Assembly: GCA_919901855.1 (NCBI GenBank)
Contig: CAKKQC010000006.1
Location: 93,896-157,895 of the forward strand
Length of the DNA: 64,000 nucleotides
Origin: a bacterium
Lineage (GTDB): Bacteria > Oederibacteriota > CAKKQC01
Direction of reading: 5' to 3'
The translations under genes were made by a program, and so were the position numbers. The notes below the pieces were generated by a model, which was not told the DNA's origin, did no database searches, and saw nothing but the letters and a program-made list of their open reading frames with translations. Positions 1 through 64,000 of the stretch are shown here, piece after piece (the stretch's first letter is position 1; every line of letters begins with the position of its first letter).

Positions 1-2113
1 GGCCGTTGATCCTCGCGGGCGGGGCATCGCAGACGTTCGTGTGGACGTACTCGGGGACGGCGGCGGGGGCGGTCGTGTTCTCGGCGACGGGCGGGGGGAC
101 GACGTGCGGAGGGACATGGGTGAAGGCGCTGGACCGTTTGAGCGTGACGGTGCAGACGCGGGCGGCGCTGACAGGGCGGCTGGTGGCAACGCCGCAGCGG
201 ATCTCGACGGGGCAGGGGGTGGTGCTGACGCTGACGGTGAGCAACTCGGGGACGGCGGCGGCGCTGGGGGTGAGTCCGGCGGTGATCGTGGTTACGGGGC
301 TGGGCGGGGTCACCTACCTGGATGGTCCGTTCCCGGTGATGCCGGCGGATGTGCCGGGGTTGGGGAGATCGGTGTTCACGTGGACGTATACGGGGGCGTC
401 TCCTGGGCTGGTGACGTGGTCGACGACGCTGGTGGGGGCGGACGGGAACTCGGGGCTGGTGGTGCGGGCGGGCCCGGTGGTGTCGAACACGGTGCTGGTG
501 CAGGATGACGCGGTGATTGCGGGGGCGTTGAGCATCCCGGCGGGGCCGTTGTGCACGGGGCGGAACTTCCTGGTTACGCTGACGGTGACGAACTCGGGGG
601 TGGCGTCGGCGACGGTGCTGATGGCGGCGGCGCCGCTGGATGACACGGGGGTGGTGGGCCTGCTGGCGGGTCCGACACCGGGGATGCCGTTTACGCTGAC
701 GGGGACGGCGACGCGGGTGTTCACGTGGACGTACACGGGGGTGACGCCGGGGTCCGTGATCCTGACGACGACGGTGACGGCGATGGACGCGAACTCGGGG
801 TTCGCGCTCACGACCGGGCCGCTGTCGGCGGGTCCGCTCGTGATCCAGGCGCCTGGGGTGCTGGCCGGGTCTCTGGCGGCGCCGTCGTTCGTGTCGACGG
901 GACAGTATTTCACGGTGTCGTTGACGGTGACGAACGAGGGTGAGGCGGACGTGGCGGTGATCACGGCGACGGTGATGGCGACGAGCGGGGGGGCTTTTGC
1001 GACGAAGGTGAACGGGCCGGCTCCGGCGGGGCCGTTGATCCTCGCGGGCGGGGCATCGCAGACGTTCGTGTGGACGTACTCGGGGACGGCGGCGGGGGCG
1101 GTCGTGTTCTCGGCGACGGGCGGGGGGACGACGTGCGGAGGGACATGGGTGAAGGCGCTGGACCGTTTGAGCGTGACGGTGCAGACGCGGGCGGCGCTGA
1201 CAGGGCGGCTGGTGGCAACGCCGCAGCGGATCTCGACGGGGCAGGGGGTGGTGCTGACGCTGACGGTGAGCAACTCGGGGACGGCGGCGGCGCTGGGGGT
1301 GAGTCCGGCGGTGATCGTGGTTACGGGGCTGGGCGGGGTCACCTACCTGGATGGTCCGTTCCCGGTGATGCCGGCGGATGTGCCGGGGTTGGGGAGATCG
1401 GTGTTCACGTGGACGTATACGGGGGCGTCTCCTGGGCTGGTGACGTGGTCGACGACGCTGGTGGGGGCGGACGGGAACTCGGGGCTGGTGGTGCGGGCGG
1501 GCCCGGTGGTGTCGAACACGGTGCTGGTGCAGGATGACGCGGTGATTGCGGGGGCGTTGAGCATCCCGGCGGGGCCGTTGTGCACGGGGCGGAACTTCCT
1601 GGTTACGCTGACGGTGACGAACTCGGGGGTGGCGTCGGCGACGGTGCTGATGGCGGCGGCGCCGCTGGATGACACGGGGGTGGTGGGCCTGCTGGCGGGT
1701 CCGACACCGGGGATGCCGTTTACGCTGACGGGGACGGCGACGCGGGTGTTCACGTGGACGTACACGGGGGTGACGCCGGGGTCCGTGATCCTGACGACGA
1801 CGGTGACGGCGATGGACGCGAACTCGGGGTTCGCGCTCACGACCGGGCCGCTGTCGGCGGGTCCGCTCGTGATCCAGGCGCCTGGGGTGCTGGCCGGGTC
1901 TCTGGCGGCGCCGTCGTTCGTGTCGACGGGACAGTATTTCACGGTGTCGTTGACGGTGACGAACGAGGGTGAGGCGGACGTGGCGGTGATCACGGCGACG
2001 GTGATGGCGACGAGCGGGGGGGCTTTTGCGACGAAGGTGAACGGGCCGGCTCCGGCGGGGCCGTTGATCCTCGCGGGCGGGGCATCGCAGACGTTCGTGT
2101 GGACGTACTCGGG
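1..2113 (+). repeat. Tandem duplication, 1,029-bp unit (two copies plus the start of a third)
   Basis: Reading by eye, bases 1-1084 equal bases 1030-2113, including all silent positions, so the period is 1,029 bp (343 codons). The third copy begins at 2059 and departs at about 2115. The left edge is outside the window, so more copies may exist. Perfect identity implies very recent duplication, active gene conversion, or an assembly artefact. The duplicated part uses G-ending codons (GGG, GCG, ACG) much more than the divergent modules downstream. Confidence 0.9.
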
Positions 2114-5100
2114 CACGGCGGCGGGGACGGTGACCTTCTCGGCGACGGGCGGGGGGACGACGTGCGGAGGGACATGGGTCAGGGGTGCGTCCACGGCGCC
2201 GGTGACGGTGCAGACGAAGGCGGCGCTCGTGGCGCGCGCGCTGGCGAGGCCGCTGACCGTGTCCACGGGCCAGGGCGTGCTCGTGATGCTGACGGTGACG
2301 AATGCGGGCCAGGCGGCCGCGCAGGGCGTGACTCCCGCGTCCTTCGCGCTGTCAGGGCCCGGCGGGGCCGCGCTGGCGGACGGGCCGACGCCGCCGGCGC
2401 CGTTCGACCTCGCGGGCGGGGCGGCCGTGACCTTCACGTGGACCTACACGGCGTCGGTGCCCGGGATCACGGGGTGGACGACGACGGTGACGGCGATGGA
2501 CCTCAACTCCGGGCTCGCGCTCGCCACGGGCCCCGTGGTGTCGAACACCGTGTTCATCCAGGCGGCGGCCGCGCTCGCGGCGTCTTTGAACTTCCCGCCC
2601 GGGCCGGTCTGCACGGGCCGCACGTTCCTCGTGACGCTGACCGTGACCAACGCCGGCGCCGCCTCGGCGACGCTGGTGGCCGCGTCGGCGTTCTCGTCCG
2701 GCGGGACCGGCGGGGCCACCCAGACCGCCGGGCCGACCCCCGCGATGCCCTGCGTCCTCGCGGGTGGGGCGGCGCGGACGTTCACGTGGACCTTCACCGG
2801 GATACTGGCAGGGCCAGTATCCCTCACGACGACCGTGAGCGGCACGGACGCCAACGGCGGCTGGGCGGTCGTCGCCGCCCCGGCGGCGGCGGGCCCGCTC
2901 GCGATCCAGACGCCCGGTGTCCTGGCGGTGGCCATCACCGCGCCGACGACCGTGAGCGTGAGCCAGTGGTTCGACGTCTCGATGACGGTCACGAACGAGG
3001 GTGAAGCCGACGTCCTGGGCGTGACGGCCTACGTGGGCGCGGCGCCGGGGGCGGCCCTGGTGACGAAGATGTCCGGACCCGTTCCGGCGGGGCCGGTGCC
3101 CGTGCTCGTGGCCGGCGCGTCCCAGACCTTCGTCTGGACCTACTCGGCGGCGGGGGCCGGCGCGGTCGCGTTCACGGTGACCGCCGCGGGTACGACGTGC
3201 GGCGCCACCGTGATCCGGGCCGCGGCGACGGCTCCGGTATCGTCCCAGTGGCCGGCGCGGCTCGCTTCGAGCCCCCTCACCGCCCTGCCCAGCACCGCGT
3301 GCCAAGGCCAGACCGTCACTGTGACGCTCACGGTCACGAACACGGGCCAGGCGGCGGCCACGAACGTTGCCGGAAGCGCCGCGCTGTCCGTCGAAGGCGT
3401 CGCGGCCCTTCTGACGTCCCCGGCGCCGGTGGCGAACCTCGCGGGCGGCGCGTCGATCAACCTGTCCTGGACCTACCAGGCGGGCGCTTCCGCCACGCTC
3501 AGGTTCACGGCGACGGTGACGGGTGCCGACGCCAACACGGGGAAGCCGCTCACGACGGGGCCGCGGGCCTCCAACGTCGTAACCGTGAACGCGGGGGCGG
3601 TGCTCGTGGCAGCCGTCTCGGCGCCGCAGGCCGTCGGGATCGGCCAGTGGTTCCCGGTCGTGCTCACGGTCACGAACTCGGGCAGCGACAAGGCGGACGT
3701 CGTCCTGCCGGGGATCGCGGTCGGCCCCGGGGGCCCGCTGGTCTCGCTGGCCGCGGGGCCCTCGCCCGCCGGCCCCGTCACGATCCTGGCCAGCTCCACG
3801 ACGACCTTCACGTGGACGTTCTCGGCCTCGGGAAGCGGGCTCGTGGTCTTCAGCGCGACCGGCGAGGGGACCAGCAGCTGTTCGGGCGGACCCGTCCTGG
3901 CGTGGGCGGCCGTCTCCGCCACGGTCCAGGCCCCGGCCAGCCTCGTGGCCGCGGCCGCCGCCTTCCCGTCGCCGGTGAGTATCGGCCAGGGCTTCCTGCT
4001 TACCGTGACGGTGACGAATACGGGAGGATCGAATGCGACCGGGGTGACGGCCGCCGCCTTCGCGGTGACGGGCCCCGGCGGCGCGGCGCTGGCGGCGGGC
4101 CCGTCGCCCGTCATGCCGGTGACGCTGGCCGCGGGCGCCGCCGCCACGTTCACCTGGACTTTCACGGGGACACTTGCCGGGCTCGTGTCCCTTTCTTCGA
4201 CCGTGACCGGGTTTGACGCGATCACGGGCGCGGCGCTGGGCACCGGCTCCGTCGCGACGCAACCGGTGCTGGTGCAGACTCCCGCGGCACTCGTGGCCCG
4301 GCTGGATGCGGACCCGGCCGCGATCTGCCAGGGCCTGCCGTTCCTGGTGACGTTGACCGTGACCAACTCCGGTGCTGCCGGGGCGACGGGCGTGACCGCG
4401 ACCGTCTTCCTCGCGTCGGGAAGCGGGTCCGCCGCGCCGCTCTCCGGGCCCCTCCCGGCCATGCCCGCCCTGATTCCGGGTGGCGCTACGGTCACGTTCA
4501 CGTGGACGTTCGCGGGGATACTGGCAGGGTCAGTATCCCTTTCGACGACCGTGACCGGCCTCGACGCCAACAGCGGCGCCGCGTTGTCCTCGGGCCCGGC
4601 GGCGACCACGGCGAAGACGATCGATCCGGCCGGCGTCCTGGCGGCCTCTCTCTCCGCGCCCGCCACCGTGACAATCGGCCAGTCCATCGAGGTCGCGTTC
4701 ACGGTCACGAACACGGGCGGCGGCCCCGTGAACACGCTCGGGCCCGCCGTCGCCGTCGGGCCGGGCGCCGCGCTCGTCGCCGGTCCCACGCCGCCCGGTC
4801 CCGCGACGGTGCCCGTGCTCGCGGCCGGGGTGTCCGCCAGGTTCGCCTGGAGCTGGACGGCGACCGGAGCCGGGCCGGCCGTCTTCACCGTGACCGTGGC
4901 CGGTGACACCTGCGGCGGCGCGCCCATCGCGGTCGCGTACACGGTGCCGGTCCTCGTCCAGACGCCGCCGGTGCTGACGGCCTCGATCGCGCTGAGCCAA
5001 TCCGTGATCAGCGTCGGACAGCCCATCCTCGTCACCGTGACGGTGACCAACTCGGGGCAAGCCATGGCGGCCTTCGTGGCCCCGGCCATGCCGGCCGTGG

Positions 5101-6599
5101 GGGGGACGGGGGCCGTCGCGCTGGCGGACGGGCCGTTCCCCGCGATCCCCGTTTCGATCGGGGGAGGAGGCGTGTTCACCTTCACCTGGACGTTCACCGG
5201 TACGCTGGCGGGGTCCGTGTCCCTCTCGACGACGGTCGATGGATCGGACGCGAACACCGGTTCTGCCGTCTCGTCCGGCCCCGTGGCCTCGCCCGCGCTC
5301 TTTGTCCAGGAACCCGCGGCGCTCGTGGCCAGCCCGATCACGGTCTCGCCGGATTCCCTCTGCGCGGGTGGGCTCGTGACGGTCTCGCTGACCGTAACCA
5401 ACACGGGCGAGGCCTATGCGCTGTCCGTGACCGGGGGCCTGCTCCAGCCCTCGGCTCCCGCCGTGCTCGTGGCGAGCCCTGCTCCGGTCGGGCTCCTGCT
5501 CGGCAATGCGTCCGCCCAGCTCGTGTGGACCTACTCGGTGACGTCCCCCGGGACGATGACTTTCACGGCGACCGTGACCGGGCTCGACGGCCACGGCGGC
5601 TGGACGGTCTCGACGACGGGGCGGACCTCGGGTGTCGTCACCGTGGGCGGGGGTGTCCTCGCGGCGGCGCTGGCGGCGCCGGCCGCCGTTCCGCTGGACG
5701 GAGTGCTGACGGTCGCGCTCACGGTGACCAACACGGGCAACGCGGACGTTTCGGGGGTCCTGCCGCGGATCGCGGCCGGGCCGGGCGCCGCGCTGGTGGC
5801 CCTCCGCAGCGGGCCGGCGCCCGCGGGGCCGGTCACGGTCGCCGTCGGGGCTTCGCAGACCTTCGTCTGGACGTTCTCGGCGACCGGCGCCGGGACGATC
5901 GGGTTCACGGCGACCGCGGAAGGGACGACGTGCGCCGGCGCCCCGGTCCTGGTCTCGGCGCCCGCCTCGGTCACGGTGGTCGCGCCCGGCGCGGCCTCGC
6001 TGACCCTGGTCTCCCTGGCCGTGACGCCGGACGAGGTCGGGCTCGACGGGCTCATCACGGTCCGGATGACCGTGAGCAACACAGGGGTTTCCGTGCTGAA
6101 CGGCGTGGCCCCGGCCGCGCTGACACCGCAGGGCGACGGCGCGGTTGTCCTCGTGAGCGCGCCGGACGCCTCCCCGGTTCCGCTCGCGCCCGGCGACTCG
6201 CTGGTCTTCACCTGGACCTGGCGACCGCTTCGGGGCGGCACGGTGGCGTTCGCGGGTTCCGCCGCGAGCTCGTCCGGCGTGGCCACCGCGAGCGCGGTGA
6301 GCCCCGGCGTGGAAGTCCGGGAGGCCGGCGAGACCCCGGCTGATGTGGTCGTGTACCCGGTCCCGTTCAACCCCGACCGGACCACGCTCAAGATCCGGCA
6401 CCTGCCGGCGCGGAGCCGGGTCGTGATCTACACCGTGGCCGGCGAGCCCCTCCGGGCGTTCGACGCGGGCGCGCAGGGCATGGCGGAGTGGGACGGCCGG
6501 AACGCGTCGGGCGGCCGCGCGGCCCCGGGCATCTACTTCTACGTGGTGACGGACCCCGCCGGGCGGGTCCAGAAGGGCAAGGTGTGGGTTGTCCGCTAA
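1..6599 (+). CDS. Giant Ig-like-repeat surface/secreted protein with C-terminal FlgD-like domain (5' partial)
   Basis: The reading frame is open from base 3 with no start, so the N-terminus lies upstream; about 2,198 codons are visible. The protein is a chain of roughly 110-residue beta-rich modules, each with a 'LTVTNSG' strand, a 'GPxPxxP' turn and a 'TFTWTYTG' strand, like CARDB/DUF11-type extracellular Ig repeats. Three module types (STGQG-, CTGR- and STGQ-F-type) recur in order, giving a 343-residue higher-order unit; Cys occurs once in two of the three types. The last ~80 residues ('VVVYPVPFNPDRTT' to 'GKVWVVR') resemble a FlgD Ig-like/C-terminal sorting domain. It probably sits at the cell surface. 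It overlaps the start of the PorV-like gene, suggesting a secretion partnership (inference). Confidence 0.85.
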   Translation, partial: PLILAGGASQTFVWTYSGTAAGAVVFSATGGGTTCGGTWVKALDRLSVTVQTRAALTGRLVATPQRISTGQGVVLTLTVSNSGTAAALGVSPAVIVVTGLGGVTYLDGPFPVMPADVPGLGRSVFTWTYTGASPGLVTWSTTLVGADGNSGLVVRAGPVVSNTVLVQDDAVIAGALSIPAGPLCTGRNFLVTLTVTNSGVASATVLMAAAPLDDTGVVGLLAGPTPGMPFTLTGTATRVFTWTYTGVTPGSVILTTTVTAMDANSGFALTTGPLSAGPLVIQAPGVLAGSLAAPSFVSTGQYFTVSLTVTNEGEADVAVITATVMATSGGAFATKVNGPAPAGPLILAGGASQTFVWTYSGTAAGAVVFSATGGGTTCGGTWVKALDRLSVTVQTRAALTGRLVATPQRISTGQGVVLTLTVSNSGTAAALGVSPAVIVVTGLGGVTYLDGPFPVMPADVPGLGRSVFTWTYTGASPGLVTWSTTLVGADGNSGLVVRAGPVVSNTVLVQDDAVIAGALSIPAGPLCTGRNFLVTLTVTNSGVASATVLMAAAPLDDTGVVGLLAGPTPGMPFTLTGTATRVFTWTYTGVTPGSVILTTTVTAMDANSGFALTTGPLSAGPLVIQAPGVLAGSLAAPSFVSTGQYFTVSLTVTNEGEADVAVITATVMATSGGAFATKVNGPAPAGPLILAGGASQTFVWTYSGTAAGTVTFSATGGGTTCGGTWVRGASTAPVTVQTKAALVARALARPLTVSTGQGVLVMLTVTNAGQAAAQGVTPASFALSGPGGAALADGPTPPAPFDLAGGAAVTFTWTYTASVPGITGWTTTVTAMDLNSGLALATGPVVSNTVFIQAAAALAASLNFPPGPVCTGRTFLVTLTVTNAGAASATLVAASAFSSGGTGGATQTAGPTPAMPCVLAGGAARTFTWTFTGILAGPVSLTTTVSGTDANGGWAVVAAPAAAGPLAIQTPGVLAVAITAPTTVSVSQWFDVSMTVTNEGEADVLGVTAYVGAAPGAALVTKMSGPVPAGPVPVLVAGASQTFVWTYSAAGAGAVAFTVTAAGTTCGATVIRAAATAPVSSQWPARLASSPLTALPSTACQGQTVTVTLTVTNTGQAAATNVAGSAALSVEGVAALLTSPAPVANLAGGASINLSWTYQAGASATLRFTATVTGADANTGKPLTTGPRASNVVTVNAGAVLVAAVSAPQAVGIGQWFPVVLTVTNSGSDKADVVLPGIAVGPGGPLVSLAAGPSPAGPVTILASSTTTFTWTFSASGSGLVVFSATGEGTSSCSGGPVLAWAAVSATVQAPASLVAAAAAFPSPVSIGQGFLLTVTVTNTGGSNATGVTAAAFAVTGPGGAALAAGPSPVMPVTLAAGAAATFTWTFTGTLAGLVSLSSTVTGFDAITGAALGTGSVATQPVLVQTPAALVARLDADPAAICQGLPFLVTLTVTNSGAAGATGVTATVFLASGSGSAAPLSGPLPAMPALIPGGATVTFTWTFAGILAGSVSLSTTVTGLDANSGAALSSGPAATTAKTIDPAGVLAASLSAPATVTIGQSIEVAFTVTNTGGGPVNTLGPAVAVGPGAALVAGPTPPGPATVPVLAAGVSARFAWSWTATGAGPAVFTVTVAGDTCGGAPIAVAYTVPVLVQTPPVLTASIALSQSVISVGQPILVTVTVTNSGQAMAAFVAPAMPAVGGTGAVALADGPFPAIPVSIGGGGVFTFTWTFTGTLAGSVSLSTTVDGSDANTGSAVSSGPVASPALFVQEPAALVASPITVSPDSLCAGGLVTVSLTVTNTGEAYALSVTGGLLQPSAPAVLVASPAPVGLLLGNASAQLVWTYSVTSPGTMTFTATVTGLDGHGGWTVSTTGRTSGVVTVGGGVLAAALAAPAAVPLDGVLTVALTVTNTGNADVSGVLPRIAAGPGAALVALRSGPAPAGPVTVAVGASQTFVWTFSATGAGTIGFTATAEGTTCAGAPVLVSAPASVTVVAPGAASLTLVSLAVTPDEVGLDGLITVRMTVSNTGVSVLNGVAPAALTPQGDGAVVLVSAPDASPVPLAPGDSLVFTWTWRPLRGGTVAFAGSAASSSGVATASAVSPGVEVREAGETPADVVVYPVPFNPDRTTLKIRHLPARSRVVIYTVAGEPLRAFDAGAQGMAEWDGRNASGGRAAPGIYFYVVTDPAGRVQKGKVWVVR
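2799..2823. repeat. Perfect 11-bp palindrome inside the Ig-repeat gene
   Basis: Arms GGGATACTGGC and GCCAGTATCCC flank a 3-base AGG loop. It encodes part of 'TGILAGPVSL' in frame. The duplicated copies code this site quite differently, so the palindrome is not required by the protein. Confidence 0.75.
4515..4539. repeat. Second copy of the in-frame palindrome, one mismatch
   Basis: GGGATACTGGC-AGG-GTCAGTATCCC has the same layout as 2799-2823 with one arm mismatch, again coding 'GILAGSVSL'. Weaker relatives occur near 4168 (GGGACAC...GTGTCCC) and 5200. Confidence 0.7.
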
Positions 6600-7581
6600 C
6601 CGGGTGACGATCGCCCTGCTCCTCGTCGCGCGCCTCGCGTGGGGCTCGGGGGTGGGCACGACCGGGGCCGCGTCCCTCAAGGTCGCGGCGGGCGCGCGTC
6701 CGGCCGCGCTCGGCGGCGCGTTCGTCGGCCTCGCGGACGACGCGAACGCGCTGTTCTGGAACCCGGCGGGGCTCGCGGACATCCGGGACCGCCAGGTCGG
6801 GCTCATGTACACGTCCTACCTCGTCGACACGTCGTACCAGCTCCTGAGCTGGGCCCAGCCCATGCCGGCCCTCGGCGGCGGCATCGCGGCGGCGGTCTAC
6901 ACCCTCGATTACGGGTCGATCACGCTCCGGGACGAGCGGCCCGACGGAATGTACGGGCCCGCGACGGGGATCACGGCGCCGCGGGAGTGGTACCTGACGG
7001 GCGGGTGGGGGACGCCGCTGCCCCGGTTCTTCGGGCTCGACCGGCTGCGGGCGGGCGTCAGCCTCAAGCTCACGTTCCAACCCGCGACGATCGGGGAGGT
7101 CATGGGGTTGGGCGCCACGGCGGGGGCCCTGCTCGACACGCCGGTCGAGGGGCTTCGCGCGGGACTGGTGGCGGACAACCTGGGCGCGCTCACGTCGGGC
7201 GGCGCGACCCTCCCGATCAACTTCCGGTTCGGCGGGAGCTACGCCCGGCCGGTCACGCCGCAGGTGAAGGCGACGGTGGCGGCGGACGCCCGGTACTTCC
7301 TCGACATCGGGTTCCGGGCGAACGTCGGGCTCGAGGTCGTCGCGTTCGACCTCATCGCCCTGCGCGGCGGATGGTCCAGCGGCGGGGTGGACGCCGCGGT
7401 GACGCGGGCCGCCGTGACGCGCGACTCGATCTCGGGGGAGGGCGGCCCGACGCTCGGGATCGGCGTCCGGTCGCCTGCGGCGTGGGGCCAGCACCACGTC
7501 CGGTTCGGCCTCGACTACGCGCTCACGACGGTCGGCGACCTCGGGAGCGCCCACCGCATCCAGTTGACGGTCAGCCTCTAG
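6589..7581 (+). CDS. PorV/PorQ-family outer-membrane beta-barrel protein
   Basis: 330 residues starting at TTG, overlapping the previous stop by 11 bases; a GTG at 6604 is an alternative, but the TTG start keeps an Arg ahead of the hydrophobic signal segment. After the signal peptide, 'GARPAALGGAFVGLADDANALFWNPAGLA' spans the hallmark of PorV/PorQ and related FadL-like barrels (UPF0164/DUF3308). The remainder alternates short beta strands and ends in a hydrophobic strand, 'HRIQLTVSL'. PorV proteins shuttle or anchor C-terminal-domain cargo in type IX secretion. Its overlap with a gene encoding a FlgD-like C-terminal domain supports a cargo-carrier link here (inference). Confidence 0.8.
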   Translation: MSANRVTIALLLVARLAWGSGVGTTGAASLKVAAGARPAALGGAFVGLADDANALFWNPAGLADIRDRQVGLMYTSYLVDTSYQLLSWAQPMPALGGGIAAAVYTLDYGSITLRDERPDGMYGPATGITAPREWYLTGGWGTPLPRFFGLDRLRAGVSLKLTFQPATIGEVMGLGATAGALLDTPVEGLRAGLVADNLGALTSGGATLPINFRFGGSYARPVTPQVKATVAADARYFLDIGFRANVGLEVVAFDLIALRGGWSSGGVDAAVTRAAVTRDSISGEGGPTLGIGVRSPAAWGQHHVRFGLDYALTTVGDLGSAHRIQLTVSL

Positions 7582-7595
7582 GGCAGGAGACGCCG

Positions 7596-8579
7596 GTGAC
7601 CTCGCGGGAGCGGTTCACGGCCACGATGCGGTTCGGCCATCCGGACCGCGTGCCCCTCTTCGAGGAAGGTCTCCGCGACGACGTCCTCCGGCGGTGGCGT
7701 GCGGAGGGGCTCTCGCCGGACGAGGGATTCGCGGAACGGTTCGACCTCGACCGCCGCGAGGACATTCCGGTCGACTGGGCGCCGCGCCCGGGCCTCTCCC
7801 ACCCGCTGCTCACGAACCGGGGTCTCGAGGATCTGGCGCGGGGGCTCGATCCCGAGGGCGCCGACCGGCTCCCGTACGACTGGGCGAAGCGCTGCGCGGC
7901 CTGGCGGACGCGCGGCCACGTCCTCGGCCTGACCGTCCACGACGGCCTGCTCCTGTCCATGGGTGTCGGGGATTGGGCGGGATTCGACGAGGTCATGGAC
8001 ATCCTCGCGGTGGATCCTGGGTTCGCCTCCGAACTCATGCGGATCCGGGGGGTGTTCCTGGCGGGGTACGCCGCCCGAATTCTCCGCGATGTCGTCCCGG
8101 ATTACGCCGTCTTTTCCGAGCCGATCGGAGGGAACAACGGTCCCGTCGTGTCCCCGCGCCTCTACCGGGAAATCGTGCTGGCGAGCTACCGGCCCCTGCT
8201 CGAGGTCCTGCGCCGGGGCGGCGTCGAGACGATCGTCTACATGACCTACGCCAACGCCCGGATCCTGCTCCGGGACGTCCTCGAAGAGGGGTTCAACACC
8301 CTCTGGGCCTGCGAGGTTAACATGGAGGTGATGGACTACGCCGGGCTCCGGCGCGAGTTCGGGCCGCGCCTGCGCCTGATCGGCGGCCTGGACCTGGATG
8401 CCCTCCTAGAGAGCGACGACGCGGTCCGCCGGGAAGTCGAGACGAAAGTGCCGGTTCTGCTGGCCCAGGGGGGGTATTGCCCCCTGGCGGACGGCCGGGT
8501 CCGGGCCAATGTCCCCTTTCCCCGCTACGCTTTCTACCGGAAGGTGCTGAGGCGGGTGGCGGGGCAGGGAACCACCTGA
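7596..8579 (+). CDS. Uroporphyrinogen decarboxylase (URO-D) family protein
   Basis: 327 residues from GTG, with AGGAG 6 bases upstream, so this start is well supported. 'SRERFTATMRFGHPDRVP' is the typical start of URO-D-fold proteins outside haem synthesis, many of which act as corrinoid/one-carbon methyltransferases (MtaA/CmuA-like). 'IGGLDLDALL' near the C-terminus and the TIM-barrel pattern fit. The true HemE 'RQAGR'-type N-terminal signature is not apparent, so porphyrin decarboxylation is doubtful. A second family member lies at 10191. Substrate unknown. Confidence 0.8.
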   Translation: MTSRERFTATMRFGHPDRVPLFEEGLRDDVLRRWRAEGLSPDEGFAERFDLDRREDIPVDWAPRPGLSHPLLTNRGLEDLARGLDPEGADRLPYDWAKRCAAWRTRGHVLGLTVHDGLLLSMGVGDWAGFDEVMDILAVDPGFASELMRIRGVFLAGYAARILRDVVPDYAVFSEPIGGNNGPVVSPRLYREIVLASYRPLLEVLRRGGVETIVYMTYANARILLRDVLEEGFNTLWACEVNMEVMDYAGLRREFGPRLRLIGGLDLDALLESDDAVRREVETKVPVLLAQGGYCPLADGRVRANVPFPRYAFYRKVLRRVAGQGTT

Positions 8580-8633
8580 ATAGCCCCTTGGATTACATTG
8601 ATATGACGTCACGGGACAAACAAGCTGGAAGGA

Positions 8634-8642
8634 TGGTAAAAT
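8634..8642 (+). promoter_or_regulatory. Extended -10 (TGG-TAAAAT)
   Basis: TGn followed by TAAAAT ends 9 bases before the GTG start at 8652. No good -35 is visible. Confidence 0.5.
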
Positions 8643-8651
8643 CCCATTTCT

Positions 8652-9740
8652 GTGAATAGCAGACTGCCTGTGCTGAACATCGGGGACCTGGAAGTCCGTA
8701 TTCCGCTCGTCCAGGGCGGGATGGGCGTCCGGGTTTCGACCTCGTCCCTTGCCGCGGCGGTGGCGGAGTGCGGCGGCGCCGGCACGATCGCCGGTGTCGG
8801 GCTGGGGTACGGCACGGCCCAGAACGAGGCGGACTACTACGAGGCCTCGAAGCTGGCGCTGACCGAGGAGATCCGGACCGCCAAGAAGGCGACGAAGGGC
8901 GTCGTGGGCGTGAACGCCATGGTCGCGCTGGCGAACTACGATGATCTCGCCCGGACGGCCAGCGCCGAGAACGCGGACTTCATCGCGTCCGGGGCCGGGC
9001 TGCCCCTGCCGCTGCCCGGCTTCGTGACGAACAAGCACACGAAGCTCATCCCGATCATTTCGTCCGCGCGCGCGGGCGCCATCATCATCAAGACCTGGCA
9101 GAAGCGGTTCAACCGGCTGCCCGACGCCCTCATTGTCGAGGGGCCCATGGCCGGCGGCCACCTCGGGTTCAAGCCGGATGAACTGGTGCCGGTCCCGACG
9201 CCCGGGACGCTGGAGCACATCGTTGCCGAGGTCGTCGCCCTGGCCAAGGAATACCGGACGCCCGGCGTGCCGATGCCTGTCATCGCCGCGGGTGGCGTCT
9301 TCGACGGCGCCGACCTGGTCCGGTTCCTCCGCCTCGGATGCGGGGGCGTCCAGATGGCCACGCGGTTCGTGGCCACGGTCGAGTGCTCGGTGGCCGACGC
9401 GTTCAAGCAGCTCTACCTCAAGGCCGGCAAGGAAGACGTCATGATCATCAAGAGCCCCGTCGGGATGCCGGGCCGGGCGATCCGTACCCCATTCGTGGAG
9501 AAGCTGGCGCGGGGGGAGCGGGTCCCGTTCGAGTGCGGCTACCAGTGCCTGCGGGGGTGCGACCCGAACACGGCGCCCTACTGCATCGCGCGCGCGATGT
9601 TCAACGCCGCGTCGGGCAAGACCGACCAGGCCGTCGTGTTCTGCGGAAGCAACGTATGGCGCATCACCGAGATACTGCCGGTCCGCAAACTCGTCGACAC
9701 CATTATCGCGGAAGCGGAGGCCGAGCTCGCCAAGGGTTGA
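8652..9740 (+). CDS. Nitronate monooxygenase / 2-nitropropane dioxygenase-like flavoprotein
   Basis: 362 residues from GTG. N-terminal 'IPLVQGGMGVRVSTSSLAAAVAECGGAG' and central 'EGPMAGGHLGF' plus 'AAGGVFDGADLVRFLRLGC' are the FMN-binding TIM-barrel signatures of the NMO/FabK family. A Cys-rich C-terminal stretch ('CGYQCLRGCDP...YC') is seen in the longer anaerobe-type members and might bind metal. It could oxidise nitronates or act as an enoyl-ACP reductase II; the sequence does not decide. It stands alone, ended by a hairpin at 9741. Confidence 0.85.
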   Translation: MNSRLPVLNIGDLEVRIPLVQGGMGVRVSTSSLAAAVAECGGAGTIAGVGLGYGTAQNEADYYEASKLALTEEIRTAKKATKGVVGVNAMVALANYDDLARTASAENADFIASGAGLPLPLPGFVTNKHTKLIPIISSARAGAIIIKTWQKRFNRLPDALIVEGPMAGGHLGFKPDELVPVPTPGTLEHIVAEVVALAKEYRTPGVPMPVIAAGGVFDGADLVRFLRLGCGGVQMATRFVATVECSVADAFKQLYLKAGKEDVMIIKSPVGMPGRAIRTPFVEKLARGERVPFECGYQCLRGCDPNTAPYCIARAMFNAASGKTDQAVVFCGSNVWRITEILPVRKLVDTIIAEAEAELAKG

Positions 9741-9757
9741 CGGGCCGTTGCGGCCCG
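9741..9757. terminator. Hairpin between convergent genes
   Basis: CGGGCCG-TTG-CGGCCCG directly follows the flavoprotein stop and lies 11 bases from the cupin stop on the other strand, so it may end both transcripts. There is no U-run, only 'gatttgtct' downstream. Confidence 0.55.
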
Positions 9758-9768
9758 CCTGATTTGTC

Positions 9769-10113
9769 TCAGCCCCGGATCATGATGAGCAGCATCTTGA
9801 ACCGCTCCACCGCATCCACGGCGTGCGGCACATTGGCGGGCATCAGCACCACCTGGCCCGCGGTCGCGGTGACGGGTTTCCCCCCGATCGTGAGATGGAC
9901 GGTGCCATCCAGCACGACCACCGTGGCGTCGAACGGCGCCGAGTGTTCGCTCAGCTTCTGCCCCGCGTCGAAGGCGAACAGGGTCAGGGTGCCCGCCTTC
10001 GAGTCCAGGATCGTGCGGCTCACGATCGAGCCGGTCGCGTAGGCGACAAGGTCCGGAAGCGCGGAGGGTTCTGCGGGAGGCAGGGCGCCGGCGGGCCGGC
10101 TGACGGGTTCCAT
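9769..10113 (-). CDS. Small cupin-domain protein
   Basis: 114 residues from ATG at 10113. The body is a single cupin barrel: 'FDAGQKLSEHSAPFDATVVVLDGTVHLTIGGKPVTATAGQVVLMPANVPHAVDAVERFKMLL' spans both cupin motifs, with His residues in place to hold a metal. An upstream in-frame extension to 10197 is rejected because a -10 (TACAAT) lies 7 bases before 10113. Stand-alone cupins of this size are of unknown or regulatory function. Confidence 0.8.
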   Translation of the reverse strand: MEPVSRPAGALPPAEPSALPDLVAYATGSIVSRTILDSKAGTLTLFAFDAGQKLSEHSAPFDATVVVLDGTVHLTIGGKPVTATAGQVVLMPANVPHAVDAVERFKMLLIMIRG

Positions 10114-10120
10114 GCCCCGA

Positions 10121-10126
10121 ATTGTA
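10121..10126 (-). promoter_or_regulatory. -10 box TACAAT of the cupin gene
   Basis: TACAAT on the minus strand, 7 bases before ATG 10113: leaderless spacing. Confidence 0.5.
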
Positions 10127-10178
10127 CCCGCCCGGGCCCCCGTCCTGCTCGTCCACGAAGGACGGGGCGGTTCTGGGG

Positions 10179-10184
10179 TATATT
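10179..10184 (+). promoter_or_regulatory. -10 box TATATT of the second URO-D gene
   Basis: TATATT ends 6 bases before ATG 10191; no Shine-Dalgarno lies between, so a leaderless mRNA is likely. Confidence 0.5.
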
Positions 10185-10190
10185 GCCAGC

Positions 10191-11234
10191 ATGACACCGA
10201 AGGAACGCTGGCGCGCGGCGCTCAAGCGCAAGGGGCTGGATCGCCTTCCCACGGACTACTGGGGCACCGGAGAGATGACCGGGAAGCTCCTGACGGCCCT
10301 CGGCGTGGCCGACGAGGAGGGGATCTGGAAGGCGCTCTCCATCGACCGCATGCATTGGGTGGGGGGAACGCTCCATGACCCGCACGCCGCCACACGCGGC
10401 GGCGCCGACATATGGGGGCTCCGCTACCGGGACGTCGAGCACGCCGGGGGGGCGGGCAGTTACGCCGAGGCGGTCAACTTCCCGCTCGCGGCCGCGACCT
10501 CCGTGGCCGACATCGAATCGTACCCGTGGCCGGACCCGGGCTGGTGGACCTTCGAGGGGGTCCGGGCGTCATGCGAGGCCCAGGCCGTTTGGCCGGTGCA
10601 GGGAGGTTCCTACGAGCCGTTCTACCAGTACTGCTACCTGCGCGGGATGGAGCGGGCGATGGAGGATCTCGTTGAATCGCCCGAGATCGTGGAAGCCGCC
10701 CTCGATCGGATCTTCGCCTACTCCTACGCCGTGATCGAGGGGACGCTGAAGGCGGCCGGCGGCGGCGTGGATTTCGTCTACGTGGCGGAGGATTTCGGAA
10801 CGCAGGAGTCCCTGCTGGTGAGCCGGGACATGTTCCGCAGGTTCTTCGCGCCACGGATGCGGAAGATAATCGAGTTGGCGCACCGGCACGGCGCGTTCGC
10901 GTTTCACCACGACGATGGCGCGATCCGGTCGCTGATCCCAGACCTCCTGGATTGCGGAATCGACATCCTGAATCCGGTGCAGTGGCGGTGCAGGGGGATG
11001 GACCGCGCCGGGCTCAAGGCGGAGTTCGGCAGCCGGCTGACCTTCCATGGAGCCATGGACAACCAGATCACCCTGCCGTTCGGGACGCCCGAGGAAGTTC
11101 GGCGCGAGGTGCGGGAGAACGCGCTGCTGCTGGGGGGCGGCGGGGGCTACATCCTGGCGCCGTGCCACAACCTCCAGGTGATCACGCCGGTGGAGAACGT
11201 GATTGCCATGTACGACGAGGTTCACCGCCTCTGA
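10191..11234 (+). CDS. Uroporphyrinogen decarboxylase (URO-D) family protein, second copy
   Basis: 347 residues. 'MTPKERWRAALKRKGLDRLPTDYW' is the usual N-terminus of this TIM-barrel group; 'FAFHHDDGAIRSLIPDLLDCGIDILNPVQW' and 'HGAMDNQITLPFGTPEEVRREV' are the conserved C-terminal parts, close to corrinoid-methyltransferase-like family members. The start is set by the -10 six bases upstream; the open frame to 10122 is not used. It is diverged from the 7596 protein, so the two are unlikely to be a recent duplication. It is probably a one-carbon or methyl-transfer enzyme; the partner corrinoid protein is not in this window. Confidence 0.8.
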   Translation: MTPKERWRAALKRKGLDRLPTDYWGTGEMTGKLLTALGVADEEGIWKALSIDRMHWVGGTLHDPHAATRGGADIWGLRYRDVEHAGGAGSYAEAVNFPLAAATSVADIESYPWPDPGWWTFEGVRASCEAQAVWPVQGGSYEPFYQYCYLRGMERAMEDLVESPEIVEAALDRIFAYSYAVIEGTLKAAGGGVDFVYVAEDFGTQESLLVSRDMFRRFFAPRMRKIIELAHRHGAFAFHHDDGAIRSLIPDLLDCGIDILNPVQWRCRGMDRAGLKAEFGSRLTFHGAMDNQITLPFGTPEEVRREVRENALLLGGGGGYILAPCHNLQVITPVENVIAMYDEVHRL

Positions 11235-11249
11235 CCCCCGGCCGGAAGG

Positions 11250-11258
11250 TGATATAAG
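11250..11258 (+). promoter_or_regulatory. Extended -10 (TGA-TATAAG)
   Basis: It abuts ATG 11259, which therefore should lie upstream of the transcript start. This favours ATG 11283, which has GGGGAGG before it. Confidence 0.5.
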
Positions 11259-11282
11259 ATGACGGGGAGGGACCAGACGCAC

Positions 11283-12413
11283 ATGATCGGCACACCCACC
11301 ATCCTCGTCCTGGGCGGATACGGCGAGACGGGCCGGCGGATCGCCCGCCTGCTGCTGGCGCACACTGACGCGCACGTCGTTGTCGCGGGCCGGCGGATGT
11401 CGCGGGCGAGCGCCGCCTGCGACGAGCTGAACCGCGAGTTCGTGGGGCTGCGGGCCCGGCCGCGGTACGGTGACGCCAAGGACGTCTACACGCTGACCGC
11501 CGGGCTCTCGGGCGTGGACCTGGTCGTGGTCGCGTCCACGACCGCCGAGTACGCGGCCAGGGTGGCCGAGGCGGCGATGGCGGCCGGCGCCGACTACCTC
11601 GACTGCCACTTCGACCCCCGGGTAGGACCCGCGATCCAGGCCCTCGACGGCCGGGCTCGCGAGCTCAACCACTGCCTCATCACCCAGGCGGGGCTCTTCC
11701 CGGGTCTGCCGGGCGTTCTCGTGCGCGCGCTCGCGGGCGCGACGGGCCGGATCGAGCGGAGCCGGGTGGCGATGGCCGTGAGCTATCGCGTGACCAGGCC
11801 CGAGCCGGTGGTGGAAGTGGTCCAGATGGCGCGGAACCCGCAGGGCGACGTGCTCCGGGACGGCCAGTGGCGGAAGGCGGGCTGGCGCGACACGGAGGTA
11901 TTCGACTTCGGCGGGGCGTTCGGGCGCCGCCGGTGCTACCCGCTGGAGATGCTCGAGATGCGCGAGGCCGCGAATCTGTTCGGCCTCCGGGAAGGCGGGC
12001 TCTACATAGGCGGAGTGAACTGGTTCGTGGACGGCGTCGCGTTTCCACTAGTCATGGCGCTGGCCTCGACGGGCCGGGGGGCGATGGTGAAGCCGCTCGC
12101 GCGCCTGCTGGCGTGGGGCGCGAACACGTTCACGACCACGAAGCCGGGGGTCGTCGTGCTGGCGGAGGGGGACGGGGCCTGGATCCGGATCGAGCAGGCG
12201 GATCCGCACGAACTGGGAGCGATGGCGGTCACGGCCTGCGTGCGGCAGTGGTTGGGTGGCCGGCTCCGCCGGCCCGGTGTCCTGCTCGCCGGGCTCGCGG
12301 CGGACCCCGCCGCAATGCTGGAAGACCTCGCGACGTTTGGGGCGGACGTCAGGTCTTCGGGGCCGTCCGCTTCGCCAGCCAGCGCCCGGTCGCCTTCAAC
12401 ACCTCCAGCTTGA
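11283..12413 (+). CDS. Saccharopine dehydrogenase-like NAD(P)-binding protein
   Basis: 376 residues from ATG 11283, chosen over ATG 11259 because the -10 ends at 11258 and GGGGAGG sits at 11263-11269. The N-terminus is a Rossmann fold, 'ILVLGGYGETGRRIARLLL', followed by 'VVVAGRRMSRA'. 'GLSGVDLVVVASTTAEYAARVAEAAMAAGADYLD' and 'HCLITQAGLFPGLPGVLVRAL' match the saccharopine dehydrogenase/trans-acting enoyl-reductase-like superfamily. The true substrate is unknown. The 3' end overlaps the convergent FMN reductase gene by 65 bases. Confidence 0.8.
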   Translation: MIGTPTILVLGGYGETGRRIARLLLAHTDAHVVVAGRRMSRASAACDELNREFVGLRARPRYGDAKDVYTLTAGLSGVDLVVVASTTAEYAARVAEAAMAAGADYLDCHFDPRVGPAIQALDGRARELNHCLITQAGLFPGLPGVLVRALAGATGRIERSRVAMAVSYRVTRPEPVVEVVQMARNPQGDVLRDGQWRKAGWRDTEVFDFGGAFGRRRCYPLEMLEMREAANLFGLREGGLYIGGVNWFVDGVAFPLVMALASTGRGAMVKPLARLLAWGANTFTTTKPGVVVLAEGDGAWIRIEQADPHELGAMAVTACVRQWLGGRLRRPGVLLAGLAADPAAMLEDLATFGADVRSSGPSASPASARSPSTPPA

Positions 12414-12912
12414 GATCGAGGTTCTGACGCCGGCAGGGAATCGCGTCCAGCACGTCCATTCCGCAGTGTCCCAAAGCCGTGACGAGGTGCTGGGCGGACT
12501 CGTATGAGCCCCCGCCGCCGCCGCCCGCCACGCATACCGCGACCACGGGCTTGTCCGCGAGCCCCCGCCTGCCCTGTTTGTTGACCGCGATCCGGCGCAT
12601 GCGGTTGACGAAAGCCTGGAGCCGCTCGGCCCAGTCGCTCCAGTAGACTGGCGTCGCGAATACGGTCACGTCCGACTTCCGCACTTGGTCGAGGATCCCC
12701 GCGAAGTCGTCGGGGTGTTTGCAGGTTCCGTCGCTCAGGCAGACGCCCCAGCCGTCGTGGTTGCACTGGTCGCACATCCGGATGTCGCGCTCCGTGAGCC
12801 ACACCTGCTCGACGGTCCCGCCGCCCTCCGTGACGCCCGCGACGAGCGCCTTAACGGCTTTCGCGGTGCGGCCCTCGGGGTCCCGGCTTCCGATCAGTAT
12901 CAGTGCGTGCAT
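12349..12912 (-). CDS. Flavodoxin/NADPH-dependent FMN reductase-fold protein
   Basis: 187 residues. 'ALILIGSRDPEGRTAKAVKALVAG' is the flavodoxin-like phosphate loop; 'DVTVFATPVYWSDWAERLQAFVNRM' is the second FMN-contacting loop. Four Cys between them ('MCDQCNHDGWGVC...GTC') recall iron-sulfur flavoproteins, though the spacing is not the classical ISF pattern. A good Shine-Dalgarno (GGAGG, 7 bases from ATG) and an extended -10 at 12955 give a normal 5' leader, unlike most neighbours. It is likely an electron-transfer or quinone/FMN reductase. Confidence 0.8.
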   Translation of the reverse strand: MHALILIGSRDPEGRTAKAVKALVAGVTEGGGTVEQVWLTERDIRMCDQCNHDGWGVCLSDGTCKHPDDFAGILDQVRKSDVTVFATPVYWSDWAERLQAFVNRMRRIAVNKQGRRGLADKPVVAVCVAGGGGGGSYESAQHLVTALGHCGMDVLDAIPCRRQNLDLKLEVLKATGRWLAKRTAPKT

Positions 12913-12954
12913 GGGTGATTCCTCCTTCGCGACTCGGGTGGCGTTCCGGGACGG

Positions 12955-12963
12955 ATCATAGCA
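12955..12963 (-). promoter_or_regulatory. Extended -10 (TGC-TATGAT) of the FMN reductase gene
   Basis: It lies 42 bases before ATG 12912 and gives a leader of about 35 nt carrying AAGGAGG. Confidence 0.55.
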
Positions 12964-12973
12964 CGGCTTCGGC

Positions 12974-14227
12974 TCATTCCGGCAGGTCGGGTTTCTCCGT
13001 CAACACCGCGGACTTCCGCCGCCACCGGTGCCCGGCGCTGTCCGACACGATCTCGGGGATCAGGATCAGGGTCGAGATCACGATGAGCCCCACGCTGATC
13101 CATCCCAGCGTCGTGATGGGGGTGTGCTCGACGACGAGGAAGGCGAGCACGGGCGCCAGGGCGCTCCGGATGCCGTTCAGGAACGTGTGAACGGCCATGT
13201 AATCGGCGGCCCGGCCCGCCGGCGCGAGCTTGGTAACCCACAGGCTCCAGGCGATGTCGCCGCCCGCGTTCGAGATGCCGAATACGATGCCGCCGAAGAC
13301 GAGCCAGCCGTACGAGTCCCCGCTGAAGAAGGCGAGAATGCCGATCGCGAACCCGGCGTTCAGGGTCGCGCGCATGGCGTGGAAGTTCATGCGGTCGAAC
13401 AGGCGGCCCCAGACGCCGATCATGAGGAGTCTCGATACGTTGGGAACGACCCCGGTAAGGATGGCGACCTGCACCGCGGGCAGTGCCAGGTGGTACTTCT
13501 GGTTGGCGAGGTAGTCGACGCGCAGGGGCATCATCATGAGGTTGCCGAAGCCCATGAGCATCCACGAGATCAGGGTCGTGCGGAAAATGGCGTCGTCCCG
13601 GACGAACGCCCAAGCCCGGAACGGGTGCGAGCCTCCCGCGAGCGTGATCGGCTTCGTCGGGATGCGGAACAGGAAGAAGGCCGAACACCAGAAGGCGGCG
13701 GCGTACGCGACCAGGATCAGGGGGTAGCGGGACTCGAGGCGTTCGGCCACGAGCAGACCGCCGAGCCAGCTGAACAGGATCGAGGCGACGATGCGTATCA
13801 TGACCGTCTTCGAGAACCGCCGGCCCCGCTCGGTGGCGGGGTAGTTCTCCTCGAACATCTGCGTCAGCAGGGGCACGAGTGCCAACCCGGCGGTGAGAGC
13901 GCCCACGCAGAAGCCGACGTAGAGGGGGAGCGAGGGGACGAGCGCCGCGACGAGGTAGCAGGCGCCCCCGAACCCGCTGATCCAGCCCGCGGCATGGGTG
14001 ACCGGCATCCGCAGGCGTGCGACCGCCCAGACCGTGAACGGCGTGAGGAGCAGTCCCAGGCTTCCGCCCGACGCGATCAGGCCCTTGGCGATGGCGCCCG
14101 CCTGGAAGGCGCGCACGGCGATCAGGAGCAGGAAAGTCGTACCCGCGGTCTCGAGGATGCCCGACACCACGGCGCGCCGCTGTTCCTCGCGGAACGTGAG
14201 TTCGGTCAAGGACTTCGCTGAAGTCAT
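12974..14227 (-). CDS. MFS transporter
   Basis: 417 residues and about 12 hydrophobic segments in the major-facilitator pattern, with 'PATERGRRFSKTVMI' in the cytoplasmic loop 4-5 region. ATG 14227 is preferred over ATG 14245: an extended -10 (TGA-TAGGCT) lies between them and ends 8 bases before 14227. The substrate cannot be read; the gene stands alone. Confidence 0.8.
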   Translation of the reverse strand: MTSAKSLTELTFREEQRRAVVSGILETAGTTFLLLIAVRAFQAGAIAKGLIASGGSLGLLLTPFTVWAVARLRMPVTHAAGWISGFGGACYLVAALVPSLPLYVGFCVGALTAGLALVPLLTQMFEENYPATERGRRFSKTVMIRIVASILFSWLGGLLVAERLESRYPLILVAYAAAFWCSAFFLFRIPTKPITLAGGSHPFRAWAFVRDDAIFRTTLISWMLMGFGNLMMMPLRVDYLANQKYHLALPAVQVAILTGVVPNVSRLLMIGVWGRLFDRMNFHAMRATLNAGFAIGILAFFSGDSYGWLVFGGIVFGISNAGGDIAWSLWVTKLAPAGRAADYMAVHTFLNGIRSALAPVLAFLVVEHTPITTLGWISVGLIVISTLILIPEIVSDSAGHRWRRKSAVLTEKPDLPE

Positions 14228-14235
14228 GATCTTCC

Positions 14236-14244
14236 AGCCTATCA
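14236..14244 (-). promoter_or_regulatory. Extended -10 (TGA-TAGGCT) of the MFS gene
   Basis: It ends 8 bases before ATG 14227, in the 43-base gap after the DUF4340 gene. Confidence 0.45.
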
Positions 14245-14270
14245 CTGGCGTTGAGGGCGACGCCCGGCGA

Positions 14271-15659
14271 CTATTTCTTCTTCGTTGCGAGCGGAGCGGC
14301 GACGGCGGGTTCCGGAGCGCCGCGGACCTTGTCGACGAGCCGTTCGATCTTGTCCGGCAGGTCCTTGCGCACGCCGTATACGGCGGGACTTGCGCCGAAC
14401 TGGAGGTACGCGGTCTCCCCGGAGCGGTTCCCGAGCTTGTACGCGGCCGTGAACGGCTTGCCGTCGCGGATTCCCCGTACCGTCACGGCGGCGCGCGGCG
14501 GCGCCAGCCCGTAGGCGGCAGGCGACTTCGGCGCGTCGTCGACGAAGCTCTCGGCGCGCACGTAGACGGCCTCGAACAGGGCGTCCTGGAGTTCGGCGTC
14601 CGCGGAGGCCTTTGCGGGCTCCGTGATCGTCCAGGCGCCCTGGCGCCCGCGGACGGCCTTGACTGTTAGCCCGGCGAACGCGAACTCGGCGGACGTGGCG
14701 CCCTCCTTGTCCATCTGCAGGAGCAGGCGCTCGCGGAAGTCGTCCAGCCCCTTGCCCAGGTTCTGGAGGACCCACGCTCCGGCCAGGCGGAACGTGAAGG
14801 GCAGGCGCGTGCTGGAGGCAAACGCCTCGTCCTTGTTCGGGACGGGCTTCGACAGGACGATAGTGTCGCCCGAGCCGGAGCCCGTGTAGACGACGACCGT
14901 GAATCCGGGCTGGTCGAGCTTGTACCGCGAGTAGGCCTGCGGTTCCTCGACGACGTCGCCGCCCTTGAGGGCCTTGAGGTCGTTCAGCAGTCCGTCGACC
15001 GCGTACCGGTCCGCCGCCGCGGCCAGCGGCTTCACCATCTGCCAGCCGTCGCCCGCCCGCACGAACTCGAGCGTCCCGGGCGTCATCCGGGCGCGCTTGA
15101 GGACTACCCTGGTGACCTTCGCGGGGTCGAGGGCGACCAGGGTCTTCTGGCGCAGGTCGTTGGCCGTCTTGCGGAAGCTGTCCACGCTCCAGGTCGCGAC
15201 CGTATACGGCGTGGCGGTGTCCGCGGGGAGCACGTAGTAGGCCGAGTCGCCGGGGTTCTTCTGCCCGACGAGCAGGACCCGGGCCGTCCCCTTCTTGTCG
15301 GTGAACGACGCCCGGAACGACGGCGTCAGGAGGCCGAAGGGGCGCAGGTCGGACGGCGCCTCGAGCTTCCGCTCGACTTCGGGTGCGGCCAGGTGCTTGA
15401 GCACCTGGTCCACCAGTTCGCCGTCGGCTTCCAGCCGCGCGGGTGCCGTGATCCACCAGCCGCCGTCCTTGGCCTTCTCGAGGGTCAGGCCGGTGCCCTT
15501 GGCGAGGTCCGAGAGCTCGACCCGGACGATGTCCGCGGCTTCCACCGTCCAGGGGCGGTCCTTCTTCTCCACCTTGGGTTTGGTCTCGTAACGGACCACC
15601 CAGGCAGCGAGGGCCGCGAGCACGGCGAGGGCGATCAGGGTCGGGGCCCAGCGCTTCAT
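14271..15659 (-). CDS. DUF4340-domain membrane-anchored protein
   Basis: 462 residues. One N-terminal membrane helix ('TLIALAVLAALAAWVV') is followed by a periplasmic body with repeated DUF4340 units, each starting 'VRVELSDLAKGTGLTLEKAKDGGWWITAPARLEADG'-like. It is the last gene of the cluster ATPase (19015) - permease (18077) - GldG-like (17373) - DUF4340, the standard order for this ABC-2-type exporter set. A Lys-rich tail ends the protein. Family role: an uncharacterised accessory of GldF/GldG-like transporters in the envelope. It starts 88 bases after the GldG stop, so a small internal promoter is possible. Confidence 0.85.
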   Translation of the reverse strand: MKRWAPTLIALAVLAALAAWVVRYETKPKVEKKDRPWTVEAADIVRVELSDLAKGTGLTLEKAKDGGWWITAPARLEADGELVDQVLKHLAAPEVERKLEAPSDLRPFGLLTPSFRASFTDKKGTARVLLVGQKNPGDSAYYVLPADTATPYTVATWSVDSFRKTANDLRQKTLVALDPAKVTRVVLKRARMTPGTLEFVRAGDGWQMVKPLAAAADRYAVDGLLNDLKALKGGDVVEEPQAYSRYKLDQPGFTVVVYTGSGSGDTIVLSKPVPNKDEAFASSTRLPFTFRLAGAWVLQNLGKGLDDFRERLLLQMDKEGATSAEFAFAGLTVKAVRGRQGAWTITEPAKASADAELQDALFEAVYVRAESFVDDAPKSPAAYGLAPPRAAVTVRGIRDGKPFTAAYKLGNRSGETAYLQFGASPAVYGVRKDLPDKIERLVDKVRGAPEPAVAAPLATKKK

Positions 15660-15747
15660 CGGTGCGAGTGGATGGTGTGTGGCTGCGCGCGGAAGGAGCG
15701 GCTACGCCACGACTGGAGCGGCCGTGCTTGCAGGGGCGTTGCCAATT

Positions 15748-17373
15748 CTACAATGACCTTCTCCGCCACCACGTCCACACCCCGACGAGGATGACGCCCA
15801 GGGGGAAGACGATCAGGGAGACCGTGAACATGATGTTCGTCTTCACGTTGTCGAGGAAGATCCGCCGGTCGTCGCGCTGTTTCGGCCGGATCGAGATCGA
15901 CTCGGTGGAGCCGGAGAGCCAGTTCACGGCGTTGGCGAAGAGGTCGAACCCGGTCTCGATCGTCCCCCGGAGGCCGTTGGTCACGAAGGTCGTGTTGCCG
16001 AAGACGACGATTTTCGGGGAGTGCGGGGGGAGCGAGGCCGGTTCCGCACCCGCGCCCGCGGCGGTGGCCGTCAGCGGCGCGGCGACGGCTATCGCCGCGG
16101 CCAGCGTCAGCGGGCCCCGGCGGTCCGTCCCGGACGTGAACTTCGGCGTCTTCTCGGTCTGCCAGTCGGCCTCGAGCCAGCTCGCGTCCGTGGTCTTGAG
16201 CAGGGGAAGGACGGTCCCGCCGGGGACCGTACCGAGCTCAAGAGCGCGAGCGCCGGGCAGAATGACGGCGACTCCCTGCTTGCTCAGGTCGGCCGTGATC
16301 TTGTGGCTCTCGTAGAGGGGCGCGGGTACCATCGGGCCGGCGAACGGGTAGTTGCTCCGCGGGTCGACGGCGAGACCGGCGAGGGGTTTGACGCCCCAGG
16401 GCTTCAGGATCGCGTCGAGCCCCGGCGGCGAGACGTTGTCGAGCAGGACGAGGAGCCTTCCGGACTTCGCGAGCCACTCGGCGAGGACCTTCTGCTCGGG
16501 CGCGGGGAAGGCGCGGCTCGGGCCGGCGACGATCAGGAGGTCCGCGTCCGCGGGGATCTTTCCGTCCTTGAGGATGTTGAGCGTCTTGACGACGAAGTTG
16601 TCCCGTTCGAGGCCGGCCTTGAGCGAGGCGATGCCGTTGTCGGTAGTGTCCATGATCGACCGCTCGCCGTGCCCCTCGACGAAGTAGATCACGGACTGCT
16701 GGTCGCTGGCGACCGACAGGATCGCCGCCGTGAGCACGGGCTCGCCCTTGAACTCCCGCTGGGGCTGCTGGCCGTTGAACTGGTAGCCGAACATCTCTTG
16801 CGGCAGGATGTCCTTGCGCTTGCCTGCGCTCTCGACGACCACCGTGGGCTGGCCCGTGATCTTGTAGATGTACGCGCGCTCGGGCTTGAGGTCGGGGTCC
16901 ACGTACTCGATGTCGAGCTGGCGGGAGGCATGGCCGTACAGCTCGAGCAGGTCCCTCAGTTCCCCCGACTCCGTGTTCCGCGCGCCGACGAAGACCGTGA
17001 GCTTCACCTTCCGGTTCAGCCCCTTGACGATCTGGCGCGTCTGCTCCGACAGGCTGAAGAACCGGTTCGAGGTGAGGTCCGTGCGCCAACTGTGCCGCGT
17101 CGTGATCACGTTCACGAGCGCGACCGCGATGACGACCGCGCCGGTGAAGAGCAGGGCGTTGCTGCCGTACCGCAGGCCGGGCGAAAGCACGGCGGTCCGG
17201 ACGAGGGTCCATTCGAGCGCGACCCAGCCGGCGGCCAGCAGCAGGCCGGGCCCGCCGGTCGCCCACAGCGACCAGGCCGGGGCCGCGAGCACGGCGCCCA
17301 GGACGACCCAGAGGCCGAGCAGGACGGCGCCCGCGATCCCGAGGGCGCGGCTCCAGGGCTTCAGCGCGTTCAC
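15748..17373 (-). CDS. GldG-like ABC-type transport accessory protein
   Basis: 541 residues from GTG, whose TG is shared with the TGA of the permease, so translation is coupled; the longer open frame to 17550 is shadow. Several N-terminal membrane segments precede a large extracytoplasmic domain: 'VNVITTRHSWRTDLTSNRFFSLSEQTRQIVKGL' is the usual start of the Gldg/ABC_transp_aux domain, and 'IYFVEGHGERSI' is typical of its core. A final membrane helix ends in 'WTWWRRRSL'. In Bacteroidetes GldA/F/G are needed for gliding; elsewhere the set is an ABC-2 exporter of unknown cargo. Confidence 0.85.
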   Translation of the reverse strand: MNALKPWSRALGIAGAVLLGLWVVLGAVLAAPAWSLWATGGPGLLLAAGWVALEWTLVRTAVLSPGLRYGSNALLFTGAVVIAVALVNVITTRHSWRTDLTSNRFFSLSEQTRQIVKGLNRKVKLTVFVGARNTESGELRDLLELYGHASRQLDIEYVDPDLKPERAYIYKITGQPTVVVESAGKRKDILPQEMFGYQFNGQQPQREFKGEPVLTAAILSVASDQQSVIYFVEGHGERSIMDTTDNGIASLKAGLERDNFVVKTLNILKDGKIPADADLLIVAGPSRAFPAPEQKVLAEWLAKSGRLLVLLDNVSPPGLDAILKPWGVKPLAGLAVDPRSNYPFAGPMVPAPLYESHKITADLSKQGVAVILPGARALELGTVPGGTVLPLLKTTDASWLEADWQTEKTPKFTSGTDRRGPLTLAAAIAVAAPLTATAAGAGAEPASLPPHSPKIVVFGNTTFVTNGLRGTIETGFDLFANAVNWLSGSTESISIRPKQRDDRRIFLDNVKTNIMFTVSLIVFPLGVILVGVWTWWRRRSL

Positions 17374-18077
17374 CACCGCCTCCAGTCCAGGGACCGAACG
17401 GTCAGGAACGTGAAGATGCCGGTGAGGCTCAGGCAGAAGATGACGTCGCCGGTATCGAGGACCCCGCGTGCGAAGTTCTCGAACCGGCCCGAGATCGACA
17501 TTCCCTCGAGGAAATCGCCGACGGGCCCGCCGACCTGCGGGCTGAACCACGAGATGATGAAGAGGAGGAGGGCGATCCCGAAGCCGATCACGACCGCGAC
17601 AACCTGGTTGTCGGTCAGGCTCGAGGCGAACATGCCCGCGGCCAGGAAGGCCAGGCCCATGAGGAAGAGCCCGAGGTAGCCGGTCAGGAGCGGGCCCCAG
17701 TCGGGGCGGCCGAAGCTGAGGAGCAGGATGGGGAAGTCCACGGTCAGCGCCAGCAGAATCGCGAACGTCAGGGCCGCCCCCAGTAGCTTGCCGAGAACGA
17801 GTTCCAGCAGGGTCAAGGGCGAGGTCATGAGGAGCTCGAAAGTCCCCAGCTTCCGCTCCTCGGCGAAGAGGCGCATGGTGAGCATGGGCGACGTGAAGAG
17901 CAGGACCACCGATATGTTGTGGAAGACGTAGCGCAAATGCGCTTCGCGGGAAGCGCTCACGATCACGTAGAAGAAGACGCCGAAGAGGATGAGGTTGACC
18001 GCCGCCACGATATAGAAGACCGGCGACGCGAAGGTGCAGAGGAGCTCCTTTCGGCAGACCGCCCAGAGGCGCCTCAT
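17370..18077 (-). CDS. ABC-2-type permease (GldF-like)
   Basis: 235 residues. The start codon overlaps the ATPase stop (ATGA) and the stop overlaps the GldG-like start (TGGTGA). Six or so hydrophobic segments; 'MTSPLTLLELVLGKLLGA' and 'EERKLGTFELLMTSP' are the conserved cytoplasmic loop of ABC-2 permeases in the GldF/NosY-like group. It should form the membrane channel with the 18074 ATPase. Confidence 0.85.
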   Translation of the reverse strand: MRRLWAVCRKELLCTFASPVFYIVAAVNLILFGVFFYVIVSASREAHLRYVFHNISVVLLFTSPMLTMRLFAEERKLGTFELLMTSPLTLLELVLGKLLGAALTFAILLALTVDFPILLLSFGRPDWGPLLTGYLGLFLMGLAFLAAGMFASSLTDNQVVAVVIGFGIALLLFIISWFSPQVGGPVGDFLEGMSISGRFENFARGVLDTGDVIFCLSLTGIFTFLTVRSLDWRRW

Positions 18078-19015
18078 GACCCGCCTCCCGCGCCCGTGAG
18101 CTTGAGGAACATCTCCTCGAGGCTCATGGCCACGGATCGCAGATCCAGGATCGGCCAATGCCGGTCGAGCGCGAGCCGGGAGACGTCCTCGCGTACGTCG
18201 CGCCCCAGCTCGCACTCGATCTGGAACGCGGCCGTACCCTCCTGCGCCTCCGCAGGCGTCACCGCCGTGACGCCCGGCAGGGCCCGGATGGCCTCGAGGG
18301 CCTCGACGCCCGGCGCCCGCACCTGGACGAAGACGCGCTCCGCGCCCTTGAGGCGCTTCTCGAGGTCCGCCACCGTGTCGTGCCCCACGATCCGGCCGCG
18401 GTGGATGACGATGACGCGGGTGCAGATCTGGCTGACCTCCGACAGGATGTGGGAGCTCAGGATGACCGTCCGGTGTGTGGCCAGTTCCCGGACGAGCGTC
18501 CGGATCTCGACGACCTGGCTGGGGTCCAGCCCGACCGTCGGCTCGTCCAGGATCAGGAGGGCGGGGTCGTGGAGGAGCGCTTGCGCGAGCCCAACCCGCT
18601 GGCGGTAGCCCTTCGAGAGATGCCCGATGACGCGGTGCGCCACTTCGGCGGTCCCGGTTTGACCCATCGCACGGGCCATCCGGTCCGCGACCTCGGCTTT
18701 CGGCACCTCGCGCAGGTCGGCCGCGAACTGCAGGTATTCCCGGACCGTGAGCTCGGCGTAGACGGGCACGGTCTCGGGCAGGTAGCCGATCAGGCGTCTG
18801 ACCTCGATCGGCTCTTCCCGCACGTCGTGCCCGCCGACCCGGACGGTGCCCGCCGTGGGGGGCAGGTAGCCGGTCAGCACGCGCATCATCGTGGTCTTCC
18901 CGGCGCCGTTGGGCCCCAGTAGCCCCACGACCTCGCCGCGGTCGACCCGGAACGACACGTCGTTGAGCGCGACGGTGGTGCCGAACTGTTTGCGGAGTCC
19001 CTCGACCTCGATCAT
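18074..19015 (-). CDS. ABC transporter ATP-binding protein (GldA/CcmA-like)
   Basis: 313 residues from ATG 19015. Walker A 'GPNGAGKTTM', Q-loop 'YLPETVPVY', signature 'LSKGYRQRVGLAQ', Walker B 'LLILDEPTVGLD' and the H-loop 'SSHIL' are intact. A C-terminal ~90-residue regulatory domain follows, as in exporter-type ATPases of the DrrA/GldA class. ATG 19027 also fits the frame but lies within the TATCAT box, so 19015 is preferred. It is the first gene of a four-gene unit whose first three members are translationally coupled. Confidence 0.9.
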   Translation of the reverse strand: MIEVEGLRKQFGTTVALNDVSFRVDRGEVVGLLGPNGAGKTTMMRVLTGYLPPTAGTVRVGGHDVREEPIEVRRLIGYLPETVPVYAELTVREYLQFAADLREVPKAEVADRMARAMGQTGTAEVAHRVIGHLSKGYRQRVGLAQALLHDPALLILDEPTVGLDPSQVVEIRTLVRELATHRTVILSSHILSEVSQICTRVIVIHRGRIVGHDTVADLEKRLKGAERVFVQVRAPGVEALEAIRALPGVTAVTPAEAQEGTAAFQIECELGRDVREDVSRLALDRHWPILDLRSVAMSLEEMFLKLTGAGGGS

Positions 19016-19025
19016 CCCGGGACCC

Positions 19026-19056
19026 ATGATAGGCGACCCGTGTGCCGCATTGTCAA
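19026..19056 (-). promoter_or_regulatory. Promoter of the ABC cluster (TTGACA ... TATCAT)
   Basis: On the minus strand TTGACA (19056-19051) is followed after 19 bases by TATCAT (19031-19026), 10 bases before ATG 19015. The -35 overlaps the plus-strand -35 of the divergent gene. Confidence 0.5.
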
Positions 19057-19079
19057 GCCTGTCTGGCTGGTGTTAAAGT
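19050..19079 (+). promoter_or_regulatory. Promoter TTGTCA-N18-TAAAGT
   Basis: It lies 21 bases before the TTG start of the secreted FlgD-Ig protein. Its -35 hexamer is nearly the same bases as the minus-strand -35, so two divergent polymerases would compete. Confidence 0.5.
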
Positions 19080-19100
19080 CAGGTCAGGGACGCTAAGGCT

Positions 19101-21230
19101 TTGTCCGACACTCGACGGCTGATTCTTCTGGTGGCGGTGACGGCGCTGGCGGCGGCACGCCTGCCGGCGGCGCCGGTGCAACTCGAGGTGGAAGGCGTAT
19201 ACCAGGACACGTTCAAGGACGCCACCGGTCTCGTCTTCAAGAAGAACGTCAACGTCGGCCCCTTCCTTACGCCGGGTGTCCGGGTGGCGCTGGGCACCTG
19301 GAGCTGGGCGCAATCGTACACCCCCGCGTCGGAGACCCTCTGGACGCCGTTCGACGATCCCGGCGCCACGCATAACCTGACCCAGGTGATCAAGGACTCC
19401 CCCACCGCGCAGATCCAGGCGGTGGGTCTCTGGCAGACGGACTGGCGCGTCTCCGAGACCCTGAACCTGGCCCCGGGGATCACGGCCACGATCTACCTGC
19501 CGATGACGCCGAACCCGAGCGCGACGTTGGCCGTCATCTCGAACCTGTCGGAGATGACGGGACTCCCGGGACGTTACGCGTTCCGGGGGCCGTACGACAT
19601 GAGCCTCGTGCCGACGCGTGACTACACGGCGACGTTCAAGTCGTTCTTCTGCGACAACCCCGGATGCTCCTCGGCCCTCATGAACACGGCCGGCGCCGAG
19701 GTCGGGTTCTACGAGGTCGCCTACGGCAACCTCCTCGCGGCGGCCCTGCCGTTCCACACCGGGGCTTACACCGGGTCGCCGATGGGAGAGTTCTTCAACG
19801 AGGGGGTCGAGTCACCAATCACCCTCGAGTGGCAGGTGCCGTACCCCCTGCCACCCGGCAGCGGCTGGGAGTACCGGCTCCGGATCACGATGACCTGGTC
19901 GGGTATCCCGGCGTCGCCGATCTGCGCGCCGGCGTGCAGCGCGACGATCTGGGCCGACACCGTGACGATCATGGCGAAGGGCCGGAAGATCCCGGCGACC
20001 GGGTTCATCACGAACGGGTCCTGCGCGCCCGGGCTGAGGCCTTGCGGGACGCAGTGCATTCCCCCGGAAGCCCCGTGCGGCTGGGACGCGGCGACCCTGT
20101 ACGTGGATGCCGGTTCCTACCTCTCGCCAGTGTTCGACTCCCTGTCCGACCAGACCGTGTGGAAGACGATCTGGTGGAACGTGGAGCAGTGGTACTCGGC
20201 GGGCGGCTCGAACGGGTTCCCGCGCACCCCCGTCGCGATCAAGTGGCGGGTCGGAAACTCGCTGGATCCCGGGACCTGGCTCGCGAAGCGGGAGTGGTTC
20301 ATGTGGACGATCCCGAACAGCGTCACGTGCTCGGGGGAGGGGCTGGACAACTGCTCGACCAACAAGGACTGCAGCGGCAACACGCGCAACGCCGTATTCC
20401 CGTGCTTTCCCTCCGTTGGCGTGGCCGGCGCGGTCCCGGATCCGTACCGGGTGCCGATGCGCAACGAGGACACGGCGCAGCTCTACCGGGACGGGGCCTC
20501 GACCTACGCGGTCGGGCGGTACTTCCAATACGAAGTGGACTTCACCGGACAGTTCGCGAACGACAAGTACCCGCCGGAGGCGGACACGTCGACCACGGGC
20601 GTCCGCGAACTGCACGACGCCCTCCGTCCGCTCCTCAGGGCCGTTCGCGTCACCTACCAGCCCGCCCGCGGGCAGGTCGTCACGAAGGCCATCCGGCCGT
20701 CCCAGCTTCTGAAGTGGAAGACCGTCTCTTACACGGTGGACACGGCGTCGGGAGGCCAGGTGAACGTCGACGTCCTGGACGAGCACGAGGTGCCGCTCTT
20801 CACGGGCGTGCCCTCCGGATTCAGCCTCGCCGGGCTCGATCCCACGCAGTATCCGGCGCTCAAGCTGCGGGCGACGGTCGACAACGCGGGCGTGTACGCC
20901 CAGCGTCCGTCCTTGCTATCGTGGGAGATCCGTTGGGACACATTCACCGATCCCCTGCTGGTGAGCTGCAACGCCATCGACACCACGAGAGACGAGTCCT
21001 GCCGGATCACGGTCGTGATCTCGGCGACCCGGCCGGGCACCCTCTCGGTGCATGACGGCGCCGGCCAGCTCGTGAAGACGCTGTTCAGGGGCGTCTTCCC
21101 GGCGGGGGTGCAGACCTTCTCGTGGGACGGCCGGAACGGGAACGGCGACCGGGTGACCACCGGCGTCTACTTCGTGTCCCTGCGCGCCAAGGACATCCGG
21201 CGCATGAAGAAGCTGGCGGTGTCGCGATGA
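19101..21230 (+). CDS. Secreted protein with C-terminal FlgD-like Ig/sorting domain
   Basis: 709 residues from TTG; TAAGG lies 4 bases upstream. A signal peptide ('LILLVAVTALAAARLPAAP') is followed by a large region rich in beta strands, aromatic residues and Cys pairs ('CSTNKDCSG', 'CGTQC') with no domain I can name. The last ~75 residues ('GTLSVHDGAGQLVKTLFRG...WDGRNGNGDRVTTGVYFVSL') are a FlgD Ig-like domain like the one ending the 1-6599 protein. So at least two products share this C-terminal address. Its stop overlaps the GH57 start (ATGA), so the two are co-translated. Confidence 0.75.
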   Translation: MSDTRRLILLVAVTALAAARLPAAPVQLEVEGVYQDTFKDATGLVFKKNVNVGPFLTPGVRVALGTWSWAQSYTPASETLWTPFDDPGATHNLTQVIKDSPTAQIQAVGLWQTDWRVSETLNLAPGITATIYLPMTPNPSATLAVISNLSEMTGLPGRYAFRGPYDMSLVPTRDYTATFKSFFCDNPGCSSALMNTAGAEVGFYEVAYGNLLAAALPFHTGAYTGSPMGEFFNEGVESPITLEWQVPYPLPPGSGWEYRLRITMTWSGIPASPICAPACSATIWADTVTIMAKGRKIPATGFITNGSCAPGLRPCGTQCIPPEAPCGWDAATLYVDAGSYLSPVFDSLSDQTVWKTIWWNVEQWYSAGGSNGFPRTPVAIKWRVGNSLDPGTWLAKREWFMWTIPNSVTCSGEGLDNCSTNKDCSGNTRNAVFPCFPSVGVAGAVPDPYRVPMRNEDTAQLYRDGASTYAVGRYFQYEVDFTGQFANDKYPPEADTSTTGVRELHDALRPLLRAVRVTYQPARGQVVTKAIRPSQLLKWKTVSYTVDTASGGQVNVDVLDEHEVPLFTGVPSGFSLAGLDPTQYPALKLRATVDNAGVYAQRPSLLSWEIRWDTFTDPLLVSCNAIDTTRDESCRITVVISATRPGTLSVHDGAGQLVKTLFRGVFPAGVQTFSWDGRNGNGDRVTTGVYFVSLRAKDIRRMKKLAVSR

Positions 21231-22957
21231 AGAACGGGGTGGCGCTCACGCTCCACGCGCACCTGCCGTTCGTGCTCAACCACGGCCGGTGGCCGCACGG
21301 TGCGGACTGGCTCAACGAGGCGGCCGCCGAGACCTACCTCCCGCTCCTGGCGGCGATGCGGAATCTGGAGCGCGACGGCGTCCCGTTCAAGATCAACATT
21401 GGGCTCAGTCCCGTGCTCTGCGAACAGCTCGCCTCTCCGGCTTTCCGCGAGGAGTTCTCGCTGTACCTGGAGACCAAGGTCCAGGCGGCGCGCGAGAACG
21501 CGGGCGGCTTTGCCGCCCGCGGTGAGACGGCTCTGGAGAAGCTGGCGCACGGGTGGGAGCGATTCTACTCGGACACCCGGGACCACTGGTGCAACCAGTG
21601 GGGCGGGAGCATCCTGGACGGATTCCGGTACTTCCTCAAGACGGGGAACCTCGAGATCATGACCTGCGCCGCGACGCACGGGTACATGCCCCTGCTCGGG
21701 CGCGACACGGCATGCCAGGCCCAGATCCGGATCGCGGTGGCGACCCACCGCAAGCACTTCGGCATGGCGCCCCGGGGCATCTGGCTGCCCGAGTGCGCGT
21801 ACCGGCCGGCGTACACGTGGTCCCCGCCCGTCGGGGCGCGGTGGCCGGCGACGGCCCGCAAGGCGACGGACGAGTTCCTGTCGGAATCCGGGCTGACGTT
21901 CTTCGTCATCGATACGCACATGCTCCGGGGCGGACAGGCGGTCGGGCTCTACCTCGCCCGGTTCGAGGCCCTGCGCAAGCTCTGGGCGCGGTTCGAGCGC
22001 GAGACGCGCAAGCCCCTGGACGCCGAACGCTCCCCGCACCGCCCCTACTGGGTCCACTCGAATCCCGAGGGCCGCGCGCCCGTGTGCGTCTTCACCCGCG
22101 ACCCCGACACCGGCATCGTGGTGTGGAGCGGCGAGCACGGGTACCCGGGCGACGGGGCGTATCTCGACTTCCACAAGAAGCACTTTCCGGGGGGCCTGCG
22201 GTACTGGCGGGTGACGCGTCCCAAGTCCGAGCTACACGAGAAGGAGATCTACGAGCCCGAGAAGATCGAGGCGCGGCTGGACGAGAACGCCGCCCATTTC
22301 GTCGGGTTGGCGCGCCGGCTTCTTTCCGGGGCCGGCCAGGGCGACGAGCCCCGGATCCTGACGGCGCCCTACGACGCCGAGCTTTACGGCCACTGGTGGT
22401 TCGAGGGCGTCCGCTTTCTCGAGAAGGCGATCCGGGGCTTCGCCGCGAGCCCCGACGTCGAGACCGTGCGGCTCGGCGACCACCTCGAGGCGCACCCGCC
22501 GGAGGAGGTCATCGCCCTGCCGGAAGGGTCGTGGGGCCAGGGCGGCTTCCACTGGATCTGGCTTAACGAGCACACGCAGTGGACGTGGGACCGCATCTAC
22601 GATGCCGAGGACCGGATGGAGAAGCTGGCGGGGGAGCTTACCCGGCGCGAGCAGGCGGGGGTCCCGGGGACACGGCAACTGCGAGAGGTCCTGAGCATCG
22701 CGGCGCGTGAGCTCCTGATGATGGAAGCCTCGGACTGGCAGTTCCTGATCTCGACCTGGAGCGCGCGCGACTACGCCGAGATGCGGCTGGCGCGCCATGC
22801 GGGCGACTTCGGGTCCGTAGCGGGCATCGCGGACAAGCTCCTCACGGGCCAGTTGCCCGGCGAAGAGGAGCAGATCCTGCTGGCCAACCTGTCGAACCGG
22901 GATTTCGCGTTCGCGGGCGTCGATCCCGCCCTCTGGGCGCGCGTGGACCACCCGTAG
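21227..22957 (+). CDS. Glycoside hydrolase family 57, 1,4-alpha-glucan branching enzyme-like
   Basis: 576 residues, start coupled to the preceding stop (ATGA). 'ALTLHAHLPFVLNHG' is the GH57 N-terminal motif; 'GIWLPECAYRP' carries the nucleophile Glu189 and 'LTAPYDAELYGHWWFEG' the acid/base Asp383, the pattern of GH57 branching enzymes (the E...D pair of the Thermococcus/Thermus type). The C-terminal helical DUF1957-type part follows ('HTQWTWDRIYDAEDRM'), as in branching enzymes of ~530-560 residues. Expected role: forming alpha-1,6 branches in glycogen, in the cytoplasm. It is odd that it is coupled to a gene for a secreted protein. Confidence 0.88.
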   Translation: MKNGVALTLHAHLPFVLNHGRWPHGADWLNEAAAETYLPLLAAMRNLERDGVPFKINIGLSPVLCEQLASPAFREEFSLYLETKVQAARENAGGFAARGETALEKLAHGWERFYSDTRDHWCNQWGGSILDGFRYFLKTGNLEIMTCAATHGYMPLLGRDTACQAQIRIAVATHRKHFGMAPRGIWLPECAYRPAYTWSPPVGARWPATARKATDEFLSESGLTFFVIDTHMLRGGQAVGLYLARFEALRKLWARFERETRKPLDAERSPHRPYWVHSNPEGRAPVCVFTRDPDTGIVVWSGEHGYPGDGAYLDFHKKHFPGGLRYWRVTRPKSELHEKEIYEPEKIEARLDENAAHFVGLARRLLSGAGQGDEPRILTAPYDAELYGHWWFEGVRFLEKAIRGFAASPDVETVRLGDHLEAHPPEEVIALPEGSWGQGGFHWIWLNEHTQWTWDRIYDAEDRMEKLAGELTRREQAGVPGTRQLREVLSIAARELLMMEASDWQFLISTWSARDYAEMRLARHAGDFGSVAGIADKLLTGQLPGEEEQILLANLSNRDFAFAGVDPALWARVDHP

Positions 22958-23025
22958 GCGCGACGTCCCGCTGCGCGGTCGTCTCACCCGCGCCCAACGC
23001 GAAGAACATCGCCGCCATCTGGACC

Positions 23026-23058
23026 GACCGCTTCGAGTTGGTGCCAATCAAGTCCTAA
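23026..23058 (+). pseudogene. Short coding remnant ending 'DRFELVPIKS'
   Basis: The 33 bases to TAA at 23056-23058 read 'DRFELVPIKS*', preceded in frame by 'SPAPNAKNIAAIWT'. A second 33-base stretch at 23419-23451 reads 'NRFELVPVRS*'; 26 of 33 bases agree by my count. Both look like ends of one gene family flanking the DUF433 gene. Confidence 0.45.
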
Positions 23059-23068
23059 TCCTCTCTTC

Positions 23069-23100
23069 CCCTCTCCCCGCACTCCTGCGCGGGGAGAGGG
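23069..23100. repeat. CCCTCTCCCC palindrome (dispersed-type hairpin)
   Basis: CCCTCTCCCCGC and GCGGGGAGAGGG pair as a perfect 12-bp stem around an 8-base loop, followed by 'TTGGGTGAGGG'. Palindromes of this wording are scattered through many GC-rich bacterial genomes. Here it could end the GH57 transcript. Confidence 0.7.
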
Positions 23101-23113
23101 TTGGGTGAGGGCG

Positions 23114-23122
23114 TGCTACCAT
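23114..23122 (+). promoter_or_regulatory. Extended -10 (TGC-TACCAT) of the DUF433 gene
   Basis: It ends 6 bases before ATG 23129, which decides that start over the upstream GTG/TTG options. Confidence 0.5.
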
Positions 23123-23128
23123 GAAGCC

Positions 23129-23368
23129 ATGGACGGCAAGGAGTGGAAGGATCGGGTGACGGCGAAGCCGGAAGTCTGCGGCGGCCAGCCCTGCATTCGT
23201 GACACGCGCATTCCCGTCGCGGTGGTGCTGGACGGCCTCGCGGAGGGGCTGACTTCCCAGCAGGTGATTTCGCACTACCCCTCCCTGGCGCCGGAGGACA
23301 TCACGGCGGCGATTCACTATGCCGCCGAGCTGTCGCGGGAGAGTGTGTGGAGGGTGGCGGTCCCCTGA
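23129..23368 (+). CDS. DUF433 family protein (antitoxin-like)
   Basis: 79 residues, the usual DUF433 length. 'VCGGQPCIRDTRIPVAVVLDGLAEGLTSQQVISHYPSLAPEDITAAIHYAAEL' covers the whole helix-turn-helix-like domain, including the 'GxPxIxxTRIxV' hallmark. DUF433 proteins pair with PIN-like DUF5615 toxins; here the partner overlaps by four bases but is broken (23365-23451). The antitoxin is therefore an intact survivor of a decayed module. Confidence 0.85.
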   Translation: MDGKEWKDRVTAKPEVCGGQPCIRDTRIPVAVVLDGLAEGLTSQQVISHYPSLAPEDITAAIHYAAELSRESVWRVAVP

Positions 23369-23451
23369 AGATCAAGCTGGACTAGAACGTGTCCGTCCAG
23401 TTGAAGCCGCTGTCGGCCAACCGGTTCGAGCTGGTGCCCGTCAGGTCCTGA
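23365..23451 (+). pseudogene. Remnant of a DUF5615 PIN-like toxin gene
   Basis: Read from CTG overlapping the DUF433 stop (CTGA where ATGA is expected): 'LKIKLD*NVSVQLKPL', matching the DUF5615 N-terminus 'MKIKLDEN'. The start is lost, Glu7 became TAG (23383-23385), and the frame then jumps to 'SANRFELVPVRS*' after 17 residues. Most of the ~110-residue domain is missing, so an internal deletion is likely. Function is lost. Confidence 0.6.
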
Positions 23452-23611
23452 CCAGCCTAGGACGGGGAATAGACGAAGTTGATCATGCCGTCGGCATCGG
23501 GCACGTCACTCGATGGATGGAAGCCACACGCGACAAGGCATCGGATCGATGCCTCATTGATGCGCCTCGGTGTGATTCTCAGGCAAGGACGGGGGAGTTC
23601 CGGGGGGACGC

Positions 23612-23644
23612 GGAATGGCCCTGGGGCGGCCCCAGGCCCATTCC
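23612..23644. terminator. GC-rich hairpin after the Uma2 gene
   Basis: GGAATGGCCCTGGGGC pairs with GCCCCAGGCCCATTCC with one mismatch. It starts two bases past the Uma2 stop; no U-run. The bases from 23452 to 23611 hold no gene that I can support. Confidence 0.5.
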
Positions 23645-23646
23645 GG

Positions 23647-24195
23647 TCAGCGCTTCTGGAAGATGGCGTTGACGGGGAGGGCGAGCCCGGGCAACGCGGG
23701 CGAGTCCAGATTGTCACCGGCTTCGAAGTATCCGTGTGACTCATAGGAGCCGTTCCGCGAGACCAGCACCTCGACCGTCCCGGTGGCAGGATCCGCGATC
23801 CAGTACTCCGGCACGCCGTTCCTGGCATAGAGCTCGCGCTTGACGATCCGGTCCCGCTCATTACTGTCCGGCGACAGGACCTCTATTACGAGATCCGGTG
23901 CGCCCCGGACCCAGTCCTGGATGATCGCCGCGTTCGATTTCCGGATGAACATGACGTCGGGCTGGACGATGTCCTGCGATGGCAGGTGCACATCGAGCGG
24001 GGCAATGGCCACCTTGCCGAGCCCCTGCGCCTCCACGAATCCCGTGAGATGCAGGAGGAGCTTGGCGGCGACATCCTGATGCGAGAACCGAGGCGATGGT
24101 GTCATGAAGAGCTCTCCCCCGATCAGCTCAGCCCGCACGTTCTCCGGGAGCTTGAGGTAGTCATCGATGGTCTTCCGCGGCTTGAGCTTCAGCAT
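23647..24195 (-). CDS. Uma2 family (DUF820) endonuclease-fold protein
   Basis: 182 residues from ATG 24195; the frame stays open to a TTG at 24237, but family members usually begin about ten residues before 'DDYLKLPENVRAELIGGEL'. The PD-(D/E)XK-like core is present: 'DIVQPDVMFIR', 'GAPDLVIEVLSPDSNERDRIVKRELYARNGVPEYWIADP', giving the Asp, Glu-x-x...Lys set. Uma2 proteins are common and numerous in cyanobacteria and other phyla with environmental lifestyles; their target is unknown. Base composition is a little less GC-rich than that of its neighbours. Confidence 0.85.
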   Translation of the reverse strand: MLKLKPRKTIDDYLKLPENVRAELIGGELFMTPSPRFSHQDVAAKLLLHLTGFVEAQGLGKVAIAPLDVHLPSQDIVQPDVMFIRKSNAAIIQDWVRGAPDLVIEVLSPDSNERDRIVKRELYARNGVPEYWIADPATGTVEVLVSRNGSYESHGYFEAGDNLDSPALPGLALPVNAIFQKR

Positions 24196-24272
24196 GGTCT
24201 GTGACTTGATGGTAACCTGCACCTCCAGACCGGTCAAGCTTCGTCAGGTTTCCTGTCGGAATGCACCCGGGC

Positions 24273-25034
24273 TCAAGGGCGTTGCTTCCGCCAGAGGCGG
24301 TAGAGCTCCTCGGGTTTCACCTCGTGCATGCGGCGGCCGGACTTCGCGACCGTCCGTTCTAGTTTCCCGAACCGGTCGATGAACCGGCGGTTCGCCGCTT
24401 GGAGCGTCGTCTCGGGATCGAGGTCCAGGAATCTGGCGACCTTGGCGAGCGCGAAGAGGAGATCGCCCAACTCGTGCGTGATTTCGCGCCGCCGTCCGCG
24501 GCGCACGGCCGTCCGAAACTCGCCCAGCTCCTCATCGAACTTGGCGATCGCCTGCGAGCGGCGCCGCCACTCGAACCCGAGCCGGGAGGCCTTGGCCTGG
24601 ATCCGGGCCGCGCGGTAGAGCGCGGGAAGGGCCTTGGGCACGGTCCCGAGCCCGGAGGCCCCCGCGGGCTTCTCCGTCCGCTTGATCAGTTCCCACTGCT
24701 TGAGTGCCCCGCCCGCATTCACCTTCCGGCCCCGGGCGAATACGTGCGGGTGGCGGCGGACGAGCTTCTCGCAGTGCTCGCGGATGACGTCCTCCAGCGT
24801 GAACCGCCCAGCGTTCTCCTCGATGTCGGCGTGGAAGACGATCTGGAGCAGGAGGTCGCCCAGCTCCTCGCGCAGGGCTTTGGGGTCGTGGCGGTCGATC
24901 GCATCGAGGACTTCATACGTCTCCTCGAGGAGGCCGGCCTTGAGCGACTGGTGCGTCTGCCGGCGGTCCCACGGACAGCCGCCGCGCTTCGCGCGCAACC
25001 GCTTGACGATGGTCTGGAGCCGCCGGAGGGACAT
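24273..25034 (-). CDS. mazG: Nucleoside triphosphate pyrophosphohydrolase MazG
   Basis: 253 residues, near the 263 of E. coli MazG, with both halves present. First domain: 'LRAKRGGCPWDRRQTHQSLKAGLLEETYEVLDAIDRHDPKALREELGDLLLQIVFHADI', with the EExxE...ExxD metal-binding set. Second: 'EEKLGEFRTAV'-like segment and 'HELGDLLFALAKVARFLDLDPETTL'. It hydrolyses (d)NTPs to monophosphates, clearing damaged nucleotides or lowering ppGpp. The start at ATG 25034 is 23 bases from the divergent CPBP gene, with which it shares a -10 box. Confidence 0.9.
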   Translation of the reverse strand: MSLRRLQTIVKRLRAKRGGCPWDRRQTHQSLKAGLLEETYEVLDAIDRHDPKALREELGDLLLQIVFHADIEENAGRFTLEDVIREHCEKLVRRHPHVFARGRKVNAGGALKQWELIKRTEKPAGASGLGTVPKALPALYRAARIQAKASRLGFEWRRRSQAIAKFDEELGEFRTAVRRGRRREITHELGDLLFALAKVARFLDLDPETTLQAANRRFIDRFGKLERTVAKSGRRMHEVKPEELYRLWRKQRP

Positions 25035-25043
25035 GACGGAAGG

Positions 25044-25053
25044 TATCATAACA
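25044..25053. promoter_or_regulatory. Shared palindromic -10 for mazG and the CPBP gene
   Basis: TATCATA reads as TATCAT on the plus strand (8 bases from ATG 25058) and, with a TG one base upstream, as TGT-TATGAT on the minus strand (10 bases from ATG 25034). Only 23 bases separate the two start codons. Confidence 0.5.
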
Positions 25054-25057
25054 GTCG

Positions 25058-25963
25058 ATGAACGCGCGGAGAGCACTGCGGATCGCCTTCGTGCTCGCAT
25101 TGGGCGCCGGCTCCGCGAGCGCGGACACCGTCGTCGAGTCGCAACCGGCCTTCCGGCGCGGCGGGTGGTGGCTCTGGTTCGTGCCCGGCGGCGGCCAGTT
25201 CTGGCTCGGTCAGACCGGGGCCGGGATTCGGTACGCGGCCGGGACCGTCGGGCTCGCGGGCTGGGGCGTGTGGGCCGAGACGAAGCGCGAGCACGGCGAG
25301 GTCAACTCGCCCCTGGTCTGGGCGCAACAGCTCTACGTCGTCAGCTTCTACGATGCCCGCCGGGACCTCCTGCTTCGACTCGGGCAGACTGATCGTCTTG
25401 ATCCGAGCAAGGTGTCGACACTCGCGGCTGCGCCGTTCTCGCCGAAGTATCTCCTCAACCCGTGGGTGATCGGGTTCGCGGCCGCCGGGGTCGGAGCCAA
25501 CCTCCTCACGGTGAAGCGGCACGCGCCGGGCCGTGGTTACCGCGCGGTCACGGGTGTCTCATACCTCGGGGGACGGTTCGACCGCGCCGGCGGGACGGCG
25601 GCGTTGTCCGGCTACTGGATTCCCGTGAGCTACGGCGCCGGCGAGGCGGAGGAGATGCTATTCCGCGGGACCCTCCAGGCGGACTGGGAGGAGCGGCTGG
25701 GCACGACAGGCGGGTGGCTGGCGGCGTCCGTGGTCTTCGGGCTCGCGCACCTGACCCACCCGCGCCGGGCGGAATCGTGGACGCAGGCCGGTTTCGCGAC
25801 CGTCGCGGGTCTCTGGCTCGGCTGGCGGTACCAGGCATGCGGTTACCGGCTGGGGGAGCCCATCGCTTCCCACGCGTGGTTCGACATCGCGGCCGGGATC
25901 ACGGCGTTCTGTCTGGACCCGCAAGAGAACCCGCTGGGCGCGAAAATTCGGTTCGGCTTCTGA
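25058..25963 (+). CDS. CPBP-family intramembrane metalloprotease
   Basis: 301 residues: a signal peptide ('IAFVLALGAGSASA'), a glycine-rich 'FVPGGGQFWLGQTGAG' segment as in small lipoprotein/DUF5683-like membrane proteins, then a membrane part with the CPBP motifs: 'EAEEMLFRG' (EExxxR), 'FGLAHL' and 'HAWFD'. CPBP proteases (Abi/CAAX) cleave membrane or prenylated proteins, and some give bacteriocin immunity. The extended extracytoplasmic N-terminus is unusual for the family. Starts 23 bases from divergent mazG. Confidence 0.78.
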   Translation: MNARRALRIAFVLALGAGSASADTVVESQPAFRRGGWWLWFVPGGGQFWLGQTGAGIRYAAGTVGLAGWGVWAETKREHGEVNSPLVWAQQLYVVSFYDARRDLLLRLGQTDRLDPSKVSTLAAAPFSPKYLLNPWVIGFAAAGVGANLLTVKRHAPGRGYRAVTGVSYLGGRFDRAGGTAALSGYWIPVSYGAGEAEEMLFRGTLQADWEERLGTTGGWLAASVVFGLAHLTHPRRAESWTQAGFATVAGLWLGWRYQACGYRLGEPIASHAWFDIAAGITAFCLDPQENPLGAKIRFGF

Positions 25964-25974
25964 TCGCTCGGAGT

Positions 25975-25983
25975 TGGTATCAT
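25975..25983 (+). promoter_or_regulatory. Extended -10 (TGG-TATCAT) of the kelch-sigma operon
   Basis: It lies 67 bases before ATG 26051. The leader carries a strong GAGGAGG six bases or so from the start, one of the few conventional leaders here. Confidence 0.5.
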
Positions 25984-26050
25984 ACGGACGGGTGAGCAGC
26001 AGGCGAGTCGGCCCGCCCGAGGGCCAAGGCGCCTTGAGGAGGAAGCAGCG

Positions 26051-27292
26051 ATGACGATCAATCGACGGCTCATGGTCCTTGGCGCTGCAGCAGCGCTTGG
26101 CGCCGCGGCAACGCTCGTGGTGTCCGCGGCCCGCTCCGCGGATGATTCCGCGAAACCGCCGGCCGCCCCCGCGCTTCCTCCCCAGCCCCACGAATGGCTC
26201 GCGCCGTCCGTGGACCTGACGCCGCCGCCCGCCGAGGCACGGTGGGGGAAGGGCTGGGTCCGGGGACGGTCGCTCCCGATCGCGATGGCCGGCCACCGCG
26301 CCGTCGCGGACGGTTCGTTCATCTACGTCATCGGCGGCCTCGCCCAGCGCGAGCACATCGGCCAGCGCGACGTCTGGATGACCCGGATCGATCCGTCGTC
26401 GACCCAGTACCTCTCGCCCTGGAAGAAGCTCGCGCCCCTGCCGGTGCCGGTCGCGTTCTTCGATACCGTCGTCTACGGCGGCCGCGTCTATATCGTCGGC
26501 GGCTCCTCCCGCGAGGGGATGCAGTTCATCTACGACACCGTGCTCTCCGCGCCGTTCAAGAAGGGCGGCGGGCTCGGCTCCTGGAGAACCGAGCGGGCCA
26601 TGCCCTCGAAGCTCGTGCATCCGGCGGCCGCGACGGTCGGCGGGTACCTGTACGTGCTCGGCGGCTTCGACGGCTCCGAGTACCACCCGAACATGTCCTA
26701 TGCGAAGTTCAACTCCGACGGCACCCTGCAGGAGTGGAAGGACGCCCGGGCGATGTACCCCCACAAGGTCGGGCGGACGGTCCTCGCGCCCCTCGGGAAC
26801 GACCTCGTGGCCATCGGTGGGTACTGGAGCGACTCGCAGGGCCAGCACACGACGGCTCTCATCATGCGCGGGGTGCGCGATCCGGACGGTAACGTCAAGG
26901 AATGGGTTTCCGAGGGTGGGCTCAAGGTCGCCGCCCGCTCCCTGCGGTTCAGCCTCGCCGAGTCCGCGGGCGCCGCCGACGGAAACTTCATCTACCTGGC
27001 CGGCGGGTCGGATCCCGACTCCATGGGCGTGGCGACGACGCAGGCGGCGTGGATCAACGCGAAGACGGGCGCGCTGACGCGCTGGCAGTTCGGGAAGGAA
27101 TTGCCCCTCTGGGGGGCGAAGGGCGCCCCGCAGACCGCGCGCCTCTACCAGTCGGCGGCCGCGATCGCCGCGAACCATATGGTCGTGCTCGGCGGCTTCC
27201 TGTTCGTGCGCGAGTGCACGGACCTCGTCTGGGTCCAGCCGCTCAAGGACTACCGCGAGCCCGACTGGGTCAAGGGGGCCAGGAAGCCCTGA
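26051..27292 (+). CDS. Exported kelch-repeat beta-propeller protein
   Basis: 413 residues. 'NRRLMVLGAAAALGAAATLVVSAARSA' is a signal sequence with a twin-Arg. Kelch blades follow, each with 'GGxxYVxGG'-type cores ('FIYVIGGLAQ', 'VYIVGGSS', 'YLYVLGGFDG', 'FIYLAGGSD', 'HMVVLGGFL'), about five or six blades. Such propellers bind proteins or sugars in the periplasm. The stop shares one base with the start of the sigma-factor gene (TGATG), so it may be the cell-surface input of that sigma system (inference). Confidence 0.8.
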   Translation: MTINRRLMVLGAAAALGAAATLVVSAARSADDSAKPPAAPALPPQPHEWLAPSVDLTPPPAEARWGKGWVRGRSLPIAMAGHRAVADGSFIYVIGGLAQREHIGQRDVWMTRIDPSSTQYLSPWKKLAPLPVPVAFFDTVVYGGRVYIVGGSSREGMQFIYDTVLSAPFKKGGGLGSWRTERAMPSKLVHPAAATVGGYLYVLGGFDGSEYHPNMSYAKFNSDGTLQEWKDARAMYPHKVGRTVLAPLGNDLVAIGGYWSDSQGQHTTALIMRGVRDPDGNVKEWVSEGGLKVAARSLRFSLAESAGAADGNFIYLAGGSDPDSMGVATTQAAWINAKTGALTRWQFGKELPLWGAKGAPQTARLYQSAAAIAANHMVVLGGFLFVRECTDLVWVQPLKDYREPDWVKGARKP

Positions 27293-27960
27293 TGGCGCCG
27301 TCGCGACGCCGCGGGAAGCCCCGCGGACGTAGCCCCAAGGGCAAGGGTAACGGCGCCCCGGCGGCACGGGGGGGCGCGGCGACCGACCGCCGGGCCGAGT
27401 TCGAGTCCGAGATGCTGCCGCACATGCCCCGGCTGTTCGCCTTCGCGCGCCGCCTTACCGGGAGCCAGGAGCAGGCCGAGGACGTGGTCCAGGAGACCTA
27501 CATGCGGGCCTGGCGGTTCTACCACCGGTTCGAGGCGGGAACCAACGCGCGCGCCTGGCTGTTTAAAATACTGCACAATGTCTTTCTCAACACGCGGAAG
27601 CCGGCCCGTCTTCGCGAAGTCCAGATGCCCGAGGACGAGGGGATGGACGACTTTCTCCTCTACCACCGGCTGGTCCATGACGGCGGGTGGAGGGATCCGC
27701 TCGACATCTCGCCGGAGAAGTTCGACCATATGTTCGGTGACGAGGTGAAGCGCGCCCTCGACCGCCTGCCGGGCACGTACCGGTTCCCGCTCCTCCTCTG
27801 CGACGTGGAAGGCCTGAGCTACGAGGCCATCGCCAAGGTGCTCGGCATCCCCGGGGGGACGGTCCGGTCGAGGTTGTTCCGCGGGCGGGCGATTCTCCAG
27901 CGGGAACTGGCCGAGTACGCGCGCCGGCAGGGCATCTTCAAGCCGGGGAGGGCATCGTGA
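27292..27960 (+). CDS. ECF-type RNA polymerase sigma factor
   Basis: 222 residues, start coupled to the kelch stop. A basic, low-complexity N-terminal ~35 residues is followed by sigma-2 ('MPRLFAFARRLTGSQEQAEDVVQETYMRAWRFYHRFEAGTNARAWLFKILHNVFLNTRKP') and sigma-4 ('LDRLPGTYRFPLLLCDVEGLSYEAIAKVLGIPGGTVRSRLFRGRAILQREL'). A ~45-residue linker between them is longer than the minimum. The next gene encodes a zinc-binding anti-sigma factor overlapping by four bases. Confidence 0.92.
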   Translation: MAPSRRRGKPRGRSPKGKGNGAPAARGGAATDRRAEFESEMLPHMPRLFAFARRLTGSQEQAEDVVQETYMRAWRFYHRFEAGTNARAWLFKILHNVFLNTRKPARLREVQMPEDEGMDDFLLYHRLVHDGGWRDPLDISPEKFDHMFGDEVKRALDRLPGTYRFPLLLCDVEGLSYEAIAKVLGIPGGTVRSRLFRGRAILQRELAEYARRQGIFKPGRAS

Positions 27961-28241
27961 AATCAGCGAAGCAGCACTGTCGCCACGCGGCCAGCCCGGA
28001 CTGCCGCAAGGTCCGCGACGAGGTCTTCCACCTGCTGGACGGCCGGCTCACGGCGGCCCGGCGGCGCGCGATCCAGGGCCACCTGGAGGCGTGCCCCGCC
28101 TGCTTCTCCCGGCTCGAGTTCGCGCGGATCATGCGGCAGGTGGTGCGACAGCGCGTCCTGGCGGAGCAATGTCCCGCCTCGCTGGTGAAACGCATCCGCG
28201 TCATGATCGCCCGCGACTGCCGCCCCGTCCGGGGCCGCTGA
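27957..28241 (+). CDS. Zinc-binding (ZAS, zf-HC2) anti-sigma factor
   Basis: 94 residues from GTG (GTGA overlap). 'HLEACPACFSRLEF' holds the Hx3Cx2C zinc motif (His42, Cys46, Cys49) of ZAS anti-sigma factors. There is no membrane helix, so it is soluble like RsrA/ChrR-type proteins and may answer to redox or metal signals rather than to envelope stress. Extra Cys/His at residues 8, 9 and 16 could complete the site. It should hold the 27292 sigma factor inactive. Confidence 0.85.
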   Translation: MKSAKQHCRHAASPDCRKVRDEVFHLLDGRLTAARRRAIQGHLEACPACFSRLEFARIMRQVVRQRVLAEQCPASLVKRIRVMIARDCRPVRGR

Positions 28242-28269
28242 CCTCCCCGGGGGGACCGGGGGCGTTGGC

Positions 28270-30870
28270 GTGAAAACCCGGCTCGCGGCCGCCGGGCTCT
28301 TCCTGGCGGCGTTTCTCCTCTATCTCCGGTCGGCCGCGCCCGGACTCGCCTTCGAGGACTCGGGCGAGATCGTCGCGAACGCCCTCGCCCTCGGCGTCCC
28401 GCATCCGCCCGGGTCCGTGGGCCCCTTGCTCCTGGGCCGCCTCTTCGCCTCCCTGCCGTTCGGCAACCCGGCGTTCCGGCTCAACGTTCTCGCCGGGATT
28501 TGCGGCGCGTTCGGCGTGCTGGCCGCCTGGCGGCTCCTGGGCGGCCTCGCCGGGCTCGCGGCCGCGCTCGTCTTCGCCGCGTGCCCCGTCATGTGGTGGC
28601 AATCGGGCGTCGCGGAGAAGTACGTGCTGGCCGCGACGCTGGTTGCCTGGAGCCTGGTCGCGCTGCGGCGCGCGCTCAATGGGGCGGGCGGAAGATGGTT
28701 CCTGCTCTCGTCCCTGCTCTTCGGCCTCTCCCTCGGCGTCCACCCGCTGGGTCTGGTGCTGCTCCCCGCGCTCATCTGGGCGGGGTGGCGCGGCCTCACC
28801 CGTCGCGCCGCCTGGCTCGCCGTCTTCCTCGTCACGGTTCCCCTGGCGGCCGCGATCCTGTACGTCCCCATGCGCGCGCACGCGCATCCCGCCTGGGGGA
28901 GTCCGGACCGGCTGCACGGGCTCCGCGCGTACCTCGCGGCGTCGCGGTACGTCCGGCCGTTCCTCCTGCGTGACGCCTCGTTCGGCGGGCTGACTTCGTC
29001 CGCCCTCCAGCACACGCTTGTCCTCCCCTGGCGGCAGGCCGGCCTCTTCGCGGTGGTCGCCCTGCTCGGGGCCTGGGGCCTGTGGCATCGCGACCGCCGG
29101 GCTGCCCTGCTGTTGGGCGGGGTGTTCATCGCCGGCGCCGCGCTGGGCGTCGTCTACCAGAACCCCGCGGCCGACCGGTACGACCTGCCCGCGTGCCTCG
29201 TCCTGGCCGCGTTCGCGGGGACCGGCGTGGCGTGGCTAGCGGAGCTGTGGGCCTGGGCCCCGGCGGCCTGTCTCGTGGTCTGGGGCTGGGGCCTGGTCTC
29301 GTCCGCGCCGGGCGCCATGCGCGACCGGGACACGGCGGCGCCCGACCACGTGCGGAACCTCCTCCTCTTCGTGAAGTCCGGCGATCTCGTCGTGGCCTCG
29401 GGCGACTCGTGGCTCTTCCCGCTCCGGTACGCGCGACTGGTGGAAGGGCGGCCCGAGGCGGCCCGGGTGATTTCCGCGGATGAGCTTGAGTTCGGGTCGG
29501 CCGGCCGGGCCCGGCTGGCTTCGTCAGGCGATCCCCGTCTGGCGCCGCTCGCCGGCGGCGCGAGCGGCCCCGCCCTCCTCTGGGCCCTGCGCCGCGCGGC
29601 CGGGACCTCCGGCGTATGGCTCGGCCCCGACCAGCCGCCGGCCCTGATCCCCTCCCGCGGCACGCGGTGGCGCGGGCTCCTGCTGCGGATCGGCGATCCG
29701 GCGGACCGGCTCGGGCTCGACGATGCGGGGACGCGGTGGTTGCGGGGCCTGCGGCTGCGATCCCTCCTCACCCCCCGGGGCCTGTTCGCGGGGCTCGTCG
29801 TCCGCTACGACGCGTACGCGCTGAATACGCGCGCCCAGCTTCTCCTGGGGGCGGGCCGGGCGCGGGAGGCCGAGACCGTCGCTAGGGCGGGGTTGAGGCT
29901 GGAGCCGGGCCTGCCAGAACTCCGCCAGACTCTTGGGCGGGTGCTCATGGCGGAGGGCCGGGCGGACGAGGCCGCGGCCGAGTGGCGCGCGGCGATCACG
30001 CTCACCCGGGGCGCGTATCTCGATCCCTACCTCGGGCTGGCCGAGGTCGCGCGGCAGCGGGGGAGCGCCATGGCGGAAGACGAGGAGCTCGAGATGCTCC
30101 GCACCGCGGCGGTGCAAGCCACCCCGGGCGCTGACGCGCGCTCCGGCCCGGTTACGGCCGGCGACGACGCCCGGTCGCGCGGCGCGGGGCAGGCCGCGCG
30201 CGCGGCGTACCGCCGGGCGATCGCGATCGGACTGGTCACCCGGGGCCTCGCGCACTTCCAGGCCGGACGCCTGCCGCAGGCGGGGGCGGCGTGGGAGGAG
30301 GCGCTGACGTTCGATCCGGGATGCGCACAGGCCCTCCAGGATCTGGGGACGCTGGCCGCGCTCGAGGAGCGGTTCGAAGACGCCCGGCGCTGGTACCGGG
30401 CGGCGGGGCTGGCGGGGGCGCGGTCGGCGGAGCTCGACGACAACCTGGCGCGGACCGCGGAAGCGCTCGCGTGGCAGGCGAAGACGGAACGCCTCGAGGC
30501 GGGGGCCCGCCGCGCGCCCGGGGCTGCCGGGGCGTTGATCCTGGCCGGCAACGCGGAATGGTACATGGGGCGCACGCAGGCGGCGGAGGCGGCCTACCGC
30601 CGCGCGGTTCAGGCAGAGCCAGGCAACGTCCGGGCGCTCACGAACCTGGGTTCGGCGCTCGTCCAGCAGGGCCGCCTCCGGGACGCGATCCCGGTCTACG
30701 AGCGCGCGATCCGTGCCGACCCGGCGTACGCCGGGGCGATGGTGAACCTCGCGACTGTCTGGCTCATGCTGGGAGATCGCAAGAGGGCTTTGGGCTGGGT
30801 CAAGCGGACGCTGGAGGCCGACCCGAAGGAGCCGCAGGCCCTCCAGATGATGAAGGACCTCGCGCGATGA
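28270..30870 (+). CDS. DUF2723 membrane protein with C-terminal TPR repeats
   Basis: 866 residues from GTG. The N-terminal ~400 residues hold about ten membrane helices of the DUF2723 fold (GT-C-like): 'FEDSGEIVANALALGVPHPPGS' is the diagnostic loop with the acidic pair. The C-terminal half (from residue ~500) is TPR: 'ALINSRA..LLGAGRAREAETVARAGLRLEPG' and 'AEAAYRRAVQAEPGNVRALTNLGSALVQQGRLRDAIPVYERAIRADP'. DUF2723 proteins probably transfer sugars onto proteins (the family includes protein O-mannosyltransferase-like enzymes). Tandem with the paralogue at 30917. Confidence 0.82.
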   Translation: MKTRLAAAGLFLAAFLLYLRSAAPGLAFEDSGEIVANALALGVPHPPGSVGPLLLGRLFASLPFGNPAFRLNVLAGICGAFGVLAAWRLLGGLAGLAAALVFAACPVMWWQSGVAEKYVLAATLVAWSLVALRRALNGAGGRWFLLSSLLFGLSLGVHPLGLVLLPALIWAGWRGLTRRAAWLAVFLVTVPLAAAILYVPMRAHAHPAWGSPDRLHGLRAYLAASRYVRPFLLRDASFGGLTSSALQHTLVLPWRQAGLFAVVALLGAWGLWHRDRRAALLLGGVFIAGAALGVVYQNPAADRYDLPACLVLAAFAGTGVAWLAELWAWAPAACLVVWGWGLVSSAPGAMRDRDTAAPDHVRNLLLFVKSGDLVVASGDSWLFPLRYARLVEGRPEAARVISADELEFGSAGRARLASSGDPRLAPLAGGASGPALLWALRRAAGTSGVWLGPDQPPALIPSRGTRWRGLLLRIGDPADRLGLDDAGTRWLRGLRLRSLLTPRGLFAGLVVRYDAYALNTRAQLLLGAGRAREAETVARAGLRLEPGLPELRQTLGRVLMAEGRADEAAAEWRAAITLTRGAYLDPYLGLAEVARQRGSAMAEDEELEMLRTAAVQATPGADARSGPVTAGDDARSRGAGQAARAAYRRAIAIGLVTRGLAHFQAGRLPQAGAAWEEALTFDPGCAQALQDLGTLAALEERFEDARRWYRAAGLAGARSAELDDNLARTAEALAWQAKTERLEAGARRAPGAAGALILAGNAEWYMGRTQAAEAAYRRAVQAEPGNVRALTNLGSALVQQGRLRDAIPVYERAIRADPAYAGAMVNLATVWLMLGDRKRALGWVKRTLEADPKEPQALQMMKDLAR

Positions 30871-30879
30871 CATGTGGCT

Positions 30880-30885
30880 TATGAT
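30880..30885 (+). promoter_or_regulatory. -10 box TATGAT
   Basis: It lies 31 bases before GTG 30917, in the 46-base gap between the two DUF2723 genes. Confidence 0.4.
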
Positions 30886-30916
30886 TTGCAGGCGCTGAGG
30901 CTCCGGTGACCTGCGC

Positions 30917-33256
30917 GTGACCAGGCTGTCGGCCGCCGCGATCTGGCTCCTCGCCTTCGCCGCTAATCTCATCGCGCTCGCCCCCGACCAGGCGCTCGAG
31001 GATACGGCCGAGCTGCTCGCCTGCGCGCTATCGTTCGGCAATGCCCACCCGCCCGGCTATCCGCTCCACGCGCTGGCCGGCCGGCTCGCGATGCTGGTTC
31101 CCCTGGGAGGGCTGGGATTCCGCGCGAACCTGTTCTCGGCCGCCGCCGGCGCGACGGCCGCTCTCCTGGCGTTCCGGGCGGTCCGGGACCTCGCCGGGCG
31201 CCTCGACGGGGGCGCCGCGGGATTGCTGGCGCCGCTGGGCGCCGCCGCCGCGTTCGTCGTGGTTCCAACGGCGTGGTGGCACGCGACCATGGCGGAGAAG
31301 TACCCGCTGTTCGTCATGCTCTTCGCTCTCGCGGCCGTCAAGCTCGCGCGGGTCGCGTTGTCACGCGAGCCGCGCGAGCTCGCGTTCGCGGCGCTGTCGA
31401 CCGGGCTCGCGCTGACCCAGCACCTGATGGGGCTATACCTTCTCCCTGCGCTCGCTTGGGGCGCCTGGCGCACGCCCGGCCGCCGGGCCACGGTCCTCGC
31501 GCTCTTCCTCGTCTGCCTGCCGTGCACGCTCAAGATCGCGTACCCGGTGATTCGCGCGGCCGCGAATCCTTCGGTGAACTGGGGGGTGCCCGACCGCCCC
31601 GGCCGGCTCGTCCGTTACCTCGCGGCCGCGGGCTTCGGCGACCGGTTCTACGCGGCGGGGGAGACGGTCGAGATGGCGACCCGGTCCCTGACCCACGCGG
31701 CGCGCGTCGCCGTCCGGGAGGCGGGCCCCCAGCTCGTGCTCGCCGCGTGCGGGATCATCGTCCTATGGTCCGCGGCGCGCCCCGCGGCCGTGGGCGCGCT
31801 CGTGCTCGTGGCCGCGAACCTCGTCATCGCGATGCCGTTCCGCGACGCGCAGACGTACGGGCAGATGTACCTGCCCGCGCTCTGGCTCGTCGCCGTCCTC
31901 GCCGGCGTGGCGGCGGCCTCGCTCGGCGCGCTCTGGCGCCCGATGGCCGCCATCGGCCTGGTGCTCGCTGCCGCCGGGGGTTGGCGCTTCGGCCCTTCGA
32001 TCGACCAGAGTCGAGCGTATGCGGGACCCGACCACGCCCGGAACCTCGCGGCTGCGCTCCCGCCGGGCGCCCTCGTCGTCGCGCACGACGAGGCGTGGCT
32101 CGCGGGGCTCTGGTTCCTGCGCGAGGCGGACCCCGCCTGGGGTCGGCTCATCCTCGCGACGCGAAACCACCTCAACCCGCTGGAGCCCGAGCGGCGCGCG
32201 CTCGAGCTCGCACTCGGAATCGGGGCGAATCTTCTCCGCGGCTGCGAGGATGCGCCCGCGGCCTTTCCCGGGCTGGCCGTGGCCGTGCCCGGGGGCGTCT
32301 TCTGCGGGCTCGCTTCCCTGCCCCTGCCCTCGCAGGGCATGGCCTGGCGGGGCCTCCTCGCGCGGGTGGGCGGGGCGGCCGGGGCGTCGTGGGCGATCGA
32401 TCCGCTGGCGCCGCGGCTCTGGCGGTCGTTTCGCATGAGAGTGCTCGGGCATCCCCGGACTTTGCGCGAGGGGATGCTCGTACACGCATACGCCGGGCTG
32501 ATGGCCGAACAGGGGCTCGCGCGGGGGGCGGCGCGGCTGAATTCGGCGATCCCGCCGCCGCTCTCCGAGCGCGCGGCCGCGATCGACGCCGTCCGGGGCG
32601 ACGCCAAGGCGGCCGCCCGGATCCTCGTGAGCCGCGGGTTCGCGCTCTCCCGGCAGGAGCGGTACCGCGAGGCGGCGGGGCGCTGGCGCGACGCCCTCGC
32701 GCTCGACGGGAACCAGGCGATGGCCATGAACGGACTGGGGGAGCTGGCGCTGATGGAGGAGCGGTTCGGGGACGCGGCGACCTGGTTCGAGGGCGCGTGC
32801 CGGCGGGCTCCCGCCTCCGGCTGTCGCGACGGACTCGACCGGACCCGGCTTGCGGCCACGGCCGCCTCGTCCCTGGCCCGGCTCGAACGGGCGGCGGAAG
32901 CGGTCGCCAGCGCGACCGCGTTCTGCGATCTTGGCAACGCGTACTTCAACCTCACGCGGCTGCGGAGCGCGGAGGCGGCGTATCGCCGGGCTGTTCGCCT
33001 GGACCCCGGGTATGCCCGGGGCTGGGGGAACCTCGGGTCGACGCTGACCGAGCAGGGGCGGCTGCGGGAGGCGGTCCGCGCCTACCGCCGGGCGCTCGCG
33101 CTGGCGCCCGGCAACGCGGACACGATGCTCAACCTCGCGGTCGCGTACGGCCGGCGGGGGGACGCGAAGACGGCGAAGCTGTGGCTCGGGAGGGTGCTGG
33201 CGGCGCGCCCCGGCGACCCCGCCGCGACGTCCCTGCTCCGGGGTCTGGGAGAATAG
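30917..33256 (+). CDS. DUF2723 membrane protein with C-terminal TPR repeats, paralogue
   Basis: 779 residues from GTG, same plan as the 28270 protein: about ten membrane helices with 'LEDTAELLACALSFGNAHPPGYPLHALAG', then a soluble part ending in TPRs ('SAEAAYRRAVRLDPGYARGWGNLGSTLTEQGRLREAVRAYRRALALAPGNADTMLNLAVAYG'). The HPPG loop follows the DUF2723 consensus better than its neighbour (HPPGS there). The two probably act on different substrates in one glycan or protein-glycosylation process (inference). Confidence 0.82.
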   Translation: MTRLSAAAIWLLAFAANLIALAPDQALEDTAELLACALSFGNAHPPGYPLHALAGRLAMLVPLGGLGFRANLFSAAAGATAALLAFRAVRDLAGRLDGGAAGLLAPLGAAAAFVVVPTAWWHATMAEKYPLFVMLFALAAVKLARVALSREPRELAFAALSTGLALTQHLMGLYLLPALAWGAWRTPGRRATVLALFLVCLPCTLKIAYPVIRAAANPSVNWGVPDRPGRLVRYLAAAGFGDRFYAAGETVEMATRSLTHAARVAVREAGPQLVLAACGIIVLWSAARPAAVGALVLVAANLVIAMPFRDAQTYGQMYLPALWLVAVLAGVAAASLGALWRPMAAIGLVLAAAGGWRFGPSIDQSRAYAGPDHARNLAAALPPGALVVAHDEAWLAGLWFLREADPAWGRLILATRNHLNPLEPERRALELALGIGANLLRGCEDAPAAFPGLAVAVPGGVFCGLASLPLPSQGMAWRGLLARVGGAAGASWAIDPLAPRLWRSFRMRVLGHPRTLREGMLVHAYAGLMAEQGLARGAARLNSAIPPPLSERAAAIDAVRGDAKAAARILVSRGFALSRQERYREAAGRWRDALALDGNQAMAMNGLGELALMEERFGDAATWFEGACRRAPASGCRDGLDRTRLAATAASSLARLERAAEAVASATAFCDLGNAYFNLTRLRSAEAAYRRAVRLDPGYARGWGNLGSTLTEQGRLREAVRAYRRALALAPGNADTMLNLAVAYGRRGDAKTAKLWLGRVLAARPGDPAATSLLRGLGE

Positions 33257-33259
33257 GGC

Positions 33260-33814
33260 ATGGGCAAGCGCTCGGCCGGCCGGGAGAATCGCAGAATTGA
33301 AAGAACGTCCCTCCCGTGGTGGACGAGGCTGTATGACAGCCTCGTCCTCCTGAACGACAGCCCGGGCCGGATCGCCGGGGGATTCGCCATCGGGGTGTTC
33401 GTCGGCGTCGCGCCGACCTTCGGCGTCGGACTCCTCCTGGCCGGGTTCCTGTCCGCGCTCTTCCGCTGCAACGTCGCGGCCGCCGTGGTGGGGTCCGTGG
33501 CCGGGGCGCCGCCGCTCATCTTCCTCGTCTGGTTCGCGTCCGCGTGGCTCGGGGCGCAAGTCTTCGGGCTCGATCCCGCCGCCCTCTACGCCCAGTTCAA
33601 GGCGGGGTCGGTGTGGAACGCAGGCGGCGCGGCGTTCAAGGCCTATATTGTCGGGAACATCTTCGTGACGCTCGCCGCGACCGCGCTCGGCTACTTCGTC
33701 ATCCTCGCAATCATGCGGCGCCGGACGCGCGCCCGGTCCCGGGCGATCGCTCGTCCTCGAGCGCGAACTCGTCCCCGGTCACGAGGTCGCGGTCGCCGAT
33801 CCCCGCGTCCCTGA
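33260..33814 (+). CDS. DUF2062 membrane protein
   Basis: 184 residues, starting 3 bases after the preceding stop. 'WWTRLYDSLVLLNDSPGRIAGGFAIGVFVGVAPTFGVGLLLAGFLSALFRCNVAAAVVGS' is the DUF2062 core; three or four membrane helices follow. The last ~35 residues are almost only Arg, Ala, Pro, Ser and Gly, and are encoded over the 104-base overlap with the convergent PHP gene, which suggests that the tail was acquired by stop-codon loss. Confidence 0.82.
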   Translation: MGKRSAGRENRRIERTSLPWWTRLYDSLVLLNDSPGRIAGGFAIGVFVGVAPTFGVGLLLAGFLSALFRCNVAAAVVGSVAGAPPLIFLVWFASAWLGAQVFGLDPAALYAQFKAGSVWNAGGAAFKAYIVGNIFVTLAATALGYFVILAIMRRRTRARSRAIARPRARTRPRSRGRGRRSPRP

Positions 33815-34538
33815 GATAGCCCGCCAGCCCCCGCGTCCGCCCGATCTCGTCCAGCCGGTGCGCGTCGCTCGAGAGCGCGAACCGGCACCCGCACTCGCGC
33901 GCGGTGCGCAGGACCGGGAGCATGACCTCCCGCGACCACGGGCCCAGCGCCTTCACGTTGAGCTCGATCGCGATTCCGCGCTCGGCGGCGAGGGGGAGGA
34001 ACCGGCCGGCGCCAAGGGCGACGATGGCGAAGACGTCGCCGAGCCGCTCCTGGACCGCCTCCGGGAGCCGGCGGTAGACGGACGGCGGGATGAAGAACGG
34101 ATGGCCGGCGATGCGCGCGGCGGGCGCGTCGAGGAGGCTACGGAACCCGTCGAGCACGCGGGCGGCAAGCTCCTCGACCGTCCTCGGCCACGGCACGAGC
34201 CCGGCCCGAACGTCCGCGAAGTGGTAGGCGGCGACGACGAAGTCGAGCTGGCGGAGGGCGTCACCCCCCGCCGCCCCGAGCCCGGGGGCGCAGTCGGCCT
34301 CGGCTCCGAGCAGGTGCCGGGGCCCGCCGGCGGGCAGCCGCGCGAGCCCCTCGCGCAGTCGCAGGATCCACGGGACGGCGGGCCGGGAGCCCCGGCGGGG
34401 GTCCAGCCAGAGATGATCCGCGAACCCCATGACGGACAGCCCTGCCCGGGTGGCTTGCGCCTGCATGGCTTCCGGGGTCATGTCCGGTGCGGCGCACCAG
34501 GAGATGCTCGTGTGGATGTGGAACTCCGCGTTCGCCAC
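33711..34538 (-). CDS. PHP-domain metal-dependent phosphoesterase
   Basis: 275 residues from GTG. The PHP metal ligands are in order: 'FHIHTS', 'FADHLW', 'GAEADCAP', 'AAYHFAD', 'AGHPFF', 'SSDAHRLDEIG'. The family covers histidinol phosphatases and polymerase-associated phosphoesterases; no polymerase domain is present. The gene is divergent from lexA (54 bases apart); no LexA box faces it separately, but the lexA operator lies within 41 bases of its start, so shared control is possible. The C-terminal ~25 residues overlap the DUF2062 gene. Confidence 0.82.
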   Translation of the reverse strand: MANAEFHIHTSISWCAAPDMTPEAMQAQATRAGLSVMGFADHLWLDPRRGSRPAVPWILRLREGLARLPAGGPRHLLGAEADCAPGLGAAGGDALRQLDFVVAAYHFADVRAGLVPWPRTVEELAARVLDGFRSLLDAPAARIAGHPFFIPPSVYRRLPEAVQERLGDVFAIVALGAGRFLPLAAERGIAIELNVKALGPWSREVMLPVLRTARECGCRFALSSDAHRLDEIGRTRGLAGYLRDAGIGDRDLVTGDEFALEDERSPGTGRASGAA

Positions 34539-34544
34539 CGGACC

Positions 34545-34550
34545 AGCTTA
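34545..34550 (-). promoter_or_regulatory. -10 box TAAGCT of the PHP gene
   Basis: TAAGCT on the minus strand, 6 bases before GTG 34538; leaderless spacing. Confidence 0.4.
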
Positions 34551-34556
34551 ACCGGG

Positions 34557-34585
34557 TTGCATCGTGAACGATGGTTCACTATCAT
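34557..34585 (+). promoter_or_regulatory. lexA promoter TTGCAT-N17-TATCAT
   Basis: The -35 (34557-34562) and -10 (34580-34585) have ideal 17-base spacing. The -10 ends 7 bases before ATG 34593. Confidence 0.7.
34564..34579. promoter_or_regulatory. LexA operator GTGAAC-N4-GTTCAC
   Basis: GTGAACGATGGTTCAC, a perfect 6-bp inverted repeat, fills the spacer of the lexA promoter and touches the -10. It contains the GAAC-N4-GTTC core of the Gram-positive-type SOS box. Confidence 0.8.
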
Positions 34586-34592
34586 GCGGGAC

Positions 34593-35189
34593 ATGCCACC
34601 AACCCGGGGCAAGCCGCTGACCGACCGCCAGCACGAGGTCTGGGAGGCCTTCAAGCTCCTGACCGCCCGGCGCGGCCTGCCGCCCTCGGTCCGCGACGTG
34701 GCCGCCCACTTCCGCATCCAGGTCTCGGCCGCGCACCGCCACCTGCGCCTGCTCGTGCGGAGGGGATGGCTCGAGGCGCGCGGCGGCGTCGTGCGCCTGC
34801 CCGGCTCGTCCGGCGTGCCCGTTCCGATCATGGGCCGCGTACCCGCGGGGGCTCCCCGCGAGACGTTCGAGGTCCCCGAGGGGTATCTCCCATGCCCGCC
34901 GGACTGGGGGCGGGGCCAGGACCTCTTCGCCCTCCGCGTGCGCGGGGACTCGATGACGGACGCCGGCATCCTGGACCAGGACGTCGTCGTCGTGGCGAAG
35001 ACCGGGCACGCGCGCGACGGCGAGATCGTGGTCGCGCTCGTGGACGGCGAGGCCACGGTCAAGCGGCTGGGGAAGTCCGGCGGCGAGCCCGCGCTCCTGC
35101 CCGCGAACCCGAAGTACAAACCGATCGTCCTCCAGGGCGAGGTCCGCATCGCGGGCAAGGTCCTCGGCGTCTTCCGCTCCCTGGCGTAG
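34593..35189 (+). CDS. lexA: LexA repressor
   Basis: 198 residues. N-terminal winged helix ('LTDRQHEVWEAFKLLTARRGLPPSVRDVAAHFRIQVSAAHRHLRLLVRRGWLE') and C-terminal S24 peptidase with Ser120 in 'RGDSM' and Lys157 in 'GEATVKRL'. The self-cleavage Ala85-Gly86 lies in 'GRVPAGAP'. Length is typical of LexA. It represses SOS genes and is cleaved when RecA filaments form. The operator in its own promoter predicts autoregulation, and an almost identical operator precedes the 35611 operon. The start is set by the -10 seven bases upstream. Confidence 0.93.
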   Translation: MPPTRGKPLTDRQHEVWEAFKLLTARRGLPPSVRDVAAHFRIQVSAAHRHLRLLVRRGWLEARGGVVRLPGSSGVPVPIMGRVPAGAPRETFEVPEGYLPCPPDWGRGQDLFALRVRGDSMTDAGILDQDVVVVAKTGHARDGEIVVALVDGEATVKRLGKSGGEPALLPANPKYKPIVLQGEVRIAGKVLGVFRSLA

Positions 35190-35325
35190 CGGGTCCGGAA
35201 CCCACCCTTCGGCACGGGTCCTGACTTCAGCTGTGAGAGGGACTGGGGTGAGGTCTCTGAGGCGCTGGTCGGCCGGTGCGGAGTCGCAAGCGTTTCGGTC
35301 GCGGCCGGCCGACATAGTGGACGCG

Positions 35326-35349
35326 GAGTTTCGGCGTCCGCCGAAACTC
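35326..35349. terminator. Perfect hairpin 1 downstream of lexA
   Basis: GAGTTTCGGCG-TC-CGCCGAAACTC, 11-bp stem with a 2-base loop. It lies 137 bases after the lexA stop. Confidence 0.5.
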
Positions 35350-35353
35350 CGAA

Positions 35354-35373
35354 AACGCCCGTCTTCGGGCGTT
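35354..35373. terminator. Perfect hairpin 2 downstream of lexA
   Basis: AACGCCCG-TCTT-CGGGCGTT, 8-bp stem with a tetraloop, four bases after hairpin 1. No U-run follows; both could be terminators or a structured RNA. Confidence 0.5.
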
Positions 35374-35572
35374 ACCCATCAGGCGGCCGGACGCGACTGT
35401 CTGCGGGACGCGCGAGCGATGGAGGAATCGCCGCTAGCGATAGGCCGACGGCAGCGAGGCGAGCTTGGACCAGAGCGCCGAGCGGTCCGCGGAGACCTGA
35501 ATCCACTGCCCCGGAAGAGTCCCGCCGGCGATTCCCCTGCCCACCTGTTGGCAAAGGGGGGTGTCCGACCGG

Positions 35573-35601
35573 TTGACATGTGAACGTCCGTTCACTAGAC
35601 T
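35573..35601 (+). promoter_or_regulatory. SOS operon promoter TTGACA-N17-TAGACT
   Basis: A consensus -35 (35573-35578) and a -10 (35596-35601) with 17-base spacing. The -10 ends 9 bases before ATG 35611. Confidence 0.75.
35580..35595. promoter_or_regulatory. LexA operator GTGAACG-TC-CGTTCAC
   Basis: GTGAACGTCCGTTCAC, a perfect 7-bp inverted repeat, sits exactly as in the lexA promoter: between -35 and -10, touching the -10. The two operators share 13 of 16 bases. Confidence 0.85.
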
Positions 35602-35610
35602 GGCCCCGGT

Positions 35611-36276
35611 ATGGATACGGACATGGTCTCCAGCGCCCTGGCCGCGCGGCCGGAACAACTGCGGCGGCTCTCGCCCGTCGTCATGGCAGGGGAGGGCACC
35701 CGCCACCTCGCCCACCTCCTCCTGAGCCAGCTCCTGCTCCGGGGCGAGCGCGTGATCGTCCTCGACGGCGCCAATGCGTTCGACGCCTACGCGCTGGCGC
35801 AGGCGGCCCGCCGGAACCGCCGCCCGCCCCCCACTCTCCTCTCCGCCGTGCGCGTGAGCCGGGCGTTCACGTGGTTCCAGTGGCTCGCGCTCCTCGAGGG
35901 GGAGGCGCAGGCCGAAGCGGAGCGTTCGGGCGCCCGCTGGGTGCTCGCGCTGGGCCCGCTCGACCTCTTCGCCGACGCGAACGTGAAGCCGTTCCAGGCG
36001 TGGCGCGGCGTCCGGCGTACGGCGGCGGGCCTGCGCACCATCTCGGCCGCGGGACTGGGCGTGATCGCGGCGCAGGAGGAGCGGCCCCTGCGCGAGGGCG
36101 GACGCCTCGATCTCCTGGACCCGCTCAAGGCTGTCGCCGGCCACCTCGTGACGATCGCGCCAGCGTCAGCAGCCGAAACGGCGGCGACGGCAGGATTGGA
36201 TTCACCTCCAGCGTTGGCTGCGCCGACTGTGCCGCCACCGCCTGAGCCTCAGATGGTCTTCGGATTCCCGGAGTAG
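35611..36276 (+). CDS. LexA-controlled RecA-fold-like protein with clamp-binding-type C-terminus (undescribed)
   Basis: 221 residues. I do not recognise a named family. Residues 22-62 align in pattern with the RecA core: 'VVMAGEGTRHLAHLLLSQLL' in the Walker A position (Lys missing, so ATP binding is doubtful) and 'RGERVIVLDGANAFDAYAL' like 'VAFIDAEHALDPVYA' of RecA. 'RWVLALGPLDLF' is Walker B-like. After a Pro/Ala-rich linker the protein ends 'PEPQMVFGFPE'; Q214-M-V-F-G-F219 matches the beta-clamp hexapeptide type (QLVLGL of E. coli Pol IV). ImuA/SulA-like accessory proteins are RecA-related and SOS-induced, but no imuB or dnaE2 is next to it. A role in damage tolerance at the replisome is inferred. 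Confidence 0.6.
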   Translation: MDTDMVSSALAARPEQLRRLSPVVMAGEGTRHLAHLLLSQLLLRGERVIVLDGANAFDAYALAQAARRNRRPPPTLLSAVRVSRAFTWFQWLALLEGEAQAEAERSGARWVLALGPLDLFADANVKPFQAWRGVRRTAAGLRTISAAGLGVIAAQEERPLREGGRLDLLDPLKAVAGHLVTIAPASAAETAATAGLDSPPALAAPTVPPPPEPQMVFGFPE

Positions 36277-36279
36277 CCC

Positions 36280-36579
36280 ATGGGACGCACCCTGCCCTCC
36301 GCGATGCAGGTGTTCGACGGCGAGGCCTCGCGGTGGGCCAAGTTCCGCCGGGCCCTGCGCCGCGAAGATCAAGAGATCTTCGATGAGCTCTTCCTCACGG
36401 CCCGCCGCCACGTGTCCGCGATGGCTTACGAGTCGAGCGCCATACCGATGGAGGCGGTTCTGCTCTCCATGCTCATCGAGGAATGCCGGGCTGTCCACCG
36501 CCTGCGCGACCAGGTCCGGCGGCTGGAAGAGGCGGCGTCCCCGCCCCGGTGCCTTCCCGTGTCCGTTACGGAGCCGTGA
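36280..36579 (+). CDS. Small helical protein, second gene of the SOS operon
   Basis: 99 residues, starting 3 bases after the preceding stop, so it belongs to the LexA-controlled operon. Predicted mostly helical: 'RWAKFRRALRREDQEIFDELFLTARRHVSAMAYESSAIPMEAVLLSMLIEECRAVHRLRDQVRRLEEA', with a short coiled-coil-like end, then a loose tail. No domain is recognised and no catalytic motif is seen. Its charge (Arg/Glu rich) suits a protein-protein adaptor. It may partner the 35611 protein. Confidence 0.6.
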   Translation: MGRTLPSAMQVFDGEASRWAKFRRALRREDQEIFDELFLTARRHVSAMAYESSAIPMEAVLLSMLIEECRAVHRLRDQVRRLEEAASPPRCLPVSVTEP

Positions 36580-36598
36580 GGGCATGGTACCGAGTCAG

Positions 36599-36642
36599 GG
36601 GACCAAGTTGGGACCAAGTTGGGACTAAGTCGGGACCAAGTG
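36599..36642 (+). repeat. Four 11-bp repeats (GGGACCAAGTT)
   Basis: Units start at 36599, 36610, 36621 and 36632; units 3 and 4 differ in one or two bases. The last runs into 'GAGATCCTTG', read in one frame as 'DQVEIL'. Such 'GTKxGPSxDQV' repeats are the linker before the final winged helix in some AlbA-domain (RecG-like) regulators, so this is probably a gene remnant. Confidence 0.65.
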
Positions 36643-36723
36643 GAGATCCTTGTCTGGCGGGCGGCTGAGACCCCGGCCGCGACATGCTGCCGGCCGTAGG
36701 GAAACCCCTGCAGTGGACCGGGT
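36643..36723 (+). other. Spacer between the two repeat arrays
   Basis: In the 'DQVEIL' frame it continues 'VWRAAETPAATCCRP' to a stop at about 36700; nothing else supported. With the arrays it makes up the 336-base gene-free stretch 36580-36915. Confidence 0.35.
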
Positions 36724-36782
36724 CACCGGACAAGTACCGGACAAGTCACCGCACAAGTGACCGGACAAGTCGCCGGACAGAT
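36724..36782 (+). repeat. Five 11/12-bp repeats (CACCGGACAAGT), remnant of a TGQV-linker protein
   Basis: Units start at 36724, 36736, 36747, 36759 and 36771; the second is one base short. In one frame the last units read 'TGQVTAQVTGQVAGQILGF', then 'CQTPRK*'. The TGQV repeat followed by 'xILxFCxTPRK' is the linker and start of the C-terminal winged helix of AlbA/RecG-like regulators. The one-base loss and early stop mark decay. Confidence 0.65.
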
Positions 36783-36900
36783 CCTTGGTTTCTGCCAGAC
36801 ACCGCGCAAGTAATCGAAGTCGCCCTGCCGCCGGCGGCTGGGGACGGAAGGAACCGTGACGATGTCTCCGGACCCTGCCGTGGCGTGCGGGAACGAGGGG

Positions 36901-36906
36901 TATAGT
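36901..36906 (+). promoter_or_regulatory. -10 box TATAGT of the PIN gene
   Basis: It ends 9 bases before ATG 36916 and supports that start. Confidence 0.45.
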
Positions 36907-36915
36907 AGAGGCAGG

Positions 36916-37401
36916 ATGAAGCCATTACGAGTGTACGTGGACACCTCCGTGATCGGCGGGTGCTTGGATGAGGAGTATGCCGTTCCATCCCGGCGCATGC
37001 TCGAGTGGGCGCGCGAGGGAAGGATCGTGTTGGTCGTGAGCGACGTGGTCGTTCGTGAGCTGATCGCTGCTCCGGAGGAAGTGCGCGCCATTCTGCCGTC
37101 GTTGCCGGCGGGGGCGGTGGAATATGTGACGGCGGACGAAAAGGCGGTCAACCTGGCATCCGCCTATCTACATGCGGCCATTCTGCCCGATGCATCGCGT
37201 GATGATGCGGTGCATGTCGCTGCTGCGACCGTGGCCGGTGCGGACGCGATCTGTTCATGGAATTTCCGCCATATCGTGCGCTTGGACAAGATCAAGGCCT
37301 ATAATGAGATCAACAGAGCGAACGGATATGGCGAGGTGACCATCGTGTCGCCTCGCGAGGTGAACCTGAATGAAGACGACGCCGACGAAAAAGACGTTTG
37401 A
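36916..37401 (+). CDS. PIN-domain ribonuclease (VapC-like toxin)
   Basis: 161 residues. 'RVYVDTSVIGGCLDEEY' gives the first PIN Asp; 'VSDVVVRELIAAP' the conserved Glu; 'DASRDDAVHVAAATVAGADAICSWNFRHIV' the last Asp pair and the 'WNxxH' end. The metal-binding set is complete. PIN toxins cut RNA and are held by an antitoxin; here the likely partner follows and overlaps by 32 bases, so the toxin is first, the reverse of the common order. Base composition is clearly lower in GC than that of the neighbours, which suggests transfer. Confidence 0.85.
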   Translation: MKPLRVYVDTSVIGGCLDEEYAVPSRRMLEWAREGRIVLVVSDVVVRELIAAPEEVRAILPSLPAGAVEYVTADEKAVNLASAYLHAAILPDASRDDAVHVAAATVAGADAICSWNFRHIVRLDKIKAYNEINRANGYGEVTIVSPREVNLNEDDADEKDV

Positions 37402-37597
37402 CTGTCTGGCCTACAAGGACCGCGTGCAGGCGGAGATCTACGAAGAGATCAAACACCTGACCATCCCGGAGCAGGTCGAGTATTTCCGGCGTGAAGCGGA
37501 ATCCGGACCTTTCGGGGAGTGGCTGAAGACGCTGAAGGCTCGCCCGGCGTCCTCCGCCGGGACGGCGTCCGGAAACGGAACGCCTTCCGGGATCTGA
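37370..37597 (+). CDS. Small partner of the PIN toxin (antitoxin candidate)
   Basis: 75 residues. 'KKTFDCLAYKDRVQAEIYEEIKHLTIPEQVEYFRREAESGPFGEWLKTLK' resembles the short helical proteins found next to this kind of PIN gene. The C-terminal ~20 residues (Ser/Ala/Gly-rich) are low-complexity. The start overlaps the toxin's last 32 bases, so their translation is tied. Antitoxin role is inferred from position. Confidence 0.65.
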   Translation: MKTTPTKKTFDCLAYKDRVQAEIYEEIKHLTIPEQVEYFRREAESGPFGEWLKTLKARPASSAGTASGNGTPSGI

Positions 37598-37690
37598 GCG
37601 CGGTGGCACGTCGACGCGAACGCGAAGGATTGCTTCCCATCGGCGGGTAGACCTCCTGATGAGGGCGTGACCGCCGATAATTGAGACCCC

Positions 37691-37718
37691 GGGCGGCGCT
37701 GCCGCAAGGCGGCGCCCC
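37691..37718. terminator. GC-rich hairpin after the PIN module
   Basis: GGCGCTGCCGC and GCGGCGCC pair imperfectly around AAG, followed by a pyrimidine-rich stretch. The 272 bases 37598-37869 hold no supported gene. Confidence 0.35.
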
Positions 37719-37869
37719 TCGTCTTCCTTGCCCTGCCTGCCGCGGCGTGAACGGGAATCGCCTTTGCCCACCGTCAGGCAAAGCACACCCGACACGTGTT
37801 CTGTACGTCCAAGAGGTGCGACAATACCCCGGAAGCCATGAAGCAGATCGTTGTTCCGATCGCCATCGC

Positions 37870-38115
37870 ATGATCAAGATCGAGGATTTACGGCCTGACG
37901 CCACCATCCGCGGCATACTGCCGGACGGCCTTGTCACGGTCGTGAACTACCTCCTCGGGCAGATGCTCTCGACGATCACCCGCCACTTCCTGCTCATGAC
38001 CACGCTGGAGATAGAGGCGGAGATTCCGGACGGAGCGCCCGAGAAGGTCGTCCGAACGGTGACCCAGAACAGCCGCACGCTCAAGTTCAAGAGCCACGGG
38101 TTTGAGAAGGAATAG
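37870..38115 (+). pseudogene. Fusion remnant: helicase N-terminus joined to a DUF499 C-terminus
   Basis: 81 residues. The first ~25 ('MIKIEDLRPDATIRGILPDGLVTVV') match the start of large SNF2-related helicases ('LEDLRPGxxVRGILPDGxVTVV'). The rest ('EIEAEIPDGAPEKVVRTVTQNSRTLKF...HGFEKE') matches the end of DUF499 ATPases ('VRTVxENxRTLKFxxHGFExE'). These two large genes occur together in methyltransferase-linked defence clusters. A deletion of several kilobases appears to have joined the start of one to the end of the other in frame. Whether the small product is made is unknown. Confidence 0.6.
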
Positions 38116-38119
38116 AGGC

Positions 38120-38353
38120 GTGGACAAGTGGAAGCTCCAGTGGCTCGACGCCCTTGAGCGGACGAGCTGTACGAACTGCGGGGACACAATCGAGATTGGC
38201 AGCGCGTTTCTCATCATTGCTCGCGGAGCTCCGAGCGTGTTCAACCCGAAGGAGTTCGGTGAAGGACCAGAGGTGGCGCATCTCTGCGGGTCTTGCTGTA
38301 CTCGCATGGGCGTCTTCAAGGCGCAAGGCGAATTGCTTCTGCCTGGCAACTGA
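38120..38353 (+). CDS. Small zinc-ribbon-like hypothetical protein
   Basis: 77 residues from GTG 38120 (a TTG at 38102 overlapping the previous stop is possible). 'TSCTNCGDTI' and 'HLCGSCCTRMG' give two CxxC pairs about 38 residues apart, a zinc-ribbon layout. No named family. It lies at the end of the degraded accessory island. Confidence 0.55.
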   Translation: MDKWKLQWLDALERTSCTNCGDTIEIGSAFLIIARGAPSVFNPKEFGEGPEVAHLCGSCCTRMGVFKAQGELLLPGN

Positions 38354-38379
38354 AGCGGTCAGAGGGGTTGCGGGAAAGG

Positions 38380-39450
38380 CTATCTCCTCTTGGGCGCTTT
38401 TGGCTTCGGCTGGGCCTTCACCGCTCCGGACTTGATCATGGCCTCGAGGGGGTTGTCCTCGACCTTCAGCGGCAGGTCGATGCGGCAGTGGCGCCGCGAG
38501 GACTCGTAGCCCGCGAAGATGACCTCGGTCGAGCGCAGGGCGTTGTCGGCGCACAGTTCCGACTTACCGCCCTCGCGCACGGCCTTGACCACGGACGCGA
38601 TCGCGCGCTCCTGGACGATGCCGCCGTGGAGCTCCTCGGGCACGGGCACGTTCTCGAAGTCGCGCCGGCCTTTCGTCCACATCCTCAGGACCGGGGCTTC
38701 CCAGCGGAGTTCCGCGATCCCCTTGGAGCCGCTCACGCGCAGGCAGACGCGGTCCGGCCGGTTGCCGCCCGCGATGAAGATTGTCTCGACGTCGTTCTTG
38801 TACCGGACGTGGTAGACGCCTTCCCGCTCGCACGGGGCCCCGAAGATCCGGCCGCCGGTCCAGTGGAGCTGGCCGATGACGGAGACGGCCGGGACCTCGC
38901 CGTTGAACTTGTTGAGCATGTCGAGCCAGTGCGTGCCCCAGTCGTAGAAGTTGGAGGCGTAGGCTTCCATGCGCCAGAGCTTGCCCAGCTTGCCGGTCTG
39001 GCAGAGCCTGGCGAGCACCTGGAACGGGGCGCCGAACCGGCGCTGGTGATTGAACGTGAGCTTGACGCCGTGCTTCCTGCATTCGGCGGCCATCTTCTTC
39101 GCCGGGCCCCAGGCCTCGGCCATGGGCTTCTCGCAGTGAATCGCCTTGACCCCGGCCCTCGCGGTCGCGATTACCATCGGCGCGTGCAAATGCGGCCAGG
39201 TGCAGATGCTGACGATGTGCGGCTTCTCCCGCTTCAGCATCGTGGGGTAGTCGGTGTAGACGCCGCGGGCACCGTACTTGGCGGCGAAGGCCTCGCCGTT
39301 CGCGGGGACGAGATCGGCGCATGCCACGATCTCGACGCCGGGGAGCTTCGCATACCCCTCGGCGTGCGCGTAGGCCATTCCGAATCCCGTCGCCCCGGCG
39401 GTCTGCCAGGGGCGTCCCGTGCCAATGAAAGCAACCTTGAGTGTCTTCAT
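38380..39450 (-). CDS. Gfo/Idh/MocA-family NAD(P)-dependent oxidoreductase
   Basis: 356 residues from ATG 39450, chosen because a -10 lies 7 bases upstream; the frame is open to 39702. Rossmann start 'LKVAFIGTGRPWQTAGATGFG', then 'EKPMAEAWGPAKKMAAECRKHGVKLTFNHQRRFG', with the Lys of the EKP motif that is catalytic in the family. 'FYDWGTHWLDMLNKF' supplies the active-site Asp/His. It oxidises or reduces sugar or inositol-like substrates. It stands back to back with the sugar importer at 39497. Confidence 0.88.
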   Translation of the reverse strand: MKTLKVAFIGTGRPWQTAGATGFGMAYAHAEGYAKLPGVEIVACADLVPANGEAFAAKYGARGVYTDYPTMLKREKPHIVSICTWPHLHAPMVIATARAGVKAIHCEKPMAEAWGPAKKMAAECRKHGVKLTFNHQRRFGAPFQVLARLCQTGKLGKLWRMEAYASNFYDWGTHWLDMLNKFNGEVPAVSVIGQLHWTGGRIFGAPCEREGVYHVRYKNDVETIFIAGGNRPDRVCLRVSGSKGIAELRWEAPVLRMWTKGRRDFENVPVPEELHGGIVQERAIASVVKAVREGGKSELCADNALRSTEVIFAGYESSRRHCRIDLPLKVEDNPLEAMIKSGAVKAQPKPKAPKRR

Positions 39451-39457
39451 GGGGCGC

Positions 39458-39466
39458 AGTATATCA
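39458..39466 (-). promoter_or_regulatory. Extended -10 (TGA-TATACT) of the Gfo/Idh gene
   Basis: Ends 7 bases before ATG 39450. The identical TGATATACT with the same 7-base spacing precedes the sugar isomerase at 45937. Confidence 0.55.
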
Positions 39467-39480
39467 AAGCCGCCGGGGAC

Positions 39481-39489
39481 TGATATGAT
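39481..39489 (+). promoter_or_regulatory. Extended -10 (TGA-TATGAT) of the sugar importer
   Basis: Ends 7 bases before ATG 39497. With the minus-strand box it makes a 46-base divergent promoter. Confidence 0.55.
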
Positions 39490-39496
39490 TGCCGCC

Positions 39497-41842
39497 ATGC
39501 GTGAGGATTCCTCCAGCCGCTGGCTGATCTGGGTCGCCGCCGGGCTCGTCGCCGTCATGGGGACGCTCTGGTGGCTCCGGAGCCGCGAGGCCGCCAAGTT
39601 CGGGTTCGGCCCCGGCCCCGAGGGCCGGACCAAGGTCGTGTACTGGGAGAAGTGGACGGGATTCGAGCGCGTCGCCATGGAGAAGATCGTCAAGGAGTTC
39701 AACGACTCCCAGAGCCGGATCTTCGTCGATTACGTCTCCGTCTCGGCCGTGAACCAGAAGACGCTGGTGGCCACGGCCGGGAACTGCCCACCCGATGTCG
39801 CCGGGCTGTGGGACGGCGACGTCGTCGTCTTCGCCGACAAGGAGGCGCTCCTCCCGCTCGACGACCTCTGCCGCGCGGCCGGGCTCGGGGCCGACTGGTA
39901 CATCCCCGTGTACTGGGACATGTGCCACTACCAGGGGCACATCTGGGCCCTGCCCTCGACGCCGGCGACGACGGCCCTGCACTACAACCGGAAGATGTTC
40001 CGGGCCGCCGGCCTCGATCCCGCCCGGCCGCCTAAGACCTTCGCGGAGCTGGACGCGTACTCGAAGCGGCTCACGAAGATCGACCGGACGGGCCGCATCC
40101 TCCAGATGGGTTTCCTGCCGCCGGAACCGGGTTGGTGGCACTACGGCTGGGGGAGCTTCTGGGGGGGCAAGCTCTGGGACGGCGGCACGAAGGTCCAGAT
40201 CGACTCCGAGCCCTACGTGAAGGCGTTCACGTGGATCCGGACCTACGCCGAGTCCTACGGCGTCCAGTCGCTCCAGAACTTCCGGTCGTCGTTCGGGAAC
40301 TTCTCCTCCCCCCAGAACCCGTTCATGGCCGAGCAGGTGGCCATGGTCCTCCAGGGCGTCTGGATGGCGAACTACATCTTCCAGAACAACCCCAAGCTCG
40401 ACTGGGCGGCGGCGCCGTTCCCGACCGTGAAAGCCGGGGATCCGCCCGTCACGTTCGCGGGGTCGGACATGCTGATGATTCCGAGGGGGGCGAAGCACCC
40501 GAAGGAAGCCTTCGAGTTCATCCGGTACGTCCAGCGGCAGGGCCCGATGGAGAGGCTGTGCCTCTCGCACCGCAAGAACTCGCCCCTGCGCCGCGTGAGC
40601 GACTCGTTCTACAAGAGCCACGAGAATCCGTACATCCGGATGTTCCAGCAGATCGCGTGGAGCCCGAACGCCGTCCACGCCCCGAAGATGAGCGTCTGGA
40701 ACGAGTACAACAACGAGATCGCGAACGCGGTCGAGCGCGTGTGGCTGCTCCAGGCCACCCCGAAGGACGCCCTCGCCGCCGTCAAGGCGCGCATCCAGCC
40801 GGTCTGGGACCACCAACGCGAGGTGCTCGCGGCCGCGCCGTCGAAGCGGCTTCGGGCGGCCCCGTTCCTGATCGCGCTCGGCATCGTCCTCATCGTGATT
40901 ATCGTGGCCCTGTTCAAGGAGCTGTCGGTCCGGCCCGAAGCCGGCGGCGAGCGCCCGAAGATGCTGTTCGGCCACCTCGCCAAGGGGCTTGGGTTCGCGA
41001 GTCCCTGGCTCATCGGGCTCTCGATCTTCGTCCTGTACCCGATCGCGGCCTCGATCGTGTACGCCTTCTGCGACTACTCCGTCCTGTCGGCGCCGAAGTG
41101 GGTGGGGCTATACAACTTCCGCACGATCCTGCGTGACGAGGTCTTCCAGGTGTCGCTGTGGAACACGCTCCGGTACGCGATCATCGCGCTTCCGCTCGGC
41201 ATGATCTTCTCCCTCGCCGTCGCGCTCCTGCTCGATACCAACGTCAAGGGCGTCGGGTTTTACCGTACTTTCGTGTTTCTGCCCTCGGTCACGCCCCTCG
41301 TCGCGTCGGCCATGGTCTGGCTCTGGATCTTCAACGGCGAGTACGGGATCCTCAACGACGGCATCCGGCGCCTTTCTTTCGGCTGGATCCAGCCCGTGGC
41401 GTGGCTCTCGGACGCCCGGTACGCGATGCCGGCCCTGATCCTCATGAGCTTCTGGGGCATCGGGAACACGGTCGTGATCCTGCTCGCGTCCCTCCAGGAC
41501 GTGCCCGTGTCCCTGTACGAGGCCGCGGACATGGACGGGGCTTCCTGGTACCACAAGATCATCCACATCACGCTCCCCATGGTATCGCCGGTCATCTACT
41601 TCAACGTGATCATGGGCATCATCGGCTCGCTCCAGGTCTTCGCCGTGCCCTACATCATGACCGGCGGCGGCCCGGCCCGGTCCACGCTCTTCTATTCCAT
41701 GTACCTCTACGACAACGCCTTCCAGTTCCTGAAGATGGGCTACGCGTGCGCGATGGCCTGGATCCTGTTCCTGATCATCCTCGTCCTCACCGGGGCGGCG
41801 GTGCGTCTCTCGAAGACGCACGTCTACTACATCGGTGGCTGA
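39497..41842 (+). CDS. Sugar ABC importer: extracellular binding protein fused to a permease
   Basis: 781 residues; ATG 39497 is set by the -10. Residues ~10-27 are one membrane helix; ~45-440 are a type 1 extracellular solute-binding domain ('KVVYWEKWTGFERVAMEKIVKEFNDS', 'LPSTPATTALHYNRKMF'). A second helix follows ('FLIALGIVLIVIIVALF'), then a six-helix MalF/UgpA-like permease with the EAA loop 'YEAADMDGASWYHKIIHITLPMVSP'. Binding protein and permease are normally separate genes; a membrane-tethered fused pair would never release the binding protein. A second permease follows; no ATPase gene is nearby. Confidence 0.85.
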   Translation: MREDSSSRWLIWVAAGLVAVMGTLWWLRSREAAKFGFGPGPEGRTKVVYWEKWTGFERVAMEKIVKEFNDSQSRIFVDYVSVSAVNQKTLVATAGNCPPDVAGLWDGDVVVFADKEALLPLDDLCRAAGLGADWYIPVYWDMCHYQGHIWALPSTPATTALHYNRKMFRAAGLDPARPPKTFAELDAYSKRLTKIDRTGRILQMGFLPPEPGWWHYGWGSFWGGKLWDGGTKVQIDSEPYVKAFTWIRTYAESYGVQSLQNFRSSFGNFSSPQNPFMAEQVAMVLQGVWMANYIFQNNPKLDWAAAPFPTVKAGDPPVTFAGSDMLMIPRGAKHPKEAFEFIRYVQRQGPMERLCLSHRKNSPLRRVSDSFYKSHENPYIRMFQQIAWSPNAVHAPKMSVWNEYNNEIANAVERVWLLQATPKDALAAVKARIQPVWDHQREVLAAAPSKRLRAAPFLIALGIVLIVIIVALFKELSVRPEAGGERPKMLFGHLAKGLGFASPWLIGLSIFVLYPIAASIVYAFCDYSVLSAPKWVGLYNFRTILRDEVFQVSLWNTLRYAIIALPLGMIFSLAVALLLDTNVKGVGFYRTFVFLPSVTPLVASAMVWLWIFNGEYGILNDGIRRLSFGWIQPVAWLSDARYAMPALILMSFWGIGNTVVILLASLQDVPVSLYEAADMDGASWYHKIIHITLPMVSPVIYFNVIMGIIGSLQVFAVPYIMTGGGPARSTLFYSMYLYDNAFQFLKMGYACAMAWILFLIILVLTGAAVRLSKTHVYYIGG

Positions 41843-42713
41843 CGTGAAGGCGGCGGGGACGCCGTTCGGGACCCTTACGGGGAAGCGCGCGTGGACCGTG
41901 CCGCTCATCCACGTCCTCCTGCTGGGACTCTCGGCGCTCTTCATATTCCCGCTGCTCTGGATGCTCTCGACCTCGCTGAAGCCCGTCGACCAGATCTACG
42001 CGTTCCCGCCGGTCTGGGTCCCGAAGGCGATGCACTGGGAGAACTACCCCAAGGCGGTCTCCTATATCCCGTTCTGGACGTACACGTTCAATACCGTGTT
42101 CATCTGCGTCATGGGGCTCATCGGGGCCGTGCTGAGCAATGCCCTCGTGGCCTACGGGTTCGCCCGGCTCCAGTGGCCGGGCCGCGACGTCCTCTTCGGG
42201 TTCACGCTCGCGACGATGATGATCCCGTTCCCGGTCGTCATGGTGCCCCTCTACGGCGTCTTCCGCGAGCTGGGCTGGATCGGGACGACGCTGCCGATGT
42301 GGGTGCCGTCGTGGTTCGCCGGGGCCTTCAATATTTTCCTGCTCCGGCAGTTCTTTCTCCGTATCCCGGCGAACCTGGCCGAGGCCGCGCGGCTCGACGG
42401 CGCCTCGGAACTCCGGGTCTTCTGGTCCGTCTACCTCCCGCTGGCGCGCCCCGCGCTCGCGGTTGTCGCCCTCTTCCATTTCATCTGGGCGTGGAACGAC
42501 TTCCTCGGGCCCCTGCTCTACCTCCCGCACCAGCAGAGCTTTACCCTCGCGATCGGGCTCCAGTTCTACCAGAGCCAGCACGGTGGCACGCAGTGGCACC
42601 TGCTCATGGCCGCCTCGATGCTGACGGTGCTCCCCGTGATCCTGCTTTTCTTCTTCACCCAGCGGACGTTCCTCCAGGGCCTGACCTTCCTCAAGAACAC
42701 CGAGGCGAACTGA
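41835..42713 (+). CDS. Sugar ABC transporter permease (MalG/UgpE-like)
   Basis: 292 residues from GTG, overlapping the fused gene by 8 bases. Six membrane helices; EAA loop 'LAEAARLDGASELRVFWSVYLPLARPAL' for ATPase docking; 'LWMLSTSLKPVDQIYAFPPVWVP' is the typical periplasmic start. It should pair with the C-terminal permease of the preceding protein to form the channel. Confidence 0.9.
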   Translation: MADVKAAGTPFGTLTGKRAWTVPLIHVLLLGLSALFIFPLLWMLSTSLKPVDQIYAFPPVWVPKAMHWENYPKAVSYIPFWTYTFNTVFICVMGLIGAVLSNALVAYGFARLQWPGRDVLFGFTLATMMIPFPVVMVPLYGVFRELGWIGTTLPMWVPSWFAGAFNIFLLRQFFLRIPANLAEAARLDGASELRVFWSVYLPLARPALAVVALFHFIWAWNDFLGPLLYLPHQQSFTLAIGLQFYQSQHGGTQWHLLMAASMLTVLPVILLFFFTQRTFLQGLTFLKNTEAN

Positions 42714-42742
42714 GACGTCCGTGAACTGGGAGAGGCGGTAGA

Positions 42743-44263
42743 ATGGCTCATGCGGGTGGCACGGCCGGGAAGAGTCCCTTGACGCGGTTCACGGCTCGAC
42801 TGGCGGCGGTCTGGCTGGCTGCTATCATGCTTCCCATTCCGTGCGGGGCCGCTCGGGCGGCCTCGGCCCTGAGCGAATCCAGTGAAGCCTGCGTCGAGTG
42901 CCACCGGACGGTGACGCCGGGAATCGTCGCCGACTGGGAGGGCGGGGTGCACGCGAAGACGACGCTGGGGGCGGCACTGGGGCGCCCGGCCGGAACGCGC
43001 CGGATGTCCTCGCTCGACATCCCCAGTGAGCTCCGGGATGCCGTAGTCGGGTGTTTCGAGTGCCACGGGCGCAACCCGCAGGGCCATCCGGACACGTTCG
43101 AGCATTTCGGGAAGTCGATTCACGTCGTGGTGACTCCGGCGGACTGCGGAACCTGCCACGGGGCCGAGGTGGCCCAGTACGGCGGCTCGAAGAAGGCGCA
43201 CGCGGTCGGCAACCTGCGTGACAATCCCACTTATCATGCCCTGGTGACGGCGCTGACCTCGACGCGCTCCGTGGCCGGCCATCAAGTGAAGCACGGCGCG
43301 TCGTCCGAGGGCGCCCGGGCGACGAGCTGTTTCGCGTGCCACGGGACGGAGGTCAAGGTCAAGGGCACGAAGACGGTTTCGAGCTCCGTCGGTGACGTAA
43401 TCGTTCCTGTTCTCGAGGGCTGGCCAAACGTAGGGGTTGGCCGGATCAATCCCGATGGGACCCGGGGCGCGTGCACCTCGTGCCATCCACGCCACGGTTT
43501 TTCGATAGAGATCGCGAGGAAGCCCCACACGTGCTCGCAGTGCCACCTCAACCCGGACACGCCGGCATGGGAGGTGTGGGCGGAGAGCAAGCACGGGAAC
43601 ATCACGCTTTCGGACGGGCACGGGTGGGACTGGAGGGCCGTGCCGTGGGTTCCGGGGCGCGACTTCCGCGCGCCATCGTGCGCGGCCTGCCACATGGCGG
43701 GGCTGGCGGCCGCGGACGGGAGCGAGATCGCGGCCCGGAGCCACGACTTCGGGTCGCGCCTGTGGGTGAGGATATTCGGGCTCATTTATTCGCATCCCCA
43801 GCCGCGGAGCGGTCGCACGGCGGGCATCCGCAACGAGGACGGGACGGGACTGCCGACGAGCTTCGCCGGAAGACCCGCGTCGGAGTTCCTGATAGACGCC
43901 GGAGAGCAGTTGCGGCGGAAGGAGAGGATGCGGTCCGTCTGCCGGGCCTGCCATTCCTCGAGCTGGGCCGACGGCCACTTCGCGCGGATGGATTCCGCGG
44001 TGGCGGAGGCCGATACGATGGTGAGGGCGGCGACCGTGCTCATGCAGTCGGTGTGGAAGGCCGGCAAAGCGTCCCCGGCGAACCCGTTCGACGAGGAGCC
44101 CGAGTACGCATGGATGCGCCAGTGGCTCTTCTATGCGAACTCGGTCCGGTACGCGGCGGCGATGGGTGGCCCGGATTACGCCGGGTTCAAGAACGGCTGG
44201 TTCGCCATGAACGAGAACCTGGAGAAACTGCGCAAGGCCGCTGGATTCGGAATCAAGCGGTAA
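42743..44263 (+). CDS. Octaheme c-type cytochrome, hydroxylamine-oxidoreductase-like
   Basis: 506 residues; GGGAGAGG lies 7 bases before the ATG. A signal peptide ('AAVWLAAIMLPIPCGAARA') is followed by eight CxxCH haem motifs: CVECH, CFECH, CGTCH, CFACH, CTSCH, CSQCH, CAACH and CRACH. The start of the mature part ('CVECHRTVTPGIVADWEGGVHA') and the end ('YAGFKNGWFAMNENLEKLRKAAG') follow the HAO/octaheme nitrite-reductase type of fold, in which haem 4 or so is catalytic. Members oxidise hydroxylamine or hydrazine, or reduce nitrite; the Tyr that cross-links the catalytic haem in true HAO was not located, so reduction is more likely. No quinone-linked partner is next to it. Confidence 0.8.
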   Translation: MAHAGGTAGKSPLTRFTARLAAVWLAAIMLPIPCGAARAASALSESSEACVECHRTVTPGIVADWEGGVHAKTTLGAALGRPAGTRRMSSLDIPSELRDAVVGCFECHGRNPQGHPDTFEHFGKSIHVVVTPADCGTCHGAEVAQYGGSKKAHAVGNLRDNPTYHALVTALTSTRSVAGHQVKHGASSEGARATSCFACHGTEVKVKGTKTVSSSVGDVIVPVLEGWPNVGVGRINPDGTRGACTSCHPRHGFSIEIARKPHTCSQCHLNPDTPAWEVWAESKHGNITLSDGHGWDWRAVPWVPGRDFRAPSCAACHMAGLAAADGSEIAARSHDFGSRLWVRIFGLIYSHPQPRSGRTAGIRNEDGTGLPTSFAGRPASEFLIDAGEQLRRKERMRSVCRACHSSSWADGHFARMDSAVAEADTMVRAATVLMQSVWKAGKASPANPFDEEPEYAWMRQWLFYANSVRYAAAMGGPDYAGFKNGWFAMNENLEKLRKAAGFGIKR

Positions 44264-44266
44264 CGG

Positions 44267-44932
44267 CTAACCGCCGCCTTTCACCGAATCCATGAGGCGC
44301 TTCGCCTCGGCGAGGAAGAAGGCCTTGAGCTCGTCCAGCGTGAGGGGCTTCAGCATCCGCGGGAGTCGTTCAATCGTTCGCACCCGCCCGAAGGCTTGCG
44401 CCAGCCAGTAGGGCTCGACGCCGACGTGCTTCTTGGGAAGTTCCGCCAGGACCGTCGCAAGGGGAAAGAGATCCCTCTGGATAAAGTACACGTCCACGTA
44501 ATCGCGCTCGGCGGAGCGGTCGAAGAGCGCCGAGATCTTGTTGCAGGATATGTCCATCTCGTGGTCGACCGGGAAACCGATGGCGTGATCGCGGCGAATC
44601 GGCATGATCCGCGCGGGGGCATCCTGGGCGAGATGAATCTTCAGCGGGCCGTCGGCGTGATCGAGAAAACACTCGGCAAATGTGGCGTACGTGCGAGTAA
44701 CCCTGAACCCGGCGTTCAGCTCCCGCGCGCACGCTTCGACCTGCCGGACACCGGCCTCCACGCGCCCGTCCTCGTCCGTAAAGAAGTCGAGGTCTTCGGA
44801 GAGACGGTGCTGGAGATAGCAGGCCGCCAGCGCCGTGCCGCCGGTGAGAAAGAAGCTCCGCGAGAACTCCGACCGGCTAAGCCGGGCGAGCAGTTCTTGC
44901 TGGAGTGGGGTGAGAATCCGTTCCGGGGACAT
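44267..44932 (-). CDS. AbiEii/AbiGii-type nucleotidyltransferase (toxin-like)
   Basis: 221 residues. 'FFLTGGTALAACYLQHRLSEDLDFFTDED' carries the GG...DxD nucleotidyltransferase core; 'DISCNKISALFDRSAERDYVDVYFIQRDL' is the conserved second half of the AbiEii family (KxxxLxxRxxxRDxxDxY). Such proteins act in abortive infection by modifying tRNA or other RNA. Its start lies inside the upstream partner gene (56-base overlap), so the two are translated together. Confidence 0.85.
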   Translation of the reverse strand: MSPERILTPLQQELLARLSRSEFSRSFFLTGGTALAACYLQHRLSEDLDFFTDEDGRVEAGVRQVEACARELNAGFRVTRTYATFAECFLDHADGPLKIHLAQDAPARIMPIRRDHAIGFPVDHEMDISCNKISALFDRSAERDYVDVYFIQRDLFPLATVLAELPKKHVGVEPYWLAQAFGRVRTIERLPRMLKPLTLDELKAFFLAEAKRLMDSVKGGG

Positions 44933-45149
44933 TGCTGCAGCTCAGATACCATTCCCAGAATTCGCGCACCGTTCGGGGAATTCGCATGTCGGGAAGCCAG
45001 CGGGCGATGAGCTTGAAGTCGAGTTCGCGCACCTCGGCCGCCGTTCCGCGCTCGAGGACGCGGGCATAGTACCACCGGCGGAAGGCGTCGGTCTCGTAGT
45101 CCGCCTCCGTCCAGGGCATGTCCCACAGGAGCGCCTTGTTCACCTTCAT
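44877..45149 (-). CDS. Partner of the AbiEii-like toxin (antitoxin candidate)
   Basis: 90 residues. 'ALLWDMPWTEADYETDAFRRWYYARVLERGTAAEVRELDFKLIARWLPDMRIPRTVREFWEWYL' resembles the short DUF6922-type helical proteins paired with AbiEii-like genes. The C-terminal ~17 residues are read over the start of the toxin gene and are low-complexity. ATG 45149 has an extended -10 six bases upstream. Antitoxin role is inferred from position. Confidence 0.7.
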   Translation of the reverse strand: MKVNKALLWDMPWTEADYETDAFRRWYYARVLERGTAAEVRELDFKLIARWLPDMRIPRTVREFWEWYLSCSNVPGTDSHPTPARTARPA

Positions 45150-45155
45150 GTATTC

Positions 45156-45164
45156 AGCTTATCA
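45156..45164 (-). promoter_or_regulatory. Extended -10 (TGA-TAAGCT) of the AbiEii pair
   Basis: Ends 6 bases before ATG 45149. Confidence 0.45.
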
Positions 45165-45190
45165 CCGGGGTCGACGGGATGGCCGGATGG

Positions 45191-45937
45191 TCAGCCGATT
45201 ACCTTCTTGGCGTTGGCGTAGCTGATCGCGGCCGAGGTCGTCGAGGGGATATCCCACCAGTCCTGCTCCACGACGAACCACGGGATGCCCAGCTTCTTCG
45301 AGGCGGCGACGACGCCCGCGAGGGGCAGGGCGCCGGTCCCGACCTCGGTCCAGGCGGGCTTGGGGCCCTTCGTCGTGTCCTTGAGGTGGATGGTGGCGAT
45401 GCGCTTGCCCAGCTTCCGGATCCACGTTACCGCGTTCTGGCCCGCACGGGTGACCCAGCCCACATCGAGCTGGGACCGGACCCAGCGGGGGTCGGTCTCG
45501 CCGAGGAGGATGTCGAGCGCGGTCCGGCCGCCGTACTGCACGAACTCGTGCGCGTGGTTGTGGTACTGGAAGACCATGCCGTGCGCCACCGCGGCCTTGC
45601 CGACCCGGTTCATGGGGCCCGCGATGCGCTTCCAGGTCTCGGCGTTCATCTGCTTCTCCCAGTGGGAGTAGCCCAGGTACCTGATGCCCAGCCGCTTGTG
45701 GTAGGCGAGGGCCTTTTCGAGCTTGGCGCCCTCGAACTCGCCGAGGCCGACGTGGGCGCCCATGTTCTCGATGCCGAGCTCCTTCATGAGGGCGTTGTAG
45801 GCCTTCTCGTTGAGCGGGCCGGTGCCGCCGCCCTCGATGCCGTCGTAGCCGCTCTTGGCGACCGCGCGGAGGGTGCCGGTGAAGTCCTTTTCGAGTGCGT
45901 CGCGAACGGTCCAAAGCTGAAGTCCGATTTTCGCCAT
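45191..45937 (-). CDS. Sugar phosphate isomerase/epimerase (AP endonuclease 2 fold)
   Basis: 248 residues from ATG 45937, set by the -10 seven bases upstream. TIM barrel with 'MAKIGLQLWTVRDALEKDFTGTLRAVAKSGYDGIE', 'VFQYHNHAHEF' and 'ATIHLKDTTKGPKPAWTEVGTGALPL', which supply the His and Glu metal ligands of the family. Members isomerise ketoses or inositol derivatives, often beside Gfo/Idh dehydrogenases; here it shares the same TGATATACT promoter box as the Gfo/Idh gene 6.5 kb away. Confidence 0.87.
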   Translation of the reverse strand: MAKIGLQLWTVRDALEKDFTGTLRAVAKSGYDGIEGGGTGPLNEKAYNALMKELGIENMGAHVGLGEFEGAKLEKALAYHKRLGIRYLGYSHWEKQMNAETWKRIAGPMNRVGKAAVAHGMVFQYHNHAHEFVQYGGRTALDILLGETDPRWVRSQLDVGWVTRAGQNAVTWIRKLGKRIATIHLKDTTKGPKPAWTEVGTGALPLAGVVAASKKLGIPWFVVEQDWWDIPSTTSAAISYANAKKVIG

Positions 45938-45944
45938 AGCGGAG

Positions 45945-45953
45945 AGTATATCA
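45945..45953 (-). promoter_or_regulatory. Extended -10 (TGA-TATACT) of the isomerase gene
   Basis: Ends 7 bases before ATG 45937. It overlaps a 37-base divergent promoter region. Confidence 0.55.
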
Positions 45954-45958
45954 GGCTC

Positions 45959-45967
45959 TGCTAGGAT
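45959..45967 (+). promoter_or_regulatory. Extended -10 (TGC-TAGGAT) of the CapA-like gene
   Basis: Ends 7 bases before ATG 45975. Confidence 0.5.
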
Positions 45968-45974
45968 CAGGCGG

Positions 45975-47006
45975 ATGAGGCGGACGGCGGTCGTTCTGGT
46001 CGCGTGCGCGGTCGCGGGGGCGGCGCAGGCGTGGCCGACGTGGCTCGGGGGCCGCGTCGAGCCGCCGGCCGTGACCGTCGCCGCCGTGGGTGACATCATG
46101 CTCGACCGCAAGGTCGCGCGGACCCTTGAGCGGCGCGGGCCGGCGGGGATGGTGGTCCGGATCTGCGACCTCCTGTCCGGGGCAGACCTCGCGACCGGGA
46201 ACCTCGAGTGCCCGCTGGCGGAGAAGAGCTCGAGGCTCGAGAAGCCCATCGCGTTCCGCGGGAGCCCGCGGGCGGTCAAGACCCTCGTCGAGAGCGGGTT
46301 GACCGTCGTCACGCTGGCCAACAACCACGCCCTCGACTGCGGGCGGGAGGGCCTGCGGGAGACCATGGGCGTGCTGGCGGGGTCGGGCCTGCGCTGGGTC
46401 GGGGCGGGCGAGGACCGGCGGGGCGCGGAGAAGCCGGTCGTAATGACCGTGCGCGGGCGGCGGGTCGCGTTCGTCGGGTTCTGCGAGTTCCCGGAGGGGG
46501 AGCGCAAGTGGGACCACACGCCCACGATCGCGCTCGCGGACGAGCCGACCGTCCGGCGCGTGATCGCGGAAGCCCGGGGTCAGGCGGACTCGGTAGTGGC
46601 GTCGTTCCACTGGGGCGAGGAGTACGACGACCGGCCGAACCGGCTCCAGCGGCGGCTCGCTGCCGCGGCCGTGGACGCGGGCGCGGACCTCGTGATCGGG
46701 TGCCACCCGCACGTCCTGCAGGGGTTCGAGATCGTGAAGAAGGGAAGCCGCCAGGCGCTCGTCGCGTACTCGCTCGGGAACTTCCTCTTCGACCAGAAAG
46801 GGGTCCGGACGCGGGAGTCCGTGGTCCTCCGGGTGACGCTGGGGAGCGGCGGGGTGACGGCCGCGAACCTCGAGCCCGTAACCGTTGACGGCGCCCGGCC
46901 GCGCCCGGCGACGCCGGAGGAGGCGAAGGAATCGCTCGACCGGTTGGCGAAGCTGTCCCGGGAGTTCCACACGAAGCTGGCGGGCACGGCTTTCGTCCTT
47001 CCTTGA
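45975..47006 (+). CDS. CapA-family exported metallophosphatase-like protein
   Basis: 343 residues. Signal peptide ('VVLVACAVAGAAQA'), then the CapA/PGA_cap domain: 'VAAVGDIMLDRKVA', 'ATGNLECPLAE', 'VVTLANNHALDCG', 'VASFHWGEEY', 'VIGCHPHVLQGFE', 'YSLGNFLFDQ'. The Asp, Asn-His and His residues form the calcineurin-like metal site. CapA proteins work in poly-gamma-glutamate capsule synthesis or in the handling of periplasmic polymers; no capB/capC genes are here, so the role is open. Confidence 0.87.
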   Translation: MRRTAVVLVACAVAGAAQAWPTWLGGRVEPPAVTVAAVGDIMLDRKVARTLERRGPAGMVVRICDLLSGADLATGNLECPLAEKSSRLEKPIAFRGSPRAVKTLVESGLTVVTLANNHALDCGREGLRETMGVLAGSGLRWVGAGEDRRGAEKPVVMTVRGRRVAFVGFCEFPEGERKWDHTPTIALADEPTVRRVIAEARGQADSVVASFHWGEEYDDRPNRLQRRLAAAAVDAGADLVIGCHPHVLQGFEIVKKGSRQALVAYSLGNFLFDQKGVRTRESVVLRVTLGSGGVTAANLEPVTVDGARPRPATPEEAKESLDRLAKLSREFHTKLAGTAFVLP

Positions 47007-47009
47007 GCT

Positions 47010-47018
47010 TGCTATCAT
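47010..47018 (+). promoter_or_regulatory. Extended -10 (TGC-TATCAT) of the Rbs-like importer
   Basis: Ends 9 bases before ATG 47028. Confidence 0.5.
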
Positions 47019-47027
47019 GAGTCCAAC

Positions 47028-47960
47028 ATGAAGAGAATCGTCTCCCTCGGGGTCCTGCTGGGCCTCGCGCTCGCGGCCGGGGCCGGGATGGGCGCGGCCA
47101 GGGAAGAACTCTACGTCCTCGTCCCCAAGTCGGTCGTGCACCCGTACTGGGCGCGGGTGAAGAAGGGCATGGAGGCCGAGGCGAAGCGGCTGGGGGTCAA
47201 GGCCGTGTTCGACGGTCCGACCTCGAACGACCTGGCCAAGCAAATCGAGATCATCGAGGGATACGTGACCCGGCGGGCGTCCGGCATCGCGATCTCGCCC
47301 AACGACCCCCGGGGGGTGGAGGCGATCATCGCGAAGGCGGTCCGGCGCGACACGCCCGTCATCACGTTCGACTCCGATGCGCCCACGAGCGAGCGGGTGC
47401 TCTACATCGGGACCGTGAACAAGGAGGCCGGCCGGGTCGCGGGCCGCGAGATGGTGAAGGCGCTGGGAGGCAAGGGCGCCGTCGCGGTCCTGCACGGGAG
47501 CGTGACCGCCATGAACCTTCAGGAGCGGCTGGCGGGGTTCCGCGAGATCGTGGACCAGGCTCCCGGGATCACGGTCGTGGCGCTGGAGGAGAACCGGGAC
47601 GACGCCGCGCTCGCGACCTCGCAGGCCGAAAGCCTCCTCATCAAGTACCCGAAACTGGGCGCGTTCTACGGGACGAGCGCCCCGGGGGCGCCCGCGGCGG
47701 TGACCGCCCTCAAGTCGAAAGGGCGGCTGGGCAAGGTCAAGGTGATCGGGTTCGACCTCAGCCCCGAGAACGCGAAGGCGATCGAGCGGGGCTGGATCAC
47801 GGCCATCATCGAGCAGCGGCCGTACCGGATGGGCGAACTGGCCGTCATGTGGCTGGTCCGCCTGCACCGGGGGGAGCGGCCGGACCGGACGATCGTGGAC
47901 ACGGGCGTCGACGTGGTCACGAAGGACAACGTCAGGGCGCTGGCCGCGGCCCTCAAGTGA
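47028..47960 (+). CDS. Sugar ABC transporter substrate-binding protein (RbsB-like)
   Basis: 310 residues. Signal peptide ('LGVLLGLALAAGAGMGAA'), then a type 1 periplasmic-binding fold: 'LYVLVPKSVVHPYWARVKKGMEAEAKRLGVKAVFDGP', 'ISPNDPRGVEAIIAKAVRRDTPVITFDSDAPTSERVLYIGTVNKEAGRVAGREMVKAL'. It should bind a pentose or a related sugar. The permease follows 7 bases after its stop; the ATPase gene is missing. Confidence 0.9.
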   Translation: MKRIVSLGVLLGLALAAGAGMGAAREELYVLVPKSVVHPYWARVKKGMEAEAKRLGVKAVFDGPTSNDLAKQIEIIEGYVTRRASGIAISPNDPRGVEAIIAKAVRRDTPVITFDSDAPTSERVLYIGTVNKEAGRVAGREMVKALGGKGAVAVLHGSVTAMNLQERLAGFREIVDQAPGITVVALEENRDDAALATSQAESLLIKYPKLGAFYGTSAPGAPAAVTALKSKGRLGKVKVIGFDLSPENAKAIERGWITAIIEQRPYRMGELAVMWLVRLHRGERPDRTIVDTGVDVVTKDNVRALAAALK

Positions 47961-47967
47961 TCCCCCT

Positions 47968-48900
47968 TTGCTGAGGTTCCTGAAGAGCGGCGAAGCCGGG
48001 ATCGCGCTCGCGCTCCTCATCCTCTTCGCCGGGCTGTCCTGGGGGTCCCCCGAGTTCCTGAGCGCGGACAACCTCCTCACCGTGGCCCGCCAGTTCTCGG
48101 TATACGGGATAATCGCCGTCGGGATGACGTTCGTGATCGTGGCGGGCGAGATCGACCTGTCGGTGGGCTCCGTGCTCGCGCTGTCCGCGTGCCTTTCGGC
48201 CAGGCTCGTGGTCGAGCACGCGTGGCCGCTGGGCGGCGCCATGGCCGCCGCCATCGCGGCGGGGGCGGCGGCCGGGTGGGTCAACGGGGCGCTCACGGTC
48301 GGGCTCGGGATCCCGTCGTTCATCATCACGCTGGGCATGATGAGCGTCGTCCGGGGAGTCACGTACGTTTTCACCGGGGCGATGCCGATCTCGGGCCTGC
48401 CGGACGGCTACCTGTTCCTGGGTTCGGGAACCCTCTTCGGCGTCACGGTTCCGGTGGTGACGATGGCCGTGGTCGCGGTGGCGGGCGGCGTGATCCTGAA
48501 GTTCACATCCTTCGGCCGCGCCGTGTACGCCGTGGGCGGGAACCTCGAGGCCGCGCGGCTGGCGGGGGTGGCCACGAACCGCGTCCGCATCCTTTGCTTC
48601 ACCTGCCTCGGGGCGCTGGCCGCGCTCGCGGGGATGCTGACGGCGGGATGGGTCACGGTGGCCCAGCCGGTGGCGGGCGAGGGGTACGAGCTGGACGTGA
48701 TCGCGGCGGTCATCATCGGGGGCTCGAGCTTCTCGGGGGGCAAGGGCACGGTGCTGGGCACGATGCTGGGCGCGACCCTCATGGGCGTGCTCCGCAACGG
48801 GCTCATCCTCCTGGGCGTCGACGTCAATTGGCAGAAAGTCGCGATCGGCGCCGTCATCGTGATGGCCGTGATGCTCGACCGTCTGCGCCGCAGGATCTAG
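47968..48900 (+). CDS. Sugar ABC transporter permease (RbsC-like)
   Basis: 310 residues from TTG. About ten hydrophobic segments of the BPD_transp_2 family; 'FVIVAGEIDLSVGSVLALSA' and 'AAVIIGGSSFSGGKGTVLGTMLGA' are the family landmarks. It forms the channel for the 47028 binding protein. No RbsA-type double ATPase is adjacent, and the next gene is unrelated in family. Confidence 0.9.
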   Translation: MLRFLKSGEAGIALALLILFAGLSWGSPEFLSADNLLTVARQFSVYGIIAVGMTFVIVAGEIDLSVGSVLALSACLSARLVVEHAWPLGGAMAAAIAAGAAAGWVNGALTVGLGIPSFIITLGMMSVVRGVTYVFTGAMPISGLPDGYLFLGSGTLFGVTVPVVTMAVVAVAGGVILKFTSFGRAVYAVGGNLEAARLAGVATNRVRILCFTCLGALAALAGMLTAGWVTVAQPVAGEGYELDVIAAVIIGGSSFSGGKGTVLGTMLGATLMGVLRNGLILLGVDVNWQKVAIGAVIVMAVMLDRLRRRI

Positions 48901-50862
48901 ATGCGGCGCGGGTGGCTCCTGGGCGCAATCGTGTGCGCGTGGGGCGCGCAGGCGCTATTCCGTACCGCCCACCCCGCGTGGGGCCTCGCCCCGGCGCTCG
49001 CGGTTCTGGCCGCCCTGATCATGGCGCGGGCCCGTCTCCCGATCGCGCCCCCCCTGCGGACCACGGTTCCCGCCCTGTGGGTGGGGGCCGTCATCGTGCT
49101 CGCCGCGCTCGCGATCCGCGGCTGGCGGTCGGGCGCGTGGCCGCCCGTCCTCTGGGACGAGGCGATCCAGGCGTACGACGCGCGGTGCGTGGCCGCCGGG
49201 ATGCCGCTCGAGCCCCTCGAGGGAATCGGGTACCACCGGGGCCCCGCGTGGACCTGGACCCTCGCGGCCGCCGGGAAGCTCGTGGGATGGTCCTACGGCG
49301 GCCTCCGCCTCGTCTCCGCGGCCGGCGGCGCCCTTTCGGTCGCCCTCGTTTTCGCGGTCGCGGCGCGCTGGTTCGGGCTCCTGCCCGCCGTCGTGGCTGC
49401 CGGGTGGCTCGCCGCCGCCCCGTGGCCGATGCACCTCTCCCGCCTCCTGCTCGGGAACTTGACCGTGGCCCTCGCGGGCGCCGCGATCGTGTGGGTAGTC
49501 GTTCAGGGCCGCTGGCGGCTCGGGGTCCGGGCTGCGATCGCCGGCGCGATCGCCGGGATCAGCGTCTGGGGTTACGCGGCCGCCCTCTTCCTTCCGGCGC
49601 TCGCGGTGGCTGCCGTCCTCCTCGCTGATCGGGAGAACCTGCGACGCCGGGTGATGGGTGCCGCGGTCGCGCTCGCGGTAGCTTCGGCCATCGCCGCTCC
49701 TGCGGCGACGCAATCGGGAATGTGGGCGAAGGCGGCGGAAGTGAGCGTGCTCGTGCACCCGGGGCAGATCGTACGGAATGCGATGGCCGCCGCGGGGCTC
49801 TTCCAGGTCTCCGGGGATCCGGACCTGCGGCATGGCTATCCCGCAGGCGCCCCGGTATTCGACGGGTTCCTCGGGCCGGTCTTCCTCCTGGGCCTCGGGC
49901 TGGCGTTCGCCGCGATCGCGGACGACCGCCGCGGCTGGCTCCTGCTCGGCTGGCTCTGCCTCGCGCTTGCTCCCGGGATCGCGTCAGCCGGGGGCGGTCG
50001 CGACCTCTTCCGCATGGCCGGCGCGCTGCCCGCGGTCGCCTTGGCTCTGGGAGCCGGGGCGGCCCTCCTGCCGGGGGCGTTGGGGGCGACCACGGGGACG
50101 GTGCTGGCCGCGTGCCTCCTGGCCGGGTCGGGGGCGCGGGGGCTCGTGAACGCCTCGGTGCTGGCGCCCGCGGACCGGGCGACCGGAGTCTGGTACCGGA
50201 CGTGGGCGGCGGAGGCGGGCCGCGAGCTCGCGGCGCTGGCGGGGCGGGAGCCCCTGATGCTATGCACGCCTCTTTCGCTCGCCCGGCACTCGGTCGAGAA
50301 GTACGCGCTCTTCGACGCCCTCCACAACGGCGGTGCCGACACGGCTTCTGGCTCGACGACCGCCCTCGTCCGGGTGTGGGAGGACTCCTATGGCCAGCCG
50401 CAGGCCCTGCTCCGCGCTGGTGCTCCGGTCATGGATGCCCGTCACGTTCGCCGACTGCCGGTCTCCTACCGGACCGTTCAGGATCTCGCGGAGGAGTGTG
50501 ACACATTGATCCAGGCCGGCCAGCCGCGGCAGGCGGCGACCGGCGTCCGCGCCGTCCTGCGCGATGTGCCGAGGAGCGGGGTGCTCTGGGAGCGGCTCGG
50601 GTTCGCGCTCCTCGCGGCGAAGGACGATCGCGGTGCGGAGCGCGCGTTCCGGCGGGCGATCGCGGCCGGTGCCCGCGTCCCTTCGGTCTGGGACGGCCTC
50701 GCGGCCGCGCTCTTCCGCCAGGGCCGCCGGGCCGAAGCGGAAGCGGCCGTCCGCGAGGCCCTGAAGCTCGCGCCCGCCGACCCCGAGCTCCTCGGCGACC
50801 TCGCCCGGATTCAGGGTCAAGCTGGGGGAGGTATGATGAAAACAGGCAGGAGGTTGCCATGA
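48901..50862 (+). CDS. GT39/GT-C-like membrane glycosyltransferase with C-terminal TPR
   Basis: 653 residues, ATG directly after the RbsC-like stop. About eleven membrane helices with 'PPVLWDEAIQAYDARCVAAG' giving the acidic loop-1 pair of dolichol/undecaprenyl-phosphate-sugar glycosyltransferases, and 'GYHRGPAWTWTL' after it. The last ~120 residues hold TPR-like helices ('GVLWERLGFALLAAKDDRGAERAFRRAIAAG...LAAALFRQGRRAEAEAAVREALKLAPADPELL'). It is the third GT-C plus TPR protein in this window. The start of the UPF0175 gene overlaps its stop. Confidence 0.75.
   Translation: MRRGWLLGAIVCAWGAQALFRTAHPAWGLAPALAVLAALIMARARLPIAPPLRTTVPALWVGAVIVLAALAIRGWRSGAWPPVLWDEAIQAYDARCVAAGMPLEPLEGIGYHRGPAWTWTLAAAGKLVGWSYGGLRLVSAAGGALSVALVFAVAARWFGLLPAVVAAGWLAAAPWPMHLSRLLLGNLTVALAGAAIVWVVVQGRWRLGVRAAIAGAIAGISVWGYAAALFLPALAVAAVLLADRENLRRRVMGAAVALAVASAIAAPAATQSGMWAKAAEVSVLVHPGQIVRNAMAAAGLFQVSGDPDLRHGYPAGAPVFDGFLGPVFLLGLGLAFAAIADDRRGWLLLGWLCLALAPGIASAGGGRDLFRMAGALPAVALALGAGAALLPGALGATTGTVLAACLLAGSGARGLVNASVLAPADRATGVWYRTWAAEAGRELAALAGREPLMLCTPLSLARHSVEKYALFDALHNGGADTASGSTTALVRVWEDSYGQPQALLRAGAPVMDARHVRRLPVSYRTVQDLAEECDTLIQAGQPRQAATGVRAVLRDVPRSGVLWERLGFALLAAKDDRGAERAFRRAIAAGARVPSVWDGLAAALFRQGRRAEAEAAVREALKLAPADPELLGDLARIQGQAGGGMMKTGRRLP
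50832..50837 (+). promoter_or_regulatory. -10 box TATGAT before the UPF0175 gene
   Basis: It lies inside the end of the GT39-like gene, 21 bases before ATG 50859; AGGAGG at 50849-50854 is a strong ribosome site. Confidence 0.5.
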
Positions 50863-51110
50863 GCGTCGTGTCATTCACGGTTCCGGAGGAAACGCTGGTT
50901 GCCCTGAAGCAGTCGCCGGAGAGCCTGAGCCGGGAAGTCCGAATGGCCGCGGCGGTCAAGCTCTACGAGATGGGCAGGATGTCCTCCGGTGCCGCGGCTC
51001 TCCTCGCCGGCGTTCCCCGCACGGTTCTGCTTGCGCGTCTGGCCGAGTACGGCGTCCCATCGTTCAAGATGAGCACGGAGGAACTGGAGAAGGACTCCGC
51101 CAGTGCCTGA
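50859..51110 (+). CDS. UPF0175 family antitoxin
   Basis: 83 residues; ATGA overlap with the preceding stop. 'LSREVRMAAAVKLYEMGRMSSGAAALLAGVPRTVLLARLAEYGVPSFKMSTEEL' is the whole UPF0175 helix-turn-helix domain. The PIN-like toxin follows with an 8-base overlap, the standard order for this module. Expected to bind the toxin and repress the operon. Confidence 0.88.
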   Translation: MSVVSFTVPEETLVALKQSPESLSREVRMAAAVKLYEMGRMSSGAAALLAGVPRTVLLARLAEYGVPSFKMSTEELEKDSASA

Positions 51111-51588
51111 GGCGGTCTCCAACACCTCGCCATTCCAGTACCTGTTCCAGCTCGATCTCATCGGACTCCTGCCGCGGTTCTACGGCAAGGTGGTCGTTCC
51201 CCAGGCGGTGGCGGATGAACTGACCGAGGGAAGAAGGAACGGCATCGTACTTCCCGATCTCGCCGGATTGCCTTGGGTGGAGATCCGTTCCGTTGGCACG
51301 GCCAACGCCCTGCCGTTGGCGGCCGACCTGGGAGCCGGCGAACGAGAAGCGTTGATCCTGGCGGCGGGATTGCCGGAAGCCATACTCATCATCGATGACG
51401 CATTGGGTCGGCGGTATGCCGCCCTGCACGGTCTGCGAGTCACGGGCACGCTCGGCGTCATCCTGAGGGCGAAGCGGGAAGGGCACCTTCCGTCCGTCAA
51501 GCCCGTCCTTGACCGACTCGACGAGCTTCGGTTCAGAGTCGATCCGGCGACGAGGGTCAGCGTTCTCAGGATCGCGGGAGAAACATGA
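51103..51588 (+). CDS. DUF3368 PIN-like toxin
   Basis: 161 residues from GTG. 'AVSNTSPFQYLFQLDLIGLLPRFYGKVVVPQAVADELTEGR' (Asn in place of the usual first Asp, as is common in DUF3368), 'LGAGEREALILAA' (Glu) and 'ILIIDDALGRRYAALHGLRVTGTLGVILRAKREG' (Asp pair) mark the family. Likely ribonuclease toxin paired with UPF0175. Stop overlaps the HicB-like start (ATGA). Confidence 0.87.
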   Translation: MPEAVSNTSPFQYLFQLDLIGLLPRFYGKVVVPQAVADELTEGRRNGIVLPDLAGLPWVEIRSVGTANALPLAADLGAGEREALILAAGLPEAILIIDDALGRRYAALHGLRVTGTLGVILRAKREGHLPSVKPVLDRLDELRFRVDPATRVSVLRIAGET

Positions 51589-51791
51589 TCGAGGTTGAAC
51601 AGGAAGCAGACGGTCGGTGGATCGCCGAGATCGGCGATCTGCCAGGAGTTATGGCGTATGGGGCGACGCGCGACCAGGCCATCGGCGCCGTTGAGGCCCT
51701 CGCCCTCAGGGTGGTTGCGGACCGCATCGCGCACGGGGAAGCGCTCCCGCCTGATCGGCCCGCGCGTGATTCGAGCGGCCCTCTGGAATGA
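51585..51791 (+). CDS. HicB-like small protein
   Basis: 68 residues. 'MIEVEQEADGRWIAEIGDLPGVMAYGATRDQAIGAVEALALRVVADRIAHGE' is the partial RNase H-like HicB fold, without a DNA-binding tail. No HicA toxin is next to it; it is coupled to the DUF3368 toxin instead. Proteins of this kind often trail such modules and may be a second antitoxin or a relic. Confidence 0.8.
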   Translation: MIEVEQEADGRWIAEIGDLPGVMAYGATRDQAIGAVEALALRVVADRIAHGEALPPDRPARDSSGPLE

Positions 51792-51808
51792 AGAGCGAAG
51801 ATGGAACC

Positions 51809-51817
51809 TGCTAGCAT
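51809..51817 (+). promoter_or_regulatory. Extended -10 (TGC-TAGCAT) of the DoxX gene
   Basis: Ends 9 bases before GTG 51827. Confidence 0.45.
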
Positions 51818-51826
51818 GAAGGCGTC

Positions 51827-52240
51827 GTGAAGAAGACCCACAAGGAGTTCCTCCTGCTCCTCGGACGCGTCTGCCTCGTGCTCGTCCTGCTCGTGAGCGC
51901 GGTGCCGAAGCTCCGGTTTCCCGGCGGCACGGCGCAGTACATGGCCGGGCTCGGGATGCCGGGCGCGAGCGAGGCGCTCGCGTACCTGGCCGGCGCGTTC
52001 GAGTTCGCCGCGGGACTCGCGGTCCTCGTGGGCTGGAAGACGCGGTGGGCCGCGGTCGCGATCGTGGTGTATCTCCTCCCCATCACCTGGTACACGCACC
52101 TTTCGCTCGTGTGGGCGGCGGCGGACCCGGTCGTGCGCGACCAGGAGACTTACCAGTCGCTCAAGAACCTCTCGCTCATGGGCGGGCTGCTGCTCCTGGC
52201 CGCGATGGGGCCGGGATCGTATTCGATGGACAGGAAATGA
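51827..52240 (+). CDS. DoxX-family membrane protein
   Basis: 137 residues, four membrane helices. 'FLLLLGRVCLVLVLLVSAVPKLRFPGGTAQYMAGLGMPGASEALAYLAGAFEFAAGLAVLVGWKTRWAAVAIVVYLLPITWYTH' is the DoxX fold. Relatives form part of thiosulfate:quinone oxidoreductase or act with redox-stress proteins; the job here is not readable. Coupled to a secreted TPR protein (ATGA). Confidence 0.85.
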   Translation: MKKTHKEFLLLLGRVCLVLVLLVSAVPKLRFPGGTAQYMAGLGMPGASEALAYLAGAFEFAAGLAVLVGWKTRWAAVAIVVYLLPITWYTHLSLVWAAADPVVRDQETYQSLKNLSLMGGLLLLAAMGPGSYSMDRK

Positions 52241-52875
52241 CACGCACGGCGGCTTTTTGCGCATGCCTGCTGATCCTCGCGATCGTCGCCGCCTCGGCGC
52301 GCGCGGGCGGAACGGTCGCGAAGTACGGCAACCAGCCGCAGTTCTCGTCGTCGCCCAGACCACTGACCGCGATCCAGGTGCCGTGGCGGGCTTCGCGGCC
52401 GCTCACGCGCGGGCTCGAGCTGTGGGCGAGCGGCCGGCGTGACCTCGCGACGAAGTGGTTCGAGCAGGCGGTGCACGAGCTGGCGGGCGACCCGATCGCG
52501 TGGCATAATCTCGGGGTCGCGTACTTCTGCGCGAGCCGGTTCGAGGAATCCTACATGTGCTTCCAGCACGAGCGGTTCCTTTACATGGTGGCGCCGTCCG
52601 CGCTCTACGGGATGGGGATGTGCCAGCTCGCGCTGGGGCACGCCTCGCTCGCCGAGAATCTCTTTGCGATGGCGCTTCACGAGGCGCCCCGCGAGTGGGA
52701 GTACTGGCACCGGTTCGGCCAGGCGCTGGCCGCCTCGGGGAAGCATGAGGCCGCGGCGGTCGCCTCCCGGAACGCCGCCCGGCTCAAGCCCCGGATCCGG
52801 CTCATGCCGCGGGGGGTCAAGGGGATCAACGCCTCGATCCTGACCCTCCGGTTCCCGCTCGCTCCCCACAGCTAG
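52237..52875 (+). CDS. Exported TPR-repeat protein
   Basis: 212 residues. Signal peptide ('FCACLLILAIVAASARAGG'), then three or so TPR helical hairpins from residue ~55 ('LTRGLELWASGRRDLATKWFEQAVHELAGDPIAWHNLGVAYFCASRFEESYMCFQ', 'MGMCQLALGHASLAENLFAMALHEAP'). A periplasmic scaffold of unknown partners. It is the last gene before the mraZ promoter. Confidence 0.8.
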   Translation: MTRTAAFCACLLILAIVAASARAGGTVAKYGNQPQFSSSPRPLTAIQVPWRASRPLTRGLELWASGRRDLATKWFEQAVHELAGDPIAWHNLGVAYFCASRFEESYMCFQHERFLYMVAPSALYGMGMCQLALGHASLAENLFAMALHEAPREWEYWHRFGQALAASGKHEAAAVASRNAARLKPRIRLMPRGVKGINASILTLRFPLAPHS

Positions 52876-52963
52876 ACGGATTCCTGCTCCGTACCACAAC
52901 ATCCTGTGGCTTGGCAGGCCATGTCTGCCAGGGCCCGGATCTCCACGAAACCCCTTTAATATG

Positions 52964-52992
52964 TTGACTTGGGGGATGAAGTGGATTAACAT
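52964..52992 (+). promoter_or_regulatory. dcw operon promoter TTGACT-N17-TAACAT
   Basis: -35 at 52964-52969 and -10 at 52987-52992 with ideal spacing; expected transcript start near 52999, about 12 bases before the GTG of mraZ. Confidence 0.7.
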
Positions 52993-53015
52993 GGTGCCCG
53001 GCGGCACAAAGTGGA
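52971..53015 (+). promoter_or_regulatory. MraZ operator: five G-rich half-sites at exact 10-bp steps
   Basis: GGGGG, GTGGA, ATGGT, GCGGC and GTGGA begin at 52971, 52981, 52991, 53001 and 53011. MraZ is known to bind short GTGG/TGGG-type direct repeats spaced by 10 bp upstream of its own gene. The array covers the -10, the transcript start and the start codon, so bound MraZ would block transcription. Confidence 0.7.
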
Positions 53016-53475
53016 CCAGAACGGTACGGAATCAACGGCCTTTGAGTTTACGGGTACGTACAATCACGGGCTCGATGCGAAGGGGCGGCTCACGCTTCCC
53101 GCCGCCTTCCGCGAGCACCTGAACGAGACCTCCGCCGCCAAGTTCGCGATCTGGCTCGACAAGCAGTGCATCGCCATCTACCCCCTGCCCGTCTGGCGCC
53201 AGTTCCTCGCCAAGCTCCAGTCCCTGCCCTGGACCGACGCCCGGAGCGAATCCGTGAAGCGCGTCGTCCTCTCCTCCGCCTTCAACTGCGAAGTGGACAA
53301 GCAGGGCCGCACCGTTCTCCCTCCGCACCTCCGCGAGCTCGTCGGCATCGGCCGCGAGGTCACGCTGGTGGGGAAGGGGCAGTTCGTCGAGGTGTGGGAC
53401 CGGGCGAAGTGGGCGGACTACTTCAAGCGCGGCCACGAGTCGCTCGAGGCCGATGCGAGCCGCCTGACGCTGTGA
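53011..53475 (+). CDS. mraZ: Transcriptional regulator MraZ
   Basis: 154 residues from GTG, the usual length. Two SpoVT/AbrB-like halves: 'GTYNHGLDAKGRLTLPAAFREHL' and 'SSAFNCEVDKQGRTVLPPHLRELVGIGREVTLVGKGQFVEVWDRAKWADYF', each with the DxxGR signature. It forms a ring and represses the dcw operon. First gene of the cluster; its own start codon lies inside the operator array. Confidence 0.93.
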   Translation: MDQNGTESTAFEFTGTYNHGLDAKGRLTLPAAFREHLNETSAAKFAIWLDKQCIAIYPLPVWRQFLAKLQSLPWTDARSESVKRVVLSSAFNCEVDKQGRTVLPPHLRELVGIGREVTLVGKGQFVEVWDRAKWADYFKRGHESLEADASRLTL

Positions 53476-53560
53476 ACTCCACGGCTTGTTTACGGGACGG
53501 GACACCGAACGACACGCATCACATGAAGCCGATGAGGGCACGACGCATCAAGGAGGATCG

Positions 53561-53917
53561 ATGATCGCAGTCCGTGAAACGGGAGGGGTAACGGTCGTCG
53601 AAGTGGACGGCGAGTTCGCGGAGCGGACCGCCGAGGAGTTCAACGGGCAGATCAACACGCTGCTGGCGGAGGGGCACACGCACGTGGTCCTCAACCTGCA
53701 TCGCGCGCAGTGGACGAGTCTCAAGGCGCTCAAGTGGCTGGTCGCGCATGTGCGAAACTTCCGCTCGCGCAACGGCGACCTCAAGCTCGCGGGGCTGAAT
53801 CCGTACCTCGCGAACCTGCTCGAGCTGACCGGAACGCTGACGCTGTTCGACGTGTATCCGTCCGTCGAGGACGCCGTCGCCGGCTTCGACCTGGTGGTTG
53901 CCCAGGCCGCGAAGTAA
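53561..53917 (+). CDS. STAS-domain protein (anti-sigma-factor-antagonist-like) inside the dcw cluster
   Basis: 118 residues; AAGGAGG lies 4 bases before the ATG. 'MIAVRETGGVTVVEVDGEFAERTAEEFNGQINTLLAEGHTHVVLNLHRAQWTSLKALKWLVAHVRNFRSRNGDLKLAGLNPYLANLLELTGTLTLFDVYPSVEDAVAGF' is a full STAS fold. The phosphorylation loop, DSSG in SpoIIAA, reads T-S-L-K here: Ser is kept but Asp and Gly are lost. A STAS gene between mraZ and rsmH is not part of the usual dcw order; it may regulate division or simply ride with the operon. Confidence 0.85.
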   Translation: MIAVRETGGVTVVEVDGEFAERTAEEFNGQINTLLAEGHTHVVLNLHRAQWTSLKALKWLVAHVRNFRSRNGDLKLAGLNPYLANLLELTGTLTLFDVYPSVEDAVAGFDLVVAQAAK

Positions 53918-53928
53918 CCGGTTCCGTT

Positions 53929-54939
53929 TTGGAGAGATTCGTCATCGTCTGGGAGGAACCTTCCCCCGCCGGGGTACCACGTGTCCCGCACGAGCCCGTC
54001 CTGCTGTCCGACGTCGTACGCTGGCTGTCGCCCTGCCTCGCCGGTCCGGGCCCCGACGCCTGGGTCGTGGACGCGACAGTCGGGCTCGGCGGACACGCCG
54101 AGGCGCTCCTCGACCTCTCGCCCCGCGTGCGCCTGCTCGGACTGGACCGGGATCCCGAGGCGATCGAGTGGGCCCAGCGGCGGCTCGCGCGCTTCGGCGA
54201 CCGGGTCAGGATCCGGCAGGCCAACTTCCGAGACCTCGGCGCCGTCCTCGGGGAGGAAGGGGTGGACGGCGCGTCCGCGATCCTGCTCGACCTCGGCGTC
54301 TCGAGCCTCCAGTTGGACGATCCCGCCCGCGGGTTCAGCTTCCGATCCGAAGGGCCCCTGGACATGCGCATGGGGCCCGACGCGCCGAGGTCCGCCGGCG
54401 ACGTGCTCCGGCTGCTCACCGAACACGAGCTCGAGGAGATCATCAGCGACTACGGCGAGGACCGGTACGCCCGCCGGATCGCGAAGGGCATCGCGATGCG
54501 GCTGGCCCGCGGCGAGCTGCGGTCCACGGTCGAGCTCGCCAGGGTCATCGCCGGGTCAGTGCCACCGTCGAGGCCCGTCCGGGGCAGCCGCAGCGCCCCG
54601 ATCCATCCCGCGACCCGGGCCTTCCAGGCGATCCGGATCGCGGTCAACGGCGAGCTCGAGGCCCTGGAGGCGGCGCTGCCCCAGGCCCTCGGGGCGCTGC
54701 GGCCGGGCGGACGGATGGCCGCGATCGCGTTCCATAGTCTGGAGGACCGCCGCGTGAAGCAGTTCCTGGCGCGGGAGGCCCGGGACTGCGTCTGCCCGCC
54801 GGAGCTGCCCGTCTGCCGGTGCGGGCATGTGAAGACGGTCTCGATCCTGACCCGGAAGCCCGTCGAGCCCTCCGAGGACGAGGTTCGGGACAACCCGCGC
54901 GCGCGCAGCGCCAAGCTCCGGGTCGCGGAGCGCCTGTAG
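53929..54939 (+). CDS. rsmH: 16S rRNA (cytosine1402-N4)-methyltransferase RsmH (MraW)
   Basis: 336 residues. The start is probably TTG 53929, eight bases past the STAS stop; no better codon precedes 'HEPVLLSDVV'. SAM-binding 'VVDATVGLGGHAEALLDLSPRVRLLGLDRDPEAIEWA', then 'LLDLGVSSLQLDDPARGFSFRSEGPLDMRMGP', and 'RAFQAIRIAVNGELEALEAALP' and 'AIAFHSLEDRRVKQF' are all RsmH signatures. It methylates C1402 of 16S rRNA in the decoding centre. Confidence 0.93.
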   Translation: MERFVIVWEEPSPAGVPRVPHEPVLLSDVVRWLSPCLAGPGPDAWVVDATVGLGGHAEALLDLSPRVRLLGLDRDPEAIEWAQRRLARFGDRVRIRQANFRDLGAVLGEEGVDGASAILLDLGVSSLQLDDPARGFSFRSEGPLDMRMGPDAPRSAGDVLRLLTEHELEEIISDYGEDRYARRIAKGIAMRLARGELRSTVELARVIAGSVPPSRPVRGSRSAPIHPATRAFQAIRIAVNGELEALEAALPQALGALRPGGRMAAIAFHSLEDRRVKQFLAREARDCVCPPELPVCRCGHVKTVSILTRKPVEPSEDEVRDNPRARSAKLRVAERL

Positions 54940-55383
54940 ATGGGCCGCGGGGGCTGGTGGATCTGGGTCGCGGCGGGGGTCGCCTGGGGCCTCCTGTGCG
55001 TCGGCGTCCGGCATACCGCCCTCATGGCCGGCATGGAGATGCAGCAGCTCGTGGCCGAGCGGTCGGTCGAGGTCGCCAAGGTCCAGTCGATCGAGCGGCG
55101 GGCGGCCGAGGCGCGCCGGCTGGAATCCATCGAGCGGCTGGCGGCGGCCCAGGGCTTCCTGAAGGCCCCGGCCGGTCGCGTCGTGGTCGTCGCCCCCGAG
55201 CGGTCCGACGGGGTCTTCTCCCGCTGGTTCGGCGGCGACCGGGCGGCCGCCGAGGAAGCGGCGGCGGCGGACGCGACGCGGGTGAACGTGCGGCCGCGCG
55301 AGGAAGTGATGACGGCGAAGAAGGTCGTGGGCAAGCCGCCGCCGGCTTCGCGCCGGCGGGCGACCGGCAAGAAGAAGAAATGA
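54940..55383 (+). CDS. ftsL: FtsL-like small bitopic division protein
   Basis: 147 residues, ATG directly after the rsmH stop. One N-terminal membrane helix ('WWIWVAAGVAWGLLCVGV') is followed by a coiled-coil-like heptad region ('ERSVEVAKVQSIERRAAEARRLESIERLAAAQGF'), the FtsL plan. A C-terminal ~60-residue Ala/Arg/Lys-rich extension is longer than in typical FtsL (~90-120 residues). Identity rests mainly on position and topology, as FtsL sequences are poorly conserved. Confidence 0.7.
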   Translation: MGRGGWWIWVAAGVAWGLLCVGVRHTALMAGMEMQQLVAERSVEVAKVQSIERRAAEARRLESIERLAAAQGFLKAPAGRVVVVAPERSDGVFSRWFGGDRAAAEEAAAADATRVNVRPREEVMTAKKVVGKPPPASRRRATGKKKK

Positions 55384-57539
55384 GGTTCACGATGCTCTCC
55401 CCGCACACGCCGCCTCCGCGGCGGGACCCGCTGGCGCGGCTTGCCGGGGGGCTCGCGTGGTTCCGCCGCCGCAGGGCGTCGCCGCGCTTCGCGCCGGGGC
55501 GTGATGCCAGGGCTTCGGCGACGACCGCGGCCTGGGTGCCGCCGGTAGCGGCCCTGACCAGGCCCGCGGCCTCCGCACCATCGGCCCCGAAGTCCTCCAC
55601 CCGCGGGATCCGGTTCGATTGGCCTCGCCGGACCGCGGCCGCCGTCACGGCCGCCGCGCGGCGGCGCTTCGCCGGGTGGACGGCCGGCGCCCCGGCCTGG
55701 CTCGGGCGCCTGGAGGAGCTCCTTCCCGCCATCCCGGCACCGGCGTCCGCCGGCGCCGCGGCCCCCGGCGCGCGACCCTCGATCGCCGTGGGGCTCGCCG
55801 ACGCGGAGGAGGAGCGCGGCCGCCTGCGCATGCTCTACCGGGTCGCGCTGGCCGGCATCGCCGTGGTCGTGGTCCGGCTGGCGACCATCCAGGTGATCTG
55901 GTATCCCAAGTACTCGGGACTGGCGAAACGCCAGCACGTGGCGGCGTACAAGCTGCCCGCGTCCCGCGGCGCCATCCTCGACCGCAACGGGCGCCCGCTC
56001 GCGGTGAGCCAGGAGGGCGCGGCGGTATACCTGATCCCCCGGTACTTCTTCGGCGGGAAGGATCCGGCCCGGCCCAAGCTGACCAGGCTCTGCGCCCTGC
56101 TCGGCCGCTCCGTCGCGGCGGTCCGGACCGAGGCGGCGCGCAAGGCCTTCGTCTGGCTCAAGCGGCCCGCGACGCCGGCCGAGGTCGAGCGCGTGCGCCT
56201 TCTCTGCGCGTCCGACCGGATCCAGGGCGTGGGGTGGGAGCCGCTGTGCCTGCGCATGTACCCCGAGGGCCGCACGGCGAGCCAGTTGCTGGGCTGCACG
56301 AACGACGAGGGGCACGGGCTCGAGGGCCTCGAGTACGGCTACGACAAGTACCTGCACCGGGGCGGCGGCACGATGCCCGTGCTCAAGGACAGCCGGGGCC
56401 GCCTCATCTTCACCGGGGGCGGGCCGAGCGACGAGGTCACGGGGATGTCGTCGCTCACGCTCACGATCGACCTCGGGGTCCAACACGCGGCGGAGCGGGA
56501 ACTCGAGCAGGGCATGGTCCGTGCGGGCGCGAAGTGGGGGTGCGCGATCGTGATGGTGCCGTCGACCGGCGAGATCCTGGCGCTGGCCAACACGCCCCGG
56601 TTCTTCCCCGACGCCTTCCAGAGCGTGTCCGCCGAGGTCCGGGCCAATCACGCGGTCAGCCACATGTTCGAGCCGGGATCGACCTTCAAGCTCGTGGCGC
56701 TGGCGTCGGCCCTCCAGGAGAACCTCGTGCGGGAGGAGGAGGTCTTCGACTGCGAGCGCGGCGCCTTCGTCCTCGGGGACCAGGTCCTCCACGACGTGGA
56801 GCCCTACGGCCGGCTGACGCTGGCCGAGATGGTCGCCTACTCGAGCAACATCGGCTTCGCGAAGGTGGGGCTCAGGCTCGGCGCCTCCCGGCTCCTGGCG
56901 AAGGCGCGCGAGTTCGGGTTCGGCGAGGTGACCCGGGTCGGCCTGCCGGGCGAGGAGCGCGGCATGCTCCGGAAGCCGGCGGAGAAGTTCGACATCGCCG
57001 CCATGTCGTTCGGCCAGGGGCTGGCCGTCACGCCGATCCAGATCGCGTCCGCCTACGGGGCGGTGGCGAACGGCGGCGTGCTCATGCGGCCCTTCGTGGT
57101 GCGCGAGGTCCGCGACACCAAGGGGCGCGTGCGCGTCGAGGGGCGGCCCGAGCGCGTGCGCCAGGTCGTGTCCGCGACGGTCGCGCGCCGGCTGGCCGCG
57201 CTCCTGACCGGCGTCGTGGACTACGGCACCGGCCAGGCGGCCGCGATCCGGGGCGTCCGGGTGGCGGGGAAGACGGGCACGGCGCAGAAGAGCAACTCCA
57301 AGGGGTATCTCCCCGAGGGCGAGAAGCTCGTGACCTTCGTCGGGTTCCTGCCGGCCGAGGCCCCGCGCTTCCTCGTGCTGGTGACCATGGACCGGCCGCG
57401 CTGGGGGACGGCGGGGGGCGTCGTGGGGCCGGTGTTCCGCGAGATCGCGCAGGCGGCGCTCCGGCTCTACAGCGTTCCGGCGGCGCCCGGGGCGTTGGCG
57501 TCTCTGACGGAGGGCGAGCAGGCGCCCCGGACGCCGTGA
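55380..57539 (+). CDS. ftsI: Peptidoglycan transpeptidase FtsI (PBP3)
   Basis: 719 residues, ATGA overlap with ftsL. Active-site motifs: S434-T-F-K437, S488-S-N490, K631-T-G633. PBP dimerisation part 'LPASRGAILDRNGRPLAVS' follows the membrane helix at residues ~152-174. The cytoplasmic N-terminus before that helix is ~150 residues of Ala/Pro/Arg-rich sequence, far longer than the ~20-40 residues of most FtsI. The enzyme cross-links septal peptidoglycan in the periplasm with FtsW. Confidence 0.92.
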   Translation: MRFTMLSPHTPPPRRDPLARLAGGLAWFRRRRASPRFAPGRDARASATTAAWVPPVAALTRPAASAPSAPKSSTRGIRFDWPRRTAAAVTAAARRRFAGWTAGAPAWLGRLEELLPAIPAPASAGAAAPGARPSIAVGLADAEEERGRLRMLYRVALAGIAVVVVRLATIQVIWYPKYSGLAKRQHVAAYKLPASRGAILDRNGRPLAVSQEGAAVYLIPRYFFGGKDPARPKLTRLCALLGRSVAAVRTEAARKAFVWLKRPATPAEVERVRLLCASDRIQGVGWEPLCLRMYPEGRTASQLLGCTNDEGHGLEGLEYGYDKYLHRGGGTMPVLKDSRGRLIFTGGGPSDEVTGMSSLTLTIDLGVQHAAERELEQGMVRAGAKWGCAIVMVPSTGEILALANTPRFFPDAFQSVSAEVRANHAVSHMFEPGSTFKLVALASALQENLVREEEVFDCERGAFVLGDQVLHDVEPYGRLTLAEMVAYSSNIGFAKVGLRLGASRLLAKAREFGFGEVTRVGLPGEERGMLRKPAEKFDIAAMSFGQGLAVTPIQIASAYGAVANGGVLMRPFVVREVRDTKGRVRVEGRPERVRQVVSATVARRLAALLTGVVDYGTGQAAAIRGVRVAGKTGTAQKSNSKGYLPEGEKLVTFVGFLPAEAPRFLVLVTMDRPRWGTAGGVVGPVFREIAQAALRLYSVPAAPGALASLTEGEQAPRTP

Positions 57540-59035
57540 CGTCGTCGTCCCGGGAGCTCGGCGAGGTGCGCGCGGTGCTTCCGGCGGCGCGCGTCGAGGG
57601 GAGGCTCGAGGGGCGGCGGGTCCGCGGGGTGACCGCGGACTCGCGGTCGGTGCGGCGGGATTGGGTGTTTGTGTGTCTGAAAGGGGCTCGGTCCGACGGG
57701 CATGCGTTTGTTCCGAAGGCGGTGCGGGACGGCGCGGTCGCGGTTGTGGCCGAGCACCCTTTGAGATGCACGGCACCCGTGTTCGTGGTCAGGGATACGC
57801 GGCGGGCGCTCGCGGCGCTCGCCGCCTGGGTTTGGGACTATCCCTCGCGGGGGCTCGATGTGGTGGGGATTACGGGGACCTCCGGCAAGACGACCACGGC
57901 CTACATGCTGGAATCCGTCCTCAAGGAAGCCGGACGCCGTCCGGCCCTGTTCGGCACGGTCACTTACCGGTTCGGCGCGCGGACCTGGCCGTCCGACCAC
58001 ACGACCGCACAGGCGCCGGAGCTCCAGTCGATCTTCGCCGGGGTCCGCCGGGCGGGCGCCGACTCCGTGGTCATGGAGGTCTCTTCCCACGCCCTCGACC
58101 AGCACCGGGTCGAGGGCGTCGCTTTCCGGGTCGGCGCCTTCACCAACCTCTCGCGCGAGCACCTGGACTACCACCGGACGATGAGCGCCTACCGGGAAGC
58201 CAAGACGCGGCTGTTCGACGGGTTGCCCGGCGCGGCGCTGGGCGGCGTCGCCGTCGTGAACCTCGACGATTCCGCAGGGCGGTGGGTGGCGGCCCGGACG
58301 GCCGCGCGCGTGCTCGGGGTGTCCCGGAGAGGGCGAGCCGGGGCGTTCCTCGAAGCGTCGGCGGTGCGGGCCACGGCCAGGGCCACGACCTTCGTGCTCG
58401 GCGAGGGGTCGCGCCGCCTTCCCGTCCGGCTCCGCCTGCTCGGCGACTACAACGTCGACAACGCGCTCGTTGCCGCGGGAGCCGCCCGGGGCCTCGGGAT
58501 CGGGATGGGCGTTATCCGGACGGGCTTGGAACGGCTCGCGCGGGTGCCCGGCCGGTTCGAGCCCGTGCGCCTCGGGGCGCCCTTCACGGTCGTCGTCGAC
58601 TACGCCCACAAGCCCGACGCGCTCGACCGGGTGTTGGCGGCGGCGCGGGGCTTGCGCCCCCGCAAGCTCCTGTGCGTCTTCGGGTGCGGCGGCAACCGCG
58701 ACCGGGGGAAGCGCCCGGTCATGGGGCGGATCGCGACCTCACGCGCGGACTTCACCTGGATCACGTCCGACAACCCCCGCGACGAGGCGCCGGCCGGGAT
58801 CATTCGCGAGATCGCGAAGGGCGCTCTCCGGCGCGGCCGGCACGCCGTGGAGCCCGACCGCAAGCGGGCCATTTCGGCGGCCCTGGCGGCCGCGCGCCCC
58901 GGCGACCTCGTCGTGATCGCGGGCAAGGGACACGAACGCTATCAACTTGTCCGCGGCGTGCGCCGCCCGTTCGACGACGCGCTGGTCGCGCGCGCGGCTT
59001 GGGGGCTGCTGCGCGGGCGGGGAGCGTCGGGTTGA
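57536..59035 (+). CDS. murE: UDP-MurNAc-Ala-Glu: meso-diaminopimelate ligase MurE
   Basis: 499 residues from GTG (GTGA overlap with ftsI). ATP loop 'GITGTSGKTTTAYML', 'EVSSHALDQHRVEGV', 'DYAHKPDALDRVL' and the specificity motif 'DNPR' at residues 412-415, which selects meso-diaminopimelate as third residue. The ATP loop has GTSGKTT where many have GTNGKTT. It adds the third amino acid to the peptidoglycan stem in the cytoplasm. Stop overlaps the murF start (TTGA). Confidence 0.93.
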   Translation: MTSSSRELGEVRAVLPAARVEGRLEGRRVRGVTADSRSVRRDWVFVCLKGARSDGHAFVPKAVRDGAVAVVAEHPLRCTAPVFVVRDTRRALAALAAWVWDYPSRGLDVVGITGTSGKTTTAYMLESVLKEAGRRPALFGTVTYRFGARTWPSDHTTAQAPELQSIFAGVRRAGADSVVMEVSSHALDQHRVEGVAFRVGAFTNLSREHLDYHRTMSAYREAKTRLFDGLPGAALGGVAVVNLDDSAGRWVAARTAARVLGVSRRGRAGAFLEASAVRATARATTFVLGEGSRRLPVRLRLLGDYNVDNALVAAGAARGLGIGMGVIRTGLERLARVPGRFEPVRLGAPFTVVVDYAHKPDALDRVLAAARGLRPRKLLCVFGCGGNRDRGKRPVMGRIATSRADFTWITSDNPRDEAPAGIIREIAKGALRRGRHAVEPDRKRAISAALAAARPGDLVVIAGKGHERYQLVRGVRRPFDDALVARAAWGLLRGRGASG

Positions 59036-60420
59036 GCAGCGTCGTGGCGGATCTGGTGGCCGCGACGAATGGGCGCCTCCTCCAGGGTGCGATGGACGCC
59101 CCCTTCCGGGGGGCGTCCATCGACTCGCGTGCCGTCCGGCGCGGGAACGCGTTCGTCGCGATCCGCGGGGCCGCCACCGATGGTCACCGGTTCGTTCGGG
59201 CCGCCAGAGCGGCCGGCGCCGCGGCCGCGGTCGTCGAGCACCGGGTCGCCGGAGCTCCCCTATCCTTCCCGGTCGTCCGCGTCCGGTCGAGCGCCCGGGC
59301 CCTCGCAGCGGCAGCTTACGTCCACCGCCGCCGGTTCCGTCTGCCTGTGGTCGGGGTGACGGGGAGCAACGGGAAGACGTCGGTCAAGGACCTGACCGCC
59401 GCCGTGTTCGCGCGCGCGCTCGGTCCCGATGCCGTCCTGGCGACGCGCGGCAACTTCAACAACCACCTCGGGCTCCCGCTCATGCTCCTCGACCTCGAGC
59501 CCCGCCACCGGGTGGCCGTACTCGAGATGGCCATGAACCATCCGGGGGAGATATCGCACTTGTCGGGGCTCGCCGCCCCGACAACCGGCGTGATCCTGAA
59601 CGCGGGCCGCGCGCACCTGGGGGCCTTCGGAGGCGTGGCGGGCGTCGCCCGCGCGAAGGCGGAGCTGATCGAGGCGCTGCCGGCGGGCGGGTGGGCGGTG
59701 CTCAACGCGGACGACGCCAGGGTGTGGGCGCGGCGCGGACGCACGCGGGCCCGGGTCGCGGGATTCGGACTCCGGGCCGGCGACGTCCGCGCCGAAGCGC
59801 TGTCCTTCGACCGGCTCGGGCGGGCAACGTTTCGCCTCCGCACGCCGGGCGGAGCCGTCCTGGTCCGCACGGCGCTGCCGGGCGCCCACGGCGCCCTCAA
59901 CGCGGCGGCGGCCGCGACCGTGGCCTGGACCCACGGGGTGGACCTGCGGCAAATCGCGGACGCGATGGAGTCGTTCCGGCCGCAGGCGAGGATGCGGCTC
60001 GAGCGGCGTCGGCTTCGCCACGGCGCCGTCGGGATCGTGGACTGTTACAACGCCAATCCCGACTCCTATGCCGCGGCCTTCGCGTACCTGGGCGCGATGC
60101 GCGCTTCACACCCCGTCCTCGTCGTCGGCGAGATGCGGGAGCTGGGCCGGCACTCGGCGCGGGCGCACGGCGACGCCGGCCGGGCGGCCGCCGCGCTGAA
60201 CCCCGTCCTGCTCGTCGGCGTGGGCCCGCTCGCGCGGCCGCTCGTGGCTGCGGCGCGGCGCGCGGGCGCGCGCCGCGCGGTGTGGGTCCGGGACCCCCGC
60301 GGGGCCGAGGGGGCCGTTTCCGACTCCCTGGTTCCCGGCGCGGTCGTTCTGTTCAAGGCGTCGCGGAAGGTGGCGCTGGAGCGGCTCGCCGACCGGTTGA
60401 CGGCCGGGGGGAGGGCGTAG
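59032..60420 (+). CDS. murF: UDP-MurNAc-tripeptide: D-Ala-D-Ala ligase MurF
   Basis: 462 residues from TTG. 'FRGASIDSRAVRRGNAFVAIRG' (N-terminal UDP-binding domain), 'GVTGSNGKTSVKDLTAAVFA' (ATP loop), 'TRGNFNNHLGLPLMLL', 'EMAMNHPGEISHLS' and 'VDCYNANPDSYAAAF' are the MurF signatures. It finishes the UDP-MurNAc-pentapeptide. The mraY GTG begins at the base after its stop. Confidence 0.93.
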   Translation: MSSVVADLVAATNGRLLQGAMDAPFRGASIDSRAVRRGNAFVAIRGAATDGHRFVRAARAAGAAAAVVEHRVAGAPLSFPVVRVRSSARALAAAAYVHRRRFRLPVVGVTGSNGKTSVKDLTAAVFARALGPDAVLATRGNFNNHLGLPLMLLDLEPRHRVAVLEMAMNHPGEISHLSGLAAPTTGVILNAGRAHLGAFGGVAGVARAKAELIEALPAGGWAVLNADDARVWARRGRTRARVAGFGLRAGDVRAEALSFDRLGRATFRLRTPGGAVLVRTALPGAHGALNAAAAATVAWTHGVDLRQIADAMESFRPQARMRLERRRLRHGAVGIVDCYNANPDSYAAAFAYLGAMRASHPVLVVGEMRELGRHSARAHGDAGRAAAALNPVLLVGVGPLARPLVAAARRAGARRAVWVRDPRGAEGAVSDSLVPGAVVLFKASRKVALERLADRLTAGGRA

Positions 60421-61509
60421 GTGTTGTCCGAACTCCTCTACGGTTTCCGCGATGCATTCGGACCGTTCAATGTCTTTCACTACATCACGTTCCGTTCCGC
60501 TCTCGGGGCGCTTTCGGCGTTCCTCCTTTGCTTCTTCCTGTTGCCGGTCTGGATCGCGTACTTCCGGCGGCGCGGCGTGGGGCAGGTGATCCGGAGCGAC
60601 GGCCCCTCCTCGCACGGCACGAAAGCAGGCACGCCGACGATGGGCGGCCTCGTCGTCGTGGGCGCGATCGCGCTCTGTCTCGTGCTCTGGGCGCGTCCCC
60701 AGAGTCCGCTGGTCTGGCTCTCGCTGGCGGCCCTCCTCTGGTTCGGCGGGGTCGGCGCGGTCGACGACTGGCTGAAGCTCCGGGAGCAGCACTCCCGGGG
60801 CCTGCCCGCGATGTGGAAGCTCTTCTGGCAGTTCCTGGGGGCGTTCCTGATCGGGGGGGGCTACCTCCTGCTCGCGCCGGGCGGCCTCGAGCATGGAGCC
60901 ATGCTGTCGCTCCCGTTCTGGAAGCGCCCGCTCGAGATCCCGGTCTGGGCCTACCTGTTCATGGTCTCGGTCGTCATGGTCGGGATGTCCAACGCCGTGA
61001 ACCTGACCGACGGGCTCGACGGGCTGGCCGCCGGGCTGATCGGGCTTTCCGCCACCGGGCTGATCGTCATCGCGTACCTCGCGGGCAACCTGAAGTTCAG
61101 CGGCTACCTCATGATCCCGTACGTTCCGGCCGCCGGCGAGCTGGCGGTCGTGTGCGCGATCCTGGCGGGCGCGTGCCTGGGGTTCCTGTGGTACAACGCG
61201 CCGCCCGCCGAGGTCTTCATGGGCGACGTCGGGGCGCTCGGGATGGGCGGGCTCCTGGGGGCGGTGGCCGTGTTCTGCCGGGCCGAGGTGCTCATGCTTG
61301 TCTTCGGCGGCGTCTTCGTGCTCGAGGCGCTCTCGGTGCTGGCCCAGGTGGGCTCGTTCAAGCTCACGGGCAAGCGGGTCCTGCGCATGGCGCCCCTGCA
61401 CCACCACTTCGAACTGTCGGGCGTGCCCGAGCCCAAAGTCATCGTCCGTTTCTGGATCTTCTCGCTCCTGCTCGTTCTCGGCATGCTCATGACACTGAAG
61501 TTGAGGTAG
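60421..61509 (+). CDS. mraY: Phospho-MurNAc-pentapeptide transferase MraY
   Basis: 362 residues, ten membrane helices. 'DGPSSHGTKAGTPTMGG', 'GAVDDWLKLR' (catalytic Asp pair), 'NLTDGLDGLA', 'MGDVGALGMGG' and 'MAPLHHHFE' are intact. It makes lipid I by moving phospho-MurNAc-pentapeptide to undecaprenyl phosphate on the inner face of the membrane. Confidence 0.95.
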   Translation: MLSELLYGFRDAFGPFNVFHYITFRSALGALSAFLLCFFLLPVWIAYFRRRGVGQVIRSDGPSSHGTKAGTPTMGGLVVVGAIALCLVLWARPQSPLVWLSLAALLWFGGVGAVDDWLKLREQHSRGLPAMWKLFWQFLGAFLIGGGYLLLAPGGLEHGAMLSLPFWKRPLEIPVWAYLFMVSVVMVGMSNAVNLTDGLDGLAAGLIGLSATGLIVIAYLAGNLKFSGYLMIPYVPAAGELAVVCAILAGACLGFLWYNAPPAEVFMGDVGALGMGGLLGAVAVFCRAEVLMLVFGGVFVLEALSVLAQVGSFKLTGKRVLRMAPLHHHFELSGVPEPKVIVRFWIFSLLLVLGMLMTLKLR

Positions 61510-61517
61510 GGAGGCAG

Positions 61518-62894
61518 ATGAATCTCGAAGGGAAGAGGGTGACGGTGGTCGGGCTGGGGTTGTCGGGGTCCGCGCTCGTCAAGTTCCTCGCGTCGCGCGG
61601 CGCGCTCGTCGGCGTCTCGGAGTCCGCCCCCCGCCTGGGCTTCGAGCACTGGCTCAAGGTCAACGCGTCGCTCCTCGAGCGCACGGAGTTCGGCGGCCAC
61701 ACCGAGGCGTTCCTCGTCTCCTCGGACCTGGTCGTGCTGTCGCCGGGGGTGCGCCCCGACCTGGCTCCCGTCGCCGCCGCGGCCCAGCGGGGTGTCGCGG
61801 TCGTGGGCGAGCTCGAGGTCGCGCTCGACGGCTGTGCCGCCCGGGTCGCGGCGGTGACGGGCACGAACGGCAAGACCACGACGACGGCGCTCCTCGGCCA
61901 CCTCCTGGCCACGGCCGGGGTTCCGTGCACGGTCGCGGGTAACATCGGCATTCCGGTCAGCGGGGTCGTGGACGAGGTCGGGGCCGGCCACGCGCTCGTC
62001 CTCGAGGTCAGCAGCTTCCAGCTCGACAGCGCGCCCTCGTTCCATCCCTCGGTCGCGGTCCTCCTCAACGTGACGCCCGACCACCAGGACCGGTACCCGT
62101 CCCTCGAGGCGTACGCGGCTTCGAAAGCCAGGATCTTCGCCAATCAGGGCCCGGCGGATTTCGCGATCCTGAACCGGGGCGACGGCCGGTGCACCCAGCT
62201 CGCGCCGGCCCTCAAGGCCCGCGTGCGGTGGTTCGACGCGGACTCGGCCGGCATCGAAGGCGCGGGGCTTGACGCGGACTGGCTCACCCTCTGCGAGGGG
62301 GGGCGCCGGTCGCGCATCCTGCCCGCGGCGGACCTGGCCATCCCGGGCCGGCACAACCTCGAGAACGCGCTCGCGGCGTGCGCGGCGGCGGGAGCGCTCG
62401 GGGTGGCGCCGGGGGCGCTCGCGGAGGGCCTGCGAACGTTCCGGGGCGTCGAGCACCGGCTCGAGCCCGTCGGCGAGATCGGGGACGTGCGCTTCGTGAA
62501 CGACTCGAAGGCCACGAACACGGACGCGCTCGAGAAGGCCCTCCTGGCCTTCCGGGAGCCCGTGGTCCTGATCGCGGGCGGGCGCGACAAGAACCTGGAC
62601 TTCACGAAGCTCAAGGACCTGATCGCGGCCCGGGTGAAGGCGGTCGTGCTCATCGGCGAAGCCGCGGGCAAGATCGAGTCCGCGTGGCGCGGGGCGGCGC
62701 CTATGCGGAACGCCGCAACTATCGAGGAGGCCGTCGAGACCGGCTACGAGCTCGCGCGGCCGAAGGGGCTGGTCCTGCTCTCGCCCGGCTGCGCGAGTTA
62801 CGACATGTTCCGGAACTTCGAGGACCGGGGCCGCCGGTTCCGCGAGGCGGTCGGCCGGCTCGCGTCCCGCGGCGGCTTCCGGGCGCGCGCATGA
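61518..62894 (+). CDS. murD: UDP-MurNAc-L-alanine: D-glutamate ligase MurD
   Basis: 458 residues; GGGAGG lies 4 bases before the ATG. 'VTVVGLGLSGSALVKFL', ATP loop 'AVTGTNGKTTTTALLGHLL', 'AGNIGIPVSG', 'EVSSFQLDSAPSF', 'PGRHNLENALAA', 'FVNDSKATNTDALEKAL' and 'LSPGCASYDMFRNFEDRG' cover the family motifs. It adds D-Glu, the step before MurE. Gene order murF-mraY-murD-ftsW is the common one. Stop overlaps the ftsW start (ATGA). Confidence 0.94.
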   Translation: MNLEGKRVTVVGLGLSGSALVKFLASRGALVGVSESAPRLGFEHWLKVNASLLERTEFGGHTEAFLVSSDLVVLSPGVRPDLAPVAAAAQRGVAVVGELEVALDGCAARVAAVTGTNGKTTTTALLGHLLATAGVPCTVAGNIGIPVSGVVDEVGAGHALVLEVSSFQLDSAPSFHPSVAVLLNVTPDHQDRYPSLEAYAASKARIFANQGPADFAILNRGDGRCTQLAPALKARVRWFDADSAGIEGAGLDADWLTLCEGGRRSRILPAADLAIPGRHNLENALAACAAAGALGVAPGALAEGLRTFRGVEHRLEPVGEIGDVRFVNDSKATNTDALEKALLAFREPVVLIAGGRDKNLDFTKLKDLIAARVKAVVLIGEAAGKIESAWRGAAPMRNAATIEEAVETGYELARPKGLVLLSPGCASYDMFRNFEDRGRRFREAVGRLASRGGFRARA

Positions 62895-64000
62895 GGCTCC
62901 TGGCGCTCCGGCGCGAGATCCCGATCCTGGTCCCGATGGTCATCCTCATCGGGATCGGGTGGGTCATGGTCTTCTCGACGGCGGCCGTGATCGGCGTGGA
63001 GTCCGGCCACGTCGCCGTCTTCGCCCATCTGAGACGGCAAGTGCTGGCCACCGCGATCGGGGCCCTCGGGTTGTACGTGGCGCTCCGCCTTCCATTGACC
63101 GCGCTCGAGGCGCTCGCGCCGCGGCTGCTCGCGGTCGCTTCCGCGCTCATGCTCGTCGTGTTCGTGCCGGGCGTCGGCCGGAGCGTCGCACGCGCGACCC
63201 GGTGGATCAGCTTGGGGCCGGTATCGTTCCAGCCGGTCGAGTTGTTCAAGGTCGCCGTCGTCCTCATGTACGCGCGGCTCCTGTGCGCCGAGCGGCTCCG
63301 GGCCGCGTGGCCCCTGCGCACCTGGGGCGCCCTGGCCGCGCTCGCCGTCCTGAGCCTGCTCCTGCCCATCCTGCAGCGGGACTTCGGCTCCGCGGTCCTG
63401 ATGCTGGCGCTGGCGGTCGGCCTCCTGTGGCTGGGCGGGGCGAGGTGGAGCGCGCTCGCGGCTTTCGGCGGGGTGGCGCTCGCGGCGGCGGTCGTCGCGT
63501 TCGCGTCGGCCCCGTACCGCCTGCACCGGCTTCAGCTCTACCTCGCGGGGTTCGGTCACGGGGGCGGCGCGGGTTACCAGACCCAGCAGTCCCTGATCGC
63601 CCTGGGGTCGGGGGGCCTGCGGGGGGTTGGGCTGGGGGAGAGCGTGCAGAAGCTGCTCTTCCTCCCGAGCGCCCACGCGGACTTCATCTTCGCGATCATC
63701 GGGGAGGAGCTCGGCCTCATCGGGGCGCTCGCGGTCGTCGGGCTCTACGGGCTCCTGCTCCGCGAGGGGCTGTCCATCGCGCAGGCTTCCGTGATGCGGT
63801 TCGCGCGCCTGCTGGCTTCCGGCCTCACGATCCTGATCTTCCTCCAGGCCGTCTGGCACATCGCCGTGTCCCTCGTGCTCGTGCCGACGAAGGGGCTCGC
63901 CCTGCCGTTCGTCTCCTACGGGGGCAGTTCGCTGATCGCCTCGATGACCGCGATCGGGCTGATCCTGCGGTGCGCGGACGACGGAGTCGTCTCGCCCGCG
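62891..64000 (+). CDS. ftsW: Lipid II polymerase FtsW (3' partial)
   Basis: 370 codons visible, cut by the window end. SEDS family: 'ATRWISLGPVSFQPVELFKVAVVLMYARLL', 'LLPILQRDFGSAVLM', 'HADFIFAIIGEELGLIGALAVVGLYGLLL', 'KGLALPFVSYGGSSLIASM'. The periplasmic Asp in 'RDFGS' is the catalytic region residue. It polymerises glycan strands at the septum with FtsI. murG and murC are expected just downstream. Confidence 0.93.
   Translation, partial: MRLLALRREIPILVPMVILIGIGWVMVFSTAAVIGVESGHVAVFAHLRRQVLATAIGALGLYVALRLPLTALEALAPRLLAVASALMLVVFVPGVGRSVARATRWISLGPVSFQPVELFKVAVVLMYARLLCAERLRAAWPLRTWGALAALAVLSLLLPILQRDFGSAVLMLALAVGLLWLGGARWSALAAFGGVALAAAVVAFASAPYRLHRLQLYLAGFGHGGGAGYQTQQSLIALGSGGLRGVGLGESVQKLLFLPSAHADFIFAIIGEELGLIGALAVVGLYGLLLREGLSIAQASVMRFARLLASGLTILIFLQAVWHIAVSLVLVPTKGLALPFVSYGGSSLIASMTAIGLILRCADDGVVSPA

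Follow-up and report, generated by a model that had tools for sequence, protein, structure and literature searches.

The closest match in the Protein Data Bank (PDB) to the protein described here is chain A of entry 4qo5, which carries the molecule name 'Hypothetical multiheme protein' and which we take to be IhOCC, the octahaem cytochrome of Ignicoccus hospitalis. IhOCC is a membrane-associated trimer, and the paper describing it reportedly deals with its structure and an HAO-like activity and not with peroxide chemistry. In HAO itself Asp267 and His268 (NeHAO numbering) presumably act as the catalytic distal pair. Proteins of the HAO family span 65 phyla, with confirmed functions in one clade, and the other two clades are mostly of unknown function (PMC9213671). 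The active-site haem of HAO is haem 4 (PMC8840924). A tyrosine cross-link makes P460, and lack of this tyrosine has been read as a sign of a reductive enzyme (PMC12758564).

The window, a stretch of bacterial DNA of 64,000 nucleotides, contains a gene for an octahaem cytochrome c that falls in the HAO superfamily, in its IhOCC-like branch, and that is predicted from its N-terminus to be exported. The features of the gene are collected in Table 1. Of the frames in these 64 kb that run from stop to stop for at least 60 codons, it is alone in having two or more CxxCH motifs, and its product has exactly eight. The sole cysteine outside these motifs, Cys34, lies in the N-terminal segment, and the six most hydrophobic 19-residue windows of the protein begin at residues 16–22. 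Maturation of c-type cytochromes takes place outside the cytoplasm. An earlier note on this DNA had described an exported protein of 506 residues with eight CxxCH motifs, and the reading frame, the motif count and the export-like N-terminus all agree with it. Its assignment of an octahaem protein to the HAO superfamily likewise agrees with the HAO-family PDB matches and with the Pfam matches, which include PF13447 (62 bits, cut-off 21.9) and PF13435 (40 bits, cut-off 20.8). Two other database names were rejected, namely hydrazine dehydrogenase (NCBIfam, 57 bits, far under the cut-off of 900) and MtrC/MtrF (Pfam, 23 bits, under the cut-off of 30). A motif scan of the 506 residues found no CxxCK, CX15CH or CX17CH, and a promoter and terminator scan around the gene found nothing. 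A structure model of the protein, calculated from the six-row A1 alignment, was poor, with a mean pLDDT of 43.9.

Table 1. Features of the IhOCC-like octahaem cytochrome c gene (positions are those of the window).
Feature	Position	Strand	Basis or remark
IhOCC-like octahaem cytochrome c gene	42743..44263	+	ATG start, 506 aa
Purine-rich ribosome-binding-like stretch, 7 nt 5' of ATG	42729..42735	+	Putative, from sequence reading
N-terminal export signal segment, residues 1-40	42743..42862	+	Hydropathy; cleavage site putative
Haem motif 1, CVECH, residues 50-54	42890..42904	+	Motif scan
Haem motif 2, CFECH, residues 104-108	43052..43066	+	Motif scan
Haem motif 3, CGTCH, residues 135-139	43145..43159	+	Motif scan
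Haem motif 4, CFACH, residues 196-200	43328..43342	+	Aligned to NeHAO catalytic haem-4 motif (profile alignment)
Haem motif 5, CTSCH, residues 244-248	43472..43486	+	Motif scan
Haem motif 6, CSQCH, residues 264-268	43532..43546	+	Motif scan
Asp272-Thr273, at NeHAO Asp267-His268 place; Asp present, His gone	43556..43561	+	Profile alignment
Haem motif 7, CAACH, residues 313-317	43679..43693	+	Motif scan
Segment with branch-specific Arg343, Tyr349 and His351	43769..43795	+	Conservation; candidate distal replacements (hypothetical role)
Haem motif 8, CRACH, residues 400-404	43940..43954	+	Motif scan
Phe482, at NeHAO cross-link Tyr467 place	44186..44188	+	Profile alignment

The PDB sequence search returned eight hits at E ≤ 0.1. 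Of these 4qo5_A scored 440 bits, aligning with the window protein over two main blocks, and the next seven, all HAO-family chains, scored 52–80 bits. KSB1, Elusimicrobia, Thermodesulfovibrionales and bins carrying the names Chloroherpeton and Desulfomonile supplied five further relatives with 43–53% identity. When genomes sampled around four relatives were searched with the profile A1 at a member threshold of E ≤ 1e-90, members were found in 102 of 395 genomes (the phylum of the Desulfomonile-named bin), 54 of 395, 17 of 391 and 4 of 82, counts that include the four relatives themselves. In a tree of 73 rows the 65 rows of the branch, including 4qo5, stand apart from eight HAO-type rows with an SH-aLRT support of 100. 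Within the branch the window protein pairs with L160, from the class of G062 (support 93), and it is most similar to L154, with 55% identity. This was a quick tree in which long branches and odd residue composition were flagged, the window row among them, so that finer placements, including that of 4qo5 within the branch, are unsure.

On these sequence comparisons we assign the window protein to the IhOCC-like branch and not to classical HAO, ONR, OTR or MccA. The description 'HAO-like' in the earlier note thus holds for the superfamily and fails for the classical families that it had named for comparison, given the 440 bits to 4qo5 against at most 80 bits to other chains and the split in the tree. 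Classical HAO was rejected on its scores and on the lack of both the cross-linking tyrosine and the distal histidine. CX15CH is the haem motif of the MccA sulfite reductase; the window protein has none, and there is no MccA chain among the eight PDB hits at E ≤ 0.1. Nor do these eight include a solved OTR chain. ONR and NrfA were set aside for want of a CXXCK haem motif, which marks them (PMC8840924).

The profile alignment places Cys196, Cys199 and His200 of the window protein on the haem-4 motif of NeHAO. At the position of the cross-linking Tyr467, a residue that the earlier note had proposed to look for, the window protein has Phe482, and phenylalanine is found in all 65 rows of the branch (64 bacterial members and 4qo5). 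The position of Asp267 is aspartate in 65 of 65 rows, and that of His268 is valine in 58, threonine in three (the window protein included), alanine in two and leucine in two, but never histidine. The HAO-type relatives, in contrast, have Asp-His in eight of eight and tryptophan at the tyrosine position in eight of eight. Phenylalanine for Tyr467 together with the lack of histidine after the aspartate is therefore a simple sequence rule that divides the two branches. Since both the cross-linking tyrosine and the distal histidine are missing, a P460 haem would not be formed and a reductase is to be expected; oxidation of hydroxylamine by a P460 haem is accordingly not predicted for this protein. 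Three residues are conserved specifically in the branch, namely Arg343 (65 of 65), Tyr349 (64 of 65) and His351 (61 of 65), in a region that is gappy in the alignment with the outgroup. Their conservation suggests that they might rebuild the distal pocket.

The window gene starts 29 bp past the stop of a same-strand ABC-transporter permease gene, and its 3' end adjoins an AbiEii gene on the opposite strand. Neighbours tested against Pfam are parts of a sugar ABC transporter, GFO/IDH, AbiEii, TIM-barrel, PGA_cap, PIN and UPF0175 genes, and two neighbouring ORFs have no Pfam match. Among these tested neighbours there is no cytochrome-maturation, quinone or nitrogen gene, as the earlier note had observed, and HMMs built from the clusters described below found no core stress (oxidant-defence) gene beside this copy. 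The third-position GC is 0.85 in the window gene and 0.81 in AbiEii, compared with 0.88–0.97 in eight other genes measured; for the cytochrome gene we take the low value as a hint of acquisition and no more. Two side observations concern this surrounding DNA. The AbiEii nucleotidyltransferase gene (44270–44932, minus strand) and a weakly DUF6922-like gene (44880–45149, minus strand; 21 bits, cut-off 27), directly against the cytochrome gene, may form a type IV toxin–antitoxin pair. An ORF of 807 residues (39419–41839, plus strand) fuses a solute-binding domain with an ABC permease domain in one frame.

The word 'orphan', used in the earlier note, is apt locally but not for the genome as a whole (4.68 Mb in 91 contigs). 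A second octahaem cytochrome of 505 residues, P0001, is encoded on contig C21 (L025:13950–15464, minus strand). It shares 31% of its residues with the window protein and is of the HAO type, with Asp-His present and tryptophan at the tyrosine position. Its gene adjoins an amidohydrolase gene (Pfam), with a GFO/IDH-like gene, recognized by eye, farther on; HMMs for nap-like genes gave no match nearby. Contig C10 has an ORF with 11 CxxCH motifs of the paired-CxxCH type (L024:5295–8507, about 189.3–192.5 kb), near a weak ResB gene, a CcsA gene and a Wzy_C/TPR gene. The search for ccm or ccs genes that the earlier note had proposed found ResB together with CcsA at two sites of this contig, the second ResB match being weak (22 bits, or 28 bits with its neighbours). 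Judged from their sequences, these genes represent a System II route of cytochrome maturation. A search with the window protein of 58 other genomes, 44 of them from the same phylum, gave matches in four (best E value 1.4e-29); identity was at most 35% in the strongest stretch of each, and by their scores none belonged to the IhOCC type. As far as these genomes show, an IhOCC-like gene is thus not a trait of the source phylum. The window gene may have been acquired in its organism.

Sequence of up to 15.5 kb was fetched around 60 members of the branch, which with L005, L006 and L007 (shorter flanks) and the window gave 64 loci; these represent 62 of the 177 matching genomes, picked for high scores or long flanks, together with G060 and the window. 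Neighbours were clustered without preselected families, with Pfam names from cluster representatives only. After the cytochrome itself, the commonest cluster is an FMN reductase, found in 21 of the 64 loci and directly downstream in 17. Other clusters are a flavodiiron protein (20 loci), rubrerythrin (19), AhpC/TSA (11), a Fur-family regulator (11; its best NCBIfam match is PerR, below cut-off) and desulfoferrodoxin (8). A HEAT-repeat protein of about 234 residues also recurs near these genes, in ten of the 64 loci (for example L126:8675–9376).

Marker HMMs derived from these same clusters were compared between the 64 loci and 40 control windows taken from other parts of 30 study genomes. The core stress families include rubrerythrin, flavodiiron protein, desulfoferrodoxin, Fur/PerR and others. 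At least one of them lies within about 7 kb in 35 of the 64 loci and in none of the 40 controls, and at least two in 22 of the 64 and again in no control; an FMN reductase is detected in 22 loci compared with one control. The loci are related by descent, so the significance of this association is overstated. By group, a core stress gene is present in 14 of 25 loci from the phylum of G063, 15 of 21 from the phylum of G061, four of 13 from the class of G062, one of three from the phylum of G059 and the single locus of G060; the window has none, and 29 of the 64 loci lack any. The presence of a stress gene changes at least 18 times on the tree.

Because the marker HMMs came from the study set, a held-out test used Pfam models and 80 further genomes with a member of the branch, namely 50 of the 77 left over in the first sample and 30 of the 33 left over in the second. 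A flavodiiron gene (PF19583) lies no more than 10 kb from the cytochrome gene in eight of the 50 and 17 of the 30, where 0.3–0.5 would be expected in each, or 25 of 80 in total against about 0.8 expected. Rubrerythrin (PF02915) is found within the same distance in at least seven of the 50 and at least 12 of the 30, with the same expectation of 0.3–0.5 each.

The arrangements are distinct, comprising rubrerythrin–cytochrome–FMN reductase, flavodiiron–cytochrome, peroxiredoxin–cytochrome and cytochrome–desulfoferrodoxin. The first of these lies on one strand in L132, L134, L143, L145, L147 and L005, with gaps of 10–112 bp and then −13 to 9 bp, as measured from longest-ORF starts. A peroxiredoxin-like gene stands 19–121 bp upstream of the cytochrome gene in L007, L116, L117 and L128, and that of L117 opens with an export-like segment. 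In 26 of the 64 loci one of the listed families is encoded at most 300 bp away on the same strand.

Genomes that carry an HAO-type paralogue provide a contrast. These paralogues occur in 37 of 390 genomes from the phylum of G063, and the 37 loci examined comprise 35 of these matches (G064 and G252 were left out, being near contig starts), L251 and the copy in the source genome of the window. A core stress gene is found at one of these 37 loci, compared with the 14 of 25 IhOCC-like loci from the same phylum. A NapA-like or NapG-like gene is present at 18 of 37 HAO-type loci against three of 64 IhOCC-like loci, the latter not above controls. Taken singly, the NapA-like HMM matches at 13 of 37, two of 64 and three of 40 control windows, and the NapG-like HMM at 14 of 37, one of 64 and three of 40; the NapA-like molybdoenzymes score 648 bits against a cut-off of 904 and are not proven NapA. 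Both loci could be compared in 12 genomes. In G063, G165 and G375 the HAO-type locus carries nap-like genes and the IhOCC-like locus a full stress set, and G289 has a NapA-like gene at the former and SOD at the latter. G393 and G164 have the stress set without a nap-like gene, G140, G446, G372 and G092 have nap-like genes without a stress gene, and G084 and G059 have neither.

These oxygen- and peroxide-defence neighbours suggest that many members of the branch protect anaerobes rather than breathe nitrogen compounds. In our view it is an even call whether the commonest role is that of a periplasmic reductase that would remove oxidants, with H2O2 or O2 as the first candidates and then NO or hydroxylamine. 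More tentatively, and with slightly more doubt than belief, we propose that IhOCC-like proteins form a widespread class of oxidant-defence reductases of the periplasm, so far without an assigned role, which would remove peroxide, oxygen or NO for anaerobes and of which the archaeal IhOCC would be a relative of the same kind. Members of this class would have the HAO fold, lack the P460 cross-link and the distal histidine, and carry the conserved Arg, Tyr and His segment. Such an enzyme would be exported to the periplasm and there matured, presumably by System II. Electrons from a periplasmic cytochrome or the quinol pool would enter at the outer haems and run along the octahaem array to haem 4, which, as an open site without P460, would reduce a small oxidized molecule in the periplasm. 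The enzyme would thereby form the periplasmic arm of a stress defence that also includes rubrerythrin, flavodiiron protein and desulfoferrodoxin. Against this role stand the lack of stress neighbours at the window copy and their low frequency in its nearest group, the class of G062. Since the gene may also have been acquired, the role of the window copy itself would be carried over from its relatives by homology.

A second reading, unlikely but deserving more weight than those that follow it, is a nitrogen-oxide reductase that would convert nitrite, NO or hydroxylamine to ammonium, either for respiration or for NO defence. HAO relatives without the tyrosine have been reported or predicted to be reductive (PMC12758564; PMC5317091), IhOCC has been grouped with octaheme nitrite reductases (PMC11024163), and flavodiiron neighbours can be NO reductases; among those found here the NCBIfam model 'anaerobic nitric oxide reductase flavorubredoxin' gave 492 bits, below the cut-off of 635. 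The branch, however, lacks the distal histidine of the HAO-type relatives, nap-like genes near its members are at control level, and the neighbours tested around the window copy include no nitrogen gene. Of the nitrite, hydroxylamine or sulfur chemistry suggested by the earlier note, P460-type hydroxylamine oxidation is disfavoured and reduction of nitrite or hydroxylamine keeps a place, while the neighbourhoods of the wider branch, though not that of the window copy, favour oxidant defence over nitrogen or sulfur respiration.

A terminal reductase for sulfur compounds, or another respiratory terminal reductase, is improbable. Sulfur reduction has been proposed for proteins of Tharpellota in clade I of the HAO family, and the same fold family includes the sulfur enzymes OTR and MccA (PMC9213671). 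Members of the IhOCC-like branch are frequent in the phylum to which the Desulfomonile-named bin belongs, and an MBL-rhodanese gene recurs near three of the 64 loci; but this gene aside, there is no sulfur-respiration gene among the recurrent neighbours tested with Pfam, and the window protein has neither the PDB matches nor the CX15CH motif noted above for OTR and MccA. We think it hardly likely that the protein is a pure electron-transfer cytochrome without catalysis, such as a hydrogenase-linked relay, which would not obviously need the nearly or strictly conserved aspartate, haem-4 motif and branch-specific Arg, Tyr and His, even though octahaem proteins of I. hospitalis, of hypothetical function, were reduced by its native hydrogenase (PMC4429474) and NiFe hydrogenase subunit and maturation protease genes lie just upstream of the cytochrome gene in three of the 13 loci from the class of G062 (L153, 3694–6917; L154; L155). 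In three further loci of this class (L159, L161 and L163) ccm genes (Cytochrom_C_asm, CcmE and CcmF) lie just downstream; the Pfam names come from representatives, L153 for the hydrogenase and L159 and L161 for ccm. Taken with the I. hospitalis hydrogenase data and the listing among nitrite reductases, these neighbours indicate that roles may differ within the branch.

If the oxidant-defence role is correct, genomes credited with nitrite or hydroxylamine chemistry on the basis of such genes would be misread. The branch itself is known. In the literature searched, which left subscription journals mostly outside, we found no statement linking octahaem or HAO-family genes to rubrerythrin, flavodiiron or desulfoferrodoxin neighbours.

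Comparison with described proteins places the window protein as a further member of a branch that is already in print as IhOCC and probably also as HAO5A. It shares with IhOCC the phenylalanine at the Tyr467 position and the loop with aspartate but without histidine, and differs in being bacterial and in having Thr273 where the archaeal protein has valine. The HAO5A group of anammox bacteria probably belongs to the same branch, as it is described as clustering with the archaeal Ignicoccus islandicus and Ferroglobus placidus (PMC12758564). With the reductive HAO or eHao proteins that lack the tyrosine and are encoded near nap genes, the window protein has in common the octahaem arrangement, the missing cross-link and a predicted reductive function (PMC5317091). 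The HAO-type rows of our alignment differ from it in keeping Asp-His, in having tryptophan at the tyrosine position and in being often linked to nap-like genes. Classical HAO (1fgj and 4fas) shares the superfamily, the haem-4 motif and Asp267 with the window protein, but it has Tyr467 and His268 and scores 58 bits against it.
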